Of a stretch of 64,000 nucleotides of DNA, positions 1-64,000 are shown piece by piece. Positions within the stretch are counted from its first letter, which is position 1. Each line of letters opens with the position of its first letter. This stretch comes from Membranipora membranacea (taxonomy: Eukaryota; Bryozoa; Gymnolaemata; Cheilostomatida; Membraniporidae). Location of the stretch: assembly GCA_914767715.1 (NCBI GenBank), contig OU612068.1, positions 30,442,001 through 30,506,000 of the forward strand, given 5' to 3'. Under the pieces are notes generated by a model. That model was given only the letters and a program-made list of their open reading frames with translations. It did not search any database and was not told where the DNA came from. A program made the translations under genes and the position numbers.

Positions 1-1693
1 TATTATAACTTCATATTATACAATGCGTATAAGTAACCCATGGTTCAAAAGTTTTGAGCTTAAAGATCTCGGGTTTTGGTTTGGCTATGTCATTTAACGC
101 TCTAAATTCCTTCTCCGGTAATTTCTATTTCATCACAATAATGTGTTTGCGGTTGAGATTTTGGCTTATTTTAATGGGAAAACATAGAAATATTTTCCAA
201 TGGCTGCGAGTAAAAATACCTGCAAGTGATCCACATAGTGTCACATAAAAGTTTTTCCAAAAAAATGGGTATAAGCGCTCTAAAAATCTAAATTTCCATG
301 CCCAATACATATATTCTCAATGATAAGTTATAATTATGATACAGGCACTAGCCATGCACAACCAGATTGCGTTATGTTATGGATTTCGCAATAATTAAGT
401 AGGACAAAAACTGATGCTATTTTTGTACACATTGTCTGTATCGGATCGAGAAGTTTGGCAACGAATCATTTTATTTATTGTACCCTGAAACATAGGTAAA
501 TACAGCAATCAAAGAAAGTACATAAAAATTGACAAAATAAAAGCCACAAAAAATGCCATGGCTAAAATTCTCAGAATTAAATAACAATTTAACCAACCAA
601 ATTGGGCAAAAAATACTTCACAAAAATTGTAGCCTTTAGCAGCATTAATTAACCTATGATAGAAGGGGTGATAATTACACTGTTACGATACAAATATTAC
701 TTAATTAATTCTTAAAACTTAATTCAACTTACAAATGGTGACTGGTTAGGTCCCTTCTCGATCTAATAAGTGTGTGAGACATACATACTAGTTGATCCAT
801 CAGGTTTCTACAGTGAAAAGCAACGAAAAATAAGTAAAGAAAATTGTCACAATTAATTTCAGTCGCCTTTTCTTACAAACATGATTACAATAATACATAG
901 GTAATAATAGTAAAACAAGTATAATGAAACATTAAACTTACATGTCCTCTTGCAAAGTCAGTACTCAGAATATAATATATATACTAGATCTTCCGCGTAA
1001 GTCAGTATTGGAGTGAAGATGAAGTGATAGCTGATAAACTTAGTGAATAAAACTCTGGCTACATTTTTCTGATTAAATGTGCAGAGAGTAAAATAACGAG
1101 AGAGAAATGAGTCCTGCTTTGACTTGCTTCTCTAAGGTAATGACAATATGACTTAGGTAATGATAATATGAATTCTGCAGCAATATGAGTGAGGTCACAA
1201 CAAATTTGGCCTCATGGTTTTGCTGGCGACCTGATCTGACTTGACCTGATGCCACAAATTTGAACAATTTGTCAAACTTTTAATTGATACTGATAAGACA
1301 CTTGACAATTTACACCAGCAGGTTGCTGCATAATCACACAGGAGATAATAATAATTCGATAATTCATGAATAGGCTAATTAAATTTGCAGTTCAAGAAAA
1401 CATCCCAATACATTGTCCACTCTAGAGAGTAATGACTCTATGGGGATTGCCTTCGTCCTGTCTACAATATTGTTAGTTGTTTCCCCTCCATGCAAGAGAA
1501 GGCAACTTACGCCTCTGAAATTTCCAACCACAAACCATATAAGCATACTGATATCTGCTAAGTGAATTACACGGAACTTTGCAGGGAGAATTCTCCCTGA
1601 TCTGTGTCAAGGCGAATTTTTAGGAAGTTTTACATGGTTCATATTTTATTTAATGGTATATAAGTTTAACTGAGAACTATTTGATACTTTTAG
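1..1693. other. No gene recognised
   Basis: AT-rich sequence with only short, protein-unlike open frames on either strand. It could hold introns or upstream exons of the coding stretch that begins near 1694, but I could not pick out any exon with convincing protein content and matching splice signals. Confidence 0.4.
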
Positions 1694-2041
1694 ACATTAC
1701 TTAAGTCAGAGTTCTACCAGATACCTGACTCAAGTCACATGATAATGATGGAGCAGCCCATCGTTGTAAACAGACTCATAGATAGATTCCTCGATGGAGA
1801 GAAACCAAACCACATAGTCAGCAGTGCAGGGAGTCATGTACCCTTAGACTCTGACATATCCCTCCCAGCTGAGAGGCCAATGTCACCTTATGTCTCTACT
1901 AACGGTAACTGTAGCGGAGAGATACATTACCCTGGAGTGGAATCTCCTCGCTCACCTCGGCAAAGTAAACCTTCTAATAGTCACGCGGCTCATCATCTGA
2001 CTAAAAGTCAACCTAATCTACGGAAATCTATAAAAACCTAG
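1694..2041 (+). CDS. Possible terminal exon of an unidentified gene
   Basis: An open frame runs from an in-frame stop at 1691 to a TAG at 2039-2041; the first ATG is at 1739. A candidate splice acceptor (ctaccag) ends at 1720, so the coding part may begin at 1721 as the last exon of a longer gene. The roughly 100-residue product is hydrophilic and rich in Ser, Pro and Asn, with several Ser-Pro motifs (MSPY, SPRSP) and a basic end, as in the disordered C-terminal tail of a signalling or channel protein. It has no membrane segment or recognisable domain. I do not recognise the family. It could also be a chance frame, though its composition is more protein-like than other short frames nearby. 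Confidence 0.35.
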   Translation, partial: TLLKSEFYQIPDSSHMIMMEQPIVVNRLIDRFLDGEKPNHIVSSAGSHVPLDSDISLPAERPMSPYVSTNGNCSGEIHYPGVESPRSPRQSKPSNSHAAHHLTKSQPNLRKSIKT

Positions 2042-2333
2042 ACAAACAGACGCATGTTACGGAAATCTGTGTTACTATTGAAGGGTTTGCAAAGCATTTT
2101 GTTCTCAAAGAGATTTTTACTTTCTCTTACTTTGCAATAGTTTAGGCTACGCTACTGCCAGATATCTGTAATCTCACGTTATTTTTGATACTAATACTTT
2201 ATTTTGAACACTAGTTCTTTACTTTGAATATATCATGTACTTTCACCCATGTTCGGTTGTCCGATGGTATGCTTCATTTTCTCAACCGTTTCTATTTTCT
2301 AATATTTGAAAGTCTTTGTCATTTCGCTAGAAA

Positions 2334-2557
2334 TGTGTAACGACTCTATGACCATGCCTGACGCTATGGTAAAGAAAAGCTCAAGGTTACTTGACACTGC
2401 CTGGATTGGTCACAATAACGCTTTACTAGATAGATATTTAGATACTTTTGGTAATTTTGTCGAAGACAAATTACAAAGTACTGTGGAAACAAACGAAAAT
2501 GACAGAGAGTTTTTTCTGACAACTCTGATAAATCTTGCAAACACATTCAGATCTTAG
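2334..2557 (+). CDS. Short unidentified open reading frame
   Basis: From ATG at 2334 to the stop at 2555-2557 the frame encodes 74 residues. The first part is Met-rich; the second (from about residue 18) looks helical and acidic, with alternating Leu/Phe and charged residues ending in TLINLANTFRS. The frame also reads open upstream to about 2306, so it could be an exon rather than a complete gene. I recognise no domain. It may belong to the same transcript as the exon at 1694-2041 by alternative splicing, or be chance. Confidence 0.25.
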
Positions 2558-5381
2558 TAATTTAATTATTTAATTTAAGTCTTAATATCAAAGCTGTGTT
2601 CACCTATGAAATGGCATTTTTATGAACCTTTTTTATGTAACTTTTTATATACCTTTTTATGTCACAGCTGTTGGATAACAACTAGCTCTCGAGCTCTTAC
2701 ATACAAAGAAACCTATGTTTCTAGATTTCTAGATTGAACAATTATTTGCAGATAACCATCATATCATAACCTGTACCAGCAAAAGCAAGCAACCTCTGAA
2801 ATCGATATCACACAGGATTTATAGTGGTATGATGAAATTAGCAGTATTATCAAAAACATCTAAGTTCTACCCAGGCAGTACCTAGATCAGTCCCTGTATC
2901 TGTTCTACCAAAGTGTCATAGATTTCGGATATTGTAATTGCACCATAAACTCAGTAATCAACTGTCTAGGCTACTTAAAAGCTGTGAGAATGACTTAATC
3001 TTCGAGAAAATTATCTCACTCTTGTCAACTTGGCGCTGAAGTTCGGCCAATTAGTGTAATCGATTTACAAAGCAATGATTGAGAGTGATAATGAAGGCTT
3101 GCGGGTGTCAACAAGGAATCCAATTTTGGCTTATTTTACAACATTTCTCCTAATGAGGAGTTCAAAAATGAACTTATGTTAATTAGGCCTCTGAAAATAA
3201 TGATCAAAATTCACACTGTTTAGAATGTATGGTAATAGTATACTTATAGTATATTGTGCAGATTTTGGATCATTCGTATCGTGACCAAGATCTGCTTCAC
3301 TTGAGGAGAAGATCTATTATCAGTAACAAATTAAGATTGACATGATGTCATGATAGATTCTAGTCCTAATAATCTATATTTTTGATCAACTGACTGCCAT
3401 AATTGGGTTCCCTCTATGTTCACAATAGCCTTGTTATCATCATCTTACTTACATACCACATTATATAAATGCTCACCTAATCACCATAATATACAGTAGG
3501 TAGAGTATTGAAAGAAAAAATCAGAGAGAATAACAAATCTCATCACTAGGGTAACATCACATCCTAGGAGTACCGATAACCGTAGGCGATCGTTGTGGTC
3601 GCCTTCGCATGCACTCCTGATCTGTTGTTGAGCTACTTTTTAGCTAGTATGGTAATTCCATTTACTGCTCCTCATTTTATTAAGTCAATTCAAATTTGGT
3701 TTGTTATGTCTCAGCTGCTGTTTACAGTTTGCCTGAGGATTCAAAATTTATTTCTCTAATAACAAGGCTGATATTTCTGCTGAAGCTCATTTCAAATTTT
3801 TTTAGCTTTAGTTCATATTTTTACCATGTGTGAAAATTATATTTGATTCTATCAAATGAATCATTATCATCTTTCATCTTTTGCATATACTCACGGAATG
3901 TTAAAAAAAGTTGTCATAGAATATGTAAACATTATTTTACATGACCTGACTAAGTTTTTTTATTACTATAACTTCATGTCACTTTTTGGAATGACTGGAT
4001 TTTGGAGACACTGAGACACCTTGTTGCTCAGATTTATTTCATTCATTCATGTCATTCTCCTTAAAATTAATATCCTACTATGGAGACCAAAGAAGAAAAA
4101 ATAAGACGGTTGAAAGTTAAAAATAGAGGATTTCAATTTGTTGAGAGATGTTAGTGACTGTAAGTAAACACAAAGGACGCTTATTTTCTGTTGATGAGAT
4201 TTACTTTTTACATAACCACCAGACAAGGTAGATTACCCCATGAGCTAAAGTCTCGTGAGCCAAAATATCATGAACAGATAATCATGTGAAAATATTTGTG
4301 ATATTGCATGATATTCGCAGATAATAACCCTCCCACACCCTAGATTATATAACAAATGTTATAAAACCAATTCTACTCAGCGTTATACAAGTTAAAATGC
4401 AATTTATGTTCTACTTTTTTTTTGCAAGCTTATGACACCCAGAAAAAAACAAATTTAATATGTAGGGTATGGATGAGTAGCTTATATGTGATAGGGCAGG
4501 TTCCTCTCAATTTAAATATTGCAAAATCTCCAAATAAATTTTTGAATGAAAAGCTGCAATTTGATGTGCTCGTTTTCAAGTTAGTTTCAATGTTATTTTC
4601 GGCCGAAATATAGAAGAGTTGATAAGAAAATCGTGATAAGAACAAGCGGCTCTATCTGCTATGTGTGTGTGTTTTCTCATCATACCTCATGTTTGTTGTT
4701 GTTAGAGCAAAAGTTTAGACTTGTGGAAATTGCGAGAGGGATGAGTTGTTTCAAAGCCACAGGCAGAAATTGATCTTTAGAAATATATGTATTAATGCCA
4801 TTAATGATAGTAATCTTAGCAACATTAATGAATAGTTACACTACTCCATGTGCCAAAAACTAGAAAGTGGAACATAGATCAGATGAAAGGACGGGACTAA
4901 GTAATAAGTAGCCTCATACCAGCAAACCAGGCTCATATAATAGCTATAGGCACTCACAATAACATAGAATTAACATTGCAGGAATCACATCATGTCATCA
5001 AAGCAGAATAATAAGATTACAATCTATAGCGTGGAAACTAAAATTTGTTGTCATATAAGCTCAACTCTTAAAATTCTCTCCAGTGGATTTACTTTTAGCC
5101 AGCTATTGTGTGATAACTGCATGATGCTCCCTGTGTAAACAGTTGGCTGCCAGGCTAACTTTATTCAGGCAAAAAGTAATCTCAACTTTGTTTCTACTGT
5201 AAACTGTTGCCCGTAGGAGTGTCTGGCTCTCTGCCAATAGGGGGAGGGGGTAAAATAAATGGTCAGCTAGTGCTCTCACATGAGAGAGAGACGAGTATCA
5301 CTCGAATACTTACTTTTTGTGGCTGATCAGAATATGATTCCATCGCGATATAAACTTAATGTCAGACTTTCCCTTTTCCAA
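2558..5381. other. Intergenic, no gene seen
   Basis: Nearly three kilobases of AT-rich sequence with stop codons in all frames. The short open frames near 4420-4640 overlap on both strands and show no family resemblance. I see no RNA gene or clear repeat until the tandem array at 5382. Confidence 0.5.
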
Positions 5382-5513
5382 TATCCACCCTTACCTGAGT
5401 TTTAGGACCTGACCTACTGTAACGGTATCCACCCTTACCTGAGTTTTAGGACCTGACCTACTGTAACAGTATCCACCCTTACCTGAGTTTTAGGACCTGA
5501 CCTACTGTAACAG
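5382..5513. repeat. 44-base tandem repeat, three copies
   Basis: Three consecutive copies of a 44-base unit starting tatccacccttacctg and ending ctgtaac(g/a)g begin at 5382, 5426 and 5470. They are almost identical, differing by a single G/A near the unit end. The array lies about 350 bases upstream of the LINE fragment and may be unrelated to it. Confidence 0.95.
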
Positions 5514-5839
5514 TTGTAGGAGTGAAGGATTATCTTTCTTTACAAAGTATCGAGTAACTTCATCATGACAGAATAATCTGGATAACCTAAATTTACTCTA
5601 GCTTACTGAGACTTTAATAATAAAATACTATATGAATTAGCGCCCCAATGACATCCTCTCCTTACACAAACAAGTGAAAGTTTCATCAATGAACTCCCTC
5701 AGGGTTAAGTGGATGAGCTTGCTGTGCCGTTTCTTGAATGTGCACACATCTATACCTATGTCAATGATTTTTTTTGGTTATGTTTTTTGACATTTTGACG
5801 TTCTTCAAAATTATTACGGCAGTCAATAAAATGTATTAA

Positions 5840-6833
5840 TAAAAACGATACTATTCGTAAATGCTGTGTCAAGCTGAAAGAGAAATCTAAATACAGAGCC
5901 ATAACCATGGGTGCCCCTCAAGGTACCAAACTAGGTCCATGGCTATGGTTGGTCTACGTCAACGACATCTCAGCCAGTTGCAGTATTATGAAATACGCCG
6001 ATGATGTGACACTTACGCCCCATTCATGAAAAAGACCTCAAACGCGGAGAACTTCCAAGTCTCTCTTGACGAAGTCAGCCAATGGGCGCAGGACAATAAC
6101 ATGCTGATCAATGCCAAGAAAACACAGCTCATTCAGTTCACCCTCTCAGAACCAAAATATGTTGATCACTAGAATGAATGGTCAGCCTATAACCTCTGTA
6201 GAGTCGGCCAAACTGTTAGGTGTGACAATCGATAGACGTCTGACGTTTGGTGAGCATATCGACAAAGTATGCTCAAACATGGATAGCCGATTGTATGGTA
6301 TGCGCGCTCTAAAGCGCTTGGGTCTCAACCGTAAAGGGCTCATAACATACTATACTGCAAATATCCGTTCTGCTCTAACCTATGCTTGTCCAGTCTGGTC
6401 GTCGCTAATATCTGACAATCTAATGGATAAGGTTGTACAAGTAGAACGAAAAGCTCTGAAGGTCATCTATCCCGATCTCAGCTATGACGCAGCTATCTGT
6501 GAGTGTGGTATGCCACCTATCAAGCTATTCATGCAAGACCAATGCTCTAAGCTGATATTACGAATCCGTAAACAAGACACCCACCCACTAAACAAGCTGA
6601 GCATCAGAAAGGAGAGCAGAAGTACCCGTGTATCTAGTGACATTCATATGCCTGTTTGCAGGACTACAAAACTGCAAAATATCTTCTTTTATAATTTTTC
6701 TAAGGTGTTATAATGCCTTACTGTCTGTTCTTACTGACTTATATGTTTTTATTAGAGCCCTGTCTTTTTTAATCTTGTAATTTCACTCCAGTGTACCACC
6801 CACAAATGGTTTTAGGAGGAAAAAATAATAAAG
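5840..6833 (+). mobile_element. 5'-truncated non-LTR retrotransposon (LINE) reverse transcriptase, broken
   Basis: The reading frame carries the reverse-transcriptase block MGAPQGTKLGP (ATG 5907) and then YADDVTL, the catalytic aspartate box, about 30 residues later. After YADD the frame shifts near 6030 and again near 6150. The downstream frame, 6111-6713, continues the typical C-terminal ORF2 region (LLGVTIDRRLTF, then YACPVWSSL) to a stop at 6713. An A-rich stretch with aataataaag around 6818-6833 may be the 3' tail. Everything upstream of the QG-GP block is missing, so this is a dead, truncated copy. The CR1/Jockey-type clade is only a guess from the LGVTID and TYACPVW blocks. Confidence 0.9.
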
Positions 6834-7452
6834 CTCAACATCATTAGCTATACTGATTTCCCATTTTTTATGCGATCTTTGCATATCATATCTTTGATGC
6901 AGGATATGAGAACAATGCATTATCAGTGGAGAGTTAGTATGATTGAAATCAGTCATTTTAGTTCCACGGGAATTACTTTATCAGGTTTTCATGTGAAGAA
7001 ATATATAGCACATTTGCATTTTTGATTATGAAATGTTCATTCTCTCAAGACCACTGAAATTTTGCGCTCACGTTTGAGACTTTGGCGCAGGGAAACAATA
7101 AAGTGGTTTCACTCGGACAATCGACTTTTTAGGATACCGGTTATAGACACCAAGTTTATTGGCCATCCAGAATAATCTAAAAATAGGTGATCCTTTATTG
7201 TTATGAAACCTCGGTGACTGGTCCTGGGAAATTGTGCAGAGAAAGAGACGGCTAACAATTTAGCCCATCGGCACCCTGCAATCAGCTATCGTTTCATCGC
7301 TGCAATAAAATACCGGTTGCGATCTCCTAAAATTATCCTATTCATGTGCGGCTATAATTGTGCACCCAGGTATTATAAACCTATGCACTTTAACGATCCT
7401 TTCATCCCATTAACAAAGCTATTATTATAATGTTACCACTTATATATCATGA

Positions 7453-7534
7453 CCCGCCCTCCCCCACCACCTACAATTCACTGTTGCATTATGGGTGCGG
7501 TACTGTATAATTAGAGTGAGTGAGGGGTATATAA
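7453..7534 (+). promoter_or_regulatory. Promoter of EF-hand/hemerythrin gene A (C-rich box and TATA box)
   Basis: A TATATAA box at 7528-7534 lies 78 bases upstream of the ATG at 7612, leaving a 5' leader of about 50 bases if transcription starts ~30 bases after the TATA. A C-rich stretch (cccgccctcccccaccac) at 7453-7470 resembles a Sp1/KLF-type site. The paralogue at 13389 has a TATA box at a similar distance and a similar C/G-rich box. Confidence 0.7.
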
Positions 7535-7611
7535 GAGGGGGCCCCGGGTCTGCAGTCATCACTTCATCACCAGCTCTACTACAGAAATATCAATCTCTCT
7601 CATACATCATC

Positions 7612-9385
7612 ATGGTAAGTCGCCGGGCATTTCAACAAATACTATTCTTGGCTGTTAAATTTCGATATGATAGAAATAATAACTAATTGAGTGTCAGTAA
7701 AAAAATACAACACACAGGCTTAAATTTTTTCTAAAGTATGATGTAATGTATGATTTATTTCCAAAGTTATATGTATGATTTTTTTCCCACAGTCTAAGGC
7801 ACAACACGATGCAGATATGGAGGCCTTGAGAAGCCAAGTTGAGAAGCTTACTGAGCAACAGCTTGTTGAGATCCGCGAGGCCTTCAACCTGTACGACATT
7901 GACCAAGATGGAGTCATCGGAACTACCGAGCTCAAGGACACCCTCACCTCACTCGGACAAGATCCAACCGACGTCGAGATCAAAGAGATGATGGCCAAGG
8001 TCGACCTTGATGGTAAGCATACACAAAATTAGGCATTGGCAGCTGAAAAAATATTTGTTCAAAGTGAAATAAATTAATGAAATATTTTTGAGTCCATCTG
8101 AACTAGAATTTTATAACTACCCATCCTGACATATAAATTTTTAGTCATATCTATTCATTCAGACTAATTGCGTATTTTGTCTCCAAATCTGACTGAAACA
8201 TGAAAATAATTTTTCAACTAAAAACTGAAAAAGTTATATAATAAATAAGCTCATCCATCAGAGGATTATCTATTTGTCTATTGTCTCAATTCAATCAAAT
8301 ATTTCTTTTAGGAAATGGTACCCTCGAGTATGATGAGTTTCTGGTGATGATGGCAGCTAAGATTACTGGTGAGAAGGCTGATGTAGCAAGCTGGGCTCAC
8401 AAGGTCCCAATCCCATACATCTGGGACAAATCTTTCTCTACTCTTGTAAGTACTCATATCTCATTATTGCAGTGTAAAGTAGCAAGTACGTGAAATGTTA
8501 CAATTTTTTAAGCAATAATAAAAAGCGCAACGCTCAAAAATCATTCTACAAGAAGGTTGTTTAAAAAATCATTTCATTTTAAATGTACCACCTATATTCA
8601 AAAGTTGAGTTTCTGAAATGTGTTCCTTACGAGTTATTGACAATGAGCATTCTTAATATTTCCAACTTTCAACAATAATTTTTCACCCTACAGTATCAGA
8701 GAATTGATGATGAGCACAAGCACCTGTTCCATACCATCTGGCAGTGCTTCGATAACAGAGAGTCCTCTTACTGTCTGCTCAACATGGTCGCTACCATGCA
8801 GCAGCACTTTACCTATGAGGAGGGATGTATGAAGGCCTCCAAACATGACGGATATGTTAGACATAAAGAGGTACATGACTGCTATATGGACAAGCTGAAA
8901 CACTTCTCTGTACCCGTCAAAGACAAAGACATCAAATACTGCATGAGCTGGTGAGTAAAGCATTGTATGTTCTGTCACCGTCATTAGAGAGTTGTCTGTT
9001 GACTATAAATGTATAGACAACTCTCAAAACATTTTAAATAGAAAGTAACAAGGCTCTAACCAGGGAGCCTCTCTGCTATAACGATGTTTACAACGTTGAT
9101 AGAATGTGTTAAATTATCCTGTTTCCTTGTCAAATGCATATACAAAAAAACTGGTAAATTGGTTGTAAATTATGATCCAATAAATTAAACTCTTTATGTT
9201 TATTGATATGGATCAGAGTGCAGATTTTCCATATACTTTCTGAAGCAAATTTATTGAAGTTTACATGTAATTAACACAAAAACTATTTCTATATTTTCAG
9301 GCTGGTCAACCATATCAAGAACACTGACTTCAAGTACAAAGGAAAACTTCTCCAGGGAGCCGGAGGAGAGCTTCTCGCTGCCTAA
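7612..9385 (+). CDS. EF-hand/hemerythrin fusion protein, copy A
   Basis: Five exons: 7612-7614 (ATG alone), 7793-8012, 8312-8445, 8694-8950, 9301-9385; 232 residues. Residues ~20-95 are a calmodulin-like N-lobe with two canonical EF-hand loops (residues 36-47 DIDQDGVIGTTE, 72-83 DLDGNGTLEYDE). Residues ~103-221 are a complete hemerythrin: PIPYIWDKSF, DDEH, HFTYEE, WLVNHIK, DFKYKGK. All seven diiron ligands are present (His127, His157, Glu161, His176, His180, His209, Asp214) and their spacing matches myohemerythrin. A 12-residue Gly/Ala/Leu tail follows. Exon 8312-8445 encodes both the end of EF-hand 2 and the start of hemerythrin, so the fusion does not depend on joining exons. No signal peptide, so probably cytosolic. 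An intron directly after ATG also occurs in calmodulin genes. Likely a Ca2+-responsive oxygen- or iron-binding protein (inference). Confidence 0.93.
8986..9026. repeat. Short hairpin of the AGTTGTCT family
   Basis: gagagttgtct (8987-8997 within it) and its complement agacaactctc (9015-9025) flank a short AT-rich loop in the last intron of hemerythrin gene A. Similar hairpins with the AGTTGTCT/AGACAACT ends occur at 35927, 39527 and 53043. Confidence 0.6.
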
Positions 9386-9577
9386 GTGCTGTCAGATTTT
9401 TGATAAAGACAATTTAAAACTTTAGTACAGAACAGCAGCGAAACATTTTAAAATAACCAGCTGTTATTTTCCTGTTTTGCTGACAACAAACCTTTTTGCA
9501 GTTAATGCTTCCATGTCATTCCTGAAAAAAGTAAGAGCCAGTTTTTTTTTCTATTTTTCTATTCACAAGAAGGTGAA

Positions 9578-9583
9578 AATAAA
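9578..9583 (+). terminator. Polyadenylation signal of gene A
   Basis: AATAAA, about 195 bases after the TAA stop at 9383-9385; the first good signal downstream on the plus strand. Confidence 0.6.
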
Positions 9584-11424
9584 TTTTCTTGACAAATTAA
9601 CTCAAGTGGTTCAGTCTGTATTGTTAACACCAAATCCATGTGCCCACACCTGGCACACAACTGATTGATGAGATAGTAAATTATTGGGTTACCGGGTTGA
9701 TTGTTCAGTCAATAATCACAGACGAAGCTGTATCAAATTATCCACCTAATTTCTGGTTGATTGAGGTTTCTCCTAAATTATTTATTGTTGGTGAAATTGA
9801 TCTAGAATCCATTCAAGAAAATAATTTGCATAGAGAATTATGTACATCAGTCATACAGGGTATAAGTACCGTCCCCAACTTGTGCTGATTTTGCAGACCT
9901 GACAACCACTATATAATACAACAACAAACAAAAACTCTTGCTTTTGAGATACTTATAATAATTGTTGGCGCAGCAACTCAAATGTTAAATGAGGTGTTAT
10001 CTTTGCCATTGCATGATTTTAGAATTATACGTGGCAAATTGTGCATCAGAGATCAGAATTTATATTGGCATCATCATTGCAACTCAATAGTGCAATAATA
10101 CCCTTAAAAAAGATACACCTGTCGCCTAGTATATATTATATATATAAATGTTGGGACGCTCTCTCACAAAACTAGGTAGATAAGATAGATAATCACACAC
10201 ATGATCACCATTTCTATCACTTCTACCCTGATACCCAGACTAACAAATCTAGACATGGAGCATCTCGCTCAGCCCATTTACAGGACATCCATCATCAGCG
10301 TTTCATCTTTATAGGTCTTTCAATTTTGTTGATGGATCATTTGCATTTGTATGGTAATCTTGCAAAGAGGTTGTTACTATTTGTGACTTTTCTTTGCAGC
10401 AGATATTTAACTCCAATACAGCTCTCACAAATAATATTTACTCATTTCACGCTGGTGCGCTCCGGTTTCACTCTGGTGAGTCGCTTGTCACATATGAGAG
10501 GACAAAAACAAAAAAGCTTAATATCAATCAATGACCTGCAACTGGATCCCATTTATGCATGGTGACTCTTTTGGAGTTTTATTTTATAAGTGGATCATGT
10601 TCTGTAGATGCCTCAACAACCAATATAAAAACTCATATATATGGTGATAATCACCAGAGGCTGTCGTTAGAGCATATCTATACTAAACGTTTGAGACCCC
10701 AAGTGTGCTCAGCCAATATGATCGGAAAAATGTGCTTGGACAGATGGAGATTTTGTGGCACCACAAAGTCTCCATTTACAAAAGTCTGAGCACTAGGTTA
10801 CATGGTCACTTCTAGACATGTATGTCTGGCTGGCCTGTCATGTATTATTGTGGTTTCATAAGTTCATGTTTTGTATTACATGTTTTTCAAAATTGGCCAG
10901 CTTGTCTGTGATGCTGCAAATTTATCAAAGGAGAGATTCTATAATAATGTATTTGAAGAAGCACTTATGGTACAAGAGGAAATCATATGCAGAACGATAC
11001 CTTTACCTGTGCAGGACGCAGCGTATGCCTCCCTATTCATTGTTCACAAGCACTAAACTGGTGATAATAATTTGATTTGATAATAACTAAATACAATTAC
11101 ACTTTTTTTACTTGTTTACGTGGGAAGTTTATTGTTACGTCATAACTACCACTTGAGGGCTGGCTCCAAGGACCAATGCCAACTGCAAGCACTAGAATTA
11201 TCTGAAACTGTAAAGTTTATAATTGAATGCAGGTCAGTTGCTTGATTCTCAATAGGATGACCCTGTTACTGAACAGAGTTTTGCGCTCTATCAGATCACT
11301 GTTAAGGCCAAATTCAGGACATGGCAACGCAGCAATAATAAAATTAGATACTCAGCTCTCCACTTGCAAATAAAATGGTAGGAGAATACATAATCATCTT
11401 ATTGTTATTTATGATCGTGTGGTT
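9584..11424. other. Spacer between the convergent hemerythrin-fusion genes
   Basis: AT-rich spacer separating the two 3' ends. Several open frames of 60-85 codons lie at 9640-9888, 10326-10789 and 10818-11075. None has a recognisable domain, splice context or relation to the flanking genes, so I leave them out as genes. Confidence 0.5.
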
Positions 11425-11430
11425 TTTATT
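11425..11430 (-). terminator. Polyadenylation signal of gene B
   Basis: TTTATT on the plus strand reads AATAAA on the minus strand, about 220 bases beyond the stop codon of gene B at 11650-11652, a distance like that in gene A. Confidence 0.5.
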
Positions 11431-11649
11431 TTAATAATAGTTATTTATAAGGAAAAATGGATAATTCAGCACAGATATATATCATGTAGTTTTTTTAAAG
11501 GTTGAATAAATGAAAACAGGAATATTACAAGAAAAGTATTTCAAAATAAAAATTGTGACTAGGGAGTTTGAAGATGTCACCCGATGTAATAATACACACA
11601 TCTGAAGATTTCAGAAAAGCCAGACCGCAATTAACAACTGTTGGACATA

Positions 11650-13389
11650 TTAAGCAGCGAGAAGTTCTCCACCAGCTCCAACCAGCAGCTTTCCTTTGTA
11701 TTTGAAGTCAGTATTCTTGATATGATTCACCAACCTAAAATAATAATAATAGATTTATCCATTTATTTATACTTCCTTTCTAAAACGAGATTTGTTGTAT
11801 GGGATATTTAATATTTGGGTACACATAGTGGTAGAGAGGGATGCAAACACTGTTGACGTCAACAGCTTTTATTTCAGTAATAGATATATTGGCTATGGGA
11901 TGGCAGCGAAAACTATTGATTGTCAAGAAATCTGCTTTGTTTTGTAAAATTTAGATGTCATTAAAACCTTCTATTTCGTATAAAGCAAAGTACACTCACC
12001 AGCTCATGCAGTATTTAATGTCTTTGTCCTTGACAGGTACAGAAAAATATTTGAGCTTGTCCATGTAGGCATCATGCACCTGTAATAATGTTACCATAAT
12101 ATAATGATGCTAAGCAAGGAAATGGGGAGATAACTCATCATAATAAACTTCTGCAGCAGTTTGCGCTCACCAGGGAAGTTTCTCTAAATCTCACCACACA
12201 CATATTATTTGAATTAGCTGTCAATAAATATTTGGGGATCACAAAGCTAACACAGACTATGTAATGCTTTATTGAGACAATAAGGACTTACTTGTTTGTG
12301 GCGAACATAGTTGTCATGTTTGGAGGCCTTCATACATCCCTCCTCATAGGTAAAGTGCTGCTGCATGGTGGCGACCATGTTTAGCAGAGCGTATGATGAC
12401 TCTCTGTTATCGTAACAAGCCCAGATTGTATGGAAAAGATGTCTGTGCTCATCATCGATTCGCTGGTACTGAAAAATTACAGAACAACAAGTTTAAAAAA
12501 ATTAAGAAGTAACATAATTGAATTTTCTTTCTGCGCTAAAATTTTGATCTGCTCCATCTACATTATGGTTAGAAAAAGAGTTTGGTAAATGTGTCTTTAA
12601 CTTACTAGCAGACCGAATGACTTGTCCCAGATGTATGGGATTGGTACTTTGTGTGCCCAGCTGATGCCTGCCTGGCCACCTTCTACCACCTTAGCAGCCA
12701 TCATCACCAAAAATTCTTCAAAGTCTACAACTCCATTTCCTGTAATAAAAATGTATTTATATGGTTGCTTCAAGTAGCAGGTTTGCTATATGCATGACTA
12801 CAGGCAGAATTTTTAACATGATGGTTCACAATCAACTTTGGTTAAATATTTGTGTTTCTAAAACATAGGATCGCAGGGTCAATAAGCCTCGCTTTTCTCC
12901 TGGAATCATAAACATGCACACATTTACTATTCACTATTTGACTTACCGTCCAAGTCGACTTTGTTGAGCATAGTTTTGACATCGTCATCAGTTGGGTCGA
13001 GTCCGAGCGAGGTGAGCACAGATTTAAGCTGGGATGTTGTAATGACAGCATCTTTTTCTTGTCCTTGTCCATCACAGAAGAGATCAAAGGCCTCTCTGTA
13101 CTCAGCTCTCTGCTCCGGAGTCAGCTTCTCTACTGAAGCCTTCAGCCATTCCATATCTGCCTTTGACTAAAAATAAATATGATGAATATATAAATAATTA
13201 TATTAATAGCAAACAAATAAATATATATGTAATGCCGAGTCATTGCAGTATTGAACCAAATTTTAATGCAGGCAGTGTTGTCTAAATAATTTTTTGTGTA
13301 CTGAAATTCTCATACAGAAATCACACAAAAAGAAGTAAAATAGCAACTAAATTTATACAGCGCAACGAATTAATAAAGCTGTTTACCAT
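11650..13389 (-). CDS. EF-hand/hemerythrin fusion protein, copy B
   Basis: Six exons in transcript order: 13387-13389 (ATG alone), 12947-13166, 12606-12739, 12292-12468, 12000-12079, 11650-11734; 232 residues, the same length as copy A. Intron positions match copy A except for one extra phase-0 intron (12080-12291) inside the hemerythrin domain after HKQ. The hemerythrin part keeps all seven iron ligands at the same positions as copy A and differs at only about 9 of its last 113 residues. The EF-hand part is far more divergent. Loop 1 (residues 32-47) is expanded from 12 to 16 residues (CDGQGQEKDAVITTSQ) and ends in Gln instead of the Ca-ligating Glu, so EF-hand 1 is probably dead. Loop 2 (72-83, DLDGNGVVDFEE) is canonical. 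It lies tail-to-tail with copy A, an inverted duplication. Confidence 0.93.
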
Positions 13390-13490
13390 GATGATTGTTG
13401 AGTGGTGATTCTACCGATGAGATAAAGAGTCTGGTGTCTGTTGCAAGCTGGCTAGCTGAAAACTGATCCTCTCCCTCTCTCACATCCACT

Positions 13491-13605
13491 TTTATACCCT
13501 CAGAACAGCTCACATGTCACCATCAGACCGCCCCCTCCCCCATCACTGTACTCGTCCCTGGGAATTCTGCAGCACCTGGGCCCAGCGCCTGCAGACTGTT
13601 ATTGG
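13491..13605 (-). promoter_or_regulatory. Promoter of EF-hand/hemerythrin gene B (TATA, G-rich box, CCAAT)
   Basis: On the minus strand a TATAAAA box (13491-13497) sits about 105 bases upstream of the ATG at 13389. Further upstream are a G-rich box (plus-strand cgccccctcccccat, 13529-13543) and a CCAAT motif (13601-13605). The arrangement resembles the promoter of copy A, but the C/G-rich box is in the opposite orientation relative to transcription. Confidence 0.6.
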
Positions 13606-16047
13606 GTGTCAAAATATGATTTACTCTCCACAAAGTCAGTGACCTGCACAACCCTCATAATTAATCAAGAAAAACCGCTAAACCGGCCAATATAATTGGC
13701 GATTGGTATTAATTTTTCTCCTCTACAACTGGCCTCCCCTAGACTTGGTTCCAATTCAGATGATATGTGTGCTCTGCAGGCTGAGGAAGAGACCACCCCA
13801 ATGCTCACAACCATATATTTAGTATTTAGTATCTTTGACCATAATAAAATGCATTCTTTATCCGATTATAGACTAAACGCGTTTTCTGCTGGGTGACCCT
13901 AGCCCTGCAGACTTGAGAATGATAAATGTTCTGGCAAATCCACTGCAAGCAGTAACAACTGCTAGTACAGTAAAATCTAATATAGCGCTCAGTCCCAAAA
14001 ATTGACATGGCGAACACTTCCTGCCGCCTGCTTTGCACATTTATTAGTGAATGAAGAAAAAAAAACAGTTTCCATTTTGTTATTTCATCTGCATCTACTG
14101 AGGTTACACCATATTTATTATTTGGTCATCCTTCATGGTCAGAATAAAAATAGGTAAAAAAGAACTGTCCAAGCATGTCATAAAATGGCAATCTAATACA
14201 TTCTGTTTACATAACTTATGTTTAGTTTTCAGTACCTTCAATTTCTTGAGGCTCAATAAAATTGAATAAAGAACCTCAATCATTTAACCTGTTGATTTAG
14301 CATCAAGAGTCCATTACACATAAGGCCGCATCCCAAAAGGCCCAACCCATGAGGCCACTCGTCATAGACTAGATTCAAAATTTAATTGCACATAATACCA
14401 CATTTCTCAGAAGGTTTTCATACATATTTTCCCTTGACAGGTCTCAGCAGAGTTGGTAAGGTTTATAAGTAGATAGGGCTAGACCTCTGGGATGGTAGCG
14501 ACCTTATGGCTAGTGGGCTAGTGAACAGTGGCCTATGATCAGTGGCTTTTTGGCAGTGGCCTTTTGGGTAATCGCCAACTGGATTGCCAAATCATTTTTA
14601 ACAGGCCAAGAAATATCTATCTGTGTGACGATCTGGTCAGGACATGATAACTCATGTCTGCATCATCAGCCAGTGAGCATGTGCAGCGCAAGCCTCTGAT
14701 AAAAAATCATAATTGTCTCCTGGTGGGGTACACCGAGCAGTTAACAACTTGATCAGACAACATGGTCATAGAGATATAACGGTCTTGAAAAAGAACAGAA
14801 AAGTAAATTAAATTTTCAGCTGTTATTTACTTGTTTGTACCACTTGCTATGTAAAAACATTTCATAACTGACCACTGAGGATGATGATAGTTAACAATTT
14901 GACAGATTATGTAACATGTTAGAGAGTACGATCTGGTGGGCGGACGATTATGACATAATGTCAGCGGTTATTTGCAAGGAGATAACATATCTCACATTAG
15001 AGAACTCACACACATTATGTTGTTAGTGAGCAACAACAAAGTAAAAAAGGGGTAAATGTCCACAATACGACTTATTAGTTCTACTATGTCTTCTAAAATT
15101 AACAGATTGGTAGAGGGCTGGGACCTGCGAGTGAAGCGGTTATATAACGCTATCTTAGTTTCATAACTAACAAGTTGATTCATTGAACGGTGCTGTGAAG
15201 AAGAACAATACATGATGTATCTACTGTGTGGACTGGACACATGTTTAAAGACGGCGATGAAATTTATTGCACTATCTCTTTCCATGGTTTAACATTGATA
15301 CCGAAAATATCTTGAAACCATAATACAACACCAAAAAAAGATATTGAGGGTGCAGAAAATACTATAACAGATGATTCTATAGCGTATGTTTTGACTGTTT
15401 ACTGTACAGTGAGTAACAGGCTGGCTTGGAATGCTGAAAAATCTTGCATAGCATTGAAAAATAAATACAGATATAATATAATACTGTGCCTGTATACAGG
15501 CAAATTTAAACTTTAATCTTTGGATGATTTGGTATCATATTAATTCAGGCTGCTACAAAATATAGAAAAGCACCAGAGACATAATTCTGTGGCACCAGAT
15601 TGTAATACTAAGGTCTGTTCTGTTATCTATGGACATGGGGAGTAGAAAAAATTGGATGATAATCATTTCAATGATTATAAAAAAAGAAGAAGTTACAGTT
15701 GATGTTCATCGTATGCAAAGATAAATAATTCATTGACTTCAGTTAGAAAAAAATCAAACGGCACCATAGAATTATATATGGATGATTGGCACCAAAGGGT
15801 ATAGGCATCCACTTTAGACTAGAACAATAATGTTAACTGGCTGGCAAATCTAGACTGGCACATACAGACTGACAGCCTTTGCAACAGCAGCACATTTTCA
15901 CACGGCGGAAAAAACTGTGATATATCAATAACTAAAAATTGGCATATCATTGCAACATTGATACATAGACTATAATAGGATACAAAATACTTTACATGAA
16001 TTAGAAAAGGCACATTTTACTTGATAATTACCTATAAGTTACATATT
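13606..16047. other. Intergenic between hemerythrin gene B and RICTOR
   Basis: No gene is recognised. A minus-strand frame of 97 codons (14992-15285) lacks domain or splice support. The part next to 16048 should hold the RICTOR 3' untranslated region, but I could not choose its polyadenylation signal. A possible degenerate transposon lies at 14322-14575. Confidence 0.5.
14322..14575. repeat. Possible degenerate terminal-inverted-repeat element
   Basis: cccaaaaggcc near 14331 and its complement ggccttttggg near 14560 are inverted relative to each other. Between them are several copies of ggccact / agtggcc in both orientations, like subterminal repeats of a small non-autonomous DNA transposon. 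The arms are imperfect and I see no clear target duplication. Confidence 0.4.
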
Positions 16048-19000
16048 CTACTCTTGCTCTTCGTCAGCGATAGGCGGAGGAGGCTGATGTCTCTCACAGC
16101 AAACCTCATTCAAGTCGATACCCAGAAGGTCAATAGCCTCACAAAATACCTGAAAATGTAATCAAAATATTTCAGTACAGATGATTTGGCATACATTAAT
16201 ACAATATACAGATGATACCTCAGGATGGACAGGGACAACATCAAAGGGTCCTGTTATAACGACCAGTTGAAGGGTTGAAAGCACATAAGACAGGGCTGGT
16301 CAATTTCTCTGAGAAGTTTTTGTGATTATTGACCCGTAAAAATTGATGTTGTCCATCTCCATTTGAAACTGTCACTGAATGGCATCGGTCGATTTATTGT
16401 TCTTATGAAATGAGCCAAGTAGATCTGTGAATCCATTACGCCCAGACATCAAAGATTTTATTTCATGGCTTCTGTTTGCTATCAAAAGAATTAAGACTGT
16501 CAGCAGCTTAATTTTTATGGCCTAGATTACAGTCATATTAATATTAATAGTTGCGATCAGACTAGAGAACATCTATATCTCGAATTTCAGATCAAAATAA
16601 AAATGGTTGGCAGAAATCAAGAATGGTTGCTATAAAAAGAAAGTTAAACATATTATGTCGAAATATTTGTACCCATTAAGGCCATAAAACAGATAGAGGC
16701 CTTCATCCATTTTCATAAATGCGATATTGATGTTTGTGTAATAAAAAAGGTAGGGTGTATGTCTAAACCGGGCATGGAGTTTCATATTATTGGTAACTTT
16801 TACAGAAAAGCTGGAGGAAATTTTCAAAATCCCAGTAATATATGTAAATAGTGTGGCAGATTGAGGCGGAGTAGGTCATCTAAGCTGAGGAATTAATTAG
16901 AGTTGCCCCATAATTATTTTATGGTCTTTTATCTGCTTCCTCGGAGCAAAAAAAACAAAAGAAATGAACTCAGGACAAGTAAGTCACTGATGGCTCAACT
17001 CTATCTCCTCTTTTGAAAAAGTTAAACTGACAATGATATGATTGTAGGTAAGAGGCGACTGCTAGTTATGATTAAGTTTGAGAATTTGAGGAGAGAATAT
17101 TATTATAGTGGAGCCAGTCCATGAGTCTATGACTAGAACCTTCAAGTCTATGTAAGTGAGCTACATATGGATCTGAGTAATAGTAAAATCCCGACGGACT
17201 GATTTGACTTGTGGGGTTTTGGAATGATGATTATTGACCTGAATGTATGGATTGGGGGTGGGGGCGGTGTGGGGGCGGTGTGGGGTTAATGCATGTATAG
17301 TGGCCTTGACTGTATTGTTAAACATCATCCATAATCAGAAGACATAGCATCTATGGACAGGTGCGCATTACCTCAGAAAATCAACAACTGAGATAGAAAA
17401 TGTCTTGTGTGGCATGAAAAGATCAGGCTGAATTGATACTATGTAGACTGTATGGGAATGAATGGGCCAGCTCAAGGTTTGGCTAGCTTGCACAACACAC
17501 AGCTACAGCCGGCAAATTAAAATAGCTGATAAGTCATGACCTAGATTTTGCTTTCTGATATTATGCAACAGCCTCCCACAATTTAGAACTCCTGCAATGG
17601 CAACATATAGCCCAGGGTTAAAATAATGACATCATCACATAAGGAAACATGTGATTTTAAGCTTTCTCACCAACTGAAATTCCTATAATTGAGCGGATGG
17701 AGCTGATAAAATAATTTATTTGTGTGACAGCCATGAAAGTGAAAGCAGTAGTTTTATGTGATCAACCTATTTGATTACACATGATTAGTGGTTGAGCGCA
17801 GACTAAGATAGTTGCGGCATGTTACAACATTCTTTGGTCAAACAGGGTTGTTTGTTTCATTGGTATTGATATCATTACTAAGCTATAGGTAAAGTGGAAG
17901 GTATGAAATCATTCACCCTTTTTATAATTTAGTGTCAGGTTAGGAATGAGGTGTGCTAGGCCAACTCTGCTTTGTAAGATTCAGACGGTCGTCTAGGTGT
18001 TGTCAGTGAGATAGACAGACCGCTTACCATTACCAGCAGTTATACGATGACCTACCTTATCAAATTTGATATCTTGGAAGAGTTCTTGTATAAATCTGCG
18101 AGCAGGTAGATGATAGCTGTATGTAGACAAAATAGCGCTCACTTCAGAATATAAACATAAATCAAGAAATAAGTCTGGCATCTGCTCCCTCAACCTAAAA
18201 AAGCAAACAATCTCCTCGTATCATCAAAGCTCCAACTCTTCTTAGGGACATAAATCACTAAATTTTTTCGAATTTTATAGTTATGTCGCTGCACAATTCA
18301 ACGTCTTTTCTTTCCGGTGGCTGAACTTGGAATGTCTCAGCAATCAAAAGTGGTGCGGTCAGACTTTAAACAGGGTCATATCAATTACAAGTTATATGTC
18401 TGCTCCAGCCAAATATGAATGACATAATATAAAATTCATTTTTGGCTGGAGCAGACATATAATTTGTAATTGATATAACCCTGTTTAAAGTCTGACCGCA
18501 CCACTTTTGATTGCTGAGACATTCCAAGTCATGGTCTGCTCCAGCCAAAAATGAATGACATAATATGAAATTCATTTTTGGTTGGAGCAGCTTGCTGCCA
18601 ATATGACAGACAAGCTGCCGATATGACAGACAAGCTGCCGATATGACACACATGCTGCTGATGTGATTTATATAATACCTGAGTAATCCCTCCTCAGCAG
18701 CGTTTACTCCTATAGAGCTACATATAGTAGTTATAAATCTGATACACTCCTTCCTGAGTAGTGAGACACTCTGTGTTGTACTCTTCTCTGGGCTTACTTT
18801 GTCTGCTGTATTAATACCAAATAAAATTTATTCCCATCTTGGGCGGAGGAACTGTGCAAGAGTCATTTACAATATTTGAAATGTGGGTACTGTCAAATTA
18901 AAGTCATAGTTTTTGTTCCATAAAATCAGAAATTATTAATATAATGCATGCTGCAATGGAGTATGACATAAGATGTCCCTAATGACAGAATGACATGTGT

Positions 19001-22000
19001 ATCATTTATGTGAATAAAACTCATACTCATCTTTTGATACACAAGGTGGTCAATGTTGATGACAATCGGGTGGATTCATAGAGGATTACAACTCATGCAA
19101 TCTCATACCTGTGATATAGTCAAATGATTGAAACCTAAGTCTAACAGCACTAAGACTAAAACTTAGTGATTATATGAGTTAACACTTTCTCTAAGAACCC
19201 ACCAGTCTGCTCTCCGTGTAGAGAGCTCAGCGACACACAGAGGATACAGTTGGTAAGGGAATGTAACTCCAGTCCCTCCTTAGCCTGGCTTATCGGTATC
19301 AACTCGTCGTAATCGAACGTGACCACAGGTATATCGCTGTCCATACTACCTCTAGGGAGCTGCAATCCATCATTCAACTAAAAATACACACAATAATATT
19401 TTGCTTCGTTGAGGAGACTAGAGTGAAACAATCGTTAAAAAAAACGTTATTATATTCAGCCTCTTCAAAAAAGATCTCCAGACAGAAGAGCTGTAAATCA
19501 ATTTCATAGACAAACATCATCCCCTCTCATGTGGTCAAAACAATCAATCACAACTGAAGGTATATAGTTGGCCCTGTCTTTAGAAAATAGCCATATAATA
19601 TAATAGTGTTACAGTTTCAAAGCAAAATCACCATAGGAACAAAATAAATTGTTTTATCAGAGGAAATTAAGACCATAATAACCTAACGGGCTGGGCCAAG
19701 AGATTAAATGAGGATGGGTGAGTTCGCCTCACGTTTTGTGCACGGTTGGTTGAGCTAGCACATATTTGAACTTAGTGTCACTGACCGAGATTTACACCAC
19801 TCACACATTGACCATGTGGTTAGGCTTTACATTTTGCGATGGTTCAGTCTGTCTGTCTTCATGACACCGATTCAACAGTGTGCAAAGGTGAAAACTACAT
19901 TGCAAACATAAAACATAAAACCGTATTGCAAACATAAAACCCATATTTAGTGGCAACTGAAGACTTGACAAGTACCTCAAATATTGCTGTAACATCGAGA
20001 GGCAGTGCCAGGCCCATGTACCTCACAGAGAGAGATTGAGGAGGCTCTATATCTGATAACTTTCTCACATCAGTGAGAGCATCTATATCTCCCTGATTAC
20101 TCCAAGGTCTGAGAAGAATATGTAAACAGTCATAAGAAATAAATGTGTTAGATAAGAATGCTGGTAGTGAGAAGTGATAATACTACACATTCCACTTATA
20201 CCTCAAAGATGACAAACTTCCAAAATGAGGCTTGTTTAATAAATACAGAGGGTATGGAGTGAGCTGTTTCGCCATTGAAGATCAAACACGTGTCCAGTGC
20301 AGATAGTTTGTGTTGGTGGTGCTGGTGGTGTTGAAGCTGGTAGCGTTGGATGTGAGCCAAAAACAATATATCTTCATAGCCTCCTGGTTGTGTTGCTGAC
20401 AAAGTGAACTTACAAGATTCAAGAAACCAGATGGATTAGTTCAATGAGGCTGCCGAGTGAAAACCTTCCACATTCTTCAAAAACCAGTCAGTGCACATTA
20501 AAATCAAACAAGTGTGTTATAGTAATATTAGTGTTTCATCAAACAAATAACAAAGAAATGATAAAAATAAAACCATCTCACATACTTGATAATGTTATCT
20601 GTAGATATTGAGTGTTTGAGAGGTGTTATACTCTGCAGGGATGTATTAAGGTGCTGACTTGATGAATCATTGGAGGAGGATGCCGAAGCTTGCCTTCTCA
20701 GGATTCTAACTGCCGACAATCCAAACTCAGCCTTACTGGTTTCATACAAACTCTGAAAAATTAGGATAACAAATAAGTACCGATTCAGATCACCAGGTTG
20801 AAAGGTTGAAGACATCCATTGTTCATATCAAAGCAAAACTATAGCATTGAACAAAATAACTAACATCACTAAGTGATTTACTTGATCCGAACGCTCACAA
20901 ACAAAGGGTCTAGAAGGGATTGTCTCCCCTGATAGTTTGTGCGGAGAACCTACTTACCTTCGGTGGATGCTGTTTATGGTTCGGTGATGGGAGACTGGAG
21001 AACTTCCCTCGTTTAACAGATGAGGGTTTCTTCTTATTACGAGGTAGAGACATAGCATTCCTGTCTACCAGTGATGCCATTGTTCTGCTTCCATTCATCC
21101 CAGTATCTATTGGTGATATGGACTTGGTATCGATGGCCGAGTCGACGGAGCTAACGTGACTTGAGAAAGACTCCGCGTTCCTAGCCTCACTTGAGTTTCT
21201 ATTGACGACATCACTTCGCCAACTAAGTGACCGAGTTTTAGACTGGAGTGGACCGTCAGGGTCTGCCAGAGTTTTACTTGACGATTGTCTGAGAGCTGGT
21301 TTGTGGATGGGTCTATCAGTGTCAGCAAGATCTGCAGTTGTGTCCCCGTTTGAATCAATAGGAGTAACTGTGTCTATTGAAACGGTCTGAGAGAGTTTAT
21401 CATCCTAAAAAAATAGAGTAAGTATGTAGGTTAGGTGGAGCTGCATTCTGAACATCTGAGCCGTGTCTCTACCTGCTGGTCCCAGCCGGCTGGCTATACA
21501 AATTTTCAAGTTTTGTTCTGATTACTTGGCGTACAGTTATCTCATATCAATAAAACTATCTTTAAAAAAATAGATATCAAGCTTAGTTATTCAGGTAATG
21601 ATTCTTCATGCCTCATTCGGCCTGTTTCTCTATACATTATATCAAAAACACCATAGCAGCCTGTGAAAAAAAAAGCCTTTAACCACAGAACCCATAAACT
21701 ACCAACAGCCTCTATAATAGGGTTATTGGTTTCACAACAACCAGGCTTATCCCGAGAATAAAACATCTGACACAAAGAAACCCAGGTGCCCGGTGAAAAT
21801 CCTCTTGGACAGAGAACTCAAACCACAGAGGAAGGCCCTGTGGTCATATATTGTCCAAACAATAAAATGTTGTGAAATCTATTCTTGTTGAATAATTACT
21901 TTTTTTGGCAGAATTATTGAAAAAAGCTCAAAGCATGATTAATTAGTCGAGTATTTACGATGAGATGAGTATTTTTAGCATAGTTGACCCAGAGACTATA

Positions 22001-25000
22001 GATATATCTATAGTCTCTGGTTGACCCATCATGTTAATGATGCCAAAACACAAAATGAACCGTAGACAATGACAGTTCAATCTCCTCACCTACCGATATC
22101 TTGGGAAAAAAAATTTCAGGCCAACTTTACAATACTCTTCGGGTTTCACTCATACCTTTTGATGTATTCCAGAGCAAAATTTTAGTTTGGCTTTATTTCC
22201 AAGGTTGTTGGGGAGGTTAGGTGATAATCATCATAATCTTATCGTCTGCAGTCTCCATATTATATATATTATTATATTATATGTATAAATACATATGTGT
22301 ATTAGTTCACACACAACATATTTTAATGATTTATTCAATTATCATTCTTAAAGTAATCCTTTTTATATTCGTTTCTAGACAAAAGTCCCTGGACTCACTA
22401 TCTACCAGAATAAATATGTCTACAGCTTACCTCAGGTAGGGACGGTTGGATGTTGAGTTCAGGTTTGATAGTACGTACAGAGTCAGAGGAGCAGCGCCTG
22501 TGTCCTGTCACTAACGCTGACTTAACCAGCTCACTTGTACTGTGAGCCTTTCCATTTCTTACTGCAGGCTCAAAATGATCGTCCTTAGTATTCTCCTAAA
22601 TAACATGGCAGATAGAGAAAAATTGAATGATTGAGTTGTTGGATTGAGGGGGTTGGGTAGTGGTTCGACTGAGCAGAGCTTCCCAATTCAACTTGTTTGA
22701 CATAACATTGCTAGAGTACTGAAACTGATAAGGGCCTGTCTTCAGTTGACTGCTTGGTATGTTCAGGTATTCAGAACATAGATGCGGAAATGGAGCTCAA
22801 AACGCTATTGATATATCATAATCTGATATACTTTTTTTTCACATAGACACATGAGAATGAATCTACAAGAGGTCTTAGATTCAGAACCTGTCACTTCTTT
22901 GCTTTAGATCGATTTTACTTTGTTTCGCTCAGTGAGGGAAGATTATTTTGTTTTTTGTCCATATCAACCATCCCATTGATCAGCAAATTTTAGTTTAAAT
23001 TTGTGCATGAATATCTACTGCGTGTGCTACCAAAATATTTGCTGACCAGTAGGATGTAAAATGATGACACTGTTTGAACGGATTTTAAAATTATTTCCCA
23101 GCTCGAGTATGAGAGGAAATATCACCTAAGAGGACCACTGCCACATACCCTCATACAGCCGAGTCACTTCAATACAAGTAAGTGACCTGCATAATGTCGG
23201 TCAAGTTTGAACTGTAGATATTCTAGTAATATCCATCTGATATAACTAAGATCATGATAGAGAGAGACTAACCTGGTAATGCTGTTCATTGATGTCATGT
23301 CTTATATCATCTATAAACTCATCAGTGCTAGCCCGAGATCTGGCTCCCTCATCCTCATAGCGAGACGAGGCGTCCGACGTACTCACTGACCTACTAACCG
23401 ATATATATCAATCAAGTTATACTGTAGACAGTGCAAACAGGTCAAATTCATAACAGTAAAATATAAATTCTGGAAGTTTCAAGATTTGTTATTGTGAAAT
23501 ATGGTTTCAGCAGCATTTGTTTATGGTATGCTGTGGCGATAAAATTATGTAACAAACATGTTTGTGACTTTTGCGCAATATGGTGAAACATGGCAGTTGG
23601 AAATACCAATTCAACGAAATGTCCAGATTTTAATTTTCACCATTCTTCATCAGCAGTCATCATTGTATAACCTAGGATATGGACTATAGATATTATAAAT
23701 GCGTAGGGCTGGTGAATAAGACAGGAAGCATACTTTTGACTGTTTTGACTGGCACTGCTGCCTTGTGACGCTGATCTGATCTCTCTGACAGCGTCCGGAT
23801 CTGAGTAGATGAGTTGATCACTCAGTACTGGCCACTCCTCTGATCGATGATTCATAACAGATCTCCAGCCAAGCTCTGCTAGCCTCTGTACCCCTGCCTG
23901 TGTAGAGGCTATTAAACCAAGGGCATAGAATGCCGTCCCTCGCAGTGTGAGTACAGGGGAACGCTCAGCTATACTAACTAAGGATGGTATAACATCTTGC
24001 TTATCTAGGAGAGGCAGCCCATACACCGATGTACCGATATGGCCCTGTAAAAAACAACACTGTAAACAAATGCAATTCATGACTTAGTATCCCATCGGGT
24101 AATATTGCACATAAGTCAATCTGACAATCTTTTGCGGCAGTTGATCTATTACCTTGCCATTTTGGCCCATTTTAGCTCCCTTATGCTATACAGTTCATTG
24201 ATCTTTCTTACTATTAGACACATGTTAATATATTTATTCACATTACCAGCATAATAAAGGGATATCTATGCCAAATTGGGTTCTTCTGCGTCCCTGGTAT
24301 GCATCAATATCTCGCTCGCGTTTCAGGCTGACATACCAGTAACTACTCCCATCCTTTATGATCATCAGCCAAGTGGGAGCAGTTAGAGGGTTGGTAGGTG
24401 ACTTACCGCAATCCAAATAGCAGCTTTACACTGTGGTATATTGTCAGTGTTATCTGAGTGTATATCGTGATATCTGATGGTGTCAAAGTATTCAGATAGA
24501 TAAGGTAGATTAGATACAATCTCAGCTCCCTCGCTGTGCTGTATCAGCTGACCGTATAAGTGAGGAGGTACATATACACTCTTACCTGGTCGCCTGTCAA
24601 TATCAACAACCATTACCATAAACATACTCAATAAACATACTCAATTTATTGGTCCTTACGCTTGTTAGCTATTTGTGTGATGGATCATTTCGAGTAAAAT
24701 ACTCGCGGGAGGAAATGTCCGAACTTTCGTACATTATTTATAAGCTTGAACTGTGGTAAGCTCAACCCATAGACTTGGCTCAACCTCATGACATTATATA
24801 AATACCAAGCTTGGCTAGTGAACAACATCATGTCACCCCAAAACTAGCTGAAATAAGCGCAAATCTTCTAGGATTATCAAAGAGCTATGTGTGATAGTTA
24901 AATTTTCATAATCTTTCCTTGCAATGTTAGTAATATAGATAGGTTTGTTGAATTTATACCAGTTGTCTTCTCTTCGAACATAAACCTCAAGGAGAGGGTA

Positions 25001-28000
25001 ACTCTCAAGTAACATTGTCATGTGTTCATAGAGGTGGCATATCTATAGTGGATAAACCAACTCTAAGAACAAGACAGTACTTCTGTGTCAAGGGAGATAA
25101 TCACCAACAACTAACTAACACACCCTTTGTGGCTCAACTAGAGACATTGTTCCAATGGTATTATTTGTTTACTTACCTGAGAGCACTGCTGCGACGCTGT
25201 ACCGTATCATCGTAACTCTTCTCAAAACTAGACAGGCTCTCAGCTAACAAGTTGTCCACCACTGATGCATACTTAATATTAAAACTCTAGAATTACAAAA
25301 TTATTGGGTCATATAATGTCTGTCTGGCGTTTGTTACAGCTGTTTAAATTATGAGATGGGCACTATAAGTTTCATGACCATCATAGTTAATGTTTTAGTC
25401 TGCCCTAACAAGCTTTGTCAAAGTCTGTCAGGACAGGATAATTTTGTGACAGCTGCAGTGAAGATAATATATCTGTAACAGCAGTAAAGATGTCTGTGAT
25501 CAAGGAGATATCATTAAAAATCATAGTCTGAGCTCTAAGTTTATGACAGGAATATTCATTCCATTACAATAGTGATATTTTATCACCCCGCTTGTTGTGC
25601 ATATTGTATTACTGATATTTGTGACTGATTTGTCACTCAGTCCTAACTATCTGCTGTACCCTTCTTACCTCATGCCAGTGATCAAGCTCTTTATCTAGAA
25701 AGCTGGCAGATCTGAGGAACTTGAAACCTTCTTGTACAGACAGATAGCGGGTAACTAGTAGCGCCCCCATCTCACCCAAGTGTAAAACCGAGGGTCTAGT
25801 GGCTATCAGTGACAGCAGATTCGACTGTAAACAAAGGCAAAACATGAGAGCAAATTAGCATGTCATGAAGTTATCGAATAGATGCAAAATGAAATGAAAG
25901 ACATGGTTCGTACACTAATAACATGACATTTCAAATGTGATATAATCATCTCGGATGATGCGAGTGGCTGCTTACTGGAGCGGCAGGATGGAAACATGAT
26001 AGCTTGATCGCATTTAGTAAAACCAATGCAGAAAATGAGAGGAGATATGCAGGTATTGTTTTGAAAAAGATTATTTTCCCTTGAAACTCTGTAACCTTGC
26101 AAATCAGCCAAGAATCAAGTGATATATATATTGATAACAATATTGTAAATAATGACTTTAATGCAGTGTTTAACTGACCTGGTCTTCACAGGCCTCATTG
26201 AGAACACTGAGAGATCTCATAGATACATTCCTACTCTGATCATACAGCTGAGTAATTAGTAGATCCATACACCAGTTACTGAAGAATGGTACACCTAATC
26301 TCAGTAAAGCTCTCATAAAATCTGCTGTGTACAACCGGGCGTGCTACAACATCAATATCAACAGGGTAAACATCGACAATATCAAAAATCATCATAGTCA
26401 ATATCTTCAGTATCAAATATAGCAATATGCTTATCGCATTAGATCTACAAGGTCCCTCATTCACACTGTTGTTATCCACAATATGTGAGTTAAGCTTTTT
26501 AACTGTAAATGAATCATCGGTGGTGAAGGACACCAGAAGTTTACACTAAACAATAAGCTGGGCTGGCCGAATACAAGTGTACCCCCAACTCATAAGATAA
26601 CAGTTTTCTTCAGCATTACCATGTATATATAGACAGTTGTTATTTACTGACCTCATCTGTAGCTGTGAGAGCTTTAGATAGTATCATTCTACACATTCCT
26701 TCTTTAGTGTAATCTAGACTAGACACTGTGAGCTTTACGTATGCACCATGACTCGTGATAGTAACTAAATCTAACAATCTGCAATAAAATGAGCTTACTG
26801 ATAAAACAAATTGTGAATGTAATTGCCATCTTGAGGGAAACTAAATTACAAAATAGATTTATTATGCATTATATGCAGTGCCTGAAATCACGGCTCTGAA
26901 CACCGATGTCTTTTTTGTCTGTGACAAATTCCGTTTCATATTGCCTTCAATTCATAAATCAATGCCATCCTCATATTGAGGATATTATTACACTAAAATC
27001 TACGAGAATGTATGAGAGAAACTCAATGGCCTGAGCTGAAACACTGGTCATTGTAATTCCTCAGTATCCCAAAGAGAAAACTTACTGCTGTAATATATCT
27101 GTCTCCTCCAGCAGGGTCAGACCACCGATGTAATGTGACAATTTTCCAATAAACAGAAAATAATTCTGACAACAACATGAGAAAATATGATTGAGTCCCA
27201 GTCTGGCTTCCTGTACAGGTGACTCCTGCCTAATCTGTAAATAGATAAAAGAAACAGAAAAGTGAGATGAGCGCAGATGTCTCAACAGAGAAGATATTAT
27301 AACTACACAGGGTATATCCCTCCCTGCTTATATGTTGCAATCACAAACATGTATTTACTAAGTGTTTATAATATGTTTATGATTGCAATTTGTTTACGAA
27401 TACTAACCGGGAGTTATCCCTTAAATGTCAGTGACTAGATAACTCCTAATTAGTAACAGCCACAATAATCCTTATTTCAAAAGTAATCCCAATGCCAAAT
27501 AGCCCATTATTAGACTGTGAACATGAATACTAGTGTGGTGAGCCAAACTTGCTTGAACCACAATGGTTTTATTAAACGTCAGTGCGTTTGCTCCCTGATT
27601 TCTTTATTTATAACCCAGATACATAAGTCCATATCAAAAGGGATTACATAAAAGACCAACTATAGAATGGTTTTGATACCTCATTGAGACAATGACTGAT
27701 ATCAGATAGGAGAGATTTGAGATGCCTGGTAGCTTCCTCAGAGTGTAGATGTAATATTCTCTCTATAAGTAATAATCCTGTTGAGGTGTACAGACGAGCT
27801 TTACTATCAGATAGCTTGATTGTACAGAAGCCATTGTCAACACCAGGATTGTAAAAATGTAGCAATTTTGCCAAAAATCTGAAAATAACAACACAAATTT
27901 AGAGATAATTAACGTGGAAGCACACACAGTTATGCTCATGATGGCAAAACATGATACCTTTTACAGTTGAGATCACTATCAGAGATGTGCTGCGAAAAAT

Positions 28001-31000
28001 GGATGCATGATACTTCCACAAACAGAAAATGAAAAAACAATAAGGAAGCCTCGAGTTCAGAACAGTGTGTCATATGCACATATTTCTCTTGACGTTGCCC
28101 AAGAGATGAAGATGTCATGAATTTATGGATGAGGCACTGACCTATTGAGTGTGAAATCTTCTACTTTTCTCAGCACATTTTTACTCTTTAGAATGGAGTT
28201 AATAAGTCTCCATCTCCACTTCAGTGAGTTTGTCTCGACTAAAACTAAACTGTCTCTTATCATCATCAGTAGACCATCCTCTGTGTCCTACAAACATATA
28301 GTATATTTATTTAGTGATTTATGAGTACCTCGTATGCCACAACCTATTTTCGCATGCAAGGCAACTTATTTATTGTTTTAGCAGAATAGGTGTACCAGCA
28401 ACCATTTTCTCACAACTTTTACAGTTAGTGTGATAGAAATACAATCAATCATCAATCATGTAATATAAGATAATCAAGAACAATGAGTGCAGCTTTAAAT
28501 TTACAATCTGGGTTGATTCTATATGTTCAGTGTCAGGGGAATCTCGTTCAACACCTTCTTTAGTTTTGGCTAACAGACCACCTGTGAGGACCATTGATGA
28601 AATCTGCGTCACAGACACAATACGCAGAGAATGAATTAGTACATATCGAGTCCTTACCTGAGGTAGGTAGTGTTCCACCCTATTAGGAGTAGATGATGAC
28701 TGTGGTTTAGATTTAGTATGTGCTGATTGGGTAACAGGTATAAATGATATAAGCAGCTCCAAATGTAAGCTACTGGGCACTCGCCCCCTCTTCTTAAGTG
28801 TATGAAGCCTGTCTAAGTATTCCACTGCTTGATGTGCTTGTCTGAAATGAAAATTAAACGCTAATGGGGCGATAAATAATGATATAATAGAGAGCATTGA
28901 AGCTTATAACCTTCTGTATCATTTTGAGCATCAATCCTCTGGCCGGAGTAATATCAGGAGTACTACAAACAGTTAGAGGACTATAACAATGACTGACTGA
29001 GCAGGTATCTCTGTATCTGTATCTGTATCAAGTACCTGGATACACCTAAATCTGAGGATAACATGATGGACTGAACATAAGGTACAGATTTTGATATCCA
29101 AAAATATGTTTTGATGGTGTAAAATTTCCTTTGGGAACATGAAATTAAAAGCAAGAACCAAGGTGGAGCTTTCTCAAAGAGAAGCAGTTATGCTGTACTC
29201 ACGATCTCTGTTCTCTAGTGTTGAGTAGAGAATTAGAGGCTGTGATTAATGTAGGGAGATAATGAGTATGCTCCGTATCTGACCAAGGTAATAATAAATA
29301 ACTCATATGTAGTAATTCTCCCAATAATATAGTCGCCCATACAGAGTTCATGCAATCTGACTTTACCACCACATCACATAAAGCCTGCAAATATTCCATA
29401 ATACAATCAAAGACAGGTCTGTCAGTTTTAGAACATAAACATACTCTTGAAGAGTAAAGGAATCAGACAAGGAAAAGTTTGCCTATTAGAATATGCCCCC
29501 AACCAACTAAACTCTAGCTAGAAGATATGGTTTGCGAGAATATCATGAATCAATAAAACGACAAACCAAACATAAGTGGTAAGTTTTAATATTTCAGTTG
29601 ATTAAAATACAGTATATGATCATAATGTAACTTATTAAAAATTGTTTGAATTTAGACAATTGTATATCAGCGACCTGAGGACAGTTCAATGCAAACATAG
29701 TGTTTCATGTTTCAGTTTGGGAGAAACAACCAGGCACTGCAGAAACTAACCTCTAAGATGCCATATGTGATGAAAGTAGACAGTAGAAGAGACAAGTGAT
29801 TATCTATCAGGTTAGGTCTGCTACAGACGGCTTTATAAACAGCTAAACATTCAGCAGCTACAAATCCTTCCTTTAGTTTCCAACAGTAGTCTGGAGTTGA
29901 CGGATCTACAACCATAAAGTCAAGTCAAAGAGTTAACAATCTGTGAGTTAGTCCTGTCTCATATTCTCTTGACTGTTACATTGAGTATCAGCTGTTAAGA
30001 AACAACATCAATCACATAAGAGATCAAATTGTCACAGAACCAATAGAACCACTGACATATATATATATATATATATATTCATGGCAATGAATAGAACCAA
30101 TGTCTATATGTTGCAATGTTGAAGGGTTGCTTTCTCTCTGAGCACAGTGTTCAGAGAGGGGGTAACCCCAAGATGATGATTATAACCATGTAAATGAGAC
30201 CTTACTAACCACAGCTAATGAGCGCCTCCTCGAAGTTATCCGTCCACTTGGGGAGCCTCAGCAGGAAGACATTATATGTGAGCTGTAGTACAATTTTCTG
30301 AGTAGCACCAGAGGAGTGAGGGAGGGAGTTGACTAGAGACGATAGCCCAGCACTGAGGGGATTACACATAGCCACTAAACCCGGCCACGTGTGCAGAGTA
30401 GAGAGTAAAGCCTGAGAACACGCATGACAATGTAGAAGTCTCTCCTCTGACCTACAAACAGGACATTGATTTATCTACATAAATTTCTTTGTTATGAATA
30501 AGATAAAAGAGTACAGCAACAGTACACTTAGCACTGTATGTTTCAGACAGCAAAGCCATGGTTTTACCAAGGATATGGAATAGGTACATCAGTGGTGAAA
30601 CTGATAATGAATCGGTGTCAATTCTTTTATATTCAGCAGAAACAACTTCTTCGCTGTATATGCTAGACTTAGAACGTCCTCATGGAGGTGTATTAATATC
30701 TTTAGTTTGAGATATGATCCTTCTTACCGAGCAGAGCCCTCTGTGTTGTCATTTTTGTGTCTGTAGTGAGTATCTGTGAACGGGGCCAAGAGTTGCTACA
30801 AATATTCAAATCTATATAAGATAAGAACGGTGAGATCTCAAGTTCTTGTTTTAAAATTTACAGCATATAGTTCAGTGTTTAAACTATATAAACTCCATAT
30901 TAATTGGGACTATCACACGAGGCGACATGGTATATAGGATATATTTTACTCACGGCCTCAAGTAAAGAAAAAAATAAGAAAATTTAGAACTTCACCATGA

Positions 31001-34000
31001 CGGATTTTATGATACAAATGCTTAACATGCACCTGTAACTATTTAATACTTACATCCAGACCATTAGCAAGTGAACTGTCCTGTCTAGACTGAGGATTGT
31101 TAAGCAGGTGAAATAATGTCTGTATAAGTGCTTCGTTAATTCTCGGACTATCATGGCATTTGATTATGTGCTGAAGTAAAATTTGCACTCCTCCACATCT
31201 AGACAAGAGACTGGCATTGACGTATGCTGTGAAAATAAACAAGCAAATTAAATAGTATCCCGTTATGAATATTTGATATCTATTAAGTTTATATCCTACA
31301 GGAATGGAATGAAAGTTGAAACATATAGCATGGCAAAGTAGGTTCAAAGTCTAAAAACAGTAAAGCAGAGCCAACAATTAACACCAAAGTAAGTCTGACA
31401 ATGTATACTAACCAAGCTCACAGAGGAACTCCAGAGCAGATAGCACCATACGTTCTGAGTTAGATGCGCCGTCTCCTGCCACGGCTATAAAGGGTAATAC
31501 TATAGAAGGCTGGAGAGACAAAGGGTGAAGCTCTAACAGATGACGACATAGTCTGATAGCCTGATTCCGTTCTATATCATGTGAAAAGTGGAGATCCAGT
31601 GACCTACAGACGGTTAAAAAACAATCAAGAATATATTATTTATTATATATGTTTATGATTACATGAGTTGTTACATCATTTTGGTTGTCATCACTAAATT
31701 TCATATGAAGGTATCCTTTTGAAAAAAGACCAAATAAGTGTTCTAGGCTCAACATCAATACACACAGCAGAAAAAGGTTGTAGATAATTCAACAAAAAGT
31801 TCTTAATATCAATAGAGTTTGTAAAGATTTTAAGTCAGTCGGTTATCATACATCACAATTGTTCCATTGAGGCTGAAAACTAACACTTTGTGCTTCTGAC
31901 CACTGAGAAATCTACCTATGATATAGTATGACAGTCATTGACCCAACTCACCTGGCGATGCACCAGTCTAGTTTATACTGATAGAAAAGCTCAACCTTCT
32001 CCGGCGTAGTAATTATATATCTCAGACATCTAAATGTAGCTGCTCTTATTACTGAGTGCTTATGGAGAACACAGCTCCGCAAGCTAAAAATAAAACAATA
32101 CGGCCACTACTTTAGTCTCGATGACAATTGCTCATAGAGTTCCCAAACCATGAAAAAAAAGGTCTACTTTAAGAACAATAAAGAACAACAATAGAAGGAT
32201 GATCCATGAATAAATACACCTATATCGCAATTCTTTAAACTAAGTTATATGAATAGTATAGTAAAATCCACAATCAGGATAAGGATAGACAGTTATGATA
32301 GACAAGATGAACAAGTGCTATTTATGGACAATCTCGGGATGATATTCAGACAGATAGGCACACTCTGATGCGAAAAACTAAAGACCGCCAATCACTTTTT
32401 GGCACAATCTAGAGATTTCAACACGTGCCCTCACAGATTTGAATAGAATTTTGGCATCACAACAGGAAAGTTCGCCGAATATCTTAGAGTGAGACAGGAG
32501 TTGGCCAATGTCACACTGACTCTAATAGAGCAAGTTATAGAGTATGGCCTCATCATGTGAAAGCTGTCACAGGAGCACTTCCAGATTATGATTTTTTATG
32601 GCAAATAGAACAATAAATATACATAATAACTTGAGAGCTGACATGACCAGATGACATCACATTATATGCAGTGAACAGGAAGGAGGAGATAGAGGAGGGT
32701 AGCCTGACGTACCAGTAAATGAGCTGAGCATCTGTGAAGCCGAGCTCCTCATTATGTGACAGCTCCTTATAATATCGCACCAGGGCATTGAGATAAGCCA
32801 ACTTCCTCGCCTTCGTCACCCCCTCATCTCTTATCAAATGTACTAAAATCTCTCTTAATATATCGTGGGCATCTACAATAAACCATAGGATTTTATGTCT
32901 ACACCAGTATTCTTTTAACATTCTCTCATAATGCGGCCCATCCTTAAAAATCTATTTTGGTATCTGTCATATATGCACTATTTTACTGGTTAGTGAAATA
33001 ACTCGATGTAGTGGAAACCAAAACATTGTGGTTTATTTCCAGGACTGATCAGTCTATTTTTATTCTGGTCACATTGTTTGGTCTCATATTTTGAATTACC
33101 AAAGTTAGTTTGCATGGAGTTGTTATCATCATGAGACCTGCGACTGTTATTGCTCATGCCAGTAGATTATGTTATTTATTATAAGAGCTTAGAGTTCATA
33201 GCTATGTTATCATTTATCAAGCAGCCTAGTCACACAAGGTAAAGCTGATAAGAGTCACAGCGCTGGGTCTAAAGGTAAAACCGCACACAATTATTGGTAC
33301 CATGAGAATATCTATAGTATTATTATTATATATCAATAGGAAATCTTGGTGAGGCTTTAAGTTCCTCATCCATATGGTTAAGTTCTACATTCTATAATTA
33401 ACAGGTAGTGAGCTTGTCTTTTCAGGACTGATGATACTAGCCTAGCACCAAGGCTTTGCACCACACAGTTAAAGGCCAACCTAATTTGATGCAATCTTTA
33501 AGATTAATTATCCATAAATCTCTAGGAATGACACACCAGTAAAAAAGCTCAAAAACAATACAGTCATAAAATATGAAAGTGTGGTGGTAAAGGCCTCTGT
33601 TTGGTCTACATAAATCATTATCTTATTACCAAACAGCCTTCTACTTGAGGAAAAAAACAACAAAATTTACCCATATGCACCAATCCACACAATGGGATAA
33701 ACTTCACTTAACACAATTGTATGCTAAAACAGAGGAATTAGATCCATTACATAAATATGAATCTACTGAATTATCATCTATCCACAGCAGCTCAAAACAG
33801 CCCATTTTTAGTACTTACTTTTAACGTTAGCAAAGACCACATACTCCTCATCAATACTCTGCCTTCCTGTAAATAAACAAAAGCTTGTTACCTCAGACTG
33901 TGAGCTGTGACACTCAACTCATTACAAGTTTGTCGCTAGAAACACCCTAGCAAACCTAAACAGGTATAATTTTGAAGAAGTGCGACAATTTGTAAGCCTA

Positions 34001-35787
34001 TATAATAGTATGCACAGCCAAACTCACAACTGTGGCCTTGAAAAAAAAGTTTGGGTCATACAGTGAAGAGCCTCTGAACATTGCGAGATTCTCTTCTCTG
34101 TCATAACAGCTTCCTGAATTACTACCATATTATTTTGTTACATACTGATGTACGGTCACTCAATATGAGGTAAAAATCATCCTGGATTTACTGCCACTGT
34201 ATCGTATATATCTCATTTCGTGAATGTTCGCATACCAGCAAGTGATAGTTGCAATGAGCTCTGCTCATACCTGGGTTATCAGTTAAATAGACATGAGTTC
34301 TAATAACCATTGACATACTTATTGTACTTAACCAAACTAACAAAATTTCAAAAATACAGCAATGCAAGAAGCAGAGTCGGCTGACTGCATTTTAACAAAA
34401 ATTAGCATTTAAGCTGCAGTGTAACAGCCAGCTAGAGTGGCAAGACTGGCGTCTCCTGTCTCAACTCAATCATGGAAACTGAATGTGAAGAGAATAACAC
34501 TTGCAAGTCCAAGCAGTATATGTTAGTGATGGAATTATCAATTAGTCTCCAGTAAAGTGGATGCTTATGCTACAGAACTTTGCAATATAGTGGGCTAGAT
34601 AAGCTTATCGCTACATGAGTATTATGTCTTCCTGAACCAATCTGGTGCGTTGACATGGGCTGGATAGGAATTAGGTATGGACAGGATGTCAACTTGGTGT
34701 AACCATTTTGCATTAATACAATTTACTGTCAGCCTGTATGACAAATCCAACTGATCTGAGTTGTCACATATGTTTTGTGAGAGTTTTGTATTCATTCAGA
34801 TTGGGTGGGATCAACCAGCATTACTAAGTGATTGAGAATATCTAAAGAATTCATAGAGGACTTTTTTTATTCATCTCTGGCACTGCCAGTACCATATATC
34901 CTAATGTTTTCGTTTGGTGTTTGCAGTGACCACATATTGCCCGCTGAATATGGTCCAAATGATCATAGACATCTAGGGATTGCGAGCACACATACTCTTC
35001 AGCATGGGGCTGCTTCATTGGACAGCCATTTTATTTTGTTCTCTACCACATCATGAAGCAGGAATATTGGACAACTATGATTCACATTTATTTACATTAC
35101 ATTCAGGAAAGACAGTACATGTTCAGGTTTTTTTGGTTTCCCGTAATCATAAAGTAAGATATTTATGAGAGTTTGTCTATTGCCCTTAGCATGGGATGGG
35201 ATGATGGGGCTTCAGAGCCATGACGTCTATACGCACTATTCGACCTCACTGTTGAAAACATAGTTAGTAGTATTTTCAAGGCGTTAGCCCCTAGATGAAC
35301 TAACGGGGAGTTCATCGTCACTAGATCCTAGGAGGCAGATAAGGTGTGTCTCATATGGGACATGGCAGGTGCATGGGTTGGAAAGTATTTGATGAGTATG
35401 GAACAGGGGTCGCAAGTATTTATTTGGATAGTACAGATGTTGGCATAACCTGTCAGATGAAATAGTCATGAGTTGTGTTGGCCATGATTTGCCAATGAGT
35501 CATTGGTGGCTTTCTGACCACTCAAACTAGGTGATTGGGGAAATGGAGTGATAGGTCAGAGGAATAAGGATGGGATGTGAAATAATGATGTTGCAATGCC
35601 CATTGCTTGAATTGATTGTTGCTGTGATCATAATGATGAAAATTGAAATGATGGTTGAAATGAACCATTACCATGATGATGATGATACTTATGATTGATT
35701 TTACTTACTTCCACTTCTTCTGCCTTTTCCAGGTCGTATAGAGGTATTCAAGTAGCTTTTTCGTCTACTCAGTGGGCCTGAGTTCAT
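16048..35787 (-). CDS. RICTOR: Rapamycin-insensitive companion of mTOR (TORC2 scaffold)
   Basis: Complete gene of ~30 coding exons, ~1,637 residues (human 1,708). Exons: 35709-35787, 33819-33866, 32713-32872, 31952-32083, 31413-31603, 31054-31226, 30728-30795, 30210-30451, 29751-29905, 29203-29384, 28658-28841, 28142-28287, 27680-27878, 27086-27234, 26652-26778, 26179-26343, 25669-25824, 25177-25271, 24407-24593, 23734-24044, 23273-23390, 22431-22595, 20958-21404, 20582-20752, 20202-20408, 19976-20092, 19203-19377, 18679-18802, 18056-18194, 16048-16149. Reading phases agree throughout. Family matches: DILREIL (N-terminus), EGFVAAE, TILLGELLHM, SSLDYTKEG, LNEACED, YVPPHLYGQL, the conserved LTLRGTAFYALGLI block, YMGLALPLDV, ARRFIQELFQD. 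Armadillo-like helices fill the first ~1,000 residues; a Ser-rich, probably disordered region follows (20958-23390), with RRCSSDS as a candidate phosphosite. RICTOR supports AKT/SGK phosphorylation by TORC2. Least certain borders: 20582, 20092, 19203 and 18802. Confidence 0.95.
16150..18055 (-). other. Long last intron of RICTOR
   Basis: Between the exon ending at 18056 and the final exon at 16149. No open frame here is convincing. It contains the G-rich run at 17254-17285. Confidence 0.7.
17254..17285 (+). repeat. G-rich run with quadruplex potential
   Basis: gggggtggggg, then two copies of cggtgtgggg, give four G-tracts of four or five G within about 32 bases. It lies on the plus strand, the template strand of RICTOR, inside its last intron. 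Confidence 0.8.
18326..18662. repeat. Nested foldback element with short tandem repeats in a RICTOR intron
   Basis: A left arm at 18326-18420 is matched by its complement at 18433-18528 (about 95 bases each, few mismatches) around a 12-base AT spacer. A second hairpin at 18535-18590 (ctgctccagcc ... ggttggagcag) repeats the centre of the first. It is followed by three to four copies of a 20-base unit containing gctgccgatatgacagac (18592-18662). No transposase is present, so this is MITE-like. Confidence 0.85.
21983..22028. repeat. 32-base palindrome flanked by a 9-base direct repeat
   Basis: A perfect palindrome, ccagagactatagata and its complement, spans 21989-22020. GTTGACCCA occurs on both sides (21983-21991 and 22020-22028), as if a ~28-base palindrome had inserted and duplicated its target. 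It lies in a RICTOR intron. Confidence 0.75.
30058..30080. repeat. (AT)n microsatellite
   Basis: About eleven AT dinucleotides in a RICTOR intron. Confidence 0.9.
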
Positions 35788-37858
35788 ATTGCATATATCT
35801 ATGCATACAAAATCATAATAAATAATAGAGAGATACAGTTATATGTTCAGAATAAATAAGAGGTTTTTCTCTGTACTTTCACTTTATACTCTTTAGGAAA
35901 ATGAGGTAGAAAAATAATTCATTCTTAGGAGTTGTCTGTCCATTTGTAAATTATTAAAATTGTAGAGAGACAACTTCTAGTCAGGTTTTCAGTTTATACA
36001 GCAATCCCAACATTTAATTTTGTTCACACAAATTCTAGAACAATTTTTTTTTATATGTTAACATTGTTAAGATTCCTAGCTGGTACAGTCGTTGACACTG
36101 CTGTGCCATAGCTGTGTGAATGTGGTGTTACTGACCTGATTGGGTGGATATGTGCCAAGAGTACTTGCTGTTTTCAAATATGTACTTATCTATGATGTCA
36201 GAGTGAGAGAGTTCTATCATTGGAGTGGAGTGACTGTGACCATTGATTGATTGATTTGAATTGATTTGAAGAGTTCATTCATTCCTGTGACTGCTATGAC
36301 TACCGCTATTATTAGTATGAGAATCAAATGGATGAACTCCCGCATTTTTGTTGATTGAACCACTCCAACTGACACCATCTGCTTATGGACATGTGGGTCA
36401 AGACCACCATACTCACTGGATATAGATAGGCAAATTGCAAGCAAATAAATGGGGGCATTCAATCAATAAAATATCAAAATAGAATACAATAAACAATGTA
36501 TGTATGATATAATAATTATATGAATTCATATATTGCTCTCAGTGGTGTTAGGTTATGCCTGTCCTATATCATATTCTCTGTGCAGTATACTAACTATGTA
36601 ACTTAGCCATGACCTAAAGTGGCATGAAAACACTAGTTATACCTAAAAAAAGCTCAGAACAAGGTTTTGTCGTTTTTCTAAATTTAAACAGTTTAATCCC
36701 TCCAAGTCACAAAAACACTATTTTATAGAAACTTTGATATTACCCATTTTTTTTGTAGAACATTGAGTTATGGTATTTTTCAGCCACTCAGGGTAATAGA
36801 GAAAAACTCTTCCATCTATTTTCTAAGAATTCTCACTTGTTTGATGCTGGCTCCTTAGTGTGTAGCAGGATTGAAAATGCTGCTAACAATTTTATAAATT
36901 TTGATACCCATATTCTTAACCAATGCTACTCTTTTTGAAGGAAATCATACAGGATGCCAAAAATTAAGACCGAAAGATTTTTATGTAGTTTTATACCTAC
37001 GAGTATCAAAGTTTTAAAAGATATGCCACTACAATCACAGAGCCTTTTTAAACAATTGTAAACTGTCTTTGGCGGATTTACCAATAAACTGCTATCTTGT
37101 CTTATCAATTCTGCAGCTCCCAGATGCATGAATGAAAGGAAATCCCAGACCCACTGCCATAGCCGCAGTCGGGATCTAAACTCTGAGAATGTTTAACTCA
37201 TAAAAACAACCAGAGCGGAGTCGGTTCAGACCAGGATTGACCATTGTTCCCTCTTTCTTTACTGGAAACCAATATTATGTGCTGCGCCTATGGATCACCC
37301 AGCGAAAATGGAAATGGAAAATGGGGCTGGATGATCTATGGTTTATGCAACTCATTGTAATATGTCAATATGGATATATTTTCTATGAATTATGATAATG
37401 ATGTGTCAATTTTTATCAGGTGCTCAAATACAAAGTCACCTGTATCAACTGACAAGAATCGCCACTGGACAAAGCTGTTAAAGAGAGATGATCATCTCCG
37501 GGACTGTCTTGCTATGCATCCTTCACAGTGCAGTAAGTGTTGCCTCTTAATTGTACATGTTACATACCTGACGAGTTGGCAAGTTTGACTGGACACGGGT
37601 AGTGTTGGATGTTGGATTTAAGTTATTACTGTTTGAGGGGCCTACTACAAAGCCTCAATGCAAATATTGTATGCACAGAGTATAAACTACGTCCATTTTA
37701 GACTGCTTGATAACATGAGCTATATCAGTTAGTATATCTTGCTGGGTAGCCTGCTTAGTTGGAGCATTCTCACTCCAGTGCCAGGTGAAATGTAGGAGGA
37801 ACACTGTGGAGGATAAATAATTTTAATGTGCCCTAACAACACTGCGTAAATGTTTTAG
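35788..37858. other. Divergent intergenic region between RICTOR and EMC10
   Basis: Should contain both promoters, the RICTOR 5' leader and the missing first exon of EMC10. A possible RICTOR leader exon ends at a minus-strand donor (CAG then GTCAGTAAC) near 36136. No ATG followed by a convincing signal peptide and donor was found on the plus strand. A plus-strand exon-like stretch at 37420-37532 has good splice sites but its phase does not join EMC10. Confidence 0.45.
35927..35978. repeat. Short hairpin of the AGTTGTCT family
   Basis: aggagttgtct at 35927-35937 and agacaacttct at 35968-35978 are inverted ends of a 52-base element upstream of the RICTOR start. The 39527 element has the same left end and the same right end. 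Confidence 0.6.
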
Positions 37859-40416
37859 GTTGGAGTGATGAAGGAGTATTCAGTAGAGCACAAGTTCACT
37901 GCTAATTCTGAATTTATAAACAGGGGTTCATTATCATGCTCAACATCAGAGTATCAATGCTCTATCAGTAATAATGAGGATATTACGGATACTCTGTTTG
38001 ATATTCCGGTAGGTTTGATATTGTTCATCATTTTGTCAATGCAGTGCCTGATTGTTTTCTTTAGAGGATTAAATTATTTGGAGGAAGAAAATTGTGCTTG
38101 AGATATCTAGTTCAGATACTAGCTAATCTCCTAATAAAAAATAGTGCTAGCTAACAATAAGTCACCCCCAAACTAGCTTAACTGAACTCTAGCTAATACT
38201 GACTCCTCTGGAGTTCATTTTAATTCAGTGCCATCATCATCAAAATTTTTTCTAATCTAATCTTGGGGAGAAAATGACATTGTATACTATCATTCTTTGT
38301 TGATCTTGCTTAATTCTATTTTAGGGTAAAGATTTCTACTATTTGAGAGTATGTGATAGAGACCGAGGTTGTGTACAGACCTTCATTCAACAGGTGAATA
38401 TTATTATCTTTCCACCCAGCTCATCACATCTTAAACAGTGATGATTGGATTTTTTAAAGATAAAGAGAATATGCCGTCAATATTGAGTATTGTTGGTTCG
38501 AATAACAAATTTTAGCTTGTTCATAGTCACTGCAAAAAAGAGGGTATGTACTAAATGCAATGTGGTTTTTGGTGATTTCTACTAAGACAGTCGTAATCCT
38601 ACTATGTGCTGGTTTTGCATATTGTGTAAGCAAGGAGTAAGAAATTACCAGATCGTATATATTATTTCTTTGATTCCAAGGACAATTTGCATTCTGCTCC
38701 TGTGAGATGAGATTCAGTTCCATTTGTTATTTAATCATCAATTCTGCATCTGCAATTAAGCCGGATTTGGATACTTTATTGAATCCCCCTGTTCCTTATG
38801 TTTTAGTGTTTGCTATTGGAGAGTGGGTTTAAGGAGGTTATAGAGGTAGCCCTCTCACCTAGAAGAGATATAATTGGTGTGTCCGTGATAACTCCTATAG
38901 CTTCATGTAACGGAACATTACCTAAGCAGCTACCCAGTCACCTTCATACAAGAGTGGATGTGCTTGAACCAGGGGAGGCACCGGAGTAAGTGTACTGAGC
39001 CACTGTTCGTGTTTTGCCATAGTTTTCATATCACCGTGTATCAATTAAATGACCATTACCATTATTTTGTGTCATTCTTCCACTCTTCATAATCAATTCT
39101 GAAAAATCATACATAACTGTGTCAAAATTCTTGCCAGACAACATGATAAGTAACTGTATGTAAGGAATTAATTTATAGGTGAAAATATCATTGTTTCCTC
39201 ATTTTCAAGTTATAATGCTCTCTTTAGACCAGAGACAAAAGTTCATGTGAAGAGAATGGAAGCTGAGAAGAAAAGAAAGCTGCAGGGTGACACTGAAGAT
39301 AATCGATCATTCTTTGCCAAATATGTGAGTAACAATATGACTCTACAATATCTACGCTGGTGAAGGTCAGATCAAGGAGCTTTTACTTGTTGTTCAGATC
39401 AAGGAGTTTTTACTTGTTGGTCAGATCAGTTAGTTTGGGACCCAAACTCCCTGGTCAGATCCAGCAGGGAGGGTCCCTGGATCCATTCTCCCTGCTGGAT
39501 CCAGCTCAAAATATAATAGCTGGATTAGGAGTTGTCTACACGGATTCAAACAACTAGAAGACAACTTCTTCAAACAATTGACATCCCGTTATTCTATGAA
39601 ATGTGTTCCTGTTCTTGCTATTGTATGATGTTTGTAATGATTTTCTTCAAGTAGAAAATCCTTTTGGTGAACAAACATCTCTGAGGCATCGATTGTCGCT
39701 ACAGGACTAGTTGGCTTCCTAAGTTCAATATTATGAGATCTAAAAGCCGATATTCGACTAAGATTTTGATCATGAGCTTTATTCCATTACCAATTTAAAA
39801 TTTAATGCATCAGTACTTATAAGTAGTAATTTCAGAGATATAAATATATAGTTGTTGGTGAGTATGAAGGGAGATAATACTGGAATCATTCAAGTCAAAC
39901 ACCACCCCACACTTACAAATAATGTTGGTTTCCAAAGCTATAGAAGATGATGTTCATATTATTGTAGTGTACAATGGTCATGATAATTGAAGACAATAGT
40001 TAGCGGTCCTATCTAGGACGCTACGAGGATTGAATGATATCCCAGTTTAGCCTTGAGGAATATGATAGGGGGATCTGATAAATGTCTTCAACACACAAGG
40101 ATAAAACTTTCATCACCTTGTAAACAGCTGTTTTTTTCATGTTTCACAAGTCACAACCCATGTTGTGCCAAGGTGTAAACATGTGTCTTTCACTTATTTC
40201 GCCAACAACAAACATATCATTTTGTTCTTACAAAACTAACTTTTATTGGGGACATATGAGGATACTGCAGATGTGATGTGATGTGATATATGATATGCTG
40301 TTAATGTGCGATGATGGGTCACTCTCATATTGTTATTGTTTATTTTGTAGTGGATGTATATAGTTCCTGTATTAATAGTACTGATGCTCAGCGGACAAGG
40401 AGAACAAAATGAATAA
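37859..40416 (+). CDS. EMC10: ER membrane protein complex subunit 10 (N-terminal exon not found)
   Basis: Exons 37859-38008, 38325-38393, 38807-38985, 39228-39324 and 40351-40416 join in phase and give 186 residues. The first visible exon starts VGVMKEYSVEHKF, matching the family's VGLLLEHSFE beta-sandwich start. GVSVITP and the spaced cysteines in the luminal domain follow. The end SFFAKYWMYIVPVLIVLMLS is the hallmark C-terminal anchor of EMC10. The protein is a luminal, single-pass subunit of the ER membrane complex, which inserts and chaperones multispanning membrane proteins. Human EMC10 is about 260 residues; the signal peptide and N-terminal linker must lie upstream of 37859. RICTOR is transcribed away from it on the other strand. 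Confidence 0.93.
39365..39430. repeat. 27-base tandem repeat
   Basis: Two and a half copies of tcagatcaaggagtttttac followed by ttgttg in the last intron of EMC10. An adjacent inverted repeat, gatccagcaggga (39458-39470) and its complement (39488-39500), follows directly. Confidence 0.7.
39527..39570. repeat. Short hairpin of the AGTTGTCT family
   Basis: aggagttgtct at 39527-39537 and agacaacttct ending near 39570 are inverted ends in the last EMC10 intron. The ends match those of the 35927 element, while the inner sequence differs. Confidence 0.6.
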
Positions 40417-41612
40417 CATTACGACATCTGCTGATCTAGTCATCGTGGTTTGATCGACTCTTAGCTGCCATTTTCAGCCCATTTGAATTAAGTCAAGCTA
40501 ATTTGACTCTCTGTCCCAACCAGTTATTTACTGATGATAAGAAAAGAATGTTAAAACATTTTGAAAACTCTTTCTAGCTTTACAGGCCAGTTGACATTGA
40601 TGTGATTGTAAATATCTTTTTTTATGCGTAATATACGGCCTACAACCTATATAAGTATTGTGTATATATATGTGGAGTCACACTACATACTATATAATAA
40701 GAACTGATGATTGTTGTATCTGATAAATAGTATAAAGTGATAATTTAGTAAACACCTCCCCCCCCCCCCCCTGCTTCCCTCACAATAATAAGAAATTTAA
40801 CATTTGATCAAATAATAATAAAAATTTCACATATCATTTTGGGCACATCACATTTTATGTTAGAATCCAGCAAATTTGGATGGAAGACAATTTGCAAACA
40901 GTTGCAGATACAACATAATGGAGTTCAGGTAGTAGCAATTCCTCTTTTCGTGTTTCCTGTTTTTTGAGGGGCATTTTAAAATTAAGCTCTGGAAAGAATA
41001 ACGTGCACCAAACTCTTGTGAATCGTAGCCTCTATCTATCCATAGCCCTGTCTTTGATTTCGCCCTAAAACCTGCTGCAATTACTAATTAGGGAGACATA
41101 TGATTACATATAATTACATAATTACCTATTGAACTTCTCCAGTGCATAGGTAGTGCGATTCTATAATTAGTGTGTAAATCATGATAGTTAATTATGATGA
41201 GGCACTTTGTGAGAGATGGACATTGATGAGCGTGTCAACATACTACAGGTGATTGGTCCACACCACTGAACTCTTGCTATTGTCTTAGTGGATGTCTGAT
41301 GAAGTAATTACGGAATTACATCGAAATCAATACCACTATAGTAAACAAACTTACCACAAAGTTCATATATTAAAATACCTATCTCCAGTAGAACAATGGT
41401 CATAATAAGACTATTGAATGAGCATAGAGCTGACTGCCTGCGTTACTATCAATGAATGTGAGTGAGCAATGTAGCACCATCTTTTTGTATGTGAGGCAGC
41501 TCATCTTGTGTAAGTATTTCATTTTTCTGATCTGTCTAGCTGCCGTCGAAATCAATCTTTGTTGACCACTTGTGTGATCACGCGACGCATCTAAGTATGG
41601 GGTAGAGAGATA

Positions 41613-41723
41613 GAACAAGTTTGTTCCCTCTGTGGTGGAGGAGGGAATTTGCAAATGTTTGGTACCGAGGCGCCGCGATACCGCAACATCCCTCCGCCAC
41701 CACAGAGAGAACCAACTTGTCCC
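41613..41723. repeat. Imperfect foldback element, ~33-base arms
   Basis: gaacaagtttgttccctctg at 41613 onward, continuing through gtggtggaggaggga, is matched by its complement at 41689-41723 with a few mismatches. The loop is GC-richer than its surroundings (ggtaccgaggcgccgcg), which suggests an inserted element. Confidence 0.75.
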
Positions 41724-41961
41724 AGTAGAGAGAGGCACCTTGAACATCTCGGTATATCAGTTTTTATCTCAATTTTAAGTTTGTATTTGAAACATTTTTT
41801 GCCCAGCCAATCATTATAATTATGACCGGTCATATCTTAATCTTGTTTCATCTCAGTCTGAGGGAGTGTTTCATCTGAGAAACTCTTGTGCGGCGAAATG
41901 AAATATTATCCATCCGCTTAGAGTAAGGTTACAAACAGGAATGACCGAATACCAGGCTATG

Positions 41962-42006
41962 TATCAACCATAGACTTAATAATATTATTAAGTCTATGCT
42001 ATCAAC
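41962..42006. repeat. 30-base palindrome flanked by a 7-base direct repeat
   Basis: A perfect palindrome, catagacttaataat and its complement, spans 41969-41998. TATCAAC precedes it (41962-41968) and recurs just after it (42000-42006), like a target-site duplication. Confidence 0.7.
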
Positions 42007-42510
42007 ATATTTCCTAAGGGCACATGTCTCACCTGAGGCAAAACATTCCCACAGTGTAATGTTGAAATCTATTAATAAATTGTATTGTAATAAGTGCACA
42101 ACATTTATTATGTTACAGAATACAGTAAATTGTAAGCTAGTCTAATTCACTATTTAAATGATCCCTTGAGTGCGGTATTGAATGATGTTTTCATAGGTTA
42201 TTTTGGTGAATTATATCCATTACTCGTGTGCAGTCAGTTGTGGCCTCCCCTAAGACTACAAAATGTAATACTCTGTTGCGGCATGGGTATTCTTATACAA
42301 AACTGCTATTTCATATGCAGTCTGCTCTTCCGCGCATGAAGTCGGAATTCAGCGTTATAATTTCTTGGAGTATAAATCACTACATGCTACGCATATTTTG
42401 ACAGCTCGTGACAGCTGTGTTGGGGAAAACACATTACACATGATAGTCTAAGGTGCTAATGAGACTGTGTAAACTACAGTCATATGTGACAGAGAAAGAG
42501 AGGGAGAAAC

Positions 42511-45500
42511 ATGACTCTTACCACCGATATGAACGTAAGTTATACAACGGTGTAAAAATAGCAGTACCTTGCTGGTTTTCTGCAAAGTGTTGTACACAGC
42601 GGACTGACGGATATTCATAATCCTCACAGATGAATGACTGAAATCATTTATGAACATGGCGCACTACCTAACTGATTCAGTGGGGCAATTGTTGTGTTTA
42701 CCAGTTATTGCAGTGTAGCTAACCCATCACCAGATGTAAACTCTTGTGCCACACTCTGGGAGGTGAAAGCAGTATATAAATAGTAAACGATGATGCTCCG
42801 GTCGGTAAAATGCGGTAGTGCAGCAATGCTACTTTTTTCTTATGCTTATGAAATTATCTATTTGCTGATGATTTTCAGACACCTGATATATTAGCAATTG
42901 TGAAGGTAAGAGTTAAAATGGCTTTTGTTTATTCGTTGTGGTGAATGGCCTGCTTCTAGCTCTAAGCAGCATTTGGAAGGGATTCTTCTCTGGTGGCCCA
43001 ATTGATGTCCCTGCATGTTTGATGCTGCCTTATATTGGTGGACATTAACCCCGAGGAAGAAGAAGAAGAAGTTCATTGCCCTATGATATGATTAGATCAA
43101 CACATTTAACATTCAGTGTTGACCTAATAACTTCATCAAAAGCTGAATCTGCTTTCATTGTTCTGGGCATGATCTGAAATGCATGTTGATGGCCTTTGCA
43201 TGGGCCGCACAGAACATGTCAAGTTTGTTTTGATAATAATTTGATTCATGGAATTTCTTAAGTTTCCTTTTATGGTATGACGCTGAAGATCTCAGTGAAA
43301 ACAACCATATATTTTACCATGCTCTTAATGTGCAGATACAATCTGCTAATGGTCCAAGATTTATTGGGGGCATTCACATTCACCTTTGCAACAATAATAT
43401 GGGCTATCTGCTTGCTGTGCCTGGCTCTGTGAATGGAATATGTCAGATTATTGCTGATTAGTTCCACTACAAAACCTCCATTCTTCAGTCTTGTATGTAT
43501 GAGCAGTGTCACTGCCAACAAACATTACATATATAACCTGATGACGTCAAAAAGTGGATGTGCAGTGGGTTACATTGTTGAAAATTACACAAATCTTTCT
43601 AGGAATGTTGTCAGTTGCTTGTCACCTGCCAACTGCCATGAGCCCATGACTATTGCATGTTCCGGTTTCAATAAGTGGACAATTTCTGCACTCATTCTAA
43701 GGATCTGTGTCGCTGGGTAAAGATGATCTTCTTTTTGTCTAATTTCTCCCGCCGGGGCTTGGGGGCACAGACTACTATCTGTCCAGCGGCCATCTCTTCT
43801 GTGCATTATTTCAATCCTGATGTTTAACCCAGCCATGTTCTTATAGTATGCGTGTCATTATGCTGTTAGCCACAGTACTACTATGGCTGATTATTTTACT
43901 GCGTTTCGTCTTTTTCAGGCGAATGATGAACTGGGTTTGAGTGCAAAGCAGCAGTCGCAGCTTCAGCAGGTGAGATTATCATGTAACACTGATAGCCCTG
44001 TCCGAAAAAATAAAAAACAAAACTGAGTCTTATTTGACTATATCCCCAATGTTACCAGATAGACCAACAAACTTGAATAAAACCATCTCAATACATTAGC
44101 CCTAGTTATTTCTGGACAGGCTATGTTCTTATCTGCACTATTGCCCACCTGTGAAATCACAGCTCCACAAGTTACCTATCACTGTTATCATGTTATTCTG
44201 ACTCTTGCACTTGATCCAATAAATACTTCTGACAATTACAAAAGCAGTGACTGTGAATTGTTTTGTCCTAAACATAAAGTAGCATGGTCCGATTGTTCTG
44301 TTGCGTTGGGTGTTGCTCAACGAAACTGACCGCTGACCCAAGCCAGAATAATAGACGAGTTTGAATGCAGATCGTTAGCAGGTGCATGGGTACTAGAATG
44401 TGTCCTACATCCACATATTGTATACGATTGAGCAGTACTCTTGTTGGAATGGCAGGTGGATGTTTATTTAGTATCATATTTTGTTTTTGGTTAAGATTGA
44501 AGGGCGACAAGTTAAGTCATTGTTCTTACCCATCAGGTTTAGACAGTGCATATCTTAGATCTGGCCCTGCCAACCTTTAGGTCAATCTGTGATCTACGCC
44601 CTCAGGGCTGTACTTCACAGGGCTACAACTCACTGGTGTAATATTACAATAATGTGATTCCTCAATTCATAAATGTGAACCTACAATGTGTGTCAACTTA
44701 TTTAGGTCAGGATATTTATTATGTTATTTATTATGTTAATCAAAATGCATAGTCACGGCCAATAAATTACATGGGTGTACCAAAAAGTGTGGGGCTTATC
44801 TAAACTGCAAAGAATGTTGAACATGATAATGTCAATGGTCTCTGCATGATTTAGCTGTGGACCAAACGAACCATTATTTAATTTCACTGGCCATCAAATT
44901 AAAGTGATATCAGATCTGTATCAGAGAGATTGGTAGGATAAGAAACGCCTGACTGAGAGACAATGGTGAGATTGCTTGCCATACATACCATACATTAGGC
45001 TCTTGATCAGGATCAAATAAATTGATCAAGATCAAATGAATAGGTTCTCCAAACAAAATTCTTGTAAAGTTCAAAACAACACAGGTGAAAGGATGGCTTT
45101 GTACACCCTGTTTGTATTATACACTCAAACAACAGCGATGAGTCATGTTAGGTGGGTGGGCAGCATTTCTGCTACCGGTTTTACATTCATGCTTTCCATA
45201 CTACATAAAACAATATCTCAAATCATCTCTAAGTGTTCGCTTCATCCACTTGTTGTCAGAACTGAAATATGATCTTGGAATTTGGGTTATTATATCCGCT
45301 CTTCTTTTTCATGATTCACCATTTGGTATTGTGTCAGTAACTTTTTTCGGATGTCTTTATATCCCAAAGTTCCACCTTTCTGATATTATAATTTGTGCCA
45401 ATATAAATCTTGGTCAGTGGTCATGATGTAATATTCCTTTTTTATATATTACAGTTTAAGAAATCTGTTGCAGACATCCTTAAACCCGGCAACCCCATAC

Positions 45501-48500
45501 ACACAGACAGGGAGCTTAGTAAATTCTGCTTTGGTAAGCCATTGTGTCAGAATTAATACAGCTATTGACCCATAGTTTTAATATTTCACAAACAGGTAGA
45601 CTTGTGATTTTTTTGGGTTGTTTTGTTTTTGAGTTGCGATGTTATGTGAACTGAAGTCAGTGTTTTTTGGATGAAATCTAATCCCCTCGACTTAGACAAT
45701 TTCGTAATTGCAGAGAAATGTCATTTTTCACGTCTCAATGCACCCTGAGTCTGGGAATTCGATGTTCCATTGATAACGTGCAGTGTATTATCACAGAGTA
45801 TTATGTTCCTGTTTGTACTCAGTAGGAGCACCTGCCCTGGCTGTGCATCTATTGTCACAAACCATACATTACATCATATATTGATACCCGGCTCAGACAC
45901 GTGTTGATGTCTGAAACCTAAAGGTGCAAATAGCTCAGAGTTGAGAATGAGTTTGTTCACCTGATCAAAATGTGTGTGAGACATAGTATAATTCATCGCA
46001 ATCACACCTATGATTGTACTACAGCCAATGATCTTTGCTACAGTCTAACTATTATTTACATCCAGCACTCGCTCGGTTACAATCACCACCTAACTTAGCA
46101 AATTTAAATCTTCATCATTTATACAGCCCCCAAAGAGTCCCTCGTAGAAAAGGCCATTACAACATGAGGCCATACATATCAGGACTTACACTGCTTTATA
46201 TATCTCTTTGTGGGCTCACATAATATTATCCACAATGAGCTGGAGTTGGTTTCTGCTCTGATGTAGTATGGAGAGGAATATGCAGTACAGCAGCTTTTTA
46301 GTAAGACCAGTTATTGTTTATCTGTAGCGAGAAAATGGGATGTGAGGAAGGCGGAGGCCATGTTCAGACAGTCGATGACTTATCGAGAGACGATGAGGAT
46401 AGACCATATTATAGAAGAATATGATCCACCAGAGGTATAACATAATTTTTACTGATCTTGACGAAGGCTGTGTGACTGTAACATAAGATGGTGACTAGGT
46501 TAGTCTGAGCCCCTAGACTCTTGTTCCCCCACCGACTCCCCCACTCATACATTCTGCGCATGCTCAGCTCTGGGCATGAGCTGATCTCTGCAAAATTGAG
46601 TCTCGGAATTCCGAAGCCATCTGATTGGCTACCTGCTCTGGTGACATACTCCCCAAAGCGTGCTGATTTGTTATTAATAGTTATCCTCTCTTGTCATTAT
46701 TAGCTGATTTTGATTGACAGTTTATGCAGGGGATATCCCATTTCCCCTTTCCAAAGTTGCAATCAGAACCCAAACTAAACTCATTGTTCTTGCACATGCG
46801 CAAATTCAAGTCACGCATGATGCATACTTAGACTTACGACACCTGCTTTGTGGTAATGATAGCCTAGTTTATCAGTGAACTACATGCCCAGTCAGATCAC
46901 GAGAGTCAGTATGCCACTCATAGCCAGGGGGTTAGTCATGTTTGTGGTGACAGTCCCCCTGTATAATGTGATTATACCTATGGAGCGCTTTGCTCTCTGC
47001 GTCTTCTCAGTTCAAGTCAACTGTTTGTATTCTATCCACTACTTTGGTTTGAAGGTCATAAAGAAGTATCTGACTGGTGGAATCGGCTGTTTTGATAAGG
47101 AAGGATGCCCTGTGCGTGTTGAGAGGTTTGGAGACCTTGATGTTAAAGGAGTTTTCTACTCATGTAAAAAGAATGAACTAGAGAAGTTCAAGATACAGGA
47201 GCAGGAGTTAGCCGTCAGACTTATGAAACAGCAGTCAGCGAAGGTAGTCATATTTATCTTTTGTTGTGTACTGTTTGCTTATCAAGTTAGAACACTTGAA
47301 TCCTCAACCCCTTCAAGTATAAAAAGCAACACATTTGACAACAGCTGATAATTCATTAGGTCTACATCAGGCTATCCCCACTGACCACCTAGTTGCCCCC
47401 TTCATATATGATTAACAGCCCAATTTATATATAAATCATCAATACTATGACTGGTGTCATTACCGTTTTTAGACAGGAAAGACTATCGACAAAATAACAG
47501 TTATCATGGACTTAAGTCATGTTGGTAGTAAGCAGCTTTGGAAACCAGGTTAGTGCATAGACCTACATTTATCTCCCATAAGGGCGTTCATAAAAGAAAA
47601 CAATTTTTTTGAAATACACCTGTTTGTATAGCAAAATTTTGCCAACATCTCCCGCAAAAGATACAGGTACCAGTTATAGCCAACACTCTGCTTGCTTCCT
47701 TGTTACGGTTGGATTTCCAGCCTGCTCCTCTAGTGGTCTGAATGGTCTGAATGCATAGAACATTTGCATAACTCTAGGGAATATAATGTGAATTTATTGC
47801 CATGGGAATACAGATCAAAGATGATCATATCTGTGAAATTTGTGGGTTAAAACTTGGCTAGCAGACCACTTATTCACTGTCACAGCAGAAAGATTTATGC
47901 CTCATTAATTGCCTATTTCGATATAACTTTTAGGCCACACAAAATGATACTCAGCTACCTGCTTCACTGGTATAGTCAAATCCTGTTACCAATATTAAAA
48001 AAATACATAGTGAGTTACCAATATGTAAGGTTAATCTGCAATGGTCTGGTAATGTGAAACTGGTGGCTGTTTATCAGTCATGATAGCGGGCACCACTATT
48101 ACAATCCATAGGATTCCAAATGTCTAGACTGGGGTGTGATTCCCTTCACTCCATATCTTACTTACTATTACTTTGGTATACTCGACAGGCTTGATGCTTT
48201 ATTTACATCTGGTGAGAACTCTGGAGGATAATTATCCTGAGTTTGTCAAGCATCTCATTGTGGTGAATGGTGAGTTACAAACAAACACCCACAGATTACC
48301 TAGATCAAGTGTGAGACAGTAAGCTTGCACAGTTAAAATCATGTGTCGAAGCCGCTGCCTGGAGGAGGCACAACTCCAAATGCAGGCATATTAGATCAAC
48401 CTTGATAATAAACAGATTACCTCTCCTCATCTCCTCACTAATACTCACACTGTATCTCAAAACTAAAGATTTACAGATAAGACACTTTATCCCATCACAA

Positions 48501-51500
48501 TCACAAGCTGCATACCACAGATAAACATCTACCAGCGTACCCTCACAACCATGGCTACTCTTCTTAGGTTGCAGTATATTTAAGTATTGGTATTTTTAAA
48601 AGAAACGCTTAAAAATGTACAAGCCGCTGCCTGCGAACCATAAATATTGGCCTAATTTGCACAGTCTGTTGACACATAAATAATAACAATCTGCTAATAC
48701 ATTCTTTTATGATATCATGATGAATACAGTGTGGCACTGGGGAGTAAATATGTTTACTTCAACTCTCAACTTTCCGAAAAACAAAGCGCTGTCTGAAGTA
48801 GTTTTCTTAATTGACACAGATAGAGATAGTGTAATTATTATCTCCATCTACTCCATTAAAAATAGCCTATAAACCACAGTCTAGTCTTTAGTATCTGTGG
48901 TTTGATGCATGTGTCCCTTACCATGGTGGATCTATAGCCAATCGTGTGCCCTGACTCATCATTCCCACCCAGACTGAACATCCTCATACAAAAGATGTAG
49001 AGCATGCCAATAGTAGAAAATTATCATCTGTAAATAATATGGAGTAGGTGGTTGATTGGTACAAACAGTTTGCATATTTACGGACCACAAAATTATTTAT
49101 GCCAGATTTTATCTTCAGATCTGATTTATATCGCCTTATTTATGCCATATTTTACGTCTTTCAATTTTCAGCACCGAAAATATTCCCGATATTCTTCAAG
49201 ATATGTAAGCCACTGATCAGCGATGATATGAATAAGAAGCTGAGAGTTTACGGATGTGAGTATTAGCGTAGATTATCTGGTCTGTCTGGTTGAGCCTGAG
49301 CAGATTGGGAGAGGATTGTGATATAGGCAGGTGCAGCCACTTGAGACATGATAGATGATTGATGACTAACTAATTACTTGTTAACAGCGAGCTTAGATTG
49401 GACAGACAACTGTGCTGTGTTATTGGAAGATATGCCATTTTTTATGTCTGTGGCTTGTCAAGGTTACTTTTTAACCAACAGGTATCTTGCATGCAATTAT
49501 TTTTCGACCTTCTGATTTTTAGAAAACAGGAAGAGCTTCACTTCTTTTACTCTCCCTTTTTACTTTGATTATCTATTTGCCTCTGTTTGGTAAAATGTAT
49601 AAGATGATCACATGGAATAAATCCTGTCCTGTTCTTGTGTTATTTCAGCTGACTATCAGTCAGAGATACTTAAGGTCATCGATGCAGAAGAGCTTCCAGC
49701 ATTCCTCGGTGGCAAACAAGTTGGCCCTGGTGATGATAAGTTCTGCTCACACAAGGTAAAATAACCATTACAAACCATTCATAGCGCTGTTCCATAAATA
49801 ACCACTTTTGGTTAGACTGTGGTTGATAAAGGAATGCCACACTAATCTCTGATATATCAGTTGTGACCATGACCTCATCAAAAGTTTATTACGTAACCGA
49901 TGTTGGAGAGGGAATAAACTAAATATATACATACATCTATATAATCCTACGTCGCAACTTTCAGACTAAATTTATACCCAGAAACATGTAGTCTACTAAG
50001 TTTTTTAACAGCACATCTTCTCCCATTGATAGGGAGAGTAGGGTCCAGAAAAAACAACTTCAATATTAGTGGGATGTTACTTCCAGCTTTGTCAGCGGGA
50101 TTAAGTCATTCAGGGAGAAGACATCGCATAGGGTTAATCTTAGTCTAAGTGCTCAGACTCCAAGGCGCAGGGAGTTACTTGCGCAAGCTATCAAACTCCT
50201 CTCCCCTTCTAGTCTAAGTGCTCAGACTCCAAGGCGCAGGGAGTTACTTGCGCAAACTATCAAAGTTTGATAGCTTGCGCAAGTAACTCCCTGCGCCTTG
50301 GAGTCTGAGCACTTAGACTAAGATTAACCCTATGCGATGTCTTCTCCCTGAATGACTTAATCCCGCTGACAAAGCTGGAAGTAACATCCCACTAATATTG
50401 AAGTTGTTTTTTCTAATCTAATCTAATCTGTGTTATAGCATATTACTGCTTCATTGTTTTAAGTGCTCAGACCGCTGCAAGTGTGAGTTTGTGGCGTTAC
50501 ATTATCAAACAGTTGACAACGTTATGCCACAAACTCGCATTTGCAGCCGTCCTAGTACTAACCAGGGAGAATGGATTCTCCCTGTACTAACACTACAGCT
50601 TCTTGGATTTGTTCTCACTTTCTTATCAGATAAGAGCTGGTGGTTTGGTACCAGAGAGTTATTACCTCAAGGATAAGATAGACACTACTGAGTTTGAGTC
50701 GACGACAGTGGGTGCTGGGTGTAAGCTTGTACTGAAGGTCCCCATAGACCAGCCTAACTGTGTCATCAGGTAAGGTCCTGTTTATCTGGTTATTCTTTCT
50801 CTGTCCTTCAATCATCGGTAAGTTTGTTAACCGCTGTTTAGCATACAATCCTGCTTTCCCGGCTTAACAAGAATACATATATTCAGATAATTTGAAAAAT
50901 GCCAAACAACAAAAACCACTAAATCCCAGGAGGTGTTTGTATGTCTAGGCGAGCCTATGAGAGAAATTATGATTTGCACATTTTCAGAGCAGTATATTTT
51001 CATTTTTGACAGATGGGAGTTTATGACAGCTGGAAAGGACATTTCATTCGGAGTCAATGTGATACCGGAAGGATCAGACAAACAGACCACGGTGTTACCT
51101 GTCAAGAGAGTACAGTGTCACATGGTACCCGAGGATGGAAGTGTCGTCTGTGAGCAGCTAGGGACATGTTAGTATATCATTAAATATAGCAAAGAGAGTG
51201 TGTGTGAATATTCATAATGTAATCTGTATAATAGAAAGCTGACCTGTGTTCATCCCATAGGTGTAGGAAATGGCTTGTTTAGTTTGCCTGAGGTGGGTGG
51301 GGGCACTAAAGTCTGAACTCTGAACTATTAAAGTTATTCCACAGACAGTTGAGTTGGGGTTGTTGAGTTTCATGAATACAGATATGATTCTTCAATTTAA
51401 AAGTAAGATTTCAAAGAGATGATTTTCCGTTTGTATATTACAGATGTCATCATGTTTGACAACTCGTACAGCTGGACCAAGAGTAAGAAGCTAAAGTATA

Positions 51501-51577
51501 ACATCGAGGCCCTCATAGAGGATGATGAGTTACTAGATGAGATTAATAAAATTATGGATGTCAAACTATCTGACTAA
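42511..51577 (+). CDS. SEC14-like lipid-transfer protein (CRAL-TRIO plus GOLD)
   Basis: Exons 42511-42534, 43919-43969, 45455-45533, 46328-46434, 47055-47243, 47473-47548, 48189-48269, 49172-49255, 49649-49755, 50630-50769, 51013-51167 and 51444-51577 join in phase into 408 residues (human SEC14L2: 403). The CRAL-TRIO N-terminal helices (LSAKQQSQLQQFKKS) come first. The lipid-binding fold spans residues ~88-262 (KKYLTGGIGCFDKEGCPV, KQLWKP, EDNYPE, APKIFPIFF, LPAFLGG). A GOLD beta-sandwich spans ~270-400 (IRWEFMTAGKDISFGV, HMVPEDGS, YVIMFDNSYSW). Such proteins bind phospholipids, tocopherol or squalene in the cytosol. The start codon is the best phase-matched choice (a 24-base exon with a perfect gtaagt donor); an in-frame ATG at 43883 is an alternative. 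Confidence 0.93.
42940..43840 (-). pseudogene. Possible decayed mobile-element ORF in SEC14L intron 1
   Basis: On the minus strand, two adjacent frames (43585-43836 and 43270-43521) plus a third stretch down to ~43120 read like one protein interrupted by several stops, with motifs such as LCGPCKGH and MPRTMKADSAFDEV. At the left end lies a (GAA)n run (43053-43071), as at the tail of some retroelements. I do not recognise the family. It could be chance, but the composition is more protein-like than other intron sequence. Confidence 0.3.
50047..50414. repeat. Large perfect inverted repeat (149-base arms) in a SEC14L intron
   Basis: The left arm starts at 50047 (agaaaaaacaacttcaata) and ends about 50195. 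Its exact complement occupies 50266-50414. Between the arms is a short spacer and a partial second copy of the inner left arm (agtctaagtgctcagactcc onward, 50211-50264), which forms a perfect hairpin with the start of the right arm around 50265. No coding sequence is present. It lies between SEC14L exons 9 and 10. No target duplication is obvious; the right flank is (taatc)n-like. Confidence 0.93.
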
Positions 51578-52336
51578 GTATGCTTCTGATACAACAACAT
51601 TCCATCTCAATGAGTGTGAAAATGACAGCTGTGCCTAGCTTCTGTGTTGGCTCTGACTGGCCGGTGGGGGAGTGAGAGATCTTTTTCTCCACCCAACAGC
51701 CAAGCAGAGCCGATAAAATGACTAGCTGTGCCTTAAATTATTTTTTTGTCTCTGCTTGCCATCTCATACTGAATATCAAAAACTCACTACTGTCTTATAA
51801 ATACTTATCTTGTGTTATAATACCCAGTGGCTCAGCTCACAAGAGATGCCAAATTTGTTGTGATACTATTTATTGTTGGTAACAAGTTTTTTTGTATTTT
51901 ACAAATGTTATTATGTTAACTAAATTCTATAAAGTAATTTACAACTTTTACCTCAAATCTTTTATCACAGGTATGTGGAAAACATTCCCTAAACCTAAAA
52001 GAGGCAAAGATTTGTTTTACTAACATCCTCCTATTAACTCTAAATTTTGGGAAGTGAATTTTTTATTGACATGTTTTATCAAAGTGTCCTTGGTTTTATC
52101 ACCTCACAAACAATGCAAAATTCTGTTGCAACCTTTGTGAAACATTTACACATCAACTGCTACTGAGAGAATAATCTCTATTTTCGTATGTCTGATAATT
52201 TTTTTGCTTCTGGCAATGTAACTTTCCCTTTTAAACTCCCAGAGTCTCTTTGGTAGAACCACCCTCTTATGATTTATAAGACTGGTACTGTTGCGAGCTT
52301 TCTCAGAGCAGACCTTGACAATTCAAAATATATGAA

Positions 52337-52342
52337 AATAAA
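52337..52342 (+). terminator. Candidate polyadenylation signal of SEC14L
   Basis: AATAAA about 760 bases after the TAA at 51575-51577. The opposite-strand signal of the convergent UNC93-like gene lies 24 bases further on. Confidence 0.45.
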
Positions 52343-52366
52343 AGAGATTCAATTTGTAAGCACATA

Positions 52367-52372
52367 TTTATT
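52367..52372 (-). terminator. Candidate polyadenylation signal of the UNC93-like gene
   Basis: TTTATT on the plus strand (AATAAA on minus), about 490 bases beyond the minus-strand stop at 52857. Confidence 0.45.
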
Positions 52373-52856
52373 GTTTTGTACTTTTGTCTGAAGAATGAGA
52401 ATTCTTTAAATATACATTTATGTCAGAAATCTAATCCATTTAAAATTAATGTCAGATATTTCTTATTATGAGGAATTAGAGAGAATGATCGCAATCCTCA
52501 TATACATAATCTTAGGCTCTTTATTTTGGAGCAATATTTCTGATAAAACATCATGTGTAATACGCCAAAGCATTACCAAGACTACAAGTAGAAATCTCTC
52601 AAACTGATCTTTCTTTGAATATGGATAAGATGGACAGGACTATAGATTACTAGAATTGCGCCTCATAAATTGCAACTCAGACTAGACTGTACATGTTATA
52701 CATCCCATACCAGAAACCACCGTGTGTAGAGTGGTTTAAATGACAGTTTAGAAAATAAATGTATTAATGCCATCCAGAACTTATCAACCCAAAGCAAATT
52801 TGAAATCTTAATCATCAAACCTGATCAATGTAACATAGGAGAGTATAATATAATGA

Positions 52857-55800
52857 TCAGGACAGCTGTTCGGTTTCAGAGCTACTGGTCACAAGAACCT
52901 CCGTCTCGGTGGGCGGAGTTATCTCTATCATTGGTTCTAGGCTGGGTCTGTGTTCACTGTATTTCCTTCTATTATATGAATTATCTGTAGGTAAACCAAA
53001 CAAAAGAATCAGTGAATGAGATTCATCCTTAACAGAATATTTTGAAGTTGTCTACACATTCAATATGAGCAGACAACTGTAGCATCATACAAACGACATT
53101 AAATTTAAGGATATCTGAGAGGGTGTCGCTGGTTGACTATCACATCAAATACTATCATATTATTACATATAGCTGGAGTGTAGTTATACTCAAAAATTTG
53201 TATTCTGCTTTGTTTATTTTTCTTCTGTTTCTTTTCAGGGTCAAATGATTTAAGTCGGTTTATTGGTTTTGTTTCATCGAGTGAATGTGCTGGAGGCCTA
53301 GAAGCATGTCAAACCGTGCTGACCCTGGCAGTCAACTCCAATTGTATATCTGATAGGGTGAAAAGTCTTACTTTTACGGAAGCTTTTAGGTATACCCGAT
53401 GGGGTCAATGTATTTATTCTATCCTGATTGTCTCTCACGCTAAGAGATATCTGGACTGTAGGCGTGTTTTTCCTCACACCACCTCTCTGCTGACTGATCT
53501 TCAGAATTCTCAGCTTAAGCTCATTCATCAAATACAGAAACTGAAGAAAATAAAATAATTTTGTGTTATGCAGCTGTTTGCAGTTAACTTTAATTCAAAT
53601 ACATTCTCCGAACAAAATTTAAAACCCGTTTGACAACGTAAATTATTCATGACCTGTAATAGCCCCATGTTTGATATTAATTCTTGTAGAAATAGATCGA
53701 TATGTTTAGAATCAGATTAAATTTGCACCTGTAAATACATGCCCGTCAGCTTTTTATCTCAAGCTTTCCCATCATTATCCTTCCATCAAACAAACGTCAT
53801 ATATGAATTAATAATTTATCCAGTTGCTTGTAAACCTGAGACGAGTGAATGTATTGTGCTCTTGTTGAATTAAATTTTTTTAGGTAGTGCAACTGTTCTG
53901 TACCTGAGCTAATATGACAGAGGCTAACAGTATGTATAGCTTGGTATTCATACACAGATATGTGGAGACACAGCCAGACAAAAGATAACCAATACTGTGA
54001 AACATCTGTAAGGCGCTGTAAGCCTGGATTTTACGCTTAGGCTCCAGAATCCCCACTAACACTGCAAATAATCAAAACTCGTATAAACAAAACTGTGAAA
54101 TCCGTGATCACCAACATATTAAATATGCTTGAGAAACAGTGGCATGAATAGGCTGTAAAAAACTAAATAACAACACAGTTGTGTGTATTGAGCGCATTGA
54201 AAGAAGGATTGCACAGCATGGCAAAGGCCTTAATTACGCTTTCCATCATGAGAATATCGAAAAACTTTGGAAAAGCAGAGGAAACTGAAGGCACTTTTTA
54301 TGGATTGTCAAGGTTTTGTCTTTGTGCACACGCCACACAATGGGTGTTCTTTAGTTAAAGAGCTCTAACTCCGGTGGTTCAGTGGCATTACATTATCATC
54401 TCTAGGGGAGATGATAATGTAATGCCACTGAACCACCGGAGTTAGAGCTCTTTAACTAGGTGTTCTTGTTCAGTAACTTCTCTCATAACCAGCTTATTTT
54501 CTTTCTGCTCTGTAGGAATGAACTGTTGATGTGACCAGTACATTTTAGAGGCAAATGAAGATATTTTTTGCGCATCCTACAAAAGTACTGTTTACTAGAA
54601 CGAATTAAGATTAGGATTATCAAAGCTGTTTCTCCAGCTAATCAGCTTCAAAACAAGCCAAAAGTTGACCCACTTGGATCACAATAAGCTGTGTTTTGAG
54701 GCATTGATGTCGACCATATCAATATTTGCTCGTGATCTCGGAAAGCCCTTGCGTGAGATCACATCAGGGTCTTCGACCAATATTCAACATTTTATGTATA
54801 TGGAACTGTTAAAATGAAATCGACTTTTTTCCACCTCGAAATTTGCGTTATTCTCCTTCAATTTTTTTGCTTTGGTATAATCTCTATGATGACAAAAGCT
54901 ATGTTGAATTACATCTCGTTTCATCCAATTTTAACTAAATTACATGAGTCCAAAATTTCTAATGGTAGACATATATGCATAATGTATGTTTATGACATCA
55001 TATCCAACTACCCATGGCTCGCGAGCGTCAGTGAGGCCTCACTTTGATAAGTTGTAACTTCAGTCCTAGTTGCTCAATTGAGTTGTTCTTGGGCATTATT
55101 TTAAGCTGTATTTCATGGACACAAATCAATTGTTTCAAAGGTTTAGTACAAATACAATACAACCAAATTTTACAGTATTAAAGCGTACATACCTGAGATT
55201 TGAGTCCTCCACAATGTGACACAGACTGCGAGCATAGACATTGTGATATAGAACACAGAAGGGTGTCGTATCCTGGGAGGACAAGCAATCAGGAGAATAA
55301 TCACAGCTACTTGGAGTAGGGAGGTGAAAGTCAATCGGTGTACACGATTAATATAATGGGAGGTGATAAGTAGAATAGTCGATACAAAGCTTCCCACGAT
55401 TCCATAGCATATCAGCACCATTACTTTATGCGCACCATATCCATAACAATAAACGTACACCTAAAACAGAATAAATTTTACAGTAGTTTCATTTTTTTAA
55501 ATCTATTTTAGTCTAGTTGCATCAATGTGAGTGTAAAATATTGTAAGAAGAATGAGCGCATTCAAAGATAGCAAGCTGTGTCAGGGAAAATCATTAGTCC
55601 GCTTGGAGCCTTCGAACAGGATTTTAATTTTCAAGTTAAAACTGACGGCTAATTATGAACACTGGCCAATTTCCCCTGGCTATAACTGTCTGGGTCAACC
55701 AAGAAGTCCGGTCAATAACAGCCTGATATAAAATCTGTCATTCCTCAGAAGGTCATAGTTTTGCTTACAGTTATGATTACATGAGCCCTGCTTTACAGGA

Positions 55801-56967
55801 GCATTGATGAAAATTTTAATATGGTAAGACAAATGATGAGATATAACCAAACAAATTTTGAATCCAGATTTTTAATACAAAATTTTCTGAGTAATTTTCC
55901 CACTAAACTAGATCTGAGTTTGATAAAGAAAAAAATGTGAGAGTTTAAACCGTCTAAAATATCTCGTGAAACTTGCAAGTTTTCAATACTCTTAAAATAT
56001 TTTCTTGCTCACTTACCAGTATATGGTCGAGAAAAATATAGCCTTCTACCATGCCAGAAAAAGTCATGAAGGGTATTATGAAAGCAAACTTCCAATCCAT
56101 AAACATTGGTATGAAACTCTTAGTTGTAAGGTCATCATTGGTTGGTGAGTTGATTGACTCGCTGGTACACGCTATAATGACAGCGGAGGTCAACCCAAGA
56201 AATAGGTATATGATGAGGTGCGACATGGTGTTCTCATTGATATTATGAGCATTGTCAATTTCAGGTGCGGTTTTGTTGCTGGTAAAGTTCCCAGGTACTA
56301 GATGGAGACAGCTTGGACTTCCCTCACAATAGCCCATAGTAGTATGGTTAAAATGATGAGGGAGATTAGACAGGTCTGCCACATTGTCACTTGGAAGAGC
56401 AAGGTTGAAGGCACCGCTGAATACCATACTCAACTGGTATAATCCATAAAATATAGCAAATAACTTCTGGTGAATGATCTTCGATTTTGTAGAAGTTAGC
56501 CCACTCAACTTTTGACCGATAGATGTGACCTTTGCGGTGATAATTACCATCAGCAAGCTTTTACCCATACCAAATAAAAGGGATGTGACAATATTGAGCC
56601 ACAAAGTTTGAGTATCTAAGACTGTCACCAACCTAACGACACCCACGAGGCATCCGACCAATAAACAGGCCGTCAATGTCACTTTCGATATTATGAGAAC
56701 GGCAGCAAAGCAGATGATCACAGTGCCGGCCACTTCAGCAGTTATATTTATAATTGTCATAAACTGCTGTCGATCATAGTCTTTATAATACAGATCTTGA
56801 AATGAGAAGATTTGATAGTGATGTAGAGCTGTATACAGGATCATGACAGCGACAGCGAGTATAACCGGCAGCTTATAAATAGAGTGCTGATAGATACATC
56901 CTCCACAGGCAGCCTGAGCCTCACAAGTAGAGCTGTTCTCCTCAGTGCTGTCACTCTCAGCCGCCAT
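52857..56967 (-). CDS. UNC93-like multipass membrane protein
   Basis: Exons 56017-56967, 55193-55460 and 53904-54061 join in phase into 459 residues with about 11-12 hydrophobic segments. A final exon at 52857-52984 gives an acidic tail ending TETEVLVTSSSETEQLS. The phases only fit if a small exon at 53372-53450 (with SVRDNQDRINTLTPSG) lies between, giving ~527 residues; that part is tentative. UNC93 resemblance: an early TM segment followed by FSFQDL, FIIPFMTFSGMVEGYI in the middle (family: IPLTIYSGLEQ), VMVLICYGIVGS, and near the end LQMFHSIGYLLSG with LYILLASVIL. A luminal loop holds three N-glycosylation sequons (NHT, NFT, NKT). UNC93 proteins are MFS-fold regulators or chaperones of channels and receptors. 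A more distant MFS relationship is possible. Confidence 0.8.
53043..53079. repeat. Short hairpin of the AGTTGTCT family
   Basis: gaagttgtct (53044-53053) and agacaact (53071-53078) are inverted, in the last intron of the UNC93-like gene. Its first bases after the repeat (acaca) resemble those of the 39527 element (acacgg). Confidence 0.55.
54343..54467. mobile_element. 107-base foldback insertion with 9-base target duplication
   Basis: Two perfectly complementary 51-base arms (54352-54402 and 54408-54458, left arm beginning tagttaaagagctctaac) flank a five-base loop. GGTGTTCTT lies immediately on each side (54343-54351 and 54459-54467), a perfect 9-base duplication. There is no coding capacity. 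A 9-base duplication is typical of Mutator-like (MULE) elements, so this is probably a non-autonomous foldback moved by such a transposase (inference). It sits in an intron of the UNC93-like gene. Confidence 0.92.
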
Positions 56968-58058
56968 CTTGATGTCCGGAACTTAAAACAAGCCACAACT
57001 TGCAAACTGTCAATAACTAGCTATATTAATAATAATAATTTAGATATACGACAGATGACGCTGTGTTGCTCCTCACCAGCTTTCCTTGTGATTCAGATCT
57101 GATTGTCCACATGTATCTGACGGTCCACATCTGATGTAAGGGTTATTATAGAACATACGATATTGATTTTCAGAGAACTCATGTTCATGACATCAGTTTG
57201 ATCAGGAGAAGGATAAGAGGGGGGATAATAACACCTGTCAGATTAATGAGCCACACACCATGTTTTATCCTTCCGTATTCACCGGATAGGGTTAGTACGG
57301 GAATTATTTGCTCAGCTGGTCAATCTCTTCTGTCAGAAATCTGGGCGAATATATTACTTATGAGTGATAAGCCTAGGTTTAATTATCTACGCTGTTTATC
57401 TTGTAGTATCACATATGTGAAATGCTGCTAATTAATGATGTTACATGTATACAGAATCTCAGAACTGATCGATACCACACGCAGTGATTGGGTCCTGGTA
57501 AAGCTGACAGGTCATATTGTTGTAATGGTATAACAGATATATATTAATTATTCTTGTATTGATTCCTATATAATAACAGATATTAAACCAAAGTCATGTA
57601 TATCCATATACAGGTAGTCAGCAGAAGGTGAGGATAGGCCAATCACCCACCAAGAAAAGCCACGCCAAGGAGATTGATATCTGATGTTTCAATTGATAAG
57701 AAGCGTTGCATGTCTTATATCTAATAAGAAATGCTAAGAAATATCACTGATATGATTCTTTCTTTGTCAAAATAAAATTTCTTTATTGATGAGTGAGAAA
57801 ATATTCACAGGAAAGAACCTAACACTGTATCCATGCATTCCTAACTCATTCTTGGATGTCATATTAAATGTTTATAATTGATATGATCCTTTAGTGATGA
57901 CAGCGTGAGACTCAATACAACTCTGGGGCAGCAATGGCTGACAGCTGACCAGTCCACAAACCATTACACGGTCAGCGCAAGCAACATGTACAAAACAGAG
58001 GTAAGATAACTTCTCATAGAATCTTATAGAATTATGGTGACTTTTGTATTGTTCATCG
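56968..58058. other. Intergenic between CK1-family kinase and UNC93-like gene
   Basis: Both neighbours are on the minus strand, so this holds the UNC93-like promoter and leader, and the kinase 3' untranslated region with AATAAA (minus strand) at 57782-57787. No gene was recognised. Confidence 0.6.
57782..57787 (-). terminator. Polyadenylation signal of the CK1-family gene
   Basis: TTTATT on plus (AATAAA on minus), about 270 bases beyond the stop codon at 58059. Confidence 0.55.
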
Positions 58059-59902
58059 CTATACAGTGTCAGGGGCCTCAATAATATCCTTGAATTTTTC
58101 AGGTATTTTCACCAGCCAGTCCATTCTGCACGGGCGATAAGGTTCCTCCATATTCAGTACACTCAGCCGGTATTCAAACAAGCTTCTCAGAAAATTGTAG
58201 TTGGGATCTTCGTCAAACTTGAGCGCTCGGGCATATGCAACATACTGAGCAAACTCAGTGGGTATTCCCTGGAAACGAAACACACAATTCTCTATGGGAT
58301 GAGTATGACTGCTTTTAGAGCAGTATATGATAATCCACTATGCATAAAATGGTAATTGATAACGCAACTAATGGGAACAATCTCTTTCTGTAATACATCA
58401 ACCTCGTAGGCAACATTTTTGCCTGTGTTATGTAATTTCTGTCATGAAACAATGTGGAGGCTTTTTTCGCAGTTAGCGAAACGTGTTTGATCAAAGACTA
58501 CAGAACTATGCCATGCCGCCCATGGCATTGCTGGGTTAGAGAAGAAATATTAGACGCTATCTACCATTTTGCCACACATGTGATATGAGAGGACATCAAA
58601 CTGCTTATTTTTTTATTATAACAAAATTTTATGAAAAGTATGGCAGGTATGATAATAATGATGTGTTTATGTGCTCTGATTGTTTACCTGACATAACTCC
58701 TCGGTGGGCGTGTTTTTCTTACAGTCACATATCCTCTGATACTTCTGTCGTCTGTCTTCTCCCTTTAGTCCCTGCCAGGGTAACTGTCCCTTCACCATAT
58801 ACACCAGCATATATCCTAATGACTCCATATCATCACGCCGACTCTGCTCATTGCCGCTGAGAGCGTTCACACTGGCATATCTGTCAAAAGTATAGAGATA
58901 TAATGTGTGTTTAACAAAGAAGCGATGATCCTTGCTATGATATTCAAGCTAGTCGAGTGTGACCACGAAATTAAAAGGAGTTGGGGGCCGTGTGGAGTTT
59001 GGGGGACTCAAACTAATAGCACCAGGGAGTTTTTCCCCAAATTCCCTGATAACACTGATACTGATTAGTGAGTTGTCTTACCTCGCTGTACCAGCTAGAG
59101 ATCTGTTAGTCTGAAAGGGAATGTGAACATTCAGTGTGCTATCTCTGTACTTCTTACACAATCCCATGTCGCACAGATAAATAGTGGAGGCCTTTTTATA
59201 ACGGCCAACCAAAAAGTTCTCAGGCTTTATATCACGATGTATAAAGTCATATTTGTGAAGGGATTCCAGTCGAGTAATCATCTGACTTGCCATGATACAC
59301 ACGCATTTCATAGAGAATTTGTACTCGTTAGCTGAGTACAACTCTTCAATGTTTGGACCTAGTAATTCCATGGCAAGAAAATTGTAAGTCTTTTCTTTGC
59401 CAAAATGTCTGGCATGAGGGAATCCTTCTTCATTCCGCAGCATCTCATAGAGTTTGGCCTCAAAGTGGAGCTGTCTGAATCGCTGTTTCTCATCATCAGT
59501 CTTTTCTATTTTGATACAGAGGGTTCCTTGTGCGGCAGGTTTTCTGACATGAATACCAAGATAGGCAACGCAAAATGATCCCTTTCCTAACTGTTTCATC
59601 AACTTGTATCTGAAAAAACAAGATTACTATTGTCACCCTACAAACAAATGTATGTAAGAAAACTGTGCTAGTTTATAATAAATATATTTTACAAAGCAAT
59701 CGGCAGATTTATTCACACACTACACTTTTTGGTTCTAAATAAATGGAGTCCCACATTAATAATACTCTTTAGTCAGGAGATGACTGCTATCATCAATAAA
59801 TGATCTGTTGACTCAACTCCTATACAAGATAACGATTGTGGCTATCTACCTGTTGGCGATCAGAGGGCGATCGGGGTTCTCCAACTCAAATGGTGTCGCC
59901 AT
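58059..59902 (-). CDS. Casein kinase 1 family protein kinase (divergent, DMG instead of DFG)
   Basis: Exons 59850-59902, 59082-59609, 58688-58880 and 58059-58268 join in phase into 327 residues, almost only a kinase domain. The Gly loop is [12 protein letters not shown] (~25-36), the ATP lysine is in LCIKIEK (Lys51), the catalytic loop HRDIKPENF has Asp144, and the metal-binding motif reads DMG (165-167) where CK1 kinases have DFG. The CK1 signatures [33 protein letters not shown] and LPWQGLK are all present, so it belongs to the CK1 family and keeps the residues needed for catalysis. It lacks the long C-terminal regulatory tail of CK1 delta/epsilon or TTBK, and the last ~20 residues ([11 protein letters not shown]) are unlike canonical CK1. 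The start ATG ([11 protein letters not shown]) directly precedes the domain. Substrate unknown. Confidence 0.93.
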
Positions 59903-60718
59903 CACAACACTCTACTGGATCATCATCATATTGATAACAATCACTAGTACAATTTGACCTTGATTTTGACAACAATTATGAGCTTGAAGCAATCATTAAA
60001 AAATTGCAAGAATGCATTTGTTCACCGATGGGGACAACTTCTCACAGTTGCTCTCATTATATTGGGTATTCATTCGATCTATGAGTTTCCGGTAAGCATA
60101 AATAAACCACTATAAAAACTACTAGTTTATCGGAGTTTTTACAATTTTATATTATTATTGAGAAGATCTTCGCATATCAGATGTTTATCAGTCATATGAA
60201 ACAAGTATTCAACACCATAATTCACATTTCCAAGATAAGGCAGAGTCACAACTAATCATAAATACAACAGAAATTGATAGAAATAGCAGTTAAACTAACC
60301 TCAATACTGCGGACATAACATAAAAAATCAATGATATTTTTGGCTTATTTTCAGTATTACATTTAGAGATTGAATTTTCATGTTATGTCTACAGAAATGG
60401 AGTTGGTATCAGCAGATATATAGCACTTATATAGAAAGAAAGTTCAAGTCAATAAGAATTTCAGAAGGAAAAAGCATCACCTAACCAGAGTCGTCCTCTA
60501 CTGTGAATATATTATCATGTTAAATTTGTTACTGTGGGGATCGACTAGATTTCGAAGATAGAGTTATTGGTTCTATTAGATAGATGGATATGATCACATT
60601 ATCTTGTGTCTAACTTAAATACGTTTGATTTTCTGAGACTTCAGTTTAATATTAGTTTAGTAGTGCAGTCAGGTGTGAATGGCAGCCAATATCATGTTAA
60701 ATCTGCTCATTACATCTA
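59903..60718. other. Intergenic between RNF10 and the CK1-family gene
   Basis: About 800 bases, AT-rich. It must hold the kinase promoter and the RNF10 3' untranslated region. No TATA box is obvious, and no gene was recognised. Confidence 0.6.
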
Positions 60719-63700
60719 TTAGTTGGCTCTCTGACCCGAAGTAGTGAATAATACCATCTGCTTCTTGCCCTTCTGTTTCTTCTTCTTTCCTTTTCCACCT
60801 GCAGAAATAAGATTAATTTTATTTTTGCCACCTTACATTGAATGCGTATTGTAAAAAAAACCATATATTGGCGATAAACTGCCTTTTACCTCAACTAAAT
60901 CTTATTTTTGATATCCAATGACATGTAAAAATTCCAAGTGGTAATTCTCACCAGTTTCCCCGTTGTTAGGGTTATCATCGTCTTGCTGATCTTTGCTGAC
61001 GGACATCTGTGCAAACATGTGATCAAAGTCAGCACTGAATGACTGTTTGAATGTAGGAGCATATGACTCATCATCACTATTCATAGACTGAGCAGCAGTG
61101 AGAGCATTAGCAGACTGAGGACCACTAGATCGTACATATGTAGCAGCTGTCTGTCTACGAGGCCAACTGGGAGCAGGTGCTCCAGAACCACCTCTTGTAG
61201 CCTGTCAAATATACACATTGATTGGTCTGAAGTTCCATAGATAAACATTAGCAGTAGATTTGACAGAGTGTTTGTGATGACATGGAGATTGATTGATTAC
61301 ATATCACAGACAAGAATACGTTGCAGAAAATAACACATCATTTAACGCGTGTGCAAGGTGTAGTAAAAACCTATAGGTGCCGGAGATTCCTAGCAGGAAG
61401 CTCCAGTCACAGAGGAGTTTATATGAACACTTCACATAGTTGATAATTTACCTGTGAGAAAGAGAATGGAGTGGATAGAGGAACATCAGATCTACTTAGT
61501 AGGTCATCTAGTGGTGGATCTGCAGGGGGTGGAACAGGCTCCGCAAGGGGTAAAAACTCTGACATAGTTGGGGCACTTGTTGGGAAATGCCTCTCTGAGT
61601 CTAATGGTAGAGCCATATCTGGATCTGTAACAGACATTTGAAGGCTAAACTACAGTAACACATAAGACAGGCTCAATATTGGGGAACACTAAGTGGTGGC
61701 ACTGGAATACTCGCAATTGAGAACTAAAAATCCTCACCTATTAGTGCCATGTGAATATTAAAGGTATTGGTGAGCAGCATATCGCATAATATCATGAGAT
61801 ATTATAAAATTGTTTTGTTGTCTTTGTGATACACTGATATAGAGACAGTAAGGCAGTATGGTCACTTATTCAATTGTTCAATTCACATAAGGTCATCTGA
61901 TAAGCACATACATTGCCCCATTCTTCTACGTTCCTCTGCCTGAGCTCGACTACATTGCTTAGCCTCAGCTCGCTGTCTTCTACTCCTCATCCTCTTTCTC
62001 TTGTCTATCTCCTCTCTGAAGTGAGTGAGGGTGGCTGAGCTGACGACCGGGGGCCTCAGGCTAACCTCACACACAGTGTACGGACAGTACAGAGGCAGGT
62101 GACTCAGATACTTCAGTCTCTTTCTAACATCCTGAGATAAACAAGAGCATATTTATAACTGTTGAGTGAGGGGGGATGATTATATTGCTAACAAATAAAG
62201 TACATAAGGTACCTAACGCACATGTGACTCTTTGTTTCAGTCACAGCTGTGAATTATATAGTCTATGTTATAGATAGTAAGTAGTGCTAACCTGAGTCAT
62301 ACTATTCTCCTCACATTCTAGTATAGTAGCTGTTAGTGTATGAGGAGCCATCTCTAGAGATCCATACTCTGCTGCTAACATTCTGTAATATACATGTCGA
62401 GGTCAAGTGTAACAAAGACCGGATACTGCTGTAAGAGTACAAGCAGCTGAACAAGCAGTTAAATGTAGCTTATCCTAATAATAGTACTGGATGGTAAAGA
62501 GGGAATATTATTATAAGACTTCTGCTCTTGATAATGCCTGCTAGTCAGACCTATTTATTGATGAATGGTAGATGTTATGTAATGATTAATACCTGGTATT
62601 GATAGAGGTAAGGTAGACATGCTGGCCGTCAGCTGACTGGTAGAAGTAGTATACCTCTGTCCTCTTATTACCTCGCTGACTAGACTGAGTGCCAGTGGCT
62701 GGCAGTGTTAGTTTAGCTGCCACCTCACTCTCTCCACCATCAGAGCTCGATGTAGAGCTCTCATTACGCTGTCTGAATACAAAGACGGATGACTTTTACA
62801 ACAACACATTTGATCATACACCAATAGTGAGAGTTATTTTAGCTTTATCATACATGAATGTGTTGAACTTTTATCAATGTTAGCAAAAAGGTGATCTGTG
62901 ATGAATGCTAGCATCCAGTCATTGCCTCACCTCGGAGGATTCTGAAGTTGGTTCTCCCCTTCCAGAGACACATCTGATGTTGACATACTAACAGATGGAG
63001 GAGACATCACCTCACTGGATGAGGCAGGACTCACTGACGACAGCTCCTGTACATGATCAGCCCCTACCTCTCCGTTATCATCAAATGCATCACTGTATCT
63101 CACCACCTTGTGCTAAAGCAAAAACAACAGCAAAATATATTTTGATGCTCGCCATCAAGAGAGCCAATAAAAACGAAAACTGTTCTGAGCAAAAAGTACA
63201 ATTTTATATACTTTGATGGCCAGGTCTTAGCTTTCTGAAATGTCAGAGTCAAGATAAACTAGGAATGTATGGAGCCAAACATAGGTTCTATAAAACAATA
63301 AGAGCTGCTGACTTACCTCAGGTGCTGCTTTAATCGTCTGCACAAGATCATCCTCCCTCTCAGCTCCTGGTTTATCTGCTGTATCTGGTACCAACTCCTT
63401 GACGTTTTCTGAGCTGCTAACACTCTCCCTAGAAGCTAATGTCTTGCTCATTTTGTCATGCTTATATTTCTGCTCATCGAGGCTGTTCAGCGCTGCCTGT
63501 ACATACGATGCCTCCAGAGACTAAAATTATAACCAATATACTGAAATAGAATTTTCATGATTTGAGTCTTTTCTTGACAAGAGCCTTTAGCTTCTTGTAG
63601 CATTTTGGATTGCCCTCGTTGGTCTACCACACTGCAGTCAAGTGGGAAAATACATATAGGCAGTCTGGATAATAATTAATTTGGAGTATATTACTGACCT

Positions 63701-63817
63701 GTGTCTCCTCCTGGCTGAGAAGAGCTGTTAGTTGTCTTCTCTCTTTCTTCAGTAAATCGTCGATATAAGATACAGTAGAAGTCAGGAGTTTACTGTATCT
63801 AACATCAACTTCTTCAT
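60719..63817 (-). CDS. RNF10: RING finger protein 10, C-terminal part (N-terminus beyond the window)
   Basis: Exons 63699-63817, 63317-63520, 62931-63112, 62593-62772, 62292-62382, 61912-62131, 61452-61624, 60952-61201 and 60719-60798 join in phase and give ~499 C-terminal residues. Matches to vertebrate RNF10: YYFYQSADGQHVYL, YGSLE, RKRLKYLSHLPL, CEVSLRPPVVS, the basic helix REEIDKRKRMRSRRQRAE, GQYPDMALPL, FKQSFSADF, and the Lys-rich end GKGKKKKQKG followed by VLFTTS. The RING finger itself, in the N-terminal half, lies beyond 64000. RNF10 is a RING E3 ubiquitin ligase reported to act on stalled small ribosomal subunits (RPS2/RPS3), and also a transcriptional partner of MEOX2. The Ser/Pro-rich linkers here (62931-63112, 61452-61624) look disordered. 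Confidence 0.93.
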
Positions 63818-64000
63818 CTGAAAAAAAAAACAAACTATGACATAGTATACATCATTATATTATTATTATCTTTATTACTAACCATTGGTAGCAAACTAAA
63901 AATTAGCAGCGACCCTTATAGGTTTTTGTAGAAAAAGAGGAGGCATCCTGGGTATAAAAAGTGAAATATAAAAACTGATCAGTTTAGTTTATTCTTTATA
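63818..64000 (-). other. RNF10 intron running off the window
   Basis: Upstream of the RNF10 exon that starts at 63817 (acceptor cag at 63818-63820). AT-rich, with no coding sequence. Confidence 0.8.

Follow-up and report, generated by a model that had tools for sequence, protein, structure and literature searches.

A calmodulin-type EF-hand lobe fused to a hemerythrin in the bryozoan Membranipora membranacea

Sequence comparison confirms that gene A of the colonial cheilostome bryozoan Membranipora membranacea is a true fusion of a calmodulin lobe and a hemerythrin. Its product runs from a calmodulin-type N-lobe, which holds two EF-hands, through a flexible linker of some 20 residues to a hemerythrin domain with the full ligand set. 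As far as the literature that we searched extends, the fusion of EF-hands with hemerythrin looks new.

Results

Gene A occupies positions 7612-9385 (plus strand) of the window, the 64,000-nt stretch of DNA that we analysed. We drew the models of this gene and of its paralogues B and C by hand. Gene A has five coding exons (699 nt, 232 amino acids), and all four of its introns are GT-AG. A TATA-box-like TATATAAG lies at 7528-7535 (+), about 80 nt 5' of the ATG, which alone makes up exon 1 (7612-7614). Exon 2 (7793-8012) encodes an N-terminal helix, EF1 and the start of the EF2 loop; the EF1 calcium loop (residues 36-47, 7895-7930) is canonical by our own loop pattern. The EF2 loop, residues 72-83, is divided between 8003-8012 and 8312-8337. 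Exon 3 (8312-8445) is chimeric and carries the remainder of EF2, the linker and the N-terminal arm of the hemerythrin. The initial annotation had assigned both the end of an EF-hand and the start of a hemerythrin to this exon, and this reading holds, with the EF2 part beginning within the loop glycine. Exon 4 (8694-8950) supplies ligands H127, H157, E161, H176 and H180, and exon 5 (9301-9385) supplies H209 and D214 followed by the C-terminal tail and the stop codon.

A public protein, P0001, comes from a 1193-nt jgi contig that is intron-free and encodes 223 residues 100% identical to gene A, starting at codon 10. In the genome these codons take up 1569 nt (7817-9385), and the contig is thus spliced. 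As it starts at codon 10, the first junction of gene A lies outside its reach; two other sequences, P0003 and P0004, read through the first exon junction. One mRNA had been proposed to join the EF-hand lobe to a complete hemerythrin, and the intron-free contig bears this out by countering the alternative of separate transcripts. Hand-drawn gene models leave some room for two adjacent genes having been misread as one, but we consider this next to impossible given the contig, the six fused public proteins found besides P0001 among the matches listed, a chimeric exon of equal length in genes A, B and C (134 nt in C), and the frameshift that skipping of exon 3 would cause in gene A.

Both halves of the gene A product were readily assigned. 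Pfam scored EF-hand_7 at 61 bits (cut-off 30) and PF01814 (Hemerythrin) at 31.5 bits in gene A and 32.1 bits in gene B (cut-off 25.3). Residues 18-93 matched the calmodulin N-lobe with an E-value of 1.1e-37 (plain calmodulin-1 chain), the lobe matched a calmodulin-calcineurin chimera at 1.3e-41, and the hemerythrin part matched myohemerythrin at 6.6e-34. These calmodulin and myohemerythrin values, together with the same architecture in B, C and seven public proteins, argue that the fusion is not a product of chance. The seven residues named above align with the seven myohemerythrin ligands. The initial annotation had placed all seven at myohemerythrin spacing; the ligands stand, as do the other spacings, but the first His-His spacing is 30 rather than 29. 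In an alignment of nine fused rows (in which P0001 is gene A again), the seven ligands are present in eight, P0003 lacking two, and by eye they are all present in gene C. The WLV triplet is kept across the rows, reading WLT in P0004 and P0006. The five-residue insertion of the myo type is also present, since the alignment is ungapped against 1a7d and shows a five-residue gap against 2hmq; such an insertion before helix D is described as separating the myo from the circulating type (PMC5363010).

The EF-hands are less uniform. By our loop pattern, EF2 is canonical in 9/9 rows and EF1 in 5/9, the exceptions being B, P0002, P0004 and P0005, and gene C likewise by eye. Two canonical calcium loops are therefore found in gene A and one each in B and C. 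Among nineteen lobe positions that we take to line the calmodulin cleft, Phe68, Met71 and Met72 are unchanged in all nine lobes, and seven lobes have Thr or Ser at position 35. At the junction, all nine rows share the unchanged stretch WAHKVPIPY. A structure model of the gene A product contains two folded domains joined by a linker with pLDDT partly below 50 (pTM 0.56), a combination that favours tethering; this pTM may nonetheless be compatible with an interface that forms only when metals are bound. We saw no signal peptide in gene A by eye.

Gene B (13389-11650, minus strand, 232 residues) is an inverted paralogue that lies tail to tail with gene A. Its TATA-box-like TATAAAAG (13489-13496) precedes an exon 1 of the ATG alone (13387-13389). 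Exon 2 (12947-13166) carries a degenerate EF1 with a 4-residue insertion and the start of EF2, exon 3 (12606-12739) is the chimeric EF2, linker and hemerythrin-arm exon, and exons 4 (12292-12468) and 5 (12000-12079) encode hemerythrin and are parted by an intron absent from A. Exon 6 (11650-11734) holds the end of helix D, the tail and the stop codon. Gene C encodes 230 residues on another chromosome (contig C3); its candidate exon 1, an ATG alone, lies at C3:805784 with a TATA-like box 5' of it, so that such boxes precede all three genes. The intron between exons 4 and 5 of gene B (12080-12291, minus strand) splits the two His residues of an HK.VH motif, as does an intron in gene C (L021); gene A lacks it. 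By eye, P0010 and P0066 seem to share this intron, and its occurrence in B, C and seemingly these two fragments suggests that gene A has probably lost it.

Genes A and B are identical at 177 of 227 positions, comprising 56/95 in the EF part and 121/132 in the hemerythrin part, and the lobe is thus the faster-diverging portion. Rates of dN/dS for A-B (NG86) were 0.198 (EF) and 0.060 (hemerythrin); for B-C they were 0.095 and 0.034 by NG86 and 0.165 and 0.070 by YN00, all of them rough values given the high dS (about 0.6-1.2 for B-C).

Elsewhere in the window, we observed a reverse-transcriptase-like fragment by eye upstream of gene A (5799-6713, plus strand; 6108-6710 has no Pfam match) and three tandem copies at 5379-5514 with 44-nt spacing and 94-96% likeness. 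On the minus strand lie rictor exons at 23640-24083 and 31042-31350 (Pfam RICTOR_V and RICTOR_N), a membrane-transporter-like open frame of 342 codons at 55957-56982 (weak MFS match below cut-off, two protein-search matches), and a protein kinase exon at 59081-59623 (Pkinase; casein-kinase-1-like by eye). Neither Rfam nor a tRNA scan gave a match in the window.

We searched the M. membranacea assembly (339,339,785 bases in 18 contigs; the published tzMemMemb1.1 assembly is given as 339,374,674 bases in 21 scaffolds, PMC10290214) for further hemerythrins. In six frames, protein A matched the genome 52 times at E <=10; 14 of these matches fell in three loci (four in A, five each in B and C), and every mainly-hemerythrin match with E <0.1 lay within these loci. 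When a single-domain Lingula hemerythrin (P0095) served as query, all six matches at E <=10 were again in A, B or C. A weak match to the hemerythrin part on C11 (E 0.47, two stops) showed no hemerythrin on inspection; three others, each with one stop, covered residues 54-148 on contigs C3, C4 and C6 (E 6.5-9.5). Exon by exon, these protein queries thus found no single-domain hemerythrin in this genome. A PF01814 profile search of the genome returned zero matches and missed even loci A, B and C, likely because the exons are short.

Our first protein search gave ten matches, seven of them fused, and a second with an alignment as query returned the same seven fused proteins among the best 120 of 275 matches. 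Five of the seven are jgi entries, one is merc and one lgn; none is from UniRef, nr, NCBI or EukProt. PF01814 is annotated in six, the exception being P0003, in which part of the hemerythrin is missing; P0005 starts inside the EF lobe. By eye, the fragments P0008, P0010 and P0066 end at introns of A, B or C. The fused public proteins probably come from several species. No bryozoan names were seen among the matches listed, in which names are shortened and clusters lumped. Proteins of Bugula neritina are, we presume, included in nr, and the fusion may be absent from some bryozoans. Among viral contigs, 54 stretches fit a pattern and none encodes a relative. The initial annotation had described animal hemerythrins as single-domain proteins, which is too strong for the animal type at large: a motif count of ours found two to four helix-D motifs in 40 of the 123 listed proteins (for example P0011, P0012 and P0022), with no EF-hand family in the annotation of these 40. 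By eye, P0022 seems to begin with a signal peptide.

Exon 2 of the calmodulin gene L022 (contig C8) opens at codon 2, and a candidate ATG|gtaagt lies about 540 nt upstream; abalone calmodulin genes are described as likewise having an exon 1 of the start codon alone (PMC6171432). In both genes, the EF2-loop glycine codon is interrupted by a phase-1 intron (GAC G|GA AAT in calmodulin, GAT G|GA AAT in the fusion). The first two introns of the fusion therefore equal those of the species' own calmodulin in position and phase, exon 1 of calmodulin being a candidate. Near-identical calmodulins occur at two loci, L022 on C8 and L026 on C6.

In the hemerythrin half, a phase-0 intron lies immediately 5' of helix A and a phase-2 intron within helix D. 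Bailly et al. describe introns of this kind in genes of annelids and sipunculans, and the second one in certain leech genes (PMC2556348); those of the fusion resemble them, although we do not claim exact identity. According to the same source, the second annelid intron is placed where helix B ends; in B and C the additional intron sits between the His residues of HK.VH, and we do not equate the two. With calmodulin-type introns 5' of exon 3 and hemerythrin-type introns 3' of it, the intron pattern places the joint inside the present exon 3, where the front of a calmodulin-type gene meets a myohemerythrin-type gene.

Derivation of the EF-hand half from troponin C or another EF-hand gene appears very unlikely. 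Fold comparison did not separate troponin C for the lobe, but local scores of the gene A lobe against pieces of its own genome, under labels that we assigned, were 214 for calmodulin, 183 for calmodulin-like, 180 for centrin-like and 176 for troponin-C-like sequences. Both 5' introns equal those of calmodulin, and two loci that we labelled troponin-C-like lack the intron in the EF2 loop.

One joining event probably underlies A, B and C. The hemerythrin parts of eight fused rows formed one clade (SH-aLRT 99; 70 rows, quick method, few columns), as did the EF lobes of nine fused rows (92/96, not starred), and both clades fit a single joining. B, C and P0004 grouped together (95/97), as did A and P0003 (92/89), an indication that types A and B predate the split of the species concerned.

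Discussion

The best explanation of the architecture, to which we give about even chances, is a cytosolic myohemerythrin that a calcium-operated lobe anchors to a partner; we infer this coupling from a cleft that is for the most part retained, the invariance of EF2 and the flexibility of the linker. The protein would be cytosolic like myohemerythrin, to judge by eye from its lack of a signal peptide, and its hemerythrin half would bind O2 in the same manner. Calcium entering EF2 would open the hydrophobic cleft of the lobe, which would then grip a partner and thereby hold an intracellular store of O2 or diiron where calcium rises, ciliated and contractile cells being examples; the initial annotation had named muscle or secretory cells as possible sites. 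The two types, A and B, would differ in the calcium level to which they respond. Several features may speak against docking: EF1 is non-canonical in four of nine rows and, by eye, in gene C; the polar residue at cleft position 35 predominates, and the hydrophobic ones may be kept for folding alone; and the lobe diverges faster than the hemerythrin part.

With so flexible a linker, docking is more probable than a signal passed directly to the iron site. Allosteric coupling, raised in the initial annotation, in which calcium in the lobe would alter O2 affinity, autoxidation or iron release at the protein's own diiron site, would suit a genome in which every hemerythrin locus found is fused and a junction stretch whose invariance goes beyond the needs of a mere tether. 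We nevertheless think it unlikely, given the low-confidence linker and overall pTM of the model and a gene B in which EF1 has degenerated without change at the iron ligands. We would be similarly reluctant to see the protein as two independent stores, a calcium buffer and a muscle O2 store, joined for equal amounts without docking or coupling. The two domains are predicted to fold separately, and the TATA-like boxes 5' of all three genes suit strong tissue-specific expression; yet a buffer has no need of the cleft residues, which are largely kept, and B and C retain one canonical site.

The hemerythrin half might also serve iron storage, detoxification or immunity instead of O2, with calcium-dependent placement. 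Such roles have been proposed for some annelid hemerythrins, according to PMC5363010, and for ovo- and neurohemerythrin, and our data fit O2 storage equally well. The conserved ligands and WLV or WLT triplet, and the fact that the nearest solved structures are myohemerythrins, weigh against this, and we hold it to be improbable. Beyond the docked myohemerythrin that we prefer, a calcium-gated O2 carrier is conceivable though a long shot: every hemerythrin found would have been captured by a lobe, and calcium would set where or how tightly O2 is held, the two conserved types each being tuned to its own calcium level. We know of no other O2-binding protein under direct calcium control, and such a carrier would be the first as far as we know.

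We found no description of the EF-hand and hemerythrin architecture in the literature searched, a scope outside which two animal-hemerythrin surveys lie. The words EF-hand and calmodulin are absent from the main texts of PMC2556348, PMC5363010 and PMC4919030, and the word hemerythrin is absent from the Flustra genome paper (PMC13326412). Bryozoans are already counted among the animals with hemerythrin (PMC11025005, PMC6400237), and the fusion bears on how they handle oxygen. It unites calmodulin and hemerythrin, two of the best-understood small proteins, in an architecture that we did not find in print, and makes a direct link between calcium and oxygen testable with one expressed protein. It is also a clear case of domain fusion, as the joining exon is still visible and three genes of the same genome, as well as public proteins, retain the joint, with no single-domain hemerythrin found beside them.

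The fusion departs from the known members of both parent families. Animal hemerythrins and myohemerythrins of the single-domain form have about 120 residues, whereas gene A encodes 232 and includes an EF-hand lobe; relative to Themiste myohemerythrin (PDB 2mhr/1a7e; PF01814), it adds about 100 N-terminal residues (the lobe) and about 11 C-terminal ones, and its hemerythrin domain falls in a clade of its own on a long branch. Calmodulin has two lobes with four EF-hands in about 149 residues, but the fusion has the N-lobe alone, extended by an N-terminal helix and with a degenerate EF1 in B and C. The tandem poly-hemerythrins such as P0011 are also multi-domain proteins of the animal type, but consist of hemerythrin repeats with no EF-hand family listed. 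Bacterial chimeric hemerythrins such as DcrH are reported likewise to carry the domain as a module of a longer chain (PMC2556348), but the partners described there are chemotaxis and GGDEF domains (PMC2556348, PMC4919030), unlike the EF-hand lobe found here.
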